A stretch of 43,347 nucleotides of DNA. Origin: Faecalibacillus intestinalis (GTDB lineage Bacteria > Bacillota_I > Bacilli_A > Erysipelotrichales > Coprobacillaceae). Position 1 is the stretch's first letter, and each line of letters opens with the position of its first letter. Shown here one piece after another: positions 1-43,347 of the stretch. The stretch spans positions 325-43,671 of the forward strand of contig NZ_PYLQ01000023.1 in NCBI RefSeq assembly GCF_003024685.1, in the 5' to 3' direction. Both the position numbers and the translations under genes were made by a program. The notes under the pieces were generated by a model. That model saw only the letters and a program-made list of their open reading frames with translations. It did not search any database and was not told where the DNA came from.

Positions 1-1
1 T

Positions 2-49
2 GATTGGTATGATGTTTATGGAGAAGGTAAAGGAATTTGTGATTTATAA
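2..49 (+). CDS. 3' end of an unidentified gene (partial)
   Basis: Fifteen codons of an open frame run in from the window edge and stop at TAA 47-49; the peptide ends GEGKGICDL. A strong terminator follows immediately, which supports a real gene end. Too little is present to name a product. Confidence 0.5.
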   Translation, partial: DWYDVYGEGKGICDL

Positions 50-52
50 GAG

Positions 53-84
53 AAAACTGTAGTTCGTGAGGACTACAGTTTTTG
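53..84 (+). terminator. Intrinsic terminator after the partial upstream gene
   Basis: Perfect 10-bp stem (53-62 with 73-82), loop of ten bases, then a short T run. Confidence 0.8.
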
Positions 85-149
85 GACTATCTGTCTAATG
101 AAATAACAAAAATGAGATGTTAAAATAACCCTGGAAAGGGGTTGTTAAA

Positions 150-491
150 GTGAGTTGTCATCGTATTGGTCTAGGAATGAATTCAGTTGTTGAAAAATCA
201 ATTGAAATGTTTGAAAATGAAGAAATAAGCTTAAATGCTTGTAAGAAAATTATTGTTGCCTGTAGAAATGGTGTTTATTGGTGTGATGGGAATGAAGATG
301 AAGCTATTGCCTGTATTATTGATTGTTATTGTGGCAATTGTTTAAGAAAGATTCATCAAGAGCATCGGATTCGTGTTGATAGAAATCGGTATGATGTTGT
401 GACTCATTATTTATGTGAGGATTGTTATCAACATCTTGTTTATGAAGAAAGCATATTAAAAAAGCACGTATATGTTGAAAAAAAGGCATAA
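150..491 (+). CDS. Small Cys-rich hypothetical protein
   Basis: I do not recognise this 113-residue protein. A GTG start at 150 is chosen because GGAAAGGGG lies at a suitable distance just upstream; ATG at 177 is an in-frame alternative without a comparable ribosome binding site. The middle and C-terminal parts carry the cysteine pairs CYCGNC and CEDC about 30 residues apart, arranged like a four-Cys zinc-binding knuckle; further cysteines lie at CKK, ACR and YWC. There is no signal peptide or membrane segment, so it is probably a small cytosolic metal-binding protein. It is bounded by terminators on both sides and appears monocistronic. Function unknown. Confidence 0.7.
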   Translation: MSCHRIGLGMNSVVEKSIEMFENEEISLNACKKIIVACRNGVYWCDGNEDEAIACIIDCYCGNCLRKIHQEHRIRVDRNRYDVVTHYLCEDCYQHLVYEESILKKHVYVEKKA

Positions 492-493
492 TA

Positions 494-518
494 AAAAAGT
501 CAGATTTTCTGACTTTTT
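494..518. terminator. Bidirectional terminator between the Cys-rich gene and map
   Basis: An 11-bp perfect stem with a 3-nt loop, flanked by A and T runs, serves the rightward gene and the leftward map gene; it overlaps the map stop codon. Confidence 0.85.
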
Positions 519-1374
519 ATTTTGAAATAATTTCCACACCATCTTCTGTAACAAGGAAAGTATGTTCCCATTGAGCAGAAAGTTTTCCATCATCTGTATA
601 AACTGTCCAATCATCATTATAATTTAAGTGAACATGTCTTGTTCCTTGATTAAGCATTGGTTCAATTGTAAAAACCATTCCTGGAACAATCAAAACAGTA
701 TCTTCTTTTGTTTTAAAATGGAAAACATAAGGATCTTCATGCATGGTCATTCCAATACCATGACCACAGAATTCTTCAACGACGCTATAGCCATTAATAT
801 GTGCATATCTTTGAATTGCTTTACCGATATCTCCAATATGACTTTTCCATGGCTTGATAGCTTTCATCCCTTCATACATCGCTTCTTTTGTGATTTTAAC
901 AAGTTTTTTAGCTTCATCTGAAACGTTTCCCATCATGAACATACGTGAAGCATCAGCATAGTAACCATTTAATTCACTTGTAGCGTCAACGTTAATAATA
1001 TCCCCATCTTTTAAAATAACATCAGAAGAAGGAATTCCATGACAAACGACATCATTAATAGATGTACAAATACTTTTAGGATAGCCTTCATAATTTAAAT
1101 CAGCAGAATGTGCATTGTGTTCCTTTAAATATTCTCTTGTAAGTACATCGATATCTTCAGTCGACATACCAATTTTTATATTCTTTTCGATATGATCTAA
1201 TAACCCATTATTTACAACAGCTGCTTTTTTGATTCCTTCAATTTGTTGTTGATTTTTAATCATTGATCTAGGAGGTGTCATCACTCCTCTTTTTTTGTAA
1301 TAATTAATTTTTTTGTCAAATTCGCGGTGACAAACTTCATAGTCCAAGCCACTTCCGCACCAACATTTATTCAT
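517..1374 (-). CDS. map: Methionine aminopeptidase type I with N-terminal SEC-C zinc motif
   Basis: Removes the initiator methionine from nascent proteins in the cytosol. The 285-residue protein has a SEC-C-like N-terminus (MNKCWCGSGLDYEVCH; Cys4, Cys6, Cys15, His16) followed by the pita-bread M24A domain from about residue 37. By alignment to the E. coli enzyme, the dinuclear metal ligands are Asp130, Asp141, His205 (CGHGIG), Glu238 (FTIEPM) and Glu270 (QWEH), with substrate-binding His112. All are present, so it should be active. The SEC-C extension is known in a subset of Firmicute and other bacterial MetAPs and may assist ribosome or zinc interactions. The start at 1374 has an AGAGGTAG ribosome binding site. 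Not in an operon here. Confidence 0.97.
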   Translation of the reverse strand: MNKCWCGSGLDYEVCHREFDKKINYYKKRGVMTPPRSMIKNQQQIEGIKKAAVVNNGLLDHIEKNIKIGMSTEDIDVLTREYLKEHNAHSADLNYEGYPKSICTSINDVVCHGIPSSDVILKDGDIINVDATSELNGYYADASRMFMMGNVSDEAKKLVKITKEAMYEGMKAIKPWKSHIGDIGKAIQRYAHINGYSVVEEFCGHGIGMTMHEDPYVFHFKTKEDTVLIVPGMVFTIEPMLNQGTRHVHLNYNDDWTVYTDDGKLSAQWEHTFLVTEDGVEIISK

Positions 1375-1462
1375 TTGTTCTACCTCTTTTCGTATCTATT
1401 TTAAACATCTCGTTTTATAATGTAAAGAAAGATGATAATATGATTTTAATGGAGATGATAAA

Positions 1463-2014
1463 ATGGAAATTTTAGATATATGCGATGAATTAGGAAATCC
1501 AACAGGAAAGACAGTAGAAAGAGAAATCGCACATCAACAAGGTATCTTACATCGTACAGCTCATGTTTGGATCTTAAGAAAAAAAGAAAATAAAATACAA
1601 ATATTATTACAAAAAAGAAGTGAACAAAAAGATTCGTTTCCTGGCTGTTATGATATTTCAAGTGCAGGACATATTCCTGCAGGGGATAACTATGGTCAAT
1701 CGGCGGTAAGAGAGTTGAAAGAGGAATTAGGAATTGTTGTAAGGGAAAGTGAATTGATTGATTGTGGAAATCGTAGATTTCATTTTGAAGAAATTTTTCA
1801 TGGTCGTTTATTTAAAGATAATCAAGTAAGTAAAATATTTGTTTTATGGAAAGATTTAGAAGAAAAAGATTTTGTTTTTGTTGATCATGAAGTAAGTGAA
1901 GTTAAATGGTTGGATTTTGAAAAATGTTATCAAGATGTTAAAGAAAATAAAATAAATCATTGTATTTATATTGAAGAACTAGATATAGTAAAAAAATATC
2001 TTCGTGTTCAATAA
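1463..2014 (+). CDS. Nudix hydrolase, IDI-like/YfcD family
   Basis: This 183-residue protein hydrolyses a nucleoside-diphosphate-linked substrate or related pyrophosphate; the exact substrate cannot be read from sequence. It opens with MEILDICDELGNPTG, typical of the YfcD branch that resembles isopentenyl-diphosphate isomerase. The Nudix box runs from GHIPAGD to RELKEELGI; the first acidic position is Asp instead of the usual Glu, while the catalytic REx2EE core is intact. An alternative label of isopentenyl-diphosphate isomerase type 1 is less likely, because the catalytic Cys region of that enzyme is not evident. Ribosome binding site GGAGATG precedes the ATG. Transcribed divergently from map. 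Confidence 0.88.
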   Translation: MEILDICDELGNPTGKTVEREIAHQQGILHRTAHVWILRKKENKIQILLQKRSEQKDSFPGCYDISSAGHIPAGDNYGQSAVRELKEELGIVVRESELIDCGNRRFHFEEIFHGRLFKDNQVSKIFVLWKDLEEKDFVFVDHEVSEVKWLDFEKCYQDVKENKINHCIYIEELDIVKKYLRVQ

Positions 2015-2096
2015 TGATCCTTTTTAAGTCTATATAAATTCCTTCTAAGGCGTTTTTTGGAAAAAACATAAAGAATATAAAAATAAAAAAAGATGC

Positions 2097-2122
2097 GGGG
2101 GGGGGGTAAAATATGCTATAAT
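2097..2122 (+). promoter_or_regulatory. Extended -10 promoter with an upstream G10 tract, serving the LytTR regulator gene
   Basis: A run of ten G residues (2097-2106) lies ten bases upstream of TATAAT (2117-2122). TG one base before the hexamer makes it an extended -10. The G run occupies the spacer and -35 zone; no good -35 hexamer is seen. A mononucleotide G run of this length stands out in such AT-rich DNA, and length change by slippage would shift upstream contacts relative to the -10. Confidence 0.65.
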
Positions 2123-2161
2123 TTATAGTGAATAAAATATGTGTAGTAAGGGTGTGTGAAT

Positions 2162-2875
2162 ATGTATTTTACGATTATGGATGATGATCGAGCGTTTGGC
2201 GAAACTTTAAAAAATAAATTAGAAAGTGAATACCATGCTGTTGTAGATGTTTATCATGGAATGATTGATCTAGATCAGATAAAACATGTACCCGATATTT
2301 TATTTTTAGATGTGATATTTGAAAATGGGACAGGTGTGGATTATGCGAAAAAGTACAAAGAAAAGTTTGATTCACAAATTGTTTTTGTTTCAAGTAAAAG
2401 TAGTTTGATTTTTAAAACCCAAGGATTAAAGGCGTTATGCTTTATTAGAAAGAGTCATCTTGATAATGACTTTAAAGTCTTTAAACAACTTTACGATGAA
2501 GAATGTAAAAATGAAATGAAATTGATTTTTGAACTGAATAAGGGAATGAATAAAAATCAAATGGCATATATAACATTAATGAGTGATGATATTATCTATG
2601 CAGAATGTTATGCTCATGAATTGATTATCCATACATATGAACATGAATATGCTGTTAAAATGACTTTGAAGAAATTTATGGAACAAGTAAAACAAGCACA
2701 TTGTTTTATTCAAATACATAGAAGTTATGCAATTAATATGAAATATATTTATCGTATAGATAAAAATCATATTAATATGGTTAATGAAGAAAGTAAAAAT
2801 GAATTAGAAATTGGTAGAAAATATAAAAAAGAAGTTAATGAGGCCTTTAGAAACTACTTGATGGATAAATTTTAG
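2162..2875 (+). CDS. LytTR-family response regulator (orphan)
   Basis: Two-domain transcription regulator, 237 residues from ATG 2162. This ATG is preferred over GTG at 2156 because the AAGGGTG ribosome binding site is correctly spaced only for it. The N-terminal receiver domain has the acidic pocket (MDDD near the start), the phospho-acceptor Asp in LFLDVIFENG, a Ser switch position (VSSKSS) and the conserved Lys in FIRKSH. The C-terminal LytTR DNA-binding domain shows the signature around IQIHRSYAINMKYIYRI. LytTR regulators usually control virulence, bacteriocin, cell-wall or competence genes and pair with a HPK10-type histidine kinase; no kinase is adjacent here. The next gene is a cell-wall amidase separated by a terminator. 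Its promoter contains a G10 tract, so expression may be phase variable. Confidence 0.92.
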   Translation: MYFTIMDDDRAFGETLKNKLESEYHAVVDVYHGMIDLDQIKHVPDILFLDVIFENGTGVDYAKKYKEKFDSQIVFVSSKSSLIFKTQGLKALCFIRKSHLDNDFKVFKQLYDEECKNEMKLIFELNKGMNKNQMAYITLMSDDIIYAECYAHELIIHTYEHEYAVKMTLKKFMEQVKQAHCFIQIHRSYAINMKYIYRIDKNHINMVNEESKNELEIGRKYKKEVNEAFRNYLMDKF

Positions 2876-2905
2876 ATATCATGAAAAATCATGATATCTT
2901 TTTTT
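2874..2905 (+). terminator. Intrinsic terminator of the LytTR regulator gene
   Basis: Perfect 11-bp stem around AGATATCATGA with a short A-rich loop, followed by an eight-T tract; it begins at the stop codon. Confidence 0.9.
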
Positions 2906-2930
2906 TGACATATAATACAACGGTGATGTT

Positions 2931-3620
2931 ATGAAAAGAATTTTTCTTATAATGATTGCTTTTGGTGTATGTTTCTTTGAGATTCCTGTAGATGCTTATG
3001 AAAAATCTTTAAAAAATGTAAAAGTGGTGATTGATGCAGGACATGGTGGTTTTGATAATGGAGCTATTGAATATGGTTATTATGAAGATAATATTAATTT
3101 AGAAATTGCTTTGAAAATGAAAGATGAATTAGAAAAAAGTGGAGCTAAAGTCTATTTAACAAGAGATGGTGATTATGATATGACGAAAAGAAATCATCAT
3201 TATTCTAAACAAGATGATATGTATTTAAGAGTCAAGAAGATAGATAGCTATAAATGTGATTATTTATTAAGTATTCACCAAAATGCTTCTGGTAATAGAA
3301 GTGCATGGGGTTCACAAGTTTTTTATTATTATAGAAGCAAACAAGGAAAAGCATTAGCTTTTGATATTGATCAAAGTTTAAAACAGTTAACAAATAGCAG
3401 AAAACCAATTAGTGGATGTGGTTTTAGGGTTTTAAGAGCTACTAAGACATTAGGAGTTCTAATTGAGTGTGGTTTTTTATCAAATTATAATGAATGTGGG
3501 CAACTAAGAAGCAAAAATTATCAAAAAAAACTATGTCAAAAGGTAAAAGAAGGGCTCATTAAATATCATTTAAGAATAATGACTCAAAAAAAGAAAAAAA
3601 CAGCAAAAATTTTACAATAA
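2931..3620 (+). CDS. N-acetylmuramoyl-L-alanine amidase (Amidase_3, CwlD-like), secreted
   Basis: Zinc amidase that cleaves the MurNAc-L-Ala bond of peptidoglycan outside the membrane. Residues 1-22 form a hydrophobic signal sequence or anchor (KRIFLIMIAFGVCFFEIPV). The catalytic domain follows directly: zinc ligands His38 (DAGHGG), Glu52 (YYEDN) and His116 (SIHQNAS), and catalytic Glu179 (LIECGFLSN). The 229-residue length and lack of repeats or cell-wall-binding modules match CwlD, which makes muramic-delta-lactam in spore cortex, rather than a vegetative autolysin. The highly basic C-terminus (QKKKKTAK) is unusual and may contact wall polymers. Whether this organism sporulates cannot be told from this window. 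Its start has a GGTGATGTT ribosome binding region. Confidence 0.92.
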   Translation: MKRIFLIMIAFGVCFFEIPVDAYEKSLKNVKVVIDAGHGGFDNGAIEYGYYEDNINLEIALKMKDELEKSGAKVYLTRDGDYDMTKRNHHYSKQDDMYLRVKKIDSYKCDYLLSIHQNASGNRSAWGSQVFYYYRSKQGKALAFDIDQSLKQLTNSRKPISGCGFRVLRATKTLGVLIECGFLSNYNECGQLRSKNYQKKLCQKVKEGLIKYHLRIMTQKKKKTAKILQ

Positions 3621-3627
3621 AAAAAGC

Positions 3628-3644
3628 GTTGATTTTATCAATGT
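3628..3644. repeat. 17-bp element upstream of tRNA cluster 1 (inverted copy at 42703-42719)
   Basis: The 17-mer GTTGATTTTATCAATGT lies 45 bp upstream of the tRNA -35 box. Its exact reverse complement occurs 48 bp upstream of the -35 box of tRNA cluster 3. The core TTGAT-ATCAA is itself palindromic, so it could also be a hairpin ending the amidase transcript. Confidence 0.5.
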
Positions 3645-3689
3645 ATTTTTATTTTTTTAAAAAAATGTAAAAAAATACACGAAAAACTG

Positions 3690-3727
3690 TTGACGTATTC
3701 TTATATGCATGGTATATTATATGGGCA
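3690..3727 (+). promoter_or_regulatory. Promoter of tRNA cluster 1
   Basis: TTGACG (3690-3695), 17-bp spacer, TATATT (3713-3718), then TGGGCA three bases downstream. An A/T-rich upstream stretch resembles an UP element. The same architecture precedes the other two tRNA clusters. Confidence 0.85.
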
Positions 3728-3737
3728 GTTGATTGAT

Positions 3738-3814
<77 letters not shown>

Positions 3815-3839
3815 TTAATTAATTGTTTTATATAGATGT

Positions 3840-3916
<77 letters not shown>

Positions 3917-3956
3917 TTTTAACAAATGAAATGGTGGAAAAAATAAATATTAAATT

Positions 3957-4032
3957 GGGGCCATAGCTCAGCTGGGAGAGCACCTGCCTTGCACGCAGGG
4001 GGTCAGCGGTTCGATCCCGCTTGGCTCCACCA
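3957..4032 (+). tRNA. tRNA-Ala(TGC)
   Basis: 76 nt, acceptor GGGGCCA/TGGCTCC (one G-T pair), anticodon TGC at 3990-3992, encoded CCA. The Ile-Ala order mirrors the usual 16S-23S spacer pair, but no rRNA is present here. Confidence 0.97.
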
Positions 4033-4043
4033 ATAAATAAACT

Positions 4044-4064
4044 AACTGCTTCGGCAGTTTTTTT
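4044..4064 (+). terminator. Intrinsic terminator of tRNA cluster 1
   Basis: Short GC-rich stem AACTGC/GCAGTT closed by a TTCG tetraloop and followed by seven T. Confidence 0.9.
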
Positions 4065-4065
4065 G

Positions 4066-4093
4066 TTGTAAAAAAATAAATATACTCTATAAT
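4066..4093 (+). promoter_or_regulatory. Possible promoter of the PTS IIC gene
   Basis: TTGTAA, 16-bp spacer, TATAAT (4088-4093). The predicted leader to the AGGGGG ribosome binding site is only about a dozen bases, so this call is tentative. Confidence 0.4.
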
Positions 4094-4112
4094 CCAATTG
4101 AGGGGGTAAAAT

Positions 4113-5117
4113 ATGGCACAAAGTAGAGGAAAAGGAAATTATGTAATCAATACTTTTAATGGAATGGCTTATGGCTTTTTTGCAAGTTTGATTATTGGAA
4201 CAATATTAAAACAATTAGGAACATTAGTTCATGTTGAACAACTTGTAGCCTGGGGGACAGTAGCAGGTTATTTAATGGGACCGGCTATTGGAATTGGTAT
4301 GGGCTATGCAATTGATGCAAAAGGACTTAATTTGATTTCTGCGGTTATTGCAGGAGCAATAGGAGCTGGAACGTTTAATAATGGTGTTCAAGCGGGTAAT
4401 CCAATTTCAGCTTATGTAGCAGTTTTAGCGGCTATTGAGGTAACAAGACTTATTCAAGGGAAAACACCGATTGATATTTTACTTGTTCCTTTTGTTTCTA
4501 TCTGTATAGCAGGTTTGGTAACACAATTTGTAGGACCTTATCTTACACAAATGATTACTTGGATTGGAAGTGTTATTAATGATGGGGTTTCTTTACAACC
4601 TTTATTTATGTCAATTGTTGTAGGGGTGTTAATGGGAATGGCATTAACGGCACCGATTTCTTCAGCTGCTATTGGTATTATGTTAGGACTTGATGGTTTA
4701 GCGGCAGGGGCAGCACTTGCAGGGTGTTGCGCACAAATGATTGGTTTTGCGATGATGTCTATTGAAGACAATGATATTGGTGATGTTATTGCTATTGGAA
4801 TTGGAACAAGTATGTTACAGTTTAAAAATATTATTAGAAGACCGGTTATTTGGTTACCTACAATTTTAACAACGATTATTACAGCACCTATTTCAACGGT
4901 CTTACTTCATATTCGTTGCAGTGCAATTGGCTCAGGAATGGGAACAGCAGGACTTGTAGGCTTATTGGATGCGATTCAAGTAATGGGAAATCAGTATTGG
5001 ATACCACTTATTTTGATAGATGTGATTGCTCCAGCAATTTTAACATTTAGTTTTTACAAAGCTTTTAGAAAATTGAATTACATAAGAAAAGGAGATTTAA
5101 AGATTGAACGTCTTTGA
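4113..5117 (+). CDS. PTS-EIIC-like integral membrane permease (PTS_EIIC_2 family)
   Basis: This 334-residue, very hydrophobic protein has about eight to ten glycine- and alanine-rich membrane segments over its whole length and resembles the PF13303-type sugar-PTS IIC family. It would form the translocation channel for a sugar or related compound. No IIA or IIB gene is adjacent, so it must borrow phosphoryl-transfer partners encoded elsewhere or work without phosphorylation, and the substrate cannot be read. A strong GAGGGGG ribosome binding site precedes ATG 4113. The gene is monocistronic, and its 3' end lies inside the terminator shared with the convergent helicase gene. Confidence 0.8.
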   Translation: MAQSRGKGNYVINTFNGMAYGFFASLIIGTILKQLGTLVHVEQLVAWGTVAGYLMGPAIGIGMGYAIDAKGLNLISAVIAGAIGAGTFNNGVQAGNPISAYVAVLAAIEVTRLIQGKTPIDILLVPFVSICIAGLVTQFVGPYLTQMITWIGSVINDGVSLQPLFMSIVVGVLMGMALTAPISSAAIGIMLGLDGLAAGAALAGCCAQMIGFAMMSIEDNDIGDVIAIGIGTSMLQFKNIIRRPVIWLPTILTTIITAPISTVLLHIRCSAIGSGMGTAGLVGLLDAIQVMGNQYWIPLILIDVIAPAILTFSFYKAFRKLNYIRKGDLKIERL

Positions 5118-5126
5118 TCTCCTTTT
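5087..5126. terminator. Bidirectional terminator between the PTS gene and the SNF2 helicase gene
   Basis: Arms AAAAGGAGAT (5087-5096) and ATCTCCTTTT (5117-5126) with an inner AAAGA/TCTTT pairing; T runs occur on both strands. It overlaps the end of the PTS coding sequence. Confidence 0.85.
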
Positions 5127-5129
5127 TCT

Positions 5130-8100
5130 TTATTTAAATAAATCAATAATATCTGCAGTAGACATTTGGGTAATAGAACCATTATTGTTTTCGATAAACA
5201 TATTCGATAAATCTTGTTTTTGTTCTTGAAGTTTTTGGATTTTTTCTTCAATTGAATTTTTCATAATCAATTTATAAACTTGAACATTATTTGTTTGTCC
5301 AATACGATAAGCTCTATCTGTTGCTTGATTTTGTGCAGACATATTCCACCATGGATCATAGTGAATAACGGTAGAAGCACTTGTTAAGTTAAGACCAGTA
5401 CCACCTGCTTTTAAACTGATTAAAAAGACAGTTGTTTGATCGTTTTGGAAGGCATTAACAAGTTGATGCCTTTTGATTTTTGTTGTTGAACCAGTTAAAA
5501 CATAATAAGAAATATCTTTTTTACGTAATTCAGCTTCGATTAAATCTAATGATTTAGTAAAAGAAGAGAATAGTAAGACTTTTTGATTATTTTCTTTTGC
5601 TGTTTCAATAATATCCATACAAGCTTTAAGTTTAGAACTTGGTTCAATAATATCTTTATATAAAATACGTTGATCACAACATAATTGACGAAGCCTTGTC
5701 ATCATTGCAAGAATTTGGATCTTATCGATATGATTTACCTGAATAGCACTTTGTAATTCACTATTAATTGTTGATAAGTTAGCAAGATATACTTTTTCTT
5801 CCTCTGGTGTAAAAGGAATAATGACATTGTTTTCAATCTTGTCTGGTAATTCTGTTAAAACCTCTTTCTTTGTTCTCCTTAAAATAAATGGTTCAACTAA
5901 TTGCTTAAGTTTTGCTTGTTTTTGTTGGTCTTCATTTTTTATGATTGGTATTTCGTAAGTTTCTTTGAAATGATGATAATTATATAAATATTGAGGCATC
6001 AAGAAATCAAAGATTGACCATAATTCTGCTAAACTATTTTCAATTGGAGTACCTGTTAAAGCAAAACGATATTTACCATTAATTAATTTAACAGTTTGAG
6101 CATTCTTTGTACTTTGATTTTTGATATATTGAGCTTCATCTAAAATAAAATAATAGAATTGATAATCTTTATATAATTCATAATCTCTACGAATATAATC
6201 ATATGAAGTAATAACAACATCATATTCTGGAATGCTTTCAATTAATTTCTTTCTTTGAGCAATATTTCCAGTAATACAAACTGTTTTTAATTTCTTTGAG
6301 AATTTTTTGATTTCATCTTGCCAGTTATAAATCAAGGTTGCAGGAGCAACAACGAGACTGACATGATTTTCACCGATACCATCTTCAATCAATGTCATGA
6401 CTTGTAATGTTTTACCAAGCCCCATATCATCAGCTAAGATACCACCGAAGCCATATTCTGACATTGTTTTTAACCATTTAAATCCTTGAACTTGATAGTC
6501 TCTTAAAATCTTAGAATAATTTTGTGGAACTTGAATATCTTCAGGATCTTTTTCTTCAATATGAGAAATCAAGTCTTGGAAATGTTGATCTCTGTTGAAA
6601 TGTAATGATGAACTGTTCATAAAGTTTTCTAAATAAAGTGAATGATATTTATCAACTTCAACTTCACCATCTTTTAAATCGTTATATTCAATATTTAAAT
6701 CATTAAATAATAAATCTAAATCTTTGATACTATCATCATCTAAATTAATAAATTCCCCATTTTTTAAACGATGATAATTCTTTTTGTGTTGAAAAGCATA
6801 TAAAATATCTTTAATTTCTTCTTTATCAACGTTGATACTATTAATATCGATTTTTAATAAATCATTTTGTAAACGAACACCGATATTTAATTTCATATTT
6901 TTAGGTTTATTCATTTGTTTGATTTCTTCACTAATATAAATTTCACAATCATTATTAAGTGAAGGTAAAACACGAGTAATGAAATCATAAATATCTTCTT
7001 CATTATAAAGATAATACATTTGTGTGATTTCATCATATTCTAGGTATTTTTGTAGTGTTTGAATAACACCATCTAATTTTAATGGAAGTACTAGATCTTT
7101 AGGGTTTTCTAAGATTGTATTTCCTTGATCATCTCGATAATCTAATGTAACAGATAATTCGTTGTTGTTATTTAAATCGACATAAATTAATAAAGAAATA
7201 TCCATAGGTAGATATTCATCAATATCATCTCCTGTAAATTCGACATAAGGAACAACAGAATCAATGATATATTTAGAAAAATGTGGTAATTCGTTATTTG
7301 GAATTGTAAGTGAATTGTTTTCTAAATGTGTAAGTAAAGGTCTTAGCGCATCACTACATTCTTTTGAATATCTATTAAGGGTATAGTGATCGAAATAATA
7401 GATATATTGATGACCGATGATAGTAATACCATCAGGTTCTTTGTATTTGATTGTTGTATAATCTTCATCTTTTTGGATTTCTAAAATGAAGTTTTGTAAA
7501 TCGATTGTTGTAAAGTTAATGTTGATATCTAAATTATCATAATGTGTTAGAAAAAAATCATCAATATTATCTGATGTGATTCTAATACTACGATCATCAT
7601 CTTTTAAATGAAAATATTCTTTAATAAAACGAATTTGTTTTAATGAAGAACTATCAAAGGCTTTAGAGTTATGATCGGTAACTAAAGCATTTCCATATTC
7701 AACAATTTCGTTTGCTTTTACATTTTGAATAAAAGTATTTAAGTTTTTAATTGTATAACTTCTATCGCTAGCAATCTTATAAGATAAACTTAATCGATTA
7801 AATGTACTTTTTACTTGTGGTATTAAATGAATGTGTTGATTAAGTTGTAATTGATGTAAACGATGTTGATTTTTATATTGTTCAATTAATGAAAAAGTTA
7901 AATTAGCTTGTTCTTTTAAATGTGCGGCTTCTTTTTTTGCTTGAAGTGCTTGTAATTGATCAGCGTAATTTCCTTTTTGATTGAAAGAATAAGGTAAATC
8001 ACTTGCTTCAAGACCGTAAAATTTTAATAAAATAGCACCTATATGTCCACATGCCAGTTCATTAGGCTTACAGTGATTACAATCACAGTTAAATTCGAGG

Positions 8101-8297
8101 ATATGTCCTCCTGTATCAACTTGAATTGTAGCGGTATCAATTTTACCATTAACATTAGTACTTCCTACGATTTGGTAAATTTGACCATCTTTAATAACAG
8201 ACATGTTAGATATTGTATTATGTTGAAATAAGTTATGAGCTACTTTCCAATTGGGCTCATTAAAATACTTATTAATTTCATCATCTTTAATATACAT
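5130..8297 (-). CDS. SWIM zinc finger plus SNF2-family ATPase/helicase
   Basis: Large (1055 aa) cytosolic DNA/RNA translocase. An N-terminal SWIM-type CxC...CxH zinc motif (Cys71, Cys73, Cys83, His85) is followed by a long middle region of about 500 residues. The SNF2 core occupies roughly residues 600-1050: Walker A LADDMGLGKTLQ, Walker B DEAQ, motif III LTGTPIEN, and motif VI QATDRAYRIGQ. All helicase motifs look intact. Firmicute relatives are annotated as SNF2 or RapA-like helicases; a role in freeing stalled RNA polymerase or remodelling nucleoprotein is family knowledge, not seen here. The gene stands alone with its own promoter region at about 8300-8350. A defence role is possible but nothing in the neighbourhood supports it. 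Confidence 0.93.
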   Translation of the reverse strand: MYIKDDEINKYFNEPNWKVAHNLFQHNTISNMSVIKDGQIYQIVGSTNVNGKIDTATIQVDTGGHILEFNCDCNHCKPNELACGHIGAILLKFYGLEASDLPYSFNQKGNYADQLQALQAKKEAAHLKEQANLTFSLIEQYKNQHRLHQLQLNQHIHLIPQVKSTFNRLSLSYKIASDRSYTIKNLNTFIQNVKANEIVEYGNALVTDHNSKAFDSSSLKQIRFIKEYFHLKDDDRSIRITSDNIDDFFLTHYDNLDININFTTIDLQNFILEIQKDEDYTTIKYKEPDGITIIGHQYIYYFDHYTLNRYSKECSDALRPLLTHLENNSLTIPNNELPHFSKYIIDSVVPYVEFTGDDIDEYLPMDISLLIYVDLNNNNELSVTLDYRDDQGNTILENPKDLVLPLKLDGVIQTLQKYLEYDEITQMYYLYNEEDIYDFITRVLPSLNNDCEIYISEEIKQMNKPKNMKLNIGVRLQNDLLKIDINSINVDKEEIKDILYAFQHKKNYHRLKNGEFINLDDDSIKDLDLLFNDLNIEYNDLKDGEVEVDKYHSLYLENFMNSSSLHFNRDQHFQDLISHIEEKDPEDIQVPQNYSKILRDYQVQGFKWLKTMSEYGFGGILADDMGLGKTLQVMTLIEDGIGENHVSLVVAPATLIYNWQDEIKKFSKKLKTVCITGNIAQRKKLIESIPEYDVVITSYDYIRRDYELYKDYQFYYFILDEAQYIKNQSTKNAQTVKLINGKYRFALTGTPIENSLAELWSIFDFLMPQYLYNYHHFKETYEIPIIKNEDQQKQAKLKQLVEPFILRRTKKEVLTELPDKIENNVIIPFTPEEEKVYLANLSTINSELQSAIQVNHIDKIQILAMMTRLRQLCCDQRILYKDIIEPSSKLKACMDIIETAKENNQKVLLFSSFTKSLDLIEAELRKKDISYYVLTGSTTKIKRHQLVNAFQNDQTTVFLISLKAGGTGLNLTSASTVIHYDPWWNMSAQNQATDRAYRIGQTNNVQVYKLIMKNSIEEKIQKLQEQKQDLSNMFIENNNGSITQMSTADIIDLFK

Positions 8298-8379
8298 AAG
8301 TAGTCCCTCCCATTTAGCTATTATAACATTATTTTTCTAAAATGATGAGATAGAGATATGCATTTTTTTGTTTTTTTAA

Positions 8380-8405
8380 AAATAGGATTGTTTCCAATCC
8401 TATTT
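8380..8405 (-). terminator. Terminator of the dipeptidase/DegV transcript
   Basis: 11-bp stem AAATAGGATTG with a TTTC loop; on the minus strand it is followed by a T run. It overlaps the last codons of the dipeptidase gene. Confidence 0.85.
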
Positions 8406-9389
8406 CAAAACTGCTTTATAAACACGTAAGACATTTTTATAAAAAATCTTTTCAATTTCTTCAATAGATAATCCAGCTTCAATTAAAGCACCATATAACA
8501 TTTGATAACCACTTGCATCCTTCATTTCAAGCTTGGATCCAATACCATCAAAGTCACTTCCTAAACCAATACAATCAATACCTGCAAGATTTTTGATATA
8601 TAAAATATGTTGAACCATATCCTTAATATAACTTGTTTGATGAGTACCTTCGGTAGTTAAAAAATCACTACAGAAGTTGATTCCCATAACGCCTCCACGA
8701 CTAGCAAGTTTTAAAATCATGTCATCTGACATATTTCTAGCGACACCACATACTTGACGAGCGTTACTATGAGAGGCAACGAAAGGTTTTGTTGTATGAT
8801 GATAAACATCATAAAATCCAGCATCACTTAAATGAGAAACGTCAATAATGATTCCTAAACGTTCCATTTCTTTAATATATTGTAAACCAAAAGGTGTTAA
8901 ACCATCGTGATCATTGATTTTAAACATATCTTCATAACAAGAAATATTAGAAAGGTTAGGGTGTCCAATGCCATTTACATGATTCCATGTCAAAGTAATC
9001 ATTCTAACGCCTAATCTATAATAATGTTCAAGTAGTGATAAATCATTTTCTACAACAGCACCTTCTTCTAATGTTAGAAGAGAAGACATGATACCTGCTT
9101 GTTGATGGTCGATAATATCTTGATAACAAAAGACAGGTTTAATGAGTTCAGGATATTTTTCTATTTCATGATAATAATGGTTAATGAGTTGATTTGCTTT
9201 TAAAAAAGGTTGAGGATTTTCACTTAAATCGACAAACATCGCAAAGTTTTGAAGTAAATAATTTCCTTTTTGCATTTTCTTTAAATCAATATGACCGTCA
9301 TTTTCTAATAAAGAACCTTCTTTACCATGATGTAAATCATCATAAAGTTTTAAAATAGTGTCACAATGCATATCAACAACTTTCATCAT
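8400..9389 (-). CDS. Membrane-dipeptidase-like peptidase, family M19
   Basis: Zinc dipeptidase of the renal dipeptidase family, 329 residues, the usual bacterial length. The metal site is recognisable: HCD near the N-terminus (His8, Asp10), the bridging Glu in LEEGAV, and the two histidines in DVSHLSD and VASHSNAR. No signal peptide is present, so it is a cytosolic enzyme probably recycling dipeptides, including D-amino-acid-containing ones (family knowledge). Two consecutive ATGs lie after AAGGAGTG, so the true start is 9389 or 9386. It is the last gene of a leftward run with DegV (10-bp gap) and the 84-residue hypothetical, and ends at a strong terminator. Confidence 0.93.
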   Translation of the reverse strand: MMKVVDMHCDTILKLYDDLHHGKEGSLLENDGHIDLKKMQKGNYLLQNFAMFVDLSENPQPFLKANQLINHYYHEIEKYPELIKPVFCYQDIIDHQQAGIMSSLLTLEEGAVVENDLSLLEHYYRLGVRMITLTWNHVNGIGHPNLSNISCYEDMFKINDHDGLTPFGLQYIKEMERLGIIIDVSHLSDAGFYDVYHHTTKPFVASHSNARQVCGVARNMSDDMILKLASRGGVMGINFCSDFLTTEGTHQTSYIKDMVQHILYIKNLAGIDCIGLGSDFDGIGSKLEMKDASGYQMLYGALIEAGLSIEEIEKIFYKNVLRVYKAVLK

Positions 9390-9399
9390 TAATCACTCC

Positions 9400-10254
9400 T
9401 TAAATTTTATATGTAGTATGAATTGCACAACAGGCAAGACCACCATGGCATGTTAAAACAGCAGGCAAATAATTGATTTCTACATCAATACCATGGAAGG
9501 TTGTTTGAAATAATAATTTTGCTTTTTTAGCAAAAATTTCATTATCAGCGTGTGAAATATAAATCTTGTGTTGTTTAGCGTTAACACCTAATTCATGGAA
9601 TTTATCAACAATCGATTTTAAGATTTTTACTTCAGTTCTAGCCATTGTATATTTATCAACGGCTTTACCTTGTTCATCTAAACAAAGCAAAGCTTTGATT
9701 TTTAACATCGATGCCATTCTGGCTGCCATTGGTGATAATCTTCCACTACGTGAAAGTTGTTTAAAGTTATCTGGATAAAGGAACGAAAAAGAATGATTTG
9801 TTTTTTCTTCTAAAGCAGCAAAAATTTCATCAACAGTTTTTCCTTCATCTGCAAGTTGTTTTGCACAAATAGCCATATCCATAATAGGAGCACCTACTTG
9901 GCGACTATCATAAATATAAACATTATCTAAACCAACGGTATCTTTAGCAAGATGGAAACCGTTGTTTGTTCCTGATAAATCTGCAGAGCAAGTAATAATA
10001 ATGATTGCTTCATAATCTTCTTCTTGCCATTTTTCCATTTGTTCAACAAGATAACCTGTATTTGGCTGACTTGTTGAAGGAATTTTACCATCTCTTAAAT
10101 AGTCATAAAGTTGTTTGGTTGAAATATCGATTTGATCTTTATATTCATGACCATCAACGATGACACTTAATGAAATAAGTTCGATTCCGTTTTTTTGTGC
10201 AATTTCTTGATCCATTGCACTTGTTGTGTCTGTCACAATTAAATATTTTTCCAT
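9400..10254 (-). CDS. DegV family fatty-acid-binding protein
   Basis: 284 residues from ATG 10254. This start is chosen because AAGGAGATC sits just upstream; a longer open frame to 10326 overlaps the preceding gene and has no ribosome binding site. The N-terminus MEKYLIVTDTTSAMD, the motif STSQPNTG and LSGTNNG are hallmarks of DegV (FakB-like) proteins, which bind a fatty acid in a cleft between two alpha/beta domains and present it to the FakA kinase. The likely role is therefore feeding exogenous fatty acids into phospholipid synthesis, or binding a related lipid. fakA is not nearby. Co-transcribed with the upstream hypothetical (11-bp gap) and the downstream dipeptidase. Confidence 0.93.
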   Translation of the reverse strand: MEKYLIVTDTTSAMDQEIAQKNGIELISLSVIVDGHEYKDQIDISTKQLYDYLRDGKIPSTSQPNTGYLVEQMEKWQEEDYEAIIIITCSADLSGTNNGFHLAKDTVGLDNVYIYDSRQVGAPIMDMAICAKQLADEGKTVDEIFAALEEKTNHSFSFLYPDNFKQLSRSGRLSPMAARMASMLKIKALLCLDEQGKAVDKYTMARTEVKILKSIVDKFHELGVNAKQHKIYISHADNEIFAKKAKLLFQTTFHGIDVEINYLPAVLTCHGGLACCAIHTTYKI

Positions 10255-10265
10255 TTTTGATCTCC

Positions 10266-10520
10266 TTAAAATTCTAATTCTAATTCTTGATAATCTTCTG
10301 TAAGAGATTGAGTGGTTTTTAACCAAGCGTAGGCTTCCTCAAATTCTTCTTCAGTAATATCTTCTATTATTCCAAATTTAATAAGTTTACATACATCATA
10401 TATACTTTGCCATAAAGCATCGAATTGATGGTCTTTTGCATCAATATCTGCTTGCTCACTTTCTTGATAAACAATAAATTCATGTGCGATTTGACTTGCT
10501 TGTTCTCTTTGTTGGTCCAT
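10266..10520 (-). CDS. Small acidic hypothetical protein
   Basis: 84 residues with an AAGGAGG ribosome binding site six bases before ATG 10520. It is unusually rich in Glu, Asp and Gln, has no Cys or membrane segment, and looks all-helical. The first gene of the leftward DegV-dipeptidase transcript. I do not recognise the family, and its position alone does not give a function. Confidence 0.75.
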   Translation of the reverse strand: MDQQREQASQIAHEFIVYQESEQADIDAKDHQFDALWQSIYDVCKLIKFGIIEDITEEEFEEAYAWLKTTQSLTEDYQELELEF

Positions 10521-10648
10521 AGGATCCTCCTTATATTATATGTTTATATAATTATACCATTAATCAAATATAGAATGATATATAATATTACAAGAAGAAG
10601 CAGTTTTTGACATAAAATTAAATTTTTTTAAAAAAATATAAAAAAGGG

Positions 10649-10686
10649 TTGATTTATTAGAAAAAGGATGCTAATATAAATGAGCA
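10649..10686 (+). promoter_or_regulatory. Promoter of tRNA cluster 2
   Basis: TTGATT (10649-10654), 17-bp spacer, TAATAT (10672-10677), then TGAGCA three bases downstream; an A-tract-rich upstream region resembles those of clusters 1 and 3. Confidence 0.8.
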
Positions 10687-10696
10687 CTGTTAAGTT

Positions 10697-10772
10697 GCTT
10701 GAATAGCTCAGTTGGTAGAGCAATCGGCTGTTAACCGATCGGTCGTAGGTTCGAGTCCTACTTCAAGCGCCA
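10697..10772 (+). tRNA. tRNA-Asn(GTT)
   Basis: 76 nt; acceptor GCTTGAA/TTCAAGC, anticodon loop CTGTTAA, encoded CCA. Confidence 0.97.
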
Positions 10773-10775
10773 TGT

Positions 10776-10851
10776 GGCTCGTTGGAGAAACGGTTAACTC
10801 ACATGCCTTTCACGCATGCATTCACGGGTTCGAATCCCGTACGAGTCACCA
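10776..10851 (+). tRNA. tRNA-Glu(TTC)
   Basis: 76 nt; acceptor GGCTCGT/ACGAGTC with one G-T pair, anticodon loop CTTTCAC, encoded CCA. Three bases separate it from tRNA-Asn. Confidence 0.96.
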
Positions 10852-10856
10852 TTTTT

Positions 10857-10932
10857 GGAGGTTTAGCTCAGTTGGGAGAGCATCTGCCTTACAAGCAGAG
10901 GGTCAGCGGTTCGAGCCCGTTAACCTCCACCA
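10857..10932 (+). tRNA. tRNA-Val(TAC), copy 1
   Basis: 76 nt; acceptor GGAGGTT/AACCTCC, anticodon loop CTTACAA, encoded CCA. It differs from the cluster 3 copy only by a compensated pair in the acceptor stem. Confidence 0.97.
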
Positions 10933-10943
10933 TTTTTTTAAAT

Positions 10944-11019
<76 letters not shown>

Positions 11020-11025
11020 TATTTT

Positions 11026-11101
11026 GACCCGCTAGCTCAGTTGGTAGAGCATCTGACTTTTAATCAGAGGGTCAGGCGTTCGAGTCGCCTGCGGGTCACC
11101 A
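11026..11101 (+). tRNA. tRNA-Lys(TTT)
   Basis: 76 nt; acceptor GACCCGC/GCGGGTC, anticodon loop CTTTTAA, encoded CCA. Its 3' three quarters recur in the chimeric gene at 43097-43171. Confidence 0.97.
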
Positions 11102-11108
11102 TTTCAAT

Positions 11109-11192
11109 GCGGGCGTGGCGGAACTGGCAGACGCACTAGACTTAGGATCTAGCGCCTTCGGCGTGCAGGTTCGATTCCTGTCGCCCGCACCA
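11109..11192 (+). tRNA. tRNA-Leu(TAG)
   Basis: 84 nt with a long variable arm typical of Leu; acceptor GCGGGCG/CGCCCGC, anticodon loop CTTAGGA, encoded CCA. Confidence 0.96.
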
Positions 11193-11202
11193 AATGTAAG
11201 AG

Positions 11203-11227
11203 ACATCGAGAAATCGATGTTTTTTTG
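11203..11227 (+). terminator. Intrinsic terminator of tRNA cluster 2
   Basis: 7-bp stem ACATCGA/TCGATGT with a GAAA loop, followed by seven T. Confidence 0.9.
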
Positions 11228-11269
11228 TTTTATATAGAACATTTATGCTATAAATAGGTATGTTAAACA

Positions 11270-11506
11270 ATGAAATAATATGTAACATTTAAAATCAAAA
11301 AGATTTACCTTTATATCCTTTTATTTGTTTTAGTGATTACTATTTGTGGTTTTGGCTATTATAAATGGTGTGCTCGTCATCCTGAAATAGAATTACAAAT
11401 TGTGGAAATTCAGTTTCAACATGAAGGAATATGTTCACTTTTAAAAGAAGCTTATCAAAGCAGTGATATTCAACTTGATTTTGCGATAAATGCTAAAATT
11501 AAATAA
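11270..11506 (+). pseudogene. Small membrane-protein ORF with an in-frame stop at codon 3
   Basis: From 11279 to the TAA at 11504-11506 a frame of 75 sense codons is open and looks coding: a basic start (FKIKKIY), one hydrophobic segment (LYILLFVLVITICGFGYY) and a hydrophilic C-terminal tail. The only in-frame ATG (11270) is followed by AAA and then TAA, so the reading frame is interrupted at codon 3. There is no good ribosome binding site or alternative start. A different-frame ATG at 11260 gives only MLNNEIICNI before a stop; a single-base change could fuse it to the main frame. It may be a decayed gene or a sequence error. Downstream is a terminator shared with mscL. The function would be unknown in either case. 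Confidence 0.4.
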
Positions 11507-11513
11507 TAATAAA

Positions 11514-11556
11514 AAAATAGCTTTTTGTAATAAATGACATTACAGAAAGCTATTTT
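11514..11556. terminator. Bidirectional terminator between the small ORF and mscL
   Basis: 18-bp arms AAAATAGCTTTTTGTAAT and ATTACAGAAAGCTATTTT with one mismatch; overlaps the mscL stop. Confidence 0.8.
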
Positions 11557-11998
11557 AGTTTTCTAATTGGCTTGTACAGTGTGGGCAACGAGATGCTTTG
11601 ATAGAGATTTCACTTTGACAATAAGGACAAATCTTCTTTGTTGGTTTTTCTTCTACTGGTTTTTCAGTTTTAGATCTTAACTTGTTCATTGCTTTAACAA
11701 TCATAAAGATGACAAAAGCCATAATAATGAAGTTAAGTAAACCAGTAATAAATAAACCATAATTAACAGTAGATGCTCCTGCTGCTTGAGCAGCAGCTAA
11801 TGTTTTGTATGTATTTCCATCTAAAGCAATAAATAGATTAGAAAAATCAATTTTACCTGTAACTAAACTTAAAATAGGCATAATGATGTTTTCTACAAGA
11901 GAAGTGACTAATGAATTAAAAGCACCACCGATAATAACCCCAACAGCTAAATCAATCATGTTGCCTTTTAAGGCAAATTCTTTGAATTCTTTTAACAT
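11555..11998 (-). CDS. mscL: Large-conductance mechanosensitive channel with C-terminal zinc ribbon
   Basis: Forms the homopentameric pore that releases solutes on hypo-osmotic shock. The N-terminal amphipathic helix and TM1 ([20 protein letters not shown], about residues 5-40) and TM2 (about 79-104) are clear and carry the family's gating glycines and hydrophobic constriction. The protein has 147 residues. After TM2 a charged linker (about 106-122) leads to a CPYC...CPHC pair (Cys124, Cys127, Cys138, Cys141), a compact zinc ribbon that replaces the usual C-terminal helical bundle. The start at 11998 has AAGGAGATC upstream. Monocistronic. Confidence 0.95.
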
Positions 11999-12061
11999 TA
12001 TATTGATCTCCTTTTTCTTTATTATAAGAAAAAGAAAAAAGACATCAAGATGCCTTTTATG

Positions 12062-12089
12062 TTATTCTTATTTGGGAGGATAAGAATAA
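12062..12089. repeat. Inverted repeat upstream of the rpiR-fumarase operon
   Basis: Perfect 10-bp arms TTATTCTTAT and ATAAGAATAA around an 8-base centre. No T run follows on either strand, so a protein-binding site is more likely than a terminator. Confidence 0.45.
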
Positions 12090-12196
12090 TATAGAAAGAT
12101 AATAGAGGGAATATGAATAGTAAAATCTATTTTCTTTCTACAGATTTAATATATAAATAAAAAATAGTTAAAAAAAGTTACAAATGTAAAAAAATA

Positions 12197-12213
12197 TGTG
12201 ATTTGTTATCACA
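12197..12213. promoter_or_regulatory. Palindromic operator candidate TGTGAT-N5-ATCACA
   Basis: Perfect 6-bp half-sites, centred roughly 50 bases upstream of the start expected from TATAAT at 12245-12250. No convincing -35 box is present, so the site may bind an activator. It resembles a CRP/FNR-type palindrome but with a 7-bp rather than 6-bp centre between TGTGA and TCACA. RpiR autoregulation is the other possibility. Confidence 0.5.
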
Positions 12214-12273
12214 AATTTATATAAGCATAAAGATGAATTTAGTGTATAATATTGTAGAATAGGGGAGGATGAC

Positions 12274-13092
12274 ATGAAAAATTTATTTTATAGATTATTA
12301 ATATATTTAGATAGCGCCAATGAAACAGATACAAATTATAACATTGCCTGGTATATGGCACATCATATTTCAGAAGTAGCTCATATGGGAATTTCTAAAC
12401 TTGCGAGCGAATGTTTTGTGTCTCCAGCAACCATTTCTCGTTTTTGTAGAACACTTGGTTATGAAAATTATGCTCATTTAAAACAAGAGTGTGCGTGGTT
12501 TAGTTCAACATCAAGAAAGTTTAATAATTTAATTAATGTTCCTTTGGATATGATGAAAGATCATCCAGAAGAAAGTACAGCTTATTATAGCCAACAAATT
12601 TGTACATCTTTAAATCAACTTTCTTCTTATTTAGATTGGAATGTAATCGATGAGGTTTTAAAACTGATTCATGATAGTGATAACGTAGCTTTTTTTGGAA
12701 CACAGTTTTCACATTCGGTTGCTTTACATTTTCAAACTGATTTATTGATGTTAGAGAAGTTCACAATGGCTTATATGGAACAAACAAGTCAGCTTCAATG
12801 TGCTAAGGAGTTAGATGAAAATAGTGTAGCTATTATTTTAACAGTAAGTGGTCATATTTTTAATGGGAGTCAAAAGATGATTTCATATATTAAAAAATCA
12901 AATGCGAAAGTTGTTGTGATTACCAATGATAAGAGCTTTGATTTTGGTTTTGAACCAAATTATATTATTGAAATAGGTGATTCAAAATATAAAAAAACAG
13001 GTAAACATAATTTACTTACAACAATGGAATTAATGTCACTTAGATATTATTCTATTTATTATCCTGATGTAAAAGATAATATTATTGAATAG
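12274..13092 (+). CDS. MurR/RpiR family transcriptional regulator
   Basis: 272 residues: an N-terminal HTH_6 domain (about residues 1-75, with KLASECFVSPATISRFCRTL as helix-turn-helix) and a C-terminal SIS sugar-isomerase-type ligand domain (about 110-245, including AFFGTQFSHSV and ILTVSGH). RpiR proteins usually sense a phosphosugar and repress or activate catabolic genes. The gap to the fumarase alpha gene is only 9 bp with AGGAG in between, so the regulator is probably co-transcribed with, and may control, fumarase, which is an uncommon pairing. Two palindromes lie in the 275-bp upstream region. Ribosome binding site GGGGAGG. Confidence 0.92.
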   Translation: MKNLFYRLLIYLDSANETDTNYNIAWYMAHHISEVAHMGISKLASECFVSPATISRFCRTLGYENYAHLKQECAWFSSTSRKFNNLINVPLDMMKDHPEESTAYYSQQICTSLNQLSSYLDWNVIDEVLKLIHDSDNVAFFGTQFSHSVALHFQTDLLMLEKFTMAYMEQTSQLQCAKELDENSVAIILTVSGHIFNGSQKMISYIKKSNAKVVVITNDKSFDFGFEPNYIIEIGDSKYKKTGKHNLLTTMELMSLRYYSIYYPDVKDNIIE

Positions 13093-13101
13093 GAGATACA
13101 T

Positions 13102-13947
13102 ATGAGAGAAATAACATGTTCAACAATTACAGATGCAATTAAAAAAATGTGTATAGAAGCAGCAACTATTTTACCTCAAGATGTTGAAAAAGCATTATCA
13201 CAAAAACATGATGAAGAAGATAGTGCACTTGCCCAAAAAACATTACAAGTATTAATGGATAATGCAAAGTTGGCACAAGAAAAACAAATGCCTATTTGTC
13301 AAGATACAGGAATGGCTTTTGTTTATGTGACAATGGGACAAGAAGTACATATTACAGGTGGCAGTTTAAATGAAGCAATTCAAGAAGGAGTAAGACAAGG
13401 ATATACAGAAGGGTATTTAAGAAAATCAGTTGTTAAAGATCCTTTGTTTGAACGCACTAATACAAAAGACAATACTCCAGCAATTATTTATTATGATATT
13501 GTTGAGGGGGATACTTTTCATATTACTTTAGCACCTAAAGGATTTGGTTCAGAAAATATGAGCCAAATTAAGATGTTAAAACCAAGTGATGGACTTCAAG
13601 GAATTAAGGATTTTGTGATGAAAGTGGTCAATGATGCAGGACCAAATGCCTGCCCACCAATGGTTATTGGTGTAGGTATTGGAGGTTCTTTTGATAAAGT
13701 GACAATGCTTGCTAAAAAGGCCATGATTCGTGAAATTGGAAGTCATCATTCAGATAAAAGATATGCTTCTTTAGAAGATGAATTATTACAAATGATCAAT
13801 GAAACAGGAATTGGCCCTGCTGGTTATGGAGGAAAGACAACAGCTCTTTCTTTAAATATTGAAACTTTCCCTACACATATTGCAGGAATGCCAGTCGCTG
13901 TTAGTATTTGTTGTCATGTCTCACGTCATAAGGAGGTTTCGTTATGA
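13102..13947 (+). CDS. Class I fumarate hydratase, alpha subunit
   Basis: Iron-sulfur hydro-lyase subunit interconverting fumarate and malate; L(+)-tartrate dehydratase alpha is the main alternative, as the two families are homologous. The 281-residue protein has the three cysteines expected to ligate the 4Fe-4S cluster (MPICQDTG, GPNACPPM, SICCHVSRH). It overlaps the beta-subunit gene by 4 bp (ATGA), so translation is coupled. In an anaerobe with a partial TCA pathway this enzyme would serve malate/fumarate metabolism. Two-subunit, oxygen-sensitive class I enzymes suit an anaerobe. Confidence 0.92.
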   Translation: MREITCSTITDAIKKMCIEAATILPQDVEKALSQKHDEEDSALAQKTLQVLMDNAKLAQEKQMPICQDTGMAFVYVTMGQEVHITGGSLNEAIQEGVRQGYTEGYLRKSVVKDPLFERTNTKDNTPAIIYYDIVEGDTFHITLAPKGFGSENMSQIKMLKPSDGLQGIKDFVMKVVNDAGPNACPPMVIGVGIGGSFDKVTMLAKKAMIREIGSHHSDKRYASLEDELLQMINETGIGPAGYGGKTTALSLNIETFPTHIAGMPVAVSICCHVSRHKEVSL

Positions 13948-14501
13948 TTTATTTAGAAACACCATTAACAGTTGATAAAATTAAACAGCTAAAAGCTGGA
14001 GATGAAGTTTTTTTAAGTGGAACGATTTATACAGGAAGAGATGCTGCTCATAAAAGATTGATTCAATTATTGGATGAAGGAAAAGAACTTCCTTTCAATA
14101 TCCAAGATCAAACGATTTTTTATGTTGGCCCAACACCTTCAAAACCAGGTCAAGTATTTGGCAGTGGTGGACCAACCACTTCAGGAAGAATGGATGCTTA
14201 TTCACCTAGACTTATTAAACTTGGCTTACATGCGATGATTGGTAAAGGGTATCGAAGTGATGCAGTTAAAAAAGCCATTGTTGACTATCATGGCGTTTAT
14301 TTTGGTGCTATTGGTGGTGCTGGAGCGATGATGTCTTCATGTATAGAAGAATGTGAAGTGATTGCTTTTGATGATTTAGGACCGGAAGCAATTCGTAAGT
14401 TAAAAGTTAAAAATATGCCATTAGTTGTAGTGATTGATCATTTAGGAAATGATTTATATGAAATTGGTAGAAAAAACTATTTAAAAAAGGATTGTAAGTA
14501 G
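13944..14501 (+). CDS. Class I fumarate hydratase, beta subunit
   Basis: 185 residues, the C-terminal swivelling half of the two-chain fumarase. Typical motifs are the FLSGTIYTGRDAAH block near the N-terminus, the YVGPTPSKPG segment and the GGAGAMM stretch. The AAGGAGG ribosome binding site lies inside the end of the alpha gene. Tartrate dehydratase beta is the alternative. The next gene starts 50 bp downstream with its own ribosome binding site and no obvious terminator between, so read-through is possible. Confidence 0.92.
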   Translation: MIYLETPLTVDKIKQLKAGDEVFLSGTIYTGRDAAHKRLIQLLDEGKELPFNIQDQTIFYVGPTPSKPGQVFGSGGPTTSGRMDAYSPRLIKLGLHAMIGKGYRSDAVKKAIVDYHGVYFGAIGGAGAMMSSCIEECEVIAFDDLGPEAIRKLKVKNMPLVVVIDHLGNDLYEIGRKNYLKKDCK

Positions 14502-14551
14502 TATCTATATTTTCTATAATAGCGATACATTAATAGAGGTGAAAAAAAGAA

Positions 14552-15808
14552 ATGGGATTATTTAAGAAAAAAACAGATTATAGTTATTACAGTTCTTATA
14601 GTAGTTCAAGAAGACGTTTAAAAGTAGGACGTACTGTGATTGCTGTAATTGCAGCAGTGGTTGTTATTTTAGGAATTATTATTTATTTTAATTTTAATAG
14701 AATTCAATTTTTGATGAAAGGTTACTCTTGGTCAACAACTAGTGAATTAGTAAAATCATTTGATAATGATGAAGAAAAAGAATTGTTATCACATGATGAG
14801 ATGAAACATATTTTAAAATGGATCGATAATTCAAATAAAGTAGCTCTTTATGATGAATATGAACAATTCTATTCTTTACATAAAGATATGAATTATGAAG
14901 ATATCGTTGATGTTGTTAATTATATTTTTGAAAATCAAGCGCCTTCATTAAAATCAATGGGTTATAGTGAAAAAACAATTTGGTCAATGTTAAAAGATGG
15001 TGCTGGTAAAAGTGATCTTCAATTTTTAATAGACAATAAACTTACAAATAGTCAAACAGCTCCTTTTAGAAAAGTAAAAGGATATGATTTAAAGAAAATC
15101 AATGATTATATAGCACAATATAATACTGTTAAAGATTATAATTATGCCGTTAATATTGTTAATTATCCATTTATTGTTTCAAGTAATGGTCAAACAAAAG
15201 CTAAATATAATATTGCTAATCCAGATGATTATTTAACTCTTGTAAAAAAAGGATTCTATTTAAATGATTATGAACCAAAAGATTTAGTAGAATTAGATAG
15301 TGAATATGTAGCACCAACATGTGATCATCCACAACTTAGAAAAGTTGCAGCCGAAGCTTTAGTTAAAATGATCAAAGATGCTAAAAAAGAAGGTATGTAT
15401 TTATTATTAAACAGTGGTTATCGTTCATATGAAGAACAAGAAAAAATCTATCAAGAAACTGAACAAAAATATGGTGGTGCTTATGCTGCTGAATATGTAG
15501 CTACTCCAGGAGCAAGTGAACATCAAACAGGACTTGGTATTGATATGACTTCTCAAAGTGTCGTTGATAAACAAAGACTTGTCTTTGGGGATACAACAGA
15601 ATATAAATGGGTTGTTGAAAACTGTGCAAAATATGGATTTATTGTTCGTTTTACAGAAGGAACGGATGGTATTACAGGAATTTCTCATGAACCATGGCAT
15701 TTACGTTATGTAGGTAAAAAAGTGGCTAAGGAAATTAAAGATCAAAACTGGACGTTAGAAGAGTATTGTTTATATAAAAACGTTATTCCAAAATTTAAGA
15801 AAGATTAA
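14552..15808 (+). CDS. Membrane-anchored D-alanyl-D-alanine carboxypeptidase, VanY/M15B
   Basis: Trims the terminal D-Ala from peptidoglycan stem peptides on the outer face of the membrane. Residues 1-25 are Ser/Tyr/Arg-rich and cytosolic, a single membrane anchor spans about 27-47, and a linker domain of about 200 residues of unknown role precedes the catalytic domain (about 255-400). Zinc-site signature residues are His324 and Asp331 (SEHQTGLGID) and His383 (EPWH), with catalytic Glu380; the substrate loop NSGYRS is present. In Firmicutes this family usually adjusts cross-linking and need not signal vancomycin resistance; no vanRS, vanH or ligase genes are nearby. Ribosome binding site GAGGTG. 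Confidence 0.93.
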   Translation: MGLFKKKTDYSYYSSYSSSRRRLKVGRTVIAVIAAVVVILGIIIYFNFNRIQFLMKGYSWSTTSELVKSFDNDEEKELLSHDEMKHILKWIDNSNKVALYDEYEQFYSLHKDMNYEDIVDVVNYIFENQAPSLKSMGYSEKTIWSMLKDGAGKSDLQFLIDNKLTNSQTAPFRKVKGYDLKKINDYIAQYNTVKDYNYAVNIVNYPFIVSSNGQTKAKYNIANPDDYLTLVKKGFYLNDYEPKDLVELDSEYVAPTCDHPQLRKVAAEALVKMIKDAKKEGMYLLLNSGYRSYEEQEKIYQETEQKYGGAYAAEYVATPGASEHQTGLGIDMTSQSVVDKQRLVFGDTTEYKWVVENCAKYGFIVRFTEGTDGITGISHEPWHLRYVGKKVAKEIKDQNWTLEEYCLYKNVIPKFKKD

Positions 15809-15835
15809 AAATCTAGAGTTTTCTCTAGATTTTTA
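15807..15835 (+). terminator. Intrinsic terminator of the VanY gene
   Basis: Stem AATCTAGAG/CTCTAGATT with a TTTT loop and a short T run; the next gene begins 13 bp later. Confidence 0.8.
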
Positions 15836-15847
15836 TATAGAGTAATT

Positions 15848-17470
15848 ATGAAAACATTAATCACAACATTAAATTCAAAATTTATCCATAAATCATTAGC
15901 GTTAAGACTTCTTTATGTAGCTTGTAAAAATGATCATGATATTGATTTTAAAGAATATACCATTAAAGATGATTTAAATCATATCGTAGATGATCTTTTA
16001 TCAATGGATTTAGATATTCTTTGTTTAAGTGTCTATATTTGGAATGTGGATCATATTCAAAAATTATGTCATTTATTAAAGGAAAGAAAACCAAAATTAA
16101 AGATTATTGTTGGTGGACCAGAGGTTACTTATGAAATAGATTATTTTTTAGATGAGTTTGAAATTGATTATATTATGGCTGGTGAAGGTGAAGTTGCTTT
16201 AAATCAATTATTGACAGCTTTGGAAAATAATGAAGAAGTCAAGCTTCAAGGTATTAGTACGAAAAAACATCGAGATCCACGCTTGATTCCACCAGTTGAT
16301 TTAAGTTATTTAGAAACGTTAGAGTCTCCTTATTTATTAGAAAGAGACATGAAAGATATGAAAAATAGGATCTTATATTTTGAAACAAGTAGAGGATGTC
16401 CTTATCAATGTCAATATTGTTTATCTTCATTAGAAAAAGGATTAAGATTCTTTTCAATGGATTATTTAAAACAACAATTAAAAGCAATCTTAAATACAGA
16501 TGTCAAAGTAATTAAGCTTTTAGATCGCTCGTTTAACGCTAAAACAGAACATGCTTTAGAAATATTAGACTTTGTTTTTAAAAACTGTCATCCAGGAGTA
16601 CAATTACAATTTGAAATCAATGGAGATGTTTTAGATCAAAGAATTATTGATTTTATTAATGAAGAAGCACCTGATGGTTTACTTAGATTTGAAATCGGTA
16701 TTCAATCAACTTATGAACCAACAAATAAAGTTGTTCAAAGATATCAAAACTTTGAACGTCTATGTGATGTTATTCGACAACTCCAACAAAATCATAAAAT
16801 AGATTTTCATTTAGATTTAATTGCAGGATTGCCACTAGAGAACTTACAAAGATTCTCAAAATCATTTGATGATGTTTTTAGATTATATCCTAAGGAATTA
16901 CAATTAGGGTTCTTAAAACTTTTAAGAGGAACAAGTTTAAGAAAAGAAGCTAATAAATATGGTTATATTTATGAAAAACATGCGCCTTATGAATTAATAG
17001 AGAGTCATGATTTATCTAAAGAAGATATTGAAAAAATACATTTAGCTGAAGATATGTTACAAAAATATTGGAATTCAGGAAGAATGCCAATAACAATGAA
17101 TAAAGTCTTAAGGCAATGTAAGTCACCATTTTATTTCTTTTTAGATTTGGGTGAATTTTACCAAGCTCAACAGTTTAAATTCTTTGGTTTTCAATTAGAT
17201 GAATTATTCCAATATATCAATCTTTATTTAAAAGAACAATATGAAGATGAATTAATAGAAGACTATTTAAGATTATCTAAAGTCAAACCTAAAAAATGGT
17301 GGAAGACAAGAATTGATAACGAAAAAGAAATCAAACATCGATTAATAGAAAAGCATCAATTAAATCAAGAAGATGTCTTTAGATATGGGATTGTTGAAAA
17401 ATTAAAAGAAGATTATATTTTAGTAATTTATAAAAATTATCAAGTCCATGTAGAAAAATATCATATATAA
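15848..17470 (+). CDS. B12-binding-domain radical SAM protein (DUF4080 family)
   Basis: 540 residues: an N-terminal cobalamin-binding-like Rossmann domain (about 1-135, with LCLSVYIWN and IIVGGPEVTYE), a radical SAM core from about 175, and a C-terminal DUF4080-type domain. The 4Fe-4S cysteines are Cys184, Cys188 and Cys191 (RGCPYQCQYC). Members of this class methylate or rearrange unactivated carbons; the DUF4080 substrate is unknown and nothing adjacent reveals it. The usual B12-contact DxHxxG motif is not obvious, so cobalamin binding is uncertain. The ribosome binding site is weak (GAG) and the gene follows a terminator closely. Confidence 0.88.
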   Translation: MKTLITTLNSKFIHKSLALRLLYVACKNDHDIDFKEYTIKDDLNHIVDDLLSMDLDILCLSVYIWNVDHIQKLCHLLKERKPKLKIIVGGPEVTYEIDYFLDEFEIDYIMAGEGEVALNQLLTALENNEEVKLQGISTKKHRDPRLIPPVDLSYLETLESPYLLERDMKDMKNRILYFETSRGCPYQCQYCLSSLEKGLRFFSMDYLKQQLKAILNTDVKVIKLLDRSFNAKTEHALEILDFVFKNCHPGVQLQFEINGDVLDQRIIDFINEEAPDGLLRFEIGIQSTYEPTNKVVQRYQNFERLCDVIRQLQQNHKIDFHLDLIAGLPLENLQRFSKSFDDVFRLYPKELQLGFLKLLRGTSLRKEANKYGYIYEKHAPYELIESHDLSKEDIEKIHLAEDMLQKYWNSGRMPITMNKVLRQCKSPFYFFLDLGEFYQAQQFKFFGFQLDELFQYINLYLKEQYEDELIEDYLRLSKVKPKKWWKTRIDNEKEIKHRLIEKHQLNQEDVFRYGIVEKLKEDYILVIYKNYQVHVEKYHI

Positions 17471-17520
17471 TGAAATTAAATAAAAATTTCATTATACTAT
17501 ATATAGATAGGAGACTTTGT

Positions 17521-18039
17521 ATGATTAAAAGTATTAGAAAAAGAGATGGGCGTTTAGTTGACTTTGAAGTAGACAAGATTGCTGGAGCGCTTTATAAAGC
17601 CTTTAGTGCATGTTTTGATAAAGTAGAATTAAAGAAAGTATATGCTATTTCTCATGATGTAGAAAAAAGATTAGAAGAAAAAGAAAGTACTTTACCAACA
17701 GTAGAACTTGTTCAAGATACAGTTGAAGAAATTTTAATTGAAGAAGGCTATGTAAGAGTAGCAAAGGCTTATATTTTATATCGTGATAAAAGAAGTCGTT
17801 CTCGTGATATGAAATCGATTTTGTTAGAAAGTATTGAAAATGAATCCAGTGATGATATTAATTTGTTTGATGTTTTTGAAAACTTAATGAATGATGCAAT
17901 GGATAAAACAAGAAAAGAGGATTTAAAAAAGTTTTTTAAACTTTTAAAAGAATTGAATATTGATGAAGAAATCATCTATCAAAAAGTATCAGAAACTTTT
18001 TCAATGACAGATGAAACATTAAAATCAGTTATAAAATAA
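17521..18039 (+). CDS. Stand-alone ATP-cone domain protein
   Basis: 172 residues from ATG 17521, chosen for its TAGGAGAC ribosome binding site; a longer frame from 17470 overlaps the previous stop and lacks one. Residues 1-90 form an ATP-cone (MIKSIRKRDGRLVDFEVDKI at the start, KAYILYRDKR at the end), the nucleotide-sensing module found at the front of ribonucleotide reductases and in NrdR. Here no reductase catalytic domain follows: the remaining 80 residues are charged and helical, and a convergent gene begins 26 bp after the stop. NrdR is unlikely because the Cys4 zinc ribbon is absent. It may be a free regulatory ATP-cone or the remnant of nrdD. Confidence 0.85.
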   Translation: MIKSIRKRDGRLVDFEVDKIAGALYKAFSACFDKVELKKVYAISHDVEKRLEEKESTLPTVELVQDTVEEILIEEGYVRVAKAYILYRDKRSRSRDMKSILLESIENESSDDINLFDVFENLMNDAMDKTRKEDLKKFFKLLKELNIDEEIIYQKVSETFSMTDETLKSVIK

Positions 18040-18069
18040 TAAAAGGAACGAAAAGTTCCTCTTATTATT
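18035..18069. terminator. Likely bidirectional terminator between the ATP-cone gene and the methionine-synthase-like gene
   Basis: Stem AGGAAC/GTTCCT extended by A/T pairs across both stop codons with a GAAAA loop. The T runs are interrupted, so strength is uncertain. Confidence 0.6.
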
Positions 18070-19171
18070 GCCAAACTTCTTCAGCGATTTCTTTAACAAG
18101 TTTGACTTTATTCCATTGTTCTTCTTTAGTAAGTAAGTTTCCTTCTTCTGTTGAAGCAAAACCACATTGTGGAGACAGTGCTAATTGATTTAATGGAACA
18201 TATTTTTCTGCTTCATGAATACGTTTAATAATTTCATCTTTGTTTTCAAGTTTAGCATCTTTAGAAGTCACAAGACCTAAGACAACTTTTTGATTTTGAA
18301 TATAGCGAAGAGGTTCAAATCCACCAGCACGTTCACTATCATATTCTAAGAAGAAACCATCAACATGACAATTCCCAAATAATGTTTTAGCAACTGGTTC
18401 ATATCCGCCTGAAGTAAACCATGTTGATCTAAAGTTACCTCTACAAATATGCATTGTAATAACCATATCATCAGGTTTAGCTTCTAATGCGAGATTGATC
18501 ATATCAACATATTTTTTAGCAAGTTCATCTACATCAATTCCTCTTGCTTTGTAAGCTTCTCTTTTTTCTTTTGAACAAAATTCTCCCCATGAAGTATCAT
18601 CTAATTGAAGATAACGGCATCCAGCATTATAAAAAGCTTTGATTGCTTTTTGATAAGCATAGGCGATATCTTTTAATAAAACATCGTTATCTTGATATCT
18701 TTCAATAGGTTGATAGTTTTCTTCTCTAATACAACAAATTAAATGAAGCATTGAAGGAGAAGGGATACATTGTTTAACTTCTGTTTCTCCAGATACTCTT
18801 TGCATGAATTTAAAATGTTTTAAAAATGGATGATCTTCGGGAAAATCGATTTTATCCACAATTTCTAAAGTTTGACTTTTTGGTTGATGTCCTTTAAAGG
18901 CAATTGAAAAATGTTCGACGGCTACTTTTTCTACGCCTTTTAAATCCCATAGAAAATCTAAATGCCAAAAGGCTCTTCTAAATTCACCATCAGTGACAGC
19001 TTTTAAACCGGCTGTTTTTTCTTCGTTTACAAGATTTTCGATAGATTTATTTTCAACTTCTTCTAATTGTTGAAGTGTTATTTTACCTAAAGCAAATTCT
19101 TCTCTTGCTTGTTTAATTTCTTTATCTCTTAAAAAACTTCCAACAATATCATATTTATAAGGTGCGTTCAT
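18065..19171 (-). CDS. Cobalamin-independent methionine synthase-like protein (YxjG/YxjH family, MetE C-terminal type)
   Basis: 368-residue TIM-barrel protein equivalent to the C-terminal catalytic half of MetE. Zinc-site residues are visible: His241 and Cys243 (MHICRGN), Glu276 and Cys336 (SPQCGFAS). Family members transfer a methyl group to homocysteine, but the short YxjG-type enzymes lack the folate-binding N-terminal half of MetE and their methyl donor is unsettled. A perfect MET-box-like palindrome upstream of its promoter supports a methionine-related role. A TTTACA-18-TATACT promoter is read on the minus strand, and GGAGG precedes ATG 19171. Single-gene transcript. Confidence 0.9.
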   Translation of the reverse strand: MNAPYKYDIVGSFLRDKEIKQAREEFALGKITLQQLEEVENKSIENLVNEEKTAGLKAVTDGEFRRAFWHLDFLWDLKGVEKVAVEHFSIAFKGHQPKSQTLEIVDKIDFPEDHPFLKHFKFMQRVSGETEVKQCIPSPSMLHLICCIREENYQPIERYQDNDVLLKDIAYAYQKAIKAFYNAGCRYLQLDDTSWGEFCSKEKREAYKARGIDVDELAKKYVDMINLALEAKPDDMVITMHICRGNFRSTWFTSGGYEPVAKTLFGNCHVDGFFLEYDSERAGGFEPLRYIQNQKVVLGLVTSKDAKLENKDEIIKRIHEAEKYVPLNQLALSPQCGFASTEEGNLLTKEEQWNKVKLVKEIAEEVWQ

Positions 19172-19247
19172 TTTTACTTCCTCCTTGTTGTTACTAAAAG
19201 TATAAAAAACATAAGTGGTATTGTAAAATACATATTTTTCATTGTTT

Positions 19248-19268
19248 GATATAGTTTAAAACTATATC
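19248..19268. promoter_or_regulatory. MET-box-like operator palindrome upstream of the methionine-synthase-like gene
   Basis: Perfect inverted repeat GATATAGTTT-A-AAACTATATC, about 30 bases upstream of the gene's TTTACA -35 box. It fits the streptococcal MtaR/MetR MET-box as I recall it (TATAGTTTnAAACTATA). The position suits activation by a LysR-type regulator. Confidence 0.7.
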
Positions 19269-19277
19269 GGCTTTAAA

Positions 19278-19302
19278 AAATAACAAGATTTCTCTTGTTA
19301 TT
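19278..19302 (-). terminator. Terminator of the Xaa-Pro aminopeptidase gene
   Basis: Stem ATAACAAGA/TCTTGTTAT with a TTTC loop; T-rich on the minus strand; overlaps the stop codon. Confidence 0.8.
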
Positions 19303-21040
19303 TAATAAATAAGTTATTTAAGTACCAATCTTTTTCTTCTTGAGTTAAGGCATCTTTAATATGATCGAAGGCATATTGTTGATATTCATTAATAGAAGCA
19401 ATTTCATGATTTGATAAATAATCTAAATCTAGACCAGCAATATCAAATGGAACATAGGTGATTGGTTCAAATTTTAAGAAAGTACCATATTCATTTTCAA
19501 TATGTTTTACACATAAAAGTTCATTTTCATGTCTAATACCATGACTACCTTCTACATAAACACCTGGTTCATCTGTTGTAATCATGCCTGGAACGATACA
19601 TGCTTCATGACCATATAAGCTTTTTGGACGCAGTCCATTAGGTCCTTCATGAACATTTAAGAAATGACCAACACCATGCCCTGTTCCACAACGATAATCT
19701 AAATCATAATCATAGATAACACCGCGAGCTAAAATATCTAAGTTGGCGCCAGTTGTTACACCTTCAATAAAATGCGCATTTTGTAATCTAAACATGGCTT
19801 TTAAAGCAATTGTGAAATCTTTTCTTTCTTCTAGAGTCATTTCACCTAAAACGAATGTTCTAGTGATATCTGTTGTTCCTGTTAAGTATTGTCCACCACT
19901 ATCAATTAATAATAGATGTGAAGCTTCTACTTTAGAGTATTGTTTTTCTGTTGGATGATAATGCATTAAAGCTGCATTTTCACGATATGCACAAATGGTT
20001 GTAAAGGAAATATCTTTGAAATTTGGTTGTTGTTTTCTAAATTCTAAAAGTTTATTAGAGATAGAAAGTTCATCCATTTCTATTTTTCCAATATTTGTTT
20101 TTAACCAATACATAAATTTAGTAACAGCAATACCATCATGTAAATGAGCATCTTTTGTCGCTTTGATTTCTGTATCGTTTTTAATTGATTTAAGTAATTG
20201 ACTTGGATTTGTTTGATCGATGACATTATCTATATTAATAGAATTAACTAATGTATAGTTTACTGATTTTGTATCTAAAAGAACTTTACCATTGATATTT
20301 TTAACATCTTCATAAATATCAAAATAATCTTTAACTTTAATTTGATCTTTTAATAATTCATCAATGACTTCTTGACTTACAGCTTCTTTTCTTAAATAAA
20401 GGTATGCTTTTTCTTTTTCAATTAAAGCATACGCTAAAGCAACAGGGTTGCATAAAACATCATTACCGCGAATATTAAAGATCCAAGCAATATCATCTAA
20501 AGTTGTCACTAAATGATATTTCGCATCTTTCATTTCTTCTCTAATGATTTCTAATTTTTCTTTTCTAGAAGCACCACAATATTTTGTATCATATAAATAA
20601 ACTTCTTCATGGGAAAGTTCAGGACGCTCTTGCCAAATAAGATCTACAAGATCTTCATTGGCTTGAATGGTATTTGTGAAAAGACATTGATTATAGGGCA
20701 TTACGCGCCCATCAAAACCAATGGTTGCTTCTGGATATTTTTCAACATATTCTTTAATAGTAGGAACACCCGGTGTACGCATTTTCATTAATTGAATACA
20801 ACTACCGGCAAGTTCTTTTTCTGCTTGAATAAAATAACGACCGTCTGTCCATAAATAAGCTTCCTCTTGTCTTACGATAAGAGTTCCAGCAGAACCGCTA
20901 AATCCAGACATATAATGACGAGCTTCAAAGTAACTTCCTACATATTCACTTTGATGAAAATCACTGGTTGGAATGATATAAAGATCGATTCCTCTTTCTT
21001 TCATAAGTTGTCTTAATTTTGTAATTCTTTGATTTATCAT
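19298..21040 (-). CDS. pepP: Xaa-Pro aminopeptidase, M24B (aminopeptidase P)
   Basis: Removes N-terminal residues preceding proline in the cytosol. At 580 residues it is the long three-domain form: two creatinase-type N-terminal domains (about 1-290), the M24 pita-bread domain (about 295-515) and a C-terminal tail typical of the longer family. Metal ligands are Asp380, Asp391 (TGTTDITRTF), His459 (GVGHF), Glu491 (TTDEPG) and Glu505 (GIRHENE), all present. The start at 21040 follows TAGGAGGTC. It is divergent from the V-ATPase operon across a 419-bp intergenic region that holds unusual structure. Confidence 0.94.
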   Translation of the reverse strand: MINQRITKLRQLMKERGIDLYIIPTSDFHQSEYVGSYFEARHYMSGFSGSAGTLIVRQEEAYLWTDGRYFIQAEKELAGSCIQLMKMRTPGVPTIKEYVEKYPEATIGFDGRVMPYNQCLFTNTIQANEDLVDLIWQERPELSHEEVYLYDTKYCGASRKEKLEIIREEMKDAKYHLVTTLDDIAWIFNIRGNDVLCNPVALAYALIEKEKAYLYLRKEAVSQEVIDELLKDQIKVKDYFDIYEDVKNINGKVLLDTKSVNYTLVNSINIDNVIDQTNPSQLLKSIKNDTEIKATKDAHLHDGIAVTKFMYWLKTNIGKIEMDELSISNKLLEFRKQQPNFKDISFTTICAYRENAALMHYHPTEKQYSKVEASHLLLIDSGGQYLTGTTDITRTFVLGEMTLEERKDFTIALKAMFRLQNAHFIEGVTTGANLDILARGVIYDYDLDYRCGTGHGVGHFLNVHEGPNGLRPKSLYGHEACIVPGMITTDEPGVYVEGSHGIRHENELLCVKHIENEYGTFLKFEPITYVPFDIAGLDLDYLSNHEIASINEYQQYAFDHIKDALTQEEKDWYLNNLFIK

Positions 21041-21186
21041 AATGACCTCCTAAGTTCTTTCATTTTAACATTTACATTCAAGAATGAAAAGACTTAGAGA
21101 TGCATAAAAAATTAGGAAGGAATCTTGCTAAAAGTGGCATGACGCTAAGGTTTTGGCGGATTTATGCAAATGTTAAAATTTGTCTA

Positions 21187-21216
21187 TTGACAAATATTGA
21201 AAAGTGGGAGTAGAAT
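21187..21216 (+). promoter_or_regulatory. Distal sigma70-type promoter upstream of the V-ATPase operon
   Basis: Consensus TTGACA (21187-21192), 18-bp spacer, TAGAAT (21211-21216). A start near 21223 would yield a roughly 90-nt RNA ending at the hairpin at 21251-21313, either a small RNA or a leader. The -35 box overlaps a 7-bp hairpin (21178-21195). Confidence 0.6.
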
Positions 21217-21250
21217 AACGTGCGAAATAAAGAATAAGGTATGTATTGCA

Positions 21251-21313
21251 AGCGCCACATCTCTAGGAAGTGACATGAACAACACAAAAATAGGGGAGGT
21301 GCTTTTATTTTTA
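21251..21313 (+). terminator. Leader terminator (attenuator-like) upstream of the V-ATPase operon
   Basis: Arms AGCGCC plus TCTCT (21251-21264, 3-nt bulge) pair with GGGGA plus GGTGCT (21293-21303) around a 28-nt loop and are followed by TTTTATTTTT. The 5' arm shares bases with the 3' strand of a possible long-range helix (21258-21267), so the two folds would be mutually exclusive. Confidence 0.55.
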
Positions 21314-21339
21314 CATACATTCTTTAAAGAGGATTTTTG

Positions 21340-21367
21340 ATAAATTCTTATAAATTCGTCATAAATT
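21340..21367. repeat. Three helically phased ATAAATT repeats
   Basis: Copies start at 21340, 21350 and 21361, i.e. 10 and 11 bp apart. The outer flanks also form an 8-bp inverted repeat (GATAAATT 21339-21346, AATTTATC 21364-21371). They lie just upstream of the proximal promoter. Confidence 0.5.
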
Positions 21368-21400
21368 TATCATAAAGAGTGCTTTTGAAAGCTATATCTG

Positions 21401-21428
21401 TTGAATTTTAAAAGAATGAGAGTACAAT
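21401..21428 (+). promoter_or_regulatory. Proximal promoter of the V-ATPase operon
   Basis: TTGAAT (21401-21406), 16-bp spacer, TACAAT (21423-21428); the AAGAAGGGGG ribosome binding site of the first gene follows within a short leader. Confidence 0.6.
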
Positions 21429-21459
21429 TATCCTCGACAAGAAGAAGGGGGAAAATAAG

Positions 21460-21768
21460 ATGGATGATATTATTCAAAAGTTAATAGAATTCGATCGCCA
21501 ATGCGTAGAAAAAGTAGAACTTGCGAAAAAGAAAAAAGCGGAAGCTCAATCAAGTATGATGTCGCAAAAGTCTACAATTTATAGTGAGTATATTGATAGT
21601 CAACAAGATCAAGTTGAAAAGCATAAACAAGATCTATTGAATAAGAATAAAGAAGAAGCACAATTACAAGAAAATGAATTTCATAAATCAATGAAAAATA
21701 TGGAAGATTTATTTACTCAAAATAAAGATAAATGGGTAGATGAAATCTTTACGAGATGTACTAAATAG
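21460..21768 (+). CDS. V-type ATPase peripheral-stalk subunit (G/H type, NtpF-like)
   Basis: 102 residues, almost entirely charged heptad-like coiled coil (Lys, Glu and Gln rich), with no membrane segment. It begins the ten-gene operon where the stalk subunit sits in E. hirae (ntpF first). It would pair with subunit E to form the peripheral stalk holding the catalytic head to subunit I. Identification rests on length, coiled-coil character and position, because such stalk sequences conserve poorly. Preceded by GAAGAAGGGGG and separated by 11 bp from the next gene. Confidence 0.8.
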   Translation: MDDIIQKLIEFDRQCVEKVELAKKKKAEAQSSMMSQKSTIYSEYIDSQQDQVEKHKQDLLNKNKEEAQLQENEFHKSMKNMEDLFTQNKDKWVDEIFTRCTK

Positions 21769-21779
21769 AAGGTGTAAAG

Positions 21780-22811
21780 ATGTCTTTATCTTCAAATGCC
21801 TTATGTGCAAAAGCTAAAGCGATGTATGGTGGGCGTTTAAATAAGAATGTTTATCTTGATTTAACAAGAAAACAAACAATTGGAGAAGTTGTTTCTTATT
21901 TAAAATCTCAAACAAGTTATGCAGATGCTTTAAAAGATATTAATATTAGACATGTTCATCGTGGTCAAATAGAAGATTGTTTAAATCAAGAATATTATCA
22001 TCGTTGTGCGAAGTTGATGAAATATTCACCTAAATCTGATGAAGATTTTTATCTATTTGAAATTATTGGAGTAGAAATTAATTTAATTATGGATAAACTT
22101 GTTTCTTTACAAGCAAAGGAACAATATAGCTTTAATTTATCAATTCCTACTTATTTAGCGAAAAAGACAAGTTTTAATATTGATGGATTAGTAAACATTG
22201 AATCATTCAAAGATCTTTTACAATATCTTTCAAAAACAAGATATTATAAAGTTCTTAAAGAAATTGATTTCTCTGTCCCATTTGATGTTAAAGAAGTTCA
22301 TATGTGCTTACAATCACTTTATTATGAAAACATTGTTGAAACAATTAAAAAACACTTCAAAGGAAGTGTTCAAAAAGATTTATTAAATATTCTCTATACT
22401 TCTATTGAATTAAAGAATATTTCAAAAATCTATCGTTATAAACAATATTTCCATGAATCAGAAGATTCAATCAGAAGTTCACTCTTTTTACAATATTCAA
22501 GATTGCCAAAAGATATGATGAATCGTTTAATTAGTGCAAGCGGTCCTAAAGAAGTATTATCTTTATTATCAACTTCTAAATATAACTTCTATATGGATGA
22601 TAAAGAATTTGCCTATATCGAATATTATGCAGATAGTATTCAATATAATATCGCAAAAAGATACATGCGTTTTTCAAACAGTGCACCACTTGTTTATATG
22701 ACTTATAGTATTTTACAAAGAATTGAAATAGATAACTTGAAGCATATTGTTGAAGGTATTCGTTATAATCAACCTGTTTCAAAAATTGAAAATACATTGA
22801 TCTATGCATAG
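21780..22811 (+). CDS. ntpC: V-type ATPase subunit C (V0D/AC39 family)
   Basis: 343-residue, all-helical soluble subunit that caps the membrane c-ring and links it to the central axle (D and F). The AC39 fold is recognised from its three-fold repeating helical pattern and motifs such as AKAKAMYGGRL at the start; length matches the family. It lies third to last or later in E. hirae but second here, so the operon order is rearranged. The gap to the next gene is 11 bp, with AGGAGGGG as ribosome binding site. Confidence 0.9.
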   Translation: MSLSSNALCAKAKAMYGGRLNKNVYLDLTRKQTIGEVVSYLKSQTSYADALKDINIRHVHRGQIEDCLNQEYYHRCAKLMKYSPKSDEDFYLFEIIGVEINLIMDKLVSLQAKEQYSFNLSIPTYLAKKTSFNIDGLVNIESFKDLLQYLSKTRYYKVLKEIDFSVPFDVKEVHMCLQSLYYENIVETIKKHFKGSVQKDLLNILYTSIELKNISKIYRYKQYFHESEDSIRSSLFLQYSRLPKDMMNRLISASGPKEVLSLLSTSKYNFYMDDKEFAYIEYYADSIQYNIAKRYMRFSNSAPLVYMTYSILQRIEIDNLKHIVEGIRYNQPVSKIENTLIYA

Positions 22812-22822
22812 GAGGGGAAAAA

Positions 22823-24187
22823 ATGATTAAGAATACACATTTATATAACATTGTTTTCTCTAGAGATGATTATATGGAAGTTTTGATGAAACTTGAAAAT
22901 CATCAAGATTCTATTTATCCAGTTAAAGCGAAGAAAGTGATTTCTAATTTAGATCATGCAACTTCTATGGAAGATAGAAATCCATATAACGAAGTATTAG
23001 ACGAACTTTATAATGTGATGGATGTCTTACATATTGAAAGGGTAGATCGACCTGTTCAAAGTGCATTTTTAAATGTTCGTGAAATTTTAGATTATATTTC
23101 AGAAATTCATCAAAAGTTAGATGATATTAATGAAATTAAAAGAGGAATTAAAAAAGATTATTATGAAAATCAAGAAGCGATTGAATTAATTTCATGTTTG
23201 CATAGAGATCGTATTTCTATTGATGATATTCATGAATTAAAATATGTTGCTTTAAGATTTGGTAAATTACCTTTATCACAAATAGAAAAGATTAAATATT
23301 TTGATAGTTATCCATTTGTTTATCAAGAATTATCACATAGTGATCAATTTGCTTGGGTTGTTTATGGTGGCGTTGAACATAGTATCGGTGAAATTGATAA
23401 TATTTTCTTCTCTATGAATTTTGAAGAAGTAAAACTTCCACAATTTGCTCATGGTAAAATGGAAGAAGCTGTAGCTGAATTAAAAGCTGAAAATAAAACA
23501 ATGGAAGCTTATCTTCAAGAACTTGATCAACGTATTGAAAAAGTAAAAGAAGATAATGAAGAACAACTATTAGGTGATTTTTGGAAAGCTTATCGTTTAA
23601 AAGAATTATATAAAAAAGGAAAATACGTTGTTGATTTAAAAACTAAAGCAGCAATTTATGCTTTCAGTTCATTGAGTAAAGATGAAATAGAAGGAATTGT
23701 GAATATTTCTGGACTTACAATTCATGAACTTCCTATTGATACGTATCAAGATCAAGGAGTTGAAGGTCCTGTTTATGTTGAAAACAATGCATTTTTCCAA
23801 CCGTTTGAATGTTTATTTACATTTAAACCAGGAGAAAAATTTGATCCAACTATTTTAGCTGGTGTTGTGATGATGATTTCAGCATTTGTTTTACTTGGTG
23901 ATTTAGGTGTTGGTATTTTATGTATCCTATTATCACTTGTTGCTAGAGGTAACATCGGTAAGTTACTACAACGTGTAGGAGTTGCTGTTACAATAGGAGG
24001 ACTATTAAGTGGAACAGTCTTCTATAGTATGTCACTTTATGATTCAATCTTTGTTGTAGGTACAAATTATGCAATGAAAATTGGACTATTCTTTGCTATA
24101 AATATTGTAGTATTACTTGTTTGTAGTTTAGTAAAAAAAGTGACAAAAAGATCAATAAAGAGTAAAGGGGGACTGTCATGGCAATAG
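22823..24187 (+). CDS. V-type ATPase subunit I, short paralog
   Basis: 454 residues. The N-terminal two thirds (about 1-340) match the cytosolic arm of subunit I, including RFGKLPLS, SYPFVYQEL and the coiled-coil KMEEAVAELKAEN, and are clearly related to the next gene. The membrane part is truncated: about three segments follow DPTILAGV, including the GDLGVGI motif shared with the paralog (GDLGQGI), then the protein ends in a basic tail (KKVTKRSIKSKGG). The C-terminal membrane half with the essential arginine is missing, so it cannot by itself form an ion channel with the c-ring. The stop overlaps the next start by 10 bp. Probably an accessory, stalk-anchoring or regulatory copy; decay is unlikely since the frame is intact. 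Confidence 0.88.
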   Translation: MIKNTHLYNIVFSRDDYMEVLMKLENHQDSIYPVKAKKVISNLDHATSMEDRNPYNEVLDELYNVMDVLHIERVDRPVQSAFLNVREILDYISEIHQKLDDINEIKRGIKKDYYENQEAIELISCLHRDRISIDDIHELKYVALRFGKLPLSQIEKIKYFDSYPFVYQELSHSDQFAWVVYGGVEHSIGEIDNIFFSMNFEEVKLPQFAHGKMEEAVAELKAENKTMEAYLQELDQRIEKVKEDNEEQLLGDFWKAYRLKELYKKGKYVVDLKTKAAIYAFSSLSKDEIEGIVNISGLTIHELPIDTYQDQGVEGPVYVENNAFFQPFECLFTFKPGEKFDPTILAGVVMMISAFVLLGDLGVGILCILLSLVARGNIGKLLQRVGVAVTIGGLLSGTVFYSMSLYDSIFVVGTNYAMKIGLFFAINIVVLLVCSLVKKVTKRSIKSKGGLSWQ

Positions 24188-26085
24188 CGAAATTAAACTT
24201 GGTTAGCCTTGATTTTGATAAAGACAATTGTAATGATGTGTTACTTGAGCTTTATCAAAGAGATGATTTTCATCCCGAGCTAGCAAGCAAGTTTACGGAT
24301 AGTGTTGCTGGTCTTTCAGCTTACAACAATGACAATCTTTATGAAGAATTGTTATCAAGAATTGAAGAAATGAAAACAAAATATCATTTTGAAGTTCCTG
24401 AAGTTGAAACAGATTCGCAACTTAATGTATTTAGAGCTAAAGAATTTTTAGATGATCTATTTTTAGATATTGACCGTATTGATGCTGTTAAAAAAGAATT
24501 GACAAAGATGATTGAAGAAAATGATGAAGCCATCATTACTTTGAATCATGTTGAAGGTTCTAATATTGACTTTGATCAATTATTTGGAACACAATATTTA
24601 AAAATAAGATTCGGTAAACTTCCTCTCAATAATGAAGGAAAGTTAGAGTATTATGAAACATTACCATTTGTTTATAAAGCATTTCAAAGAGATGATAAAT
24701 ATGTATGGTGTATGTATATGACGACACCTACAGATGCTCCTGAAGTGGATAATGTTTTTACATCACTTTATTTTGAAAAAATCCATATTCCTGAATTCGT
24801 TCATGGTTCATGTGAATTAGCTGAAAAAGAAATTCAAAATGAATCTGATTCAGCTAAACAATATAGCCAAGATTTACAAAATAGAATTGATAAAACAATT
24901 TCAGAAAATATGGAAGAATTAACACGTATTTATAGTGTTGCTAAAAAATTAAATTCAGTTTATGCAATGCAAAAATATATTGTTAAATTAGGTGATAAAT
25001 TAAATGTTCATGGATTTGTCCCTAAGAATGATTTAGATAATTTCAAAAACACTTTTGAAAGTATCGATGGTGTTAAACTTGAAGTTTTACCTGCTACATC
25101 AGATGTACGTTTAGACCCACCAACAAGACTTAAAAATTCATGGTTTGCAAGACCATTTAGAATGTTCGTCGAAATGTATGGTGTACCTCGTTACAATGAT
25201 GTAGATCCAACATTATTAGTTGCTATTTCATATACTTTATTATTTGGTATTATGTTTGGTGACTTAGGACAAGGTATTATTCTTTCTTTAGTAGGCCTTG
25301 TTGCTGAAAAGAAATTTAATTTAAAATTAGGTGGCGTGGGAGTTCGTTTAGGTATTTCCAGTGCAATCTTCGGTGTATTCTTTGGTTCATTCTTTGGAAA
25401 TGAAGAAATCTTATCTGAATATTTCAAAGGTTTCTCATTCTTTAATGCAATGTCACCAGAAAATACAATGACATTACTAATGGCTGCCATTGGGCTTGGT
25501 ATTGTCTTAATTCTTGTTTCAATGACATTCAATATTATTTTGAACTTTAAAAAGAAAAATATGGGTGAAGCGATTTTAAGTCAAAATGGTTTATGTGGTG
25601 TTACATTCTATGTAGCTGTTATTAGTGCAGCACTTGGAATGCTTACAGGACAACATTTTGTAAATATTTTCTATATTTTAATTTTAATTGTATTACCACT
25701 TATCTTAATGTTCTTAAAAGAACCATTAATTAGAAAATTAGAAGAACATGGTGAAATGTTCCCAAATGGTTTTGGAGCATTCTTTGTTGAAGGATTCTTC
25801 GAATTATTTGAAGTAGTCTTATCATTTATTACAAACACAATGTCATTCTTGCGTGTCGGGGGATTCGTTTTATCACATGCTGGTATGATGCTTGTTGTTT
25901 ATACTCTTGCTGAAATGGTAGGAGGATTTGGTGAAATCATCGTCTTGATTTTAGGAAACGTTTTCGTAATGTGTCTTGAAGGATTGATCGTTGGTATTCA
26001 AGTATTACGTCTTGAATTCTATGAAATGTTTTCACGTTATTATGAAGGAAATGGAATTCCATTTAAAACTATTAAGGAAGATTAA
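24178..26085 (+). CDS. ntpI: V-type ATPase subunit I, full-length (a-subunit equivalent)
   Basis: 635 residues, the expected length. The cytosolic arm (about 1-340) binds the peripheral stalks; the C-terminal membrane domain has about seven to eight segments beginning at DPTLLVAI, with FGDLGQG and FFGSFFG. The essential arginine facing the c-ring carboxylate is probably Arg559 (MSFLRVGGFVLSHAG). Translation is coupled to the short paralog by a 10-bp overlap with GGGGGACTG as ribosome binding site. This copy carries everything needed for ion translocation. Confidence 0.95.
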   Translation: MAIAKLNLVSLDFDKDNCNDVLLELYQRDDFHPELASKFTDSVAGLSAYNNDNLYEELLSRIEEMKTKYHFEVPEVETDSQLNVFRAKEFLDDLFLDIDRIDAVKKELTKMIEENDEAIITLNHVEGSNIDFDQLFGTQYLKIRFGKLPLNNEGKLEYYETLPFVYKAFQRDDKYVWCMYMTTPTDAPEVDNVFTSLYFEKIHIPEFVHGSCELAEKEIQNESDSAKQYSQDLQNRIDKTISENMEELTRIYSVAKKLNSVYAMQKYIVKLGDKLNVHGFVPKNDLDNFKNTFESIDGVKLEVLPATSDVRLDPPTRLKNSWFARPFRMFVEMYGVPRYNDVDPTLLVAISYTLLFGIMFGDLGQGIILSLVGLVAEKKFNLKLGGVGVRLGISSAIFGVFFGSFFGNEEILSEYFKGFSFFNAMSPENTMTLLMAAIGLGIVLILVSMTFNIILNFKKKNMGEAILSQNGLCGVTFYVAVISAALGMLTGQHFVNIFYILILIVLPLILMFLKEPLIRKLEEHGEMFPNGFGAFFVEGFFELFEVVLSFITNTMSFLRVGGFVLSHAGMMLVVYTLAEMVGGFGEIIVLILGNVFVMCLEGLIVGIQVLRLEFYEMFSRYYEGNGIPFKTIKED

Positions 26086-26105
26086 ATTCAAGGAGGAAAT
26101 TTATT

Positions 26106-26540
26106 ATGACAGTATTAGAAATTTTATTACCATTAGTTGCAGTAGTTTTATTAACATTACCATTAATTAAAGTATTTACAGGAAAAGTATCAGCTCAAAG
26201 CGCTAAAAGAAGATTAGGTGTTCATATCAGTGGTTTCGCTGGTGCAGTCGTTTTATGTTTATTAGTTGCTATGTCAAATTCAAGTGTATTTGCAGCAGGT
26301 GAAGTTGCTACAATCACTGGAACAATTGCTCAAGGTTTAGGATTCTTAGCAGCATCTTTATCAACTGGATTCTCTGCTTTAGGTGCAGGTATTGCCGTTG
26401 CAGCAGCAGCTCCAGCAGCTATCGGAGCTTTCTCTGAAAATGAAAAGAACTTTGGTAAATCATTAATCTTCGTTGCCTTAGGTGAAGGGGTTGCAATCTA
26501 TGGTTTATTAATCTCTATCTTAATTATCAACAAAATCTAA
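26106..26540 (+). CDS. ntpK: V-type ATPase subunit K (proteolipid, c-ring)
   Basis: 144 residues with four predicted membrane segments (about 3-25, 40-60, 75-104, 119-141). The ion-binding carboxylate is Glu127 (ALGEGVAIYG) in the last helix. Aligned by eye to E. hirae NtpK, Glu127 matches Glu139, but the Na+ ligands Gln110 and the LPGTQ loop have no counterpart (valine and unrelated sequence), so proton use is more likely than sodium. The first hairpin is divergent and has no acidic residue, giving one site per protomer. Gene preceded by AAGGAGG. The coding sequence uses codons typical of highly expressed genes. Confidence 0.93.
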   Translation: MTVLEILLPLVAVVLLTLPLIKVFTGKVSAQSAKRRLGVHISGFAGAVVLCLLVAMSNSSVFAAGEVATITGTIAQGLGFLAASLSTGFSALGAGIAVAAAAPAAIGAFSENEKNFGKSLIFVALGEGVAIYGLLISILIINKI

Positions 26541-26558
26541 TTTAGAGAGTGATTTCGT

Positions 26559-26867
26559 ATGAAATTTTATTTAATTAGTGACAATGTCGATACTGAAATG
26601 GGTTTAAGACTTGTTGGTATTGAAGGAGAAGTTGTTCATAAAAGAAGAGATTTTCTTGAAGTTTTGGAAACAAAAATGAAAGATAGATCAATAGGTGTGA
26701 TTTTAATTACAACGAAATTAATTGAATTAGCTCCTGATGTTATTTCTGAAATAAAATTAAAACAACAAAAACCATTGCTTGTAGAAATTCCTGATAGACA
26801 TGGAAATTCTAAAATTGGTGAAACAATTGATAGATATGTTTCAGAGGCAATTGGAGTTAAGTTATAG
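26559..26867 (+). CDS. V-type ATPase subunit F (NtpG)
   Basis: 102 residues with a Rossmann-like CheY-type fold: MKFYLISDNVDTEMGLRLVG at the start, IGVILITTKLIELAPD in the centre and LLVEIPDRHG toward the end are signatures of the rotary axle subunit F (called NtpG in E. hirae). It associates with subunit D inside the A3B3 head. Position between K and E fits the operon. Confidence 0.92.
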   Translation: MKFYLISDNVDTEMGLRLVGIEGEVVHKRRDFLEVLETKMKDRSIGVILITTKLIELAPDVISEIKLKQQKPLLVEIPDRHGNSKIGETIDRYVSEAIGVKL

Positions 26868-26878
26868 GAGAAAGTGCT

Positions 26879-27475
26879 ATGCAAAAAAAAGATCAAGTCT
26901 TTCTTTATATCAAAGATGAAATTGAAAAAATTTCATCAGCTGAAGAAAAAGAAATTTTAGATGAAGCAAAAGCAATTGAACAAGAAGCTTATAACCAATT
27001 AAGAGGTGAAGCTGAAATTGATGCTAAGCATCAATTAGATAAAGAATTAGCAGAAATTTCTTCTAAAGCAAGTATTGAAGCTTCAGCTCAATTAGAAGAA
27101 AGACTAAAAAAATTAGTTGAAAAAAGAGAAGAATATGTTAATACAATTTTTACAGAAGTAAAAAATAAACTTGTTGAATTTGTAAATAGTTCTAATTATC
27201 TTGAATATCTTACAAGTCATGTAAAAGCAGTAAGTGATGAATATCAAATGACTGATTGTGTTTTATGTGTAAGAAAAGAAGATTTAAAATATGCTGATGA
27301 TTTAAAGAAAGCATATGCTTTACCAATTGAAGTTGAAGAAGGTCAACAAATTCAATTAGGTGGATTCATTATTGAAAATGAAACAACAAATGTTGTCGTA
27401 GATGAATCATTAGACTCAAATTTAGAAGCTCAAAAAGATTGGTTCTATAAGACTTCTGGATTGATGATTAAATAG
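26879..27475 (+). CDS. ntpE: V-type ATPase subunit E
   Basis: 198 residues: an N-terminal coiled coil (about 1-85, Glu/Lys/Ala heptads) and a C-terminal alpha/beta domain ending in LGGFIIENETTNVVVDESLD, a recognised E-subunit motif. It forms the peripheral stalk with the G-type subunit and binds the top of the head. Ribosome binding site TAGGAGAAAG overlaps the previous stop; 11 bp to ntpA. Confidence 0.92.
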   Translation: MQKKDQVFLYIKDEIEKISSAEEKEILDEAKAIEQEAYNQLRGEAEIDAKHQLDKELAEISSKASIEASAQLEERLKKLVEKREEYVNTIFTEVKNKLVEFVNSSNYLEYLTSHVKAVSDEYQMTDCVLCVRKEDLKYADDLKKAYALPIEVEEGQQIQLGGFIIENETTNVVVDESLDSNLEAQKDWFYKTSGLMIK

Positions 27476-27486
27476 GGGGATTAAAG

Positions 27487-29238
27487 ATGAGTGAAAATGT
27501 AATTTATTCTATTAATGGTCCCGTTGTTAAAGTAAAAAATGCCAAAGACTTTTCAATGTTAGAAATGGTTTATGTTGGTCATGCTAAATTAATGGGTGAA
27601 GTTATCTCAATTTCTAAAGATTTAACAACTATCCAAGTATATGAAACAACAACTGGTTTAAAACCAGGAGAACCTGTTATTTCTACAGGATCACCAATTT
27701 GTGTTACATTAGGTCCTGGTATTTTAAGAAATATCTTTGATGGGATTGAACGTCCATTAAAAGCTATCGCTGAACAATCAGGTGCTTTTATTGAAGCCGG
27801 AAGCGATGTTGATTCACTTGATGTTGAAAAATTATGGGACGTTACAATGAAAGTAAAAGTAGGAGATGTTTTAAAAGGTGGAGACATCTATGCAACATGT
27901 CCTGAAACAGATTTAATTGAACACAGATGTATGCTTTCACCACTTTTAAGTGGTAAAGTTGTTGAAGTAAAAGAAAATGGTCAATATAAAATCAATGATG
28001 TCGTAATGAAAATTGAAGATGAACATGGTCAAATTCATGAATGTACATTATGTCAAAAATGGCCAATCAAACAAGCACGTCCAACTCTAGAACGTTTACC
28101 AATTTCTATTCCTTTAGTAACAGGACAACGTGTTATCGATACATTATTCCCAATCGCTAAAGGTGGAACTGCTGCTATTCCAGGTGGATTCGGTACTGGT
28201 AAAACAATGACACAACACCAAATTGCTAAATGGTGTGATGCCGACATTATCATTTATGTTGGTTGTGGAGAACGTGGAAACGAAATGACCCAAGTTCTTG
28301 AAGAATTTAGTGAGTTAATTGACCCTAAGAGTGGTAAACCATTAACTGATAGAACTGTCTTAATTGCTAATACTTCAAACATGCCAGTTGCCGCACGTGA
28401 AGCAAGTATTTATACAGGAATTACTTTAGCTGAATATTACCGTGATATGGGATATCACTGTGCAATCATGGCCGATTCAACTTCACGTTGGGCAGAAGCG
28501 TTACGTGAAATTTCTGGTCGTCTAGAAGAAATGCCAGCTGAAGAAGGATTCCCAGCTTACTTACCATCACGTTTATCACAATTCTATGAACGTGCTGGAT
28601 ACATGAAAACTTTAAATGGACAAGAAGGTTCTGTTTCAATCATCGGTGCCGTATCACCACAAGGAGCAGACTTCTCAGAACCAGTTACACAAAATACAAA
28701 ACGTTTCGTAAGATGTTTCTGGGCTTTAGATAAAGCCTTGGCTTATGCTCGTCATTATTTCGCAATTAACTGGACACAATCTTATAGTGATTATGTTTAT
28801 GATCTTGAAAAATGGTATGACCAAAATGTTGGTTCTGATTTCGTCAGTGATCGTCAACAACTTTCATTCATTCTTGCTGAAGAATCAAGATTAAATGAAA
28901 TTGTTAACTTAATGGGACCTGATGTATTACCTGAAGATCAAAAATTAGTTATGGAAATCGCAAAAGTGGTTCGTGTTGGTTACTTACAACAAAATGCCTT
29001 CCATAAGGATGATACATACGTACCACTTGCTAAACAATTAAAGATGATGGATGTTATCTTATATTTAAATAAAAAATGTCAAGAAGCTGTTGCTCAAGGT
29101 AAAGTTGTTCGAGCAATTAGTGAAACTGGTATTTTTGAACAATTAATTAAAATGAAATATGATATTCCAAATGATCATATTGAAAAATTAGATACTTATT
29201 ATCAAGATATTGATAATGCATTAAAATCTGTAGCGTAG
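27487..29238 (+). CDS. ntpA: V-type ATPase catalytic subunit A
   Basis: 583 residues, the ATP-hydrolysing or -synthesising subunit. Walker A is GGFGTGKT (233-240), and the catalytic Glu lies in the GCGERGNEMTQVL block. The bulge domain insertion unique to V-type A subunits (about 110-200) is present, as is ADSTSRWAEALRE. Everything needed for catalysis looks intact. Codon use becomes noticeably biased (GGT, CGT, AAC), as expected for an abundant protein. Confidence 0.98.
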   Translation: MSENVIYSINGPVVKVKNAKDFSMLEMVYVGHAKLMGEVISISKDLTTIQVYETTTGLKPGEPVISTGSPICVTLGPGILRNIFDGIERPLKAIAEQSGAFIEAGSDVDSLDVEKLWDVTMKVKVGDVLKGGDIYATCPETDLIEHRCMLSPLLSGKVVEVKENGQYKINDVVMKIEDEHGQIHECTLCQKWPIKQARPTLERLPISIPLVTGQRVIDTLFPIAKGGTAAIPGGFGTGKTMTQHQIAKWCDADIIIYVGCGERGNEMTQVLEEFSELIDPKSGKPLTDRTVLIANTSNMPVAAREASIYTGITLAEYYRDMGYHCAIMADSTSRWAEALREISGRLEEMPAEEGFPAYLPSRLSQFYERAGYMKTLNGQEGSVSIIGAVSPQGADFSEPVTQNTKRFVRCFWALDKALAYARHYFAINWTQSYSDYVYDLEKWYDQNVGSDFVSDRQQLSFILAEESRLNEIVNLMGPDVLPEDQKLVMEIAKVVRVGYLQQNAFHKDDTYVPLAKQLKMMDVILYLNKKCQEAVAQGKVVRAISETGIFEQLIKMKYDIPNDHIEKLDTYYQDIDNALKSVA

Positions 29239-29250
29239 GAGGAAATAAAA

Positions 29251-30693
29251 ATGGCACTACAATATGTAGGATTAAATGAAATCAATGGATCATTAGTCGT
29301 TTTAGATCACGTAAAAGGTGCCTCTTACGACGAAATGGTTGAAATTCAATTAAAAAATGGGACAACACGTTCTGGACGTGTTGTACAAATTGAAGGTGAA
29401 AAAATCGTTGTCCAAGTATTTGAAGGAACAAATGATTTATCACTAGAAAATACAAAGACTAAATTATTAGGTAGACCAATGGAATTACCTGTTTCTAAAG
29501 AAATTTTAGGACGTGTCTTCAATGGTGCTGGTAGACCAATTGATGGTTTAGGTGAAATTTATGCAGAAGAAATGATGGATATCAATGGTTTACCATTAAA
29601 TCCAGTAAGCCGTGTTTATCCACGTAACTACATCAATACAGGTATTTCATCAATTGACTGTCTTGCTACATTAATTCGTGGACAAAAATTACCAATCTTC
29701 TCTGGTTCAGGTTTACCACATGACCGTTTAGCTGTACAAATCGTTAAACAAGCAAAAGTTGCTGATGAATCAGGAAAAGGTTTCGCCATTGTCTTTGCGG
29801 CAATGGGTGTTACAAATGACGTTGCAAACTACTTTAAACGTAGCTTTAAAGAAGCAGGAGTTATGGAAAGAGTTGTTATGTTCTTAAACTTATCAAATGA
29901 TCCAATCATTGAACGTACATTAACTCCACGTTGTGCATTAACTGCTGCTGAATATTTAGCTTATAAACAAAATATGCACGTATTAGTTATCTATACAGAT
30001 ATTACTTCCTATTGTGAAGCGTTACGTGAATTCTCTTCAAGTAAAGGAGAAATTCCTGGACGTAAAGGTTATCCAGGTTACTTATATTCTGACTTAGCTT
30101 CTTTATATGAAAGAGCTGGTATTATTAAAGGGGCAGAAGGTTCTGTAACACAAATCCCTATTTTAACAATGCCTAACAATGATATTACTCATCCAGTTCC
30201 TGACTTAACTGGATATATCACTGAGGGACAAATTACTCTATCACCTGAATTAAATTCAGCCGGTATTTATCCACCAGTTGATGTTTTACCATCACTTTCA
30301 CGTTTAATGAAAGATGGTATCGGTGAAGGATATACACGTGGCGATCACCAAGACATTGCCAACCAATTATTTGCATGTTACGCTCACGTACAAGATGTTA
30401 AATCATTAACATCAGTAATTGGTGAAGATGAATTATCTCCATTAGATAAACAATATTTATCATTTGGTAAACTATTTGAACAACATTTCTTAAATCAAGG
30501 TTTCGATGTCAATAGATCAATTGAAGAAACATTAGATTTAGGATGGGATTTAGTTTCTGTTTTACCAAGAGAAGCACTTGATCGTCTAGATAACAAATTA
30601 TTAGATGAACATTATGATCATGATCGTGCTGTAAAACGTTTCCATATTAAAGAAAAATCAATCATCAAAGAATTACAAGAAGCAGGTGATTAA
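29251..30693 (+). CDS. ntpB: V-type ATPase non-catalytic subunit B
   Basis: 480 residues, alternating with A in the hexameric head. The P-loop is replaced by SGSGLPHD, as is normal for non-catalytic B subunits; the arginine contributed to the A-site is expected in the [14 protein letters not shown] block. Ribosome binding site TAGGAGG; 2-bp gap to ntpD, consistent with translational coupling. Confidence 0.98.
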
Positions 30694-30695
30694 TT

Positions 30696-31304
30696 ATGGC
30701 TTTAAAAGTTGTTCCAACAAAAGGAAATTTAATTTCTACAAAGAAACAATTACAATTAGCTGTTCTTGGATATGATCTATTAGATAAGAAAAGAAACGTT
30801 CTTATTAAAGAAATGATGTCATTATTAGATGATGTTAAAATGGTCAGAGATGAAATTACGGAAGCTTATCAAAATGCTTACGATGCTTTACAAGAAGCAA
30901 ATATTTCTTTAGGGTTGATTAGTGACTTAGTTACAGCAACACCTATTGATTATGGAATCAGTATTGCTTATCGAAGTGTTATGGGTGTAGAAATTCCTAA
31001 AATTACTTATCATAAACAACCAATGGTATGTAGTTATAACATGGATCGATCTAATTCAAAAGTAGACTATGCTTATGAATGTTTCTATCGTGTTAAAGAA
31101 TTGACTGTTGTTTTAGCAGAAGTTGAAAACTCAGTCTATCGTCTAGCAAATACCATTAGAAAAACACAAAAACGTGCGAATGCCTTAAAAAATATTTCAA
31201 TTCCACGTTTTGAAGAAACAATTAAATTTATTAGTGAATCTCTTGAAGAAAAAGAACGTGAAGAATTTTCAAGACAAAAAGTTATAAAAAATCAAAAGCA
31301 TTAA
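30696..31304 (+). CDS. ntpD: V-type ATPase subunit D (central axle)
   Basis: 202 residues forming a long antiparallel coiled coil that rotates in the head. The N-terminal VVPTKGNLISTKKQL motif and the C-terminal RLANTIRKTQKRANALKNI block are diagnostic. It is the last gene of the operon, followed at once by a strong terminator; no ntpH or ntpJ equivalents are present. Confidence 0.96.
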   Translation: MALKVVPTKGNLISTKKQLQLAVLGYDLLDKKRNVLIKEMMSLLDDVKMVRDEITEAYQNAYDALQEANISLGLISDLVTATPIDYGISIAYRSVMGVEIPKITYHKQPMVCSYNMDRSNSKVDYAYECFYRVKELTVVLAEVENSVYRLANTIRKTQKRANALKNISIPRFEETIKFISESLEEKEREEFSRQKVIKNQKH

Positions 31305-31324
31305 TTAATTTTAATGCTTTTTTT
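31294..31324 (+). terminator. Terminator of the V-ATPase operon
   Basis: 11-bp stem AAAAGCATTAA/TTAATGCTTTT with a short loop and a seven-T tract, beginning within the ntpD 3' end. Confidence 0.9.
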
Positions 31325-31411
31325 GCAAATTATAAAAAAATTAACACTCTGATAAAAAAATATGATATTATTATGCTGTTGAATTATTAAATAATCAAAG
31401 AAGGTGTAAAT

Positions 31412-32179
31412 ATGAGTATTGAAATTAAAGGAGTCATCATTGGAGAGGGAAAACCTAAAGTATGTGTTCCTATCGTAGAAAGCCATGATGAAGCGATTCT
31501 AAATAAATTAAAAGAATTTAATGAATTAGAAGTGGATATGATCGAATTAAGAATAGATTTTTATGAAAATATTCATCAAGAAGATGCATTAAGAAATTTA
31601 TTTTTAAACATTGCTGCCTTACAAATACAAAAACCAGTTATTCTAACAATTCGTACAGCTGCAGAAGGTGGAGAAGTTGAAATTGATCCAAAAGATTATT
31701 TCAATGTTTATAAATTAGCAGTTGAAGCAAATGCATTTGATATTTACGATGTTGAATTAGCGTTAGGAACAAATATGGCAATTGAATTAAGAACACTTAT
31801 TCATGATGCTGGTAAATATATGTTGATGTCAAGTCATAACTTTGATAGAACACCAGAAGTTGATTCATTGATGCAAAAATTTAGATCAATGGATTCTTTA
31901 GAAGCAGATATTATGAAGGTAGCAGTTATGCCAGAAGATTATCAAGATTTATTAAATCTACTTTTATTCACAGTTCAAGCTAAACATGAATATGCTCAAA
32001 AACCAATTGTGACAATGTCAATGTCATCTATTGGACTTACTTCACGTTTGGTAGGGGAACAATTCGGTAGTGCAATTACTTTTGCTACTGTAGGAAAAGC
32101 AAGTGCTCCAGGACAAATTGATTATCAAGAATTGAATCAAATGTTAGATATTATTCATAAAAATATTCAAGAAGCCTAA
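31412..32179 (+). CDS. aroD: 3-dehydroquinate dehydratase, type I
   Basis: Third step of the shikimate pathway, through a Schiff-base mechanism. 255 residues, the normal length. Catalytic residues are His142 (SSHNFDRTP) and Lys169 (DIMKVAVM); Arg212 and Gln235 (APGQI) bind substrate. No other shikimate genes are adjacent, so it lies apart from the rest of the pathway. AAGAAGGTG precedes the ATG. Ends at an excellent terminator. Confidence 0.96.
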   Translation: MSIEIKGVIIGEGKPKVCVPIVESHDEAILNKLKEFNELEVDMIELRIDFYENIHQEDALRNLFLNIAALQIQKPVILTIRTAAEGGEVEIDPKDYFNVYKLAVEANAFDIYDVELALGTNMAIELRTLIHDAGKYMLMSSHNFDRTPEVDSLMQKFRSMDSLEADIMKVAVMPEDYQDLLNLLLFTVQAKHEYAQKPIVTMSMSSIGLTSRLVGEQFGSAITFATVGKASAPGQIDYQELNQMLDIIHKNIQEA

Positions 32180-32194
32180 GCTTCTTGATTTTTT
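32167..32194 (+). terminator. Terminator of aroD
   Basis: 9-bp stem TCAAGAAGC/GCTTCTTGA with a CTAA loop and six T, overlapping the stop codon. Confidence 0.92.
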
Positions 32195-32219
32195 ATACAT
32201 ATAATAAAGTGGTGAGATT

Positions 32220-32594
32220 ATGAAAATTGATGTAAAAACTTTAGAAAAACTTGTTTGGATCATTTATAAACGATTCTTTATAGAAAAAGGAAAGCTAAAA
32301 GATATCCAAATAAAAATAGATCAGTATATTCAAATAAGAATGGTTTTAGTCTATAAAGGAATTGAAACTAAAATACACATAGATGCAAGACCTTATGTTA
32401 ATGAAGATATTATTATTGATAGTCAAGGAAGCATACGTTATGGTTTTTTAAAGCTTAACTATGCTAAAATGTTACAAGAATGGGTTAAAGACATTCCTCA
32501 AGTATCTGTGAATAATACACAAATAAGAGTAAAAAACGAATATCTACAAGACATTCGTTTAAATAGTCAAGAAATAGAATTAGAGCTTTATTAA
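32220..32594 (+). CDS. Hypothetical protein (124 aa)
   Basis: I do not recognise a family. It has a basic, mixed alpha/beta composition with no Cys, signal or membrane segment. GTGGTGAG is a plausible ribosome binding site. Its coding region overlaps convergent asnB by 4 bp, and its last residues (EIELELY) are encoded within a 35-bp perfect inverted repeat that also encodes the C-terminus of AsnB. It is bounded by the aroD terminator upstream and so is transcribed alone. Confidence 0.7.
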   Translation: MKIDVKTLEKLVWIIYKRFFIEKGKLKDIQIKIDQYIQIRMVLVYKGIETKIHIDARPYVNEDIIIDSQGSIRYGFLKLNYAKMLQEWVKDIPQVSVNNTQIRVKNEYLQDIRLNSQEIELELY

Positions 32595-32608
32595 AGCTCT
32601 AATTCTAT
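32574..32608. repeat. 35-bp perfect inverted repeat spanning both convergent gene ends
   Basis: Arms of 17 bp (32574-32590 and 32592-32608) around one central base. It contains the stop codons of both convergent genes and probably acts as a shared transcription barrier, although no T tract follows on either strand. Confidence 0.75.
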
Positions 32609-34405
32609 ATGATATATTTTACCCCACATATAGATTTGATAAAAATAGGCAAGGAGTTGTGGTCCCATCATGAGTTGACCAAACCAAGGAACTTCAATGC
32701 TTTCGCTGTTTTCAATAAAGTGTTTAAGTTTTTTTATATCAAAAAGTTGATAAAGAATGTTATTTTTATCGTTAAGTGTTTCTAAGAGAAGATTTTTAAT
32801 GTAAGTAAGGAAAAATGGAGAATGAGTTTTAGGGTAAGGATTTTTCTTACGATTATAGATTCCTTGAGGAAGGAAGTCTTTGAAAGCATCACGTAAAACA
32901 GCTTTTTCTTGTTGATCTTTAAACATATAGGTCCAAGGGACATTGTACATATATTCAACGATTTCTTTTGAAGCGAAGGGTACACGAAGCTCTACAGCGT
33001 TATACATAGATTGGCTATCACTCCGTGTTAAGAGTGTTTGCATAAACCATTCAATGTTTAAATAAATCATCTTTCTTTTATTGGTATCATAAAAGCTTTG
33101 ATCGAGGTAGTCTATTTCATTAAGTGACTGATAATATTTACTTTGAACATATTCTTTAATGTTCAATTTTTTTATATTTTCATTAAGAAGTTCTAATCTT
33201 TGATCAACATCTCTAATCCATGGAAATGAATCTAGACTATAAAGTTCTTTTTTATAAAACCAAGGATAACCTCCAAAAATTTCATCTGCACACTCACCAG
33301 ATAAAACGACTTTATGATTTCTTTTAATTTCTTTACAAAATAATAGAAAACTAGAATCAATATCAGCCATTCCTGGAGCGTCTCTAGCCATTAGACTTTG
33401 TTTTAAAAAGATAATTAAATTCTTTTGTGATAAAACGACATTATTGTGATGACTATGATAACGATTGACCATTAAATCAATATAATCACTATCTTTTGTA
33501 AGTTGATAATCATAGGGTTGAAAATATTTATCTTGGTCTAAGTAATCAATACTATAGGTTGAAATATGATTGACGTATTGACTGCTTATAGCTGTAATAA
33601 TACTCGAATCTAAACCACCAGATAACATACAAGAAATAGGTACATCACTTAATAATTGTCTTTGAATACTTTTATTTACAAGGAAGCGGACATCTTGAAC
33701 AGTTTCTTCATAACTTTTTAGATGTGCTTTTTTTTGTAAAGACCAATATCTTTCAATCATTAAATGCTCACCGTCAAACCATAAATAATGAGCAGGTCTT
33801 AAACTATAAATATCTTTATAAAGTGTACTTCCTGGTGATAAACTAGGACCTAAACCTAGTAATTCTTTAATTCCTGTTTTATCAACAACACATTTTCCAA
33901 TGTACATTAAAATAGCTTTAATTTCACTTGAAATGACTAAATCATCATCTTTTAAATAATAAAAGAGAGGCTTTACACCTAAATGATCACGACAAGCAAA
34001 GATTTTATTTTCATAAGATATAACAAATGAAAAGATACCATCTAACATATTTAAACATTTTTCTTTATAAGCAATAAAACTGACAAGTAAAACCTCACTA
34101 TCACTTTGACTATAAAAATGGAAACCTAAATCAATAAGATGTTTCTTTAATTCATTCATATTATAAATTTCACCATTAAAAATAATGCGATAAGTAATAT
34201 CTTGATAAGTATATTCTAAAGGTTGCATACCTCCTTTTAAATCAATAATTGAAAGACGGCAATGACCTAATAAAACATGTTGATCAAAATAAGTTCGCAT
34301 ATCATCAGGACCACGATGGTCTAATAAATGGAGCATTTTATTAAATTTTCCACAATCATCTAAGACATTTCTTTGTTGATTATATAAACATAAAATTCCA
34401 CACAT
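32591..34405 (-). CDS. asnB: Asparagine synthase (glutamine-hydrolysing)
   Basis: 604 residues from the second of two consecutive ATGs, chosen because the glutaminase domain needs Cys directly after the initiator Met (MCGILCLYN); the first ATG would put an extra Met in front of the nucleophile. Domains are a class II glutamine amidotransferase (about 1-190) and an Asn-synthase ATP-pyrophosphatase (about 215-530) with the P-loop MLSGGLDSS. It converts aspartate, glutamine and ATP to asparagine. Some members of this family amidate peptidoglycan or nucleotide precursors; no context here suggests that. Ribosome binding site AGGGTGA; monocistronic. Confidence 0.94.
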   Translation of the reverse strand: MCGILCLYNQQRNVLDDCGKFNKMLHLLDHRGPDDMRTYFDQHVLLGHCRLSIIDLKGGMQPLEYTYQDITYRIIFNGEIYNMNELKKHLIDLGFHFYSQSDSEVLLVSFIAYKEKCLNMLDGIFSFVISYENKIFACRDHLGVKPLFYYLKDDDLVISSEIKAILMYIGKCVVDKTGIKELLGLGPSLSPGSTLYKDIYSLRPAHYLWFDGEHLMIERYWSLQKKAHLKSYEETVQDVRFLVNKSIQRQLLSDVPISCMLSGGLDSSIITAISSQYVNHISTYSIDYLDQDKYFQPYDYQLTKDSDYIDLMVNRYHSHHNNVVLSQKNLIIFLKQSLMARDAPGMADIDSSFLLFCKEIKRNHKVVLSGECADEIFGGYPWFYKKELYSLDSFPWIRDVDQRLELLNENIKKLNIKEYVQSKYYQSLNEIDYLDQSFYDTNKRKMIYLNIEWFMQTLLTRSDSQSMYNAVELRVPFASKEIVEYMYNVPWTYMFKDQQEKAVLRDAFKDFLPQGIYNRKKNPYPKTHSPFFLTYIKNLLLETLNDKNNILYQLFDIKKLKHFIENSESIEVPWFGQLMMGPQLLAYFYQIYMWGKIYHIELEL

Positions 34406-34448
34406 CATTATTCACCCTATACACTATATGACATAAAAAAAAGAATAT

Positions 34449-34476
34449 GAAAAAACAGTCCGAAGACTGTTTTTAA
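34449..34476 (-). terminator. Terminator of the nfeD-SPFH operon
   Basis: 10-bp stem AAAAACAGTC/GACTGTTTTT with a CGAA loop; T-rich on the minus strand. Confidence 0.88.
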
Positions 34477-35388
34477 CTATTCCTTATCTTTCTTTTCACT
34501 TACAACTTCTTTTAAAGTAGTTGCTAATCCTGCAATTCCTTGTAATTCACTTGGAATAATAATCTTAGTAGCATCACCTTTAGATAAGTTTTCTAAAGCT
34601 TTAAAACCTTGTAAAGTGACATAAGCTTGATCTGGATGTGCATCGTTGATATAAGTAATACCTTTTGCTTGTGCTTCATAAACTAAACGTAAAGCTTCAG
34701 CTTGACCTTCAGCTTTAGCGATGGCTGCTTCTTTTTCAGCTTCAGCTCTTAAGATCGTTGATTGTTTATCTCCTTCAGCATTTAAGATAGCAGCTGTTTT
34801 CTTACCTTCAGCTTGTAAAATAGCTTCACGTCTTTCACGTTCAGCACGCATTTGTTTTTCCATAGCTTCTTGAATATCACGAGGTGGAATGATATTTTTA
34901 ACTTCAACACGGTGAACTTTAATTCCCCAAGGATCAGTTGCTTCATCAAGGATACTTCTCATACGTGAGTTAATAATATCACGAGATGTTAAAGTTTCAT
35001 CTAATTCCAAATCCCCAATAATATTACGAAGAGTTGTTGCTGTTAAGTTTTCAATGGCATTAATAGGACGATCGACACCATATGTGAATAAACGAGGATC
35101 TGTAATTTGATAATAAACAACTGTATCAATTTGCATTGTAACATTATCTTTAGTAATAACAGGTTGAGGCGCAAAGTCTACAACTTGTTCCTTTAAAGAA
35201 ACCTTATTAGCAACACGATCTAAAAATGGAACTAAAATATGAAGTCCAACACTACAAGTACGATTATAAGCACCGATTCTTTCTACAACATAAGCTTTTG
35301 ATTGAGGAACAATACGAATTGCAAATGCAATAACACTGACAATAATAATTAAAACAATGATAATTAAAATTAAACCAATAATACTCAT
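34477..35388 (-). CDS. SPFH/Band 7 domain membrane protein (stomatin/QmcA-like)
   Basis: 303 residues: one N-terminal membrane segment (about 2-24), an SPFH domain (about 25-180) with the signature VKNIIPPRDIQEAMEKQMRA, then a long Ala/Glu-rich coiled coil (AEGKKTAAILNAEGDKQ). It oligomerises in the membrane to organise microdomains and restrain proteases; no HflB/FtsH gene is near. It follows an NfeD gene with a 12-bp gap, the usual partnership. A strong AGGAGAAAG precedes ATG. Confidence 0.93.
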   Translation of the reverse strand: MSIIGLILIIIVLIIIVSVIAFAIRIVPQSKAYVVERIGAYNRTCSVGLHILVPFLDRVANKVSLKEQVVDFAPQPVITKDNVTMQIDTVVYYQITDPRLFTYGVDRPINAIENLTATTLRNIIGDLELDETLTSRDIINSRMRSILDEATDPWGIKVHRVEVKNIIPPRDIQEAMEKQMRAERERREAILQAEGKKTAAILNAEGDKQSTILRAEAEKEAAIAKAEGQAEALRLVYEAQAKGITYINDAHPDQAYVTLQGFKALENLSKGDATKIIIPSELQGIAGLATTLKEVVSEKKDKE

Positions 35389-35400
35389 TTTCTTTCTCCT

Positions 35401-35829
35401 TTATTTATTAATTTTTTTAACCACAAGATGAGCACCTTCTACAGCAAGAATTTCACAATAATCTCCTTCTTCTAAAGTAGAATTATCTACACTAGAAGCG
35501 GACCATTCCATAGAAAGCACCTTAACTTCTCCTCTTGTATCAGCATCAATTCTTTTTAAAACAAGTCCATGTTGACCAATAACACGATCATAGTTTGTAC
35601 TGACTGTTTGTGTTCTTAAGTATTTCTTAGCAAGAGGTCTGCTGATTCCAATACAAATAACACTTAAAATGATAAAGATAATAATTTGAATGGTTTGATT
35701 TAAACCTAAAGCATAGGCAATCAAGGCACCGATTCCACCAAGTGTAAACCAGATGCTTACTAAATCGATTGTAACTAATTCAATAATAGCAGTTACAATG
35801 ATAACGCCTAGCCATATCCATAACATCAT
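35401..35829 (-). CDS. NfeD-like membrane protein
   Basis: 142 residues: three hydrophobic segments in the first 70 residues, then a C-terminal OB-fold domain (IGQHGLVLKRIDADTRGEVKV). This is the short NfeD form without a protease domain, normally paired with an SPFH protein as here. The OB domain is thought to engage the SPFH partner. Two consecutive ATGs follow GGGAGGG; start 35829 or 35826. Confidence 0.92.
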   Translation of the reverse strand: MMLWIWLGVIIVTAIIELVTIDLVSIWFTLGGIGALIAYALGLNQTIQIIIFIILSVICIGISRPLAKKYLRTQTVSTNYDRVIGQHGLVLKRIDADTRGEVKVLSMEWSASSVDNSTLEEGDYCEILAVEGAHLVVKKINK

Positions 35830-35843
35830 GATCTATCCCTCCC

Positions 35844-36209
35844 TTATAGATTAACTGTTAATATTTGGTGAACAACATCAAAATTTGCAGGATACTTTAG
35901 ACCTTGTTTATCACTTAAATCTAAATGATATTCTCTAGCAAGGTTTTCAATAAAATTTTTATTAGAAACACGTCCATAACTTTTACCAATTGAAATACGA
36001 TGCAATTGATCACTTGGATAAATTCCTTCATCTATTGCTGTTTTATCAACTGGCTTGATTCCTAATAAATTGTTCTCTTTATCAACTCCTAATAATACAT
36101 ATTGAACATTTTCAAAATGTTTACAAGCAGCTGTGTTTAAAGTGAGATTTGTACTATAAATAGTAACTGTTTTCTTTGAAATTTCATTTGTTGACCATAC
36201 AAATGCCAT
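35844..36209 (-). CDS. Hypothetical protein heading the nfeD-SPFH operon
   Basis: 121 residues from ATG 36209, chosen because AGAAAGG sits correctly only for it; the frame extends to 36260 without a ribosome binding site. It has no membrane segment or motif I can name, and is a mixed alpha/beta protein with the segments YVLLGVDKENNLLGIKPVD and SIGKSYGRVSNKNFIENLA. The 14-bp gap to nfeD indicates co-transcription, so it may be a cytosolic partner of the membrane pair. An AT-rich promoter region lies at about 36215-36290. Confidence 0.75.
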   Translation of the reverse strand: MAFVWSTNEISKKTVTIYSTNLTLNTAACKHFENVQYVLLGVDKENNLLGIKPVDKTAIDEGIYPSDQLHRISIGKSYGRVSNKNFIENLAREYHLDLSDKQGLKYPANFDVVHQILTVNL

Positions 36210-36301
36210 AGCTATCATCCTTTCTACTTGTATTATATTATATATATTATTTTTATTCAATATATATTATTATTAATATTATTTATCTCTCATCACATTT
36301 C

Positions 36302-36330
36302 TTTTCATTGAAAAATAAATGCGGTATAAT
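36302..36330 (+). promoter_or_regulatory. Likely promoter of the thioredoxin-like lipoprotein genes
   Basis: TTTTCA, 17-bp spacer, TATAAT (36325-36330), with the ribosome binding site 10 bp further down. Confidence 0.55.
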
Positions 36331-36350
36331 CATTGAAACAGGAGAAAAAG

Positions 36351-36794
36351 ATGAAAAAAATATTAATTCTATTTTTACTTTTATTAGTGGTTGGGTGTCA
36401 AAGTAACACGTATGAAGATACGTATTATTTAACCTATTTTTATGTAGAAGATTGTTTGAATTGTCAATATTTTAAAAAGAATGTTCTTCCAGTTATTAAA
36501 AAAGAATTTGGTAAACATATGAAAATCAAAGCCTATAATATGGATGATGAAAAGACTTTTGATGAAATGAAAGCAAGCTATCAAGAACATATCAATCAAA
36601 TCATTGATTTTAATGAGGATGATTATGGTTATGGACCAATGGTCTTTTTAGAAGGTTATCTTGCAATATTAGGGGCAGGAAACGAAGAGGATTATGTTGA
36701 ACATCTTGTAAATGCTATTCAAGGAAAAGAATTGAATAAAGCATCAAAGAATGAAACATATTATTATTTAAGAAAGGGTAGGGTGAAACAATGA
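36351..36794 (+). CDS. Thioredoxin-like lipoprotein, copy 1
   Basis: 147 residues from ATG 36351 (CAGGAG upstream); an in-frame TTG at 36333 is not needed. Signal peptide with lipobox LVVGC gives a lipid-modified Cys, so the protein sits on the outer face of the membrane. The mature part has the redox motif CLNC early in a thioredoxin-like fold, followed by FKKNVLPVIKKEFGKHMKIK. It probably moves electrons or holds disulfides outside the cell. A near-copy follows with a 4-bp overlap. Confidence 0.85.
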   Translation: MKKILILFLLLLVVGCQSNTYEDTYYLTYFYVEDCLNCQYFKKNVLPVIKKEFGKHMKIKAYNMDDEKTFDEMKASYQEHINQIIDFNEDDYGYGPMVFLEGYLAILGAGNEEDYVEHLVNAIQGKELNKASKNETYYYLRKGRVKQ

Positions 36795-37252
36795 GAAAAT
36801 TAAAAAAGATTCTATTAATTATTTTATTATTAGTACCATTAGTTGGTTGTCAAAACCAAAAAAATGAATGGAAGGAGACATATCATTTAACGTACTTTTA
36901 TTTAAAAGATTGTTCCAATTGTCAACATTTTAAAAAGAATGTTCTACCAGCAATTAAAAAAGAATTTGGTAAACATATGAAAATCAAAGCCTATGATATG
37001 GATGATGAACAAACGTTTGATGAAATGAAAGAAAGTTATCAAAATCATATTGATCAAATCATTGATTTTGATGAAGATGATTACGGTTATGGACCAATGG
37101 TTTTTTTAGAAGGGTATATAGGTATTTTAGGAGCAGGTAATGCAGATGAGTATGTTGAACATTTAGTAAATGCTATTAAGGGTGAAAAGCTTAATGAAGC
37201 TGCTGAAATAGAAACTTATTATTTAAAAGATGGTAAGGTACAAAAATCTTAA
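36791..37252 (+). CDS. Thioredoxin-like lipoprotein, copy 2
   Basis: 153 residues; lipobox LVGC and redox motif CSNC. It is a tandem paralog of the preceding gene, strongly similar through most of the mature domain with an identical run KKEFGKHMKIKAY, so the duplication looks fairly recent. Its start overlaps the previous stop (ATGA), so translation is coupled. The partner redox protein is not identified here. Confidence 0.85.
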   Translation: MRKLKKILLIILLLVPLVGCQNQKNEWKETYHLTYFYLKDCSNCQHFKKNVLPAIKKEFGKHMKIKAYDMDDEQTFDEMKESYQNHIDQIIDFDEDDYGYGPMVFLEGYIGILGAGNADEYVEHLVNAIKGEKLNEAAEIETYYLKDGKVQKS

Positions 37253-37316
37253 AATATATTATCAATTAAAACAGAATATGTTAAACTTTAAAGAGAAAAT
37301 AAAGGAGGAAGTGTTT

Positions 37317-38015
37317 ATGTCAACACCACATAATCAAGCAAATAAAGGAGATATCGCAAAAACTGTCTTAATGCCAGGAGATCCTTTACGTGCAAAATAT
37401 TTAGCAGAAACGTATTTAGAAAATGTTAAACAATTTAATGCGACAAGAAGCATGTTTGGCTATACAGGAACGTATAAAGGAAAAGAAGTTTCTATTATGG
37501 GTTCAGGTATGGGAATGCCAAGTATTGGTATTTATAGTTATGAATTATTTCATTTTTATGATGTAGAAAATATTATTCGTATTGGATCTTGTGGATCATT
37601 TAAAGAAGATGTTCGTTTAAGAGATATTATTATTGTACAAGGTGCTTGTACAGATTCAAATTATGCACATCAATATGAATTACCAGGAACATATTCAGCT
37701 ATTTCGGATTATAGTTTATTAGAAAAAGCTGTAGAAAAAGCGAAAGAAAAGAATTTAAGTTATCATGTAGGAAATGTTCTATCTTCTGATTTATTCTATC
37801 ATGCAGATAATAAAGCAGATAAATGGATTAAAATGGGATGTTTAGCTACTGAAATGGAATCTTATGCTTTATTCGCAAATGCAGCTTACGCTGGTAAAAA
37901 AGCATTAACTTTATTAACTGTTTCAGATTCATTAGTTTCAAATGAAGAAACAACTGCAGAAGAAAGAGAAAAAACTTTCACAGCAATGATGGAAGTTGCT
38001 TTGGAGATTGCATAG
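37317..38015 (+). CDS. deoD: Purine-nucleoside phosphorylase, DeoD type
   Basis: 232 residues from ATG 37317 with AAAGGAGG ahead; a longer frame reaching back to 37230 overlaps the lipoprotein gene and lacks a ribosome binding site. It splits purine (deoxy)nucleosides to base and (deoxy)ribose-1-phosphate. Recognised by the LMPGDPLRAKYLAE start, GSGMGMPSIGIYSYEL, the EMES metal-free substrate motif (ATEMESYAL) and the catalytic Asp in TVSDSL. Hexameric type. The next gene starts directly after its stop. Confidence 0.96.
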   Translation: MSTPHNQANKGDIAKTVLMPGDPLRAKYLAETYLENVKQFNATRSMFGYTGTYKGKEVSIMGSGMGMPSIGIYSYELFHFYDVENIIRIGSCGSFKEDVRLRDIIIVQGACTDSNYAHQYELPGTYSAISDYSLLEKAVEKAKEKNLSYHVGNVLSSDLFYHADNKADKWIKMGCLATEMESYALFANAAYAGKKALTLLTVSDSLVSNEETTAEEREKTFTAMMEVALEIA

Positions 38016-38636
38016 GTGTTAACTAAATTTGCATTTTTTGATTTTGATGATACTTTGATTCATGGAGATTCTGGTGGAAAACTTTTAAAGTATTATTTAA
38101 AAAAACATCCACTATCTGTTTTTAAATTATTTAAAGTGGTTTATCATTATGCTTTATATCTATTAAAGATAGAACCACTTAATAAAGCAAAATCAGCATG
38201 GTTATATCCATTAGATAAGATGTCTGATCAAGAGATTGAAAAGTTTTATCAAGAAGTATTAGAACCTTGTTATTATTTAAATGTCATTGAAGAATTAAAA
38301 AAGAAAAAGGCAGAAGGGTATACGATTTATATATGTAGTGCCTCTGTAGAAGCTTATCTTCGTTTTTGTAAGTTACCAGTAGATGAAATTTTAGGAACTA
38401 AAACAGTCATTAAAGATGGTAAATATACAAGTCAAATGATTGGAAAAAATTGTAAAAATGAAGAAAAGGTAAAAAGAATCCAAGAAGTGATAAAAAATCA
38501 TAATCTAGAAATAGATTATGACTTATCTTATGCCTATTCGGATTCTTTACATGATATTCCAATGTTAAAAATGGTAAAAAATCGTATTAAAATTGATACT
38601 AAAGATGGACATATGTCCACATTTGAAATAGAGTAG
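38016..38636 (+). CDS. HAD-IB family phosphatase (PSPase-like)
   Basis: 206 residues from a GTG start immediately after the deoD stop, with GGAG nine bases upstream. Motif I is FDFDDTL with nucleophile Asp, motif II is CSASVE and the C-terminal motif AYSDSLHD holds the Mg2+-binding Asp. Class IB with a helical cap, like phosphoserine phosphatase. The substrate is not evident; co-transcription with deoD hints at sugar- or nucleotide-phosphate metabolism but does not prove it. Confidence 0.88.
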   Translation: MLTKFAFFDFDDTLIHGDSGGKLLKYYLKKHPLSVFKLFKVVYHYALYLLKIEPLNKAKSAWLYPLDKMSDQEIEKFYQEVLEPCYYLNVIEELKKKKAEGYTIYICSASVEAYLRFCKLPVDEILGTKTVIKDGKYTSQMIGKNCKNEEKVKRIQEVIKNHNLEIDYDLSYAYSDSLHDIPMLKMVKNRIKIDTKDGHMSTFEIE

Positions 38637-38648
38637 CTTAGCTACTCT
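38630..38648. terminator. Bidirectional terminator after the HAD gene
   Basis: 8-bp stem AGAGTAGC/GCTACTCT with a TTA loop; A/T runs on both sides serve the HAD gene and the convergent DUF378 gene. Confidence 0.8.
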
Positions 38649-38845
38649 TTTATATTTAAGTCCGTAAAGAAAAGCATAATATTAATGAGTCCAGCTATTC
38701 CTACAACAATATAAATGAGCATTGATAAAAAACTATTTTGACCAAATAAACTATCTACCAAATTAAAATTAAATAAACCAATAAGACCCCAATTAATAGC
38801 ACCGATCACAGTAAAAACAAGTGCTGTTTTTTGTAATGCATTCAT
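38642..38845 (-). CDS. DUF378 family small membrane protein
   Basis: 67 residues with two membrane segments (about 8-29 and 42-62) and the family signature GAINWGLIGLFNFNLVD. Found widely in Firmicutes (YuzA); function unknown. Convergent with the HAD gene; TAAGGAGG upstream of ATG. Confidence 0.92.
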   Translation of the reverse strand: MNALQKTALVFTVIGAINWGLIGLFNFNLVDSLFGQNSFLSMLIYIVVGIAGLINIMLFFTDLNIKE

Positions 38846-38939
38846 TTTCTTAACCTCCTTAAATAGAGTCTATCCTATAAATTTGTATTTTATACATATA
38901 AAAATAAATAAAGAATATTTTTATAATGGAGGGATAGAT

Positions 38940-39920
38940 TTGAAAAAATTATATATTGTCATTATAGGTTTAGTCATTTGTGCAATAGGTATTGTTGTTT
39001 TTTTTAAATTTAAAAATAATTCATTGGATGAAACGTTAAAAGAAGCTAAAAGTATGAGTTCTTATCAACTTATATGTGATATGGAAATGACACAAAATGA
39101 TGAACTTAAAAGTTATGAAGTAAAAGTAGATTATTTAAAAAAAGATAAACAAAAATATTATCGAGTAGAACTTTATGATAAAAGTTTAAATCAATCACAA
39201 ATTATTATAAAAAATAAAAAAGGAGTCTATGTTTTAACACCAACACTTAATCAAATGTTTAAATTTCAAAGTGATTGGCCTGAAAATAGTCCTAAACCAT
39301 ATATTTATCATTATTTAATCCAATTATTAGAAAATAATAAAGTTAAAAAGATTGAAAAAGGATATCAAGTAGAAGCAAAGGTGAAATATCCTAATGATAC
39401 AAGAATTGTTAAACAAGAAGTTATTTTTGATAAAAAATTAAAACCATTGATTGTTTTATGTCTAGATCAAGATGAGGCAGAAATTGTTACTTGTAAAGTA
39501 AATGAATTTCATAAAAATAAAAATTTTACAGAGAAACATTTTAATCAAAATCAAGCATTGAAAGAATCAAAAAAGGATGTCAAAACATCCGCAAATAATG
39601 ATGTTTTATATCCAGTTTCTCTATTAGGAGCTAAATTAGAAAGCGAAACAGTGTCTTCAATAGAAGGGGATAAAAATCATATTTTAAAATTTAGTGGTGA
39701 TAAAAGCTTTACAATGGTAGAAACACAAGTAAATGCTCAACAAGTAATGCAGTTTTCTAATGATGAAGTGATCGATTTAATAGATGGGTTTGCATATTAT
39801 CAACCTGGAAAATTATCGATGATGTATCATGGAATGATGTGTTCTTTATATTCACAAGATTTAACGAAAGAAGAAATGCTTTCAGTCATGACAAGTATGC
39901 AAACTTCATCGACAAAATAA
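38940..39920 (+). CDS. LolA-like membrane-anchored protein (YdcC/GerS-like)
   Basis: 326 residues from TTG 38940, supported by GGAGGG six bases before; the open frame to 38883 has no ribosome binding site. An N-terminal anchor (about 2-22) is followed by an extracytoplasmic domain with the all-beta pattern of LolA/LppX folds (YQLICDMEMTQN, VDYLKKDKQKYYRVELYD). There is no clear lipobox (LVIC has a poor -1 residue). In B. subtilis YdcC and in C. difficile GerS, such proteins sit beside an alanine racemase gene as here, and GerS works in spore germination; that synteny supports the identification. Confidence 0.8.
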   Translation: MKKLYIVIIGLVICAIGIVVFFKFKNNSLDETLKEAKSMSSYQLICDMEMTQNDELKSYEVKVDYLKKDKQKYYRVELYDKSLNQSQIIIKNKKGVYVLTPTLNQMFKFQSDWPENSPKPYIYHYLIQLLENNKVKKIEKGYQVEAKVKYPNDTRIVKQEVIFDKKLKPLIVLCLDQDEAEIVTCKVNEFHKNKNFTEKHFNQNQALKESKKDVKTSANNDVLYPVSLLGAKLESETVSSIEGDKNHILKFSGDKSFTMVETQVNAQQVMQFSNDEVIDLIDGFAYYQPGKLSMMYHGMMCSLYSQDLTKEEMLSVMTSMQTSSTK

Positions 39921-39980
39921 AGAGATTTCAAATTGAATTATGAAATGGGTTGGATTATACTATTGTTTGGAGGTGTCTTT

Positions 39981-41081
39981 ATGAATTTAAAACGTGACAC
40001 GTATGCAATTGTAGATTTAGACCATTTAAAATATAATGTTGAATTAGCACATAGTGAATTTAAAAGACCGTTGATGGCTGTGATTAAAGCGGATGCTTAT
40101 GGTCATGGGTATAAAGAAGTTGCTAGTTTTTTAAAGGATATTGATTATATTGAAATGTTTGCTGTTGCAACACTTCAAGAAGCAATTGAGTTAAGAGAAT
40201 TAGGAATTAATAAAGGAATATTGATTTTAGGAGCTATTCCAACAAGTAAAGAAGATATTGATTTAGCTATTAAATATGATATTTCTTTAACAATGGTTTC
40301 AGTTGCTTATTTAAAATTATTGGATCATTTAATTGATAAAGGGCAAACATTAAAAGTGCATATTAAGTTAGATACAGGAATGCATCGTATTGGTTTAATG
40401 TCTAAAGAAGAATTATCAACTTTATTAAAACTAGTTGATCCTGATAAATTTAATGTAGAAGGAATCTTTACACACTTTGCGACAGCTGATGGAGATGATG
40501 AAGCCTACGAAAAACAAAGAAGTTTATTTTATGAAATGATAGGTAATTGTAAATTCAAATATATCCATTGTTGTAATTCAGCAGCGATGACTTATCATCA
40601 TGATGAAAAATCAAATATGGGAAGATTAGGAATTACCATGTATGGATGTTCACCAAATGGTGAAGAAGAAACAAAATTCAAACAAGTAATGTCGCTTTAT
40701 ACAAAAGTAGCAATGATCAAAAAAATACCAGCAGGAGATCAAGTGGGATATGGTTTAACATATACGGCTAAAGAAGATGAATATATTGCAACATTACCAA
40801 TTGGTTATGCAGATGGTTTTATTAGAAAAAATCAGGGGCGTAAAGTATATATCAATGGTAAGTATTATGAAATTGTAGGACGTGTATGTATGGATCAAAT
40901 GATGGTTAGAGTAGATGAAAATGTAAAAATAGGAGATCAAGTGGAAATTTTTGGTGAACATATTTCTCTTGAAAGTATGGCGAAAGATCTAGATACGATT
41001 TCTTATGAAGTTTTATGTTTGATTTCTAAACGTGTACCAAGGGTCTATGTTCAAGATGGACAAGTAAAAGAATTGTTATAA
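39981..41081 (+). CDS. alr: Alanine racemase
   Basis: 366 residues from ATG 39981 (TTTGGAGG upstream). PLP enzyme interconverting L- and D-alanine for peptidoglycan. The PLP Lys is Lys36 (MAVIKADAYGHG), and the second catalytic base is the Tyr in QVGYGLTY. The gap of 60 bp to the LolA-like gene has no terminator, so the two are probably co-transcribed. The MazEF-type genes that follow alr in B. subtilis are absent. Confidence 0.96.
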   Translation: MNLKRDTYAIVDLDHLKYNVELAHSEFKRPLMAVIKADAYGHGYKEVASFLKDIDYIEMFAVATLQEAIELRELGINKGILILGAIPTSKEDIDLAIKYDISLTMVSVAYLKLLDHLIDKGQTLKVHIKLDTGMHRIGLMSKEELSTLLKLVDPDKFNVEGIFTHFATADGDDEAYEKQRSLFYEMIGNCKFKYIHCCNSAAMTYHHDEKSNMGRLGITMYGCSPNGEEETKFKQVMSLYTKVAMIKKIPAGDQVGYGLTYTAKEDEYIATLPIGYADGFIRKNQGRKVYINGKYYEIVGRVCMDQMMVRVDENVKIGDQVEIFGEHISLESMAKDLDTISYEVLCLISKRVPRVYVQDGQVKELL

Positions 41082-41112
41082 AAAACGAACTCAAATATGA
41101 GTTCGCTTTTTA
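41081..41112. terminator. Bidirectional terminator between alr and the thioredoxin-fold gene
   Basis: 8-bp stem CGAACTCA/TGAGTTCG with an AATA loop; A and T runs flank it. Confidence 0.88.
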
Positions 41113-41529
41113 TTTAAATAATTCAGCAATTCTATAATATGATAAAGAACCAGATTTTTGAACTTTTACTTTTCCGTTTTTCATAACGAATGTTGAAGGA
41201 ATTGTTCCGTCATCTGTTTTAAAAGTTTTTTGAATGTATGTTGTTGCATTATTTTCTTTAGCTAAATTTACATAATAAATTTTATCACTATGATTTTTTT
41301 CTAAATATTTTAAGCAAACATTTTTGTAGTTTAATGTCGTATTATCCTTATCACTACCTACAACGACTACAAAACTATCTTTATCTTTGATTTTTTCTTC
41401 TAATTTATCTTGGGAAATTGTTGAAAGTTCAACATGTGTAACTTGTCGATAAGCAAATAATGCAATAAAAACTACAAATACAAGCCCAAAGACGCTCACT
41501 TCTTTCCCGATTTTTTTAAAAAAATCCAT
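41110..41529 (-). CDS. Membrane-anchored thioredoxin-fold protein without CxxC
   Basis: 139 residues: one N-terminal anchor (about 13-28) and an extracytoplasmic domain resembling thioredoxin. The typical cis-Pro loop is present (DGTIPSTFVMKNGK), but the redox CxxC is absent: a single Cys lies at NYKNVC. It therefore cannot be a classic thiol oxidoreductase; a chaperone, adaptor or bacteriocin-immunity-type role would fit, without evidence for any. Strong GGAGGAAC upstream. Monocistronic. Confidence 0.8.
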   Translation of the reverse strand: MDFFKKIGKEVSVFGLVFVVFIALFAYRQVTHVELSTISQDKLEEKIKDKDSFVVVVGSDKDNTTLNYKNVCLKYLEKNHSDKIYYVNLAKENNATTYIQKTFKTDDGTIPSTFVMKNGKVKVQKSGSLSYYRIAELFK

Positions 41530-41587
41530 AGAAGTTCCTCCTTTTATACTTTTCTATAATACCAAATTTCACCTGTATAAACAATAA

Positions 41588-41609
41588 AAAAAATAGCCAG
41601 AGGCTATTT
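41588..41609 (-). terminator. Terminator of galE
   Basis: 8-bp stem AAATAGCC/GGCTATTT with an AGA loop, T run on the minus strand, overlapping the stop codon. Confidence 0.85.
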
Positions 41610-42605
41610 CATTCTTGTTTTAGCAAAGTTCCATGTATCTCTACACATTTCATCAATGCCTCTAGTAGCAACCCAACCAAGTTCTTCTTTAGCTCTTGTA
41701 GGATCTGCATAACATGTAGCAATATCACCAGCACGACGAGGTTTAATTTCATATTTTACTTTTACACCATTAACTCTTTCAAAAGCATGAACAAGTTCTA
41801 ATACACTATATCCTCTACCAGTACCTAAGTTACAAATATGTAATCCTGGTTTATTATATTTTTCAATGGCAAGAACATGTCCTTTAGCTAAATCTACAAC
41901 ATGAATATAATCACGTACACCTGTACCATCAGGTGTATCATAATCATCACCAAAGACACCTAAACAAGGAAGTTCTCCAGCAGCTACTTTCATAATATAA
42001 GGCATTAAGTTATTTGGAATACCTTTAGGATCTTCACCTAATAATCCTGATTCATGAGCTCCAATAGGATTGAAATAACGTAATAATGTAACTGACATAT
42101 CAGGACATGCATGTTGTACATCTGTTAAGATTCTTTCCATCATGGCTTTACTAGCACCATATGGATTAGTTGTTTCTCCTAATTTACAATCTTCAGTAAG
42201 AGGAACCACTTCAGGATCTCCATAAACTGTAGCACTTGATGAAAAGACGATATTATTGACATGGTATTTTTTCATCATCTTAGCCACAATTAATGTAGTA
42301 GTTAAATTATTTGTATAATATTCAATAGGTTTTTCTACAGATTCACCAACAGCTTTAAAAGCAGCACAGTGAATAACAGCATCAATTTCATTTTCAATAA
42401 AAACTTGTTCAGTTTTCTTTTCATCTAAAATATTAAATTCATAAAATTTAACGTCTTTTCCAGTTATATCCTTAATATATCCTAAAACTTCTGGTTTAGA
42501 GTTAGAAAAGTCATCAATTACGATTACTTCATGATTAGCTTGTAATAACTCAACACAGATGTGACTACCAATATAGCCAGCACCTCCGGCAACAAGTACT
42601 TTCAT
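41604..42605 (-). CDS. galE: UDP-glucose 4-epimerase
   Basis: 333 residues from ATG 42605, chosen because GGAGG precedes it; the frame extends upstream to 42662 without support. It interconverts UDP-glucose and UDP-galactose for cell-surface glycans or the Leloir pathway. NAD+-binding GGAGYIGSH at the N-terminus, SSATVYG and the catalytic Tyr-Lys pair in NPYGASK are all present. No other gal genes are adjacent, so it more likely serves polysaccharide synthesis. Confidence 0.96.
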   Translation of the reverse strand: MKVLVAGGAGYIGSHICVELLQANHEVIVIDDFSNSKPEVLGYIKDITGKDVKFYEFNILDEKKTEQVFIENEIDAVIHCAAFKAVGESVEKPIEYYTNNLTTTLIVAKMMKKYHVNNIVFSSSATVYGDPEVVPLTEDCKLGETTNPYGASKAMMERILTDVQHACPDMSVTLLRYFNPIGAHESGLLGEDPKGIPNNLMPYIMKVAAGELPCLGVFGDDYDTPDGTGVRDYIHVVDLAKGHVLAIEKYNKPGLHICNLGTGRGYSVLELVHAFERVNGVKVKYEIKPRRAGDIATCYADPTRAKEELGWVATRGIDEMCRDTWNFAKTRMK

Positions 42606-42638
42606 TTTATTACCTCCATATATACTTTTTACGTATTC

Positions 42639-42666
42639 ATTATACCAAATAATAAAAGGCAATCAA
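42639..42666 (-). promoter_or_regulatory. Promoter of galE
   Basis: Minus strand TTGATT (42666-42661), 16-bp spacer, TATAAT (42644-42639), at a normal distance from the ribosome binding site. Confidence 0.7.
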
Positions 42667-42702
42667 TAATAATAAAAAAAGTGTAAAAAATAGAAATAAA
42701 AA

Positions 42703-42719
42703 ACATTGATAAAATCAAC
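42703..42719. repeat. 17-bp element upstream of tRNA cluster 3 (inverted copy of 3628-3644)
   Basis: Exact reverse complement of the element upstream of cluster 1, at nearly the same distance (48 versus 45 bp) from the -35 box. Confidence 0.5.
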
Positions 42720-42767
42720 ATAAAATAAAAAAGGTATAAAAAAACACAAAAAAAGTGTAAAAAAGAG

Positions 42768-42805
42768 TTGACGTAAAGGGATAAGGATGTTATTATAAGT
42801 GGGCA
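42768..42805 (+). promoter_or_regulatory. Promoter of tRNA cluster 3
   Basis: TTGACG (42768-42773), 17-bp spacer, TATTAT (42791-42796), then TGGGCA three bases downstream; A-tract-rich upstream region. Confidence 0.85.
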
Positions 42806-42813
42806 CTAGTCGA

Positions 42814-42889
42814 GGAGGCTTAGCTCAGTTGGGAGAGCATCTGCCTTACAAGCAGAGGGTCAGCGGTTCGAGCCCGTTAGCCTCCACCA
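42814..42889 (+). tRNA. tRNA-Val(TAC), copy 2
   Basis: 76 nt; acceptor GGAGGCT/AGCCTCC, anticodon loop CTTACAA, encoded CCA. Relative to copy 1 the only change is a matched T-A to C-G replacement in the acceptor stem. Confidence 0.97.
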
Positions 42890-42919
42890 TTAAAAAATAG
42901 TGTTTAAAATAAATAAAAT

Positions 42920-42995
<76 letters not shown>

Positions 42996-42999
42996 TGAT

Positions 43000-43083
43000 G
43001 GAGAGGTAGCGAAGTGGCTAAACGCGGCTGACTGTAACTCAGTTCCTTTTGGTTCGGTGGTTCGAATCCACTCCTCTCCACCA
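43000..43083 (+). tRNA. tRNA-Tyr(GTA)
   Basis: 84 nt with a long variable arm; acceptor GGAGAGG/CCTCTCC, anticodon loop CTGTAAC, encoded CCA. Confidence 0.95.
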
Positions 43084-43096
43084 TCTATCTAATGAA

Positions 43097-43171
43097 TGGG
43101 GTATAGCCAAGTGGTAGAGCATCTGACTTTTAATCAGAGGGTCAGGCGTTCGAGTCGCCTGCGGGTCACCA
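43097..43171 (+). pseudogene. Chimeric tRNA: 5' part tRNA-Gln-like, 3' part tRNA-Lys(TTT)
   Basis: The first 15 bases (TGGGGTATAGCCAAG) are the start of a typical Firmicute tRNA-Gln. From the shared TGGTA of the D-loop onward the sequence is identical to tRNA-Lys of cluster 2, including anticodon TTT and CCA. The acceptor strands TGGGGTA and GCGGGTC cannot pair, and the D-stem is broken. It looks like a deletion fusing adjacent Gln and Lys genes, or an assembly error. Confidence 0.85.
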
Positions 43172-43184
43172 TTTAACTGAATAA

Positions 43185-43273
43185 GCCCAGGTGGCGAAAT
43201 TGGTAGACGCACAGGACTTAAAATCCTGCGGACCTTAAAATCCGTGCCGGTTCGACTCCGGCCCTGGGCACCA
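43185..43273 (+). tRNA. tRNA-Leu(TAA)
   Basis: 89 nt with a long variable arm; acceptor GCCCAGG/CCTGGGC, anticodon loop CTTAAAA, encoded CCA. Confidence 0.96.
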
Positions 43274-43279
43274 TTCAAT

Positions 43280-43347
43280 GCGGGTGTAGTTCAATGGTAG
43301 AACTTCAGCCTTCCAAGCTGACTACGTGGGTTCGATTCCCATCACCC
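43280..43347 (+). tRNA. tRNA-Gly(TCC), truncated by the window end
   Basis: Acceptor 5' strand GCGGGTG, anticodon loop CTTCCAA, T-arm GTGGGTTCGATTCCCAT; the last bases of the acceptor stem and CCA lie beyond the window. Confidence 0.92.

Follow-up and report, generated by a model that had tools for sequence, protein, structure and literature searches.

We analyzed a stretch of 43,347 nucleotides from Faecalibacillus intestinalis (the window), in which a run of ten G residues (G10) lies in front of a gene for a response regulator with receiver and LytTR domains, flanked by genes for a NUDIX hydrolase and a cell-wall amidase (Table 1). The tract and the -10 were found where the first-pass annotation had placed them, with two differences in detail: no -35 could be recognised, and a second, weaker -10 candidate abuts the tract. 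Specifically, ten bases separate G10 from TATAAT (2117-2122), which is preceded by TGC (2114-2116), and the resulting extended -10 element, TATGCTATAAT, ends 40 bases 5′ of the regulator gene. The pattern TRTGNTATAAT has its sole match in the window at this position, and its 15 matches in 443 kb of the same genome correspond to an expectation of about 0.001 per 60 bp on one strand.

Table 1. Features around the regulator promoter (positions in the window)
Feature	Position	Strand	Remarks
NUDIX hydrolase gene	1463..2014	+	Upstream of promoter; no terminator found behind it
A-tracts	2061..2091	+	Possible UP-like element; function putative
G10 tract	2097..2106	+	G on coding strand; read directly
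TAAAAT	2107..2112	+	Second, weaker -10 candidate; abuts tract; -35 candidates at best 3/6
Extended -10, TATG-C-TATAAT	2112..2122	+	Exact TRTGNTATAAT
Receiver-LytTR response regulator gene	2162..2875	+	237 aa; Pfam; GTG alternative start at 2156
Terminator-like hairpin with T-run	2874..2899	+	3′ of regulator gene
Amidase_3/CwlD-like N-acetylmuramoyl-L-alanine amidase gene	2931..3620	+	Neighbour

Neither inspection of hexamers nor a joint -35/-10 test revealed a recognisable -35 at this promoter. The candidate hexamers for TATAAT fall into or beside G10, and those located 17-18 bases 5′ of TAAAAT match TTGACA at three of six positions; a scan with the sigma-70 consensus omitted the promoter, since that scan requires a -35. 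If transcription starts near 2129, as we infer, G10 would occupy -32 to -23, overlapping or abutting the -35 position, so that one part lies in the spacer and the rest in the place of a -35. The A-tracts upstream of it (A6 at 2061-2066, A5 at 2079-2083, and A7 at 2085-2091) would then extend from about -68 to -38, in a region that is AT-rich throughout.

The regulator had a well-supported LytTR domain (PF04397, 59.1 bits against a cut-off of 22.6, E-value 5.2e-16) and a borderline receiver domain (PF00072, Response_reg, 29.8 bits against a cut-off of 30.2, E-value 7e-07). No kinase was encoded among the genes scanned about 0.1-21 kb away, a scan that passed over a few short ORFs, in agreement with the earlier description of an orphan regulator. 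The accompanying designation as a global-type regulator was not upheld, given that the gene is one of about 13 of the LytTR family in its genome (the protein has 15 matches there, and in about 13 the LytTR part is covered) and is missing at this place in four congeners, none of which had an ortholog at the syntenic position. The closest matches in congeners were 40-43% identical, no ortholog was present among the genomes compared, and, within the sampled genus, only this species has the regulator at this locus. No direct repeat of the LytTR type, with two or fewer mismatches in all, was detected in the promoter of the regulator or before the amidase gene. Separately, some LytTR genes of the genus and family (L002, L030, L032, and L034) are immediately preceded by a gene for a short AgrD-like peptide (...CYEPEKPASLR, ...NLYEFEKPEQL), which suggests quorum sensing of the agr type.

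The amidase gene does lie beside the regulator, as reported initially, while the functional connection drawn from that position fared less well. The link is weak and based on proximity only, because a terminator-like hairpin lies between the two genes and because four congeners carry the amidase in a similar neighbourhood with no LytTR gene before it. On the other side, the NUDIX gene lacks a detectable terminator, so that read-through into the regulator is possible. Farther downstream (3738-4032), a tandem pair of near-identical tRNA-Ile (gat) genes precedes a tRNA-Ala gene. A phage origin of the region was considered and rejected, as phage records matched the tRNA genes only.

Long G-runs in the genome and the genus

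No other G or C run in the window reaches eight bases, and G10 is not a product of chance. Among 443 kb of the same genome we counted five G/C runs of length 6, none of 7-9, and one of 10, and extrapolation from this run-length spectrum gave an expectation of 0.017 runs of at least 10 in the 2.79-Mb genome, compared with four found.

Placement was also non-uniform. The genome contains nine G-runs of at least eight, three of which end 8-10 bases 5′ of an exact TATAAT: that in the window, one on contig C34 before a PAS-GGDEF-EAL protein, and one on contig C2 before a small gene. With TATAAT occurring at a rate of 9.3e-4 per position and strand, three of nine at three offsets gives p of about 2e-6, and across the genus (this genome, G000, and five congeners, one genome per species) 5 of 28 runs precede TATAAT within five offsets, with p of about 2e-7; the offsets were picked after the window had been seen, such that both values serve as guides. 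All five exact TATAAT sequences found within 54 bases past a G-run of the genus are at offsets of 8-10. When the arrangement of tract, 8-10 bases, and TATAAT was sought in 148 relatives, its reversed control was absent from the genus, while outside the genus two genomes had the pattern and two had the control, which makes this arrangement a feature of the genus of the window. By comparison, the 4 of 28 genus runs located between a TTG-type -35 and a -10 were not significant alone (1.0 in shuffled sequences, maximum 5).

Several genes behind the tracts of the genus encode regulators or enzymes with GGDEF domains. A G-tract precedes a GGDEF-EAL protein in the genome of the window and also its relative in the congener G004, where the frame is broken further on; others precede a GGDEF protein (G004) and a REC-GGDEF-EAL protein (G001). 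These four cases among about a dozen tracts form a clear excess, noticed post hoc, relative to 66 GGDEF domain matches in the six genomes of the genus. The syntenic GGDEF-EAL gene has no tract in congener G003 and a G9 in G004, so that G-tracts are not needed for such genes. The longest run of the genome, a G13 (G000:C13:101337-101350, L090), is located nine bases 5′ of the start of a PucR-type regulator.

Poly-G promoters in the family and beyond

In the rest of the family, which includes Massiliimicrobium timonense, 10 of 39 G-runs of at least nine had a TTG-type -35 on one side and a -10 on the other, at a spacer of 15-21, compared with a mean of 1.2 and a maximum of 5 in 300 shuffles. Across the taxonomic class, G9-G13 fills the spacer of full promoters, TTGACA-N7-11-G9-13-TATAAT, typically as TTGACA-N8-G10-TATAAT, in which the -10 abuts the tract. 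The pattern TTGACAN{6,11}G9TANNAT matched 71 times in 31 of 394 genomes of this taxonomic class, and the reversed pattern not at all. Among named genomes the pattern was present in at least 118 stretches, mostly from host-associated Bacillota, with Saccharibacteria, Treponema, and others also among the matches listed. The spacers were mostly 18-20 rather than 17, in a scan whose nine-G minimum cuts off shorter ones. With a minimum of six instead, 18 genomes (of which 13 were carriers) yielded just four further promoters, three having G8 and one G6; the tracts are thus long by preference. With C in place of G there was no match in 40 genomes, all 31 carriers included, and the preference for G over C is not explained by spacer length alone. 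In viral contigs, TTGACAAAAAT-Gn-TATAAT had no match.

Based on these patterns, G-tract promoters are a real and apparently selected class, and the class probably consists of contingency elements. The literature searched contained no account of poly-G tracts in promoters of Erysipelotrichia or related gut Bacillota, which does not amount to proof of absence. The window promoter is an atypical member: it shares the long coding-strand G-run by the -10, whereas the -35 and the abutting -10 of the class promoters are neither present in full. The class itself is a more interesting result than the window tract.

Among individual loci, a region in genome G433 (C6:7000-29500, L319/L320) encodes a tandem of at least seven paralogous proteins with a signal peptide (MKNLKMFAIGL...), most ending in KRKENN. 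Every one of these genes has a separate TTGACAAATYGAATAC-G8/9-TATAAT promoter, and the array looks like a surface-antigen switching family.

Signs of slippage and the regulator promoter

Signs of slippage were present in several genomes. Promoter copies with identical flanks and a one-G difference occurred within single genomes, namely G9/G10 (G233), G10/G11 (G423), and G8/G9 (G433). In the genome of the window, a G9 (G000:C13:4421-4430, L084) breaks the frame of an AzlC-like permease exactly at the tract, and this frame is broken a second time further on. Additionally, congener G003 has seven runs of G8-G10 in or between glycan and capsule synthesis genes on contigs C39 and C43 (L072, L077, L081, L085, L088, L091, and L094). 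All three are signs of slippage for the class or genome, not for the window tract. Apart from this, the G003 runs are typical of frame-switching loci.

Comparisons closer to the window tract returned nothing to set beside it. No relative of the LytTR protein was present in genome contigs for a same-locus comparison of length, and viral contigs held no copy of the flanks of G10. Relatives of the tail genes in viral contigs had a long tract at one locus only (L273), providing no length comparison, and the only named hit from the family, Massilimicrobiota timonensis An13 (now Massiliimicrobium timonense), was 100% identical over 3 kb to the family genome G029 and thus not a second strain.

The concentration of G-runs at promoters, the one-G differences between copies, and the break in the permease frame together make a slippage switch the best reading of the tract. 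It is very probable that G10 is a promoter element both selected and prone to slippage, and it is plausible, with somewhat less assurance, that it switches this regulator. The initial proposal of a phase-variable promoter is thereby retained in its slippage component and set aside in the particular form of a porA-type spacer switch. We consider it reasonably probable that G10 acts as a contingency element in a sigma-A-type promoter of the orphan receiver-LytTR regulator, in a manner like that of sabA in Helicobacter pylori. The promoter would be carried by the extended -10, and the G-run would take the place of the -35, joining the A-rich UP-like segment to the core. Slipped-strand mispairing would add or remove a G, shifting and rotating the A-tracts relative to the -10, and transcription of the regulator would be graded or switched as a result, as for the T-tract of sabA. 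For this scheme, which we infer from the layout of the promoter, to hold, the population would contain tracts of different lengths, the extended -10 would set the transcription start, and output would change with tract length.

The H. pylori systems provide the nearest precedent. In sabA and other genes, A- or T-tracts are adjacent to the -35 or replace it, with replacement at two loci (PMC4081817), and tract length sets the rotation of the core promoter relative to UP-like elements; both length variation and multiphasic output have been shown (PMC4081817). As at the window, the tract is located towards the -35 within the core promoter and A-rich sequence precedes it, which at the window may be UP-like; unlike the window, with its G tract and regulator gene, the tract is of T or A and the gene encodes a surface adhesin.

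Some considerations count against a length switch. Sequence upstream may affect an extended -10 promoter little, transcription running on from the NUDIX gene could hide a switch, and tracts in the genome of the window are few. The tract may be an inert, drifting homopolymer beside an ordinary extended -10 promoter, having no regulatory effect, a reading that we regard as unlikely. An extended -10 can function without a -35, no variation was seen at the window locus (with one genome per species), and G-tracts appear and vanish between congeners, all of which would suit an inert tract. Against it stand the surplus of long G-runs in this genome and genus, their location 5′ of a -10, and the zero count for the reversed control in 394 genomes.

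Distinctly unlikely, in our estimation, is a spacer switch of the porA type, in which the tract would lie between a weak A-rich -35 and the abutting TAAAAT, with one G setting the spacer. In porA of Neisseria meningitidis a G-run is located between the -35 and -10, and length-dependent transcription has been measured (PMC3899988). The window resembles porA in having a G homopolymer near the -10, where a change in length would act on transcription, and differs in lacking a -35 and hence a -35/-10 spacer, and in being known here from sequence alone; the analogy in its strict sense, which the first-pass annotation had invoked, consequently does not hold. The TTGACA-N-Gn-TATAAT promoters of the family and class are nearer to the porA layout than the window is. 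The direct adjacency of G10 and TAAAAT is the form seen in many class members, TAAAAT being the second commonest -10 of poly-G spacers (17 of 83), and one promoter in the family (L124) reads TTGACA-N8-G10-TAAAAT. The hexamers at spacers of 17-18 nonetheless match TTGACA at three of six positions, and no joint -35/-10 pair was found; the sabA-like shift of upstream alignment fits the window better than a spacer switch does.

An mRNA element is very improbable. Here, GGGGGTAAAATATG would act as a ribosome-binding site preceding a two-codon ORF (ATG CTA TAA), as suggested by the identity of these 14 letters to a ribosome-binding site and start region at 4102-4115 and by other G-runs of the genome at similar positions (G8 at C28, G13 at C13); yet this would need a transcription start 5′ of the tract, where no promoter was seen, the supposed ORF is overlapped by TATAAT, and the placement statistics agree with promoters. 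Finally, homopolymers are error-prone and the window comes from a single assembly, so the exact G count could be one off, but the chance that the tract is a sequencing or assembly artefact is negligible, since long G-runs at promoters, in identical architecture, are present across many independent assemblies.

Phase variation in gut Bacillota and further loci

Among gut Bacillota, the best-documented form of phase variation is DNA inversion, as at pdcB of Clostridioides difficile. In that species, both pdcB and cmrRST, which belong to the genes for c-di-GMP and signal transduction, are phase-variable (PMC9286219; PMC6837544). The parallel with the window lies in a gut member of the Bacillota whose targets are regulators or c-di-GMP enzymes, such that one switch affects many traits, and GGDEF/EAL genes in the genus of the window also have G-tract promoters. 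The mechanisms differ, pdcB being switched by DNA inversion and the window candidate by slipped-strand mispairing. If the tract does switch, a clonal population of this gut commensal would vary from cell to cell in how active an entire regulator is, and not only in one surface protein.

A broader proposal, for which we consider the case evenly balanced, is that host-associated Bacilli have widespread slippage-switched promoters with coding-strand G-runs beside the -10, undescribed in the literature searched. They would precede surface-protein arrays in some lineages and regulators (LytTR, GGDEF/EAL, and PucR) in the genus of the window, and gain or loss of a single base could thereby switch entire regulons. 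The class can be recognised from sequence; its tract lengths could thus be counted in existing reads and the switched genes found directly, leading to a catalogue of phase-variable genes for poorly studied bacteria like those for Campylobacter or Neisseria.

G-tracts were also noted near genes of phage type. In genome G061 (C3:6494-7942, L100/L127), each of four G9 tracts precedes one in a series of small MANI.R proteins, in an apparent phage tail or lysis region where switching of phage tail parts is possible. Additionally, a tiny leader ORF of the form ATG...AAAATTTGC-G9/10-TAC, or similar, is located behind phage tail genes at five loci (L106, L112, L115, L117, and L273), which belong to several members of the family and to a single viral contig.
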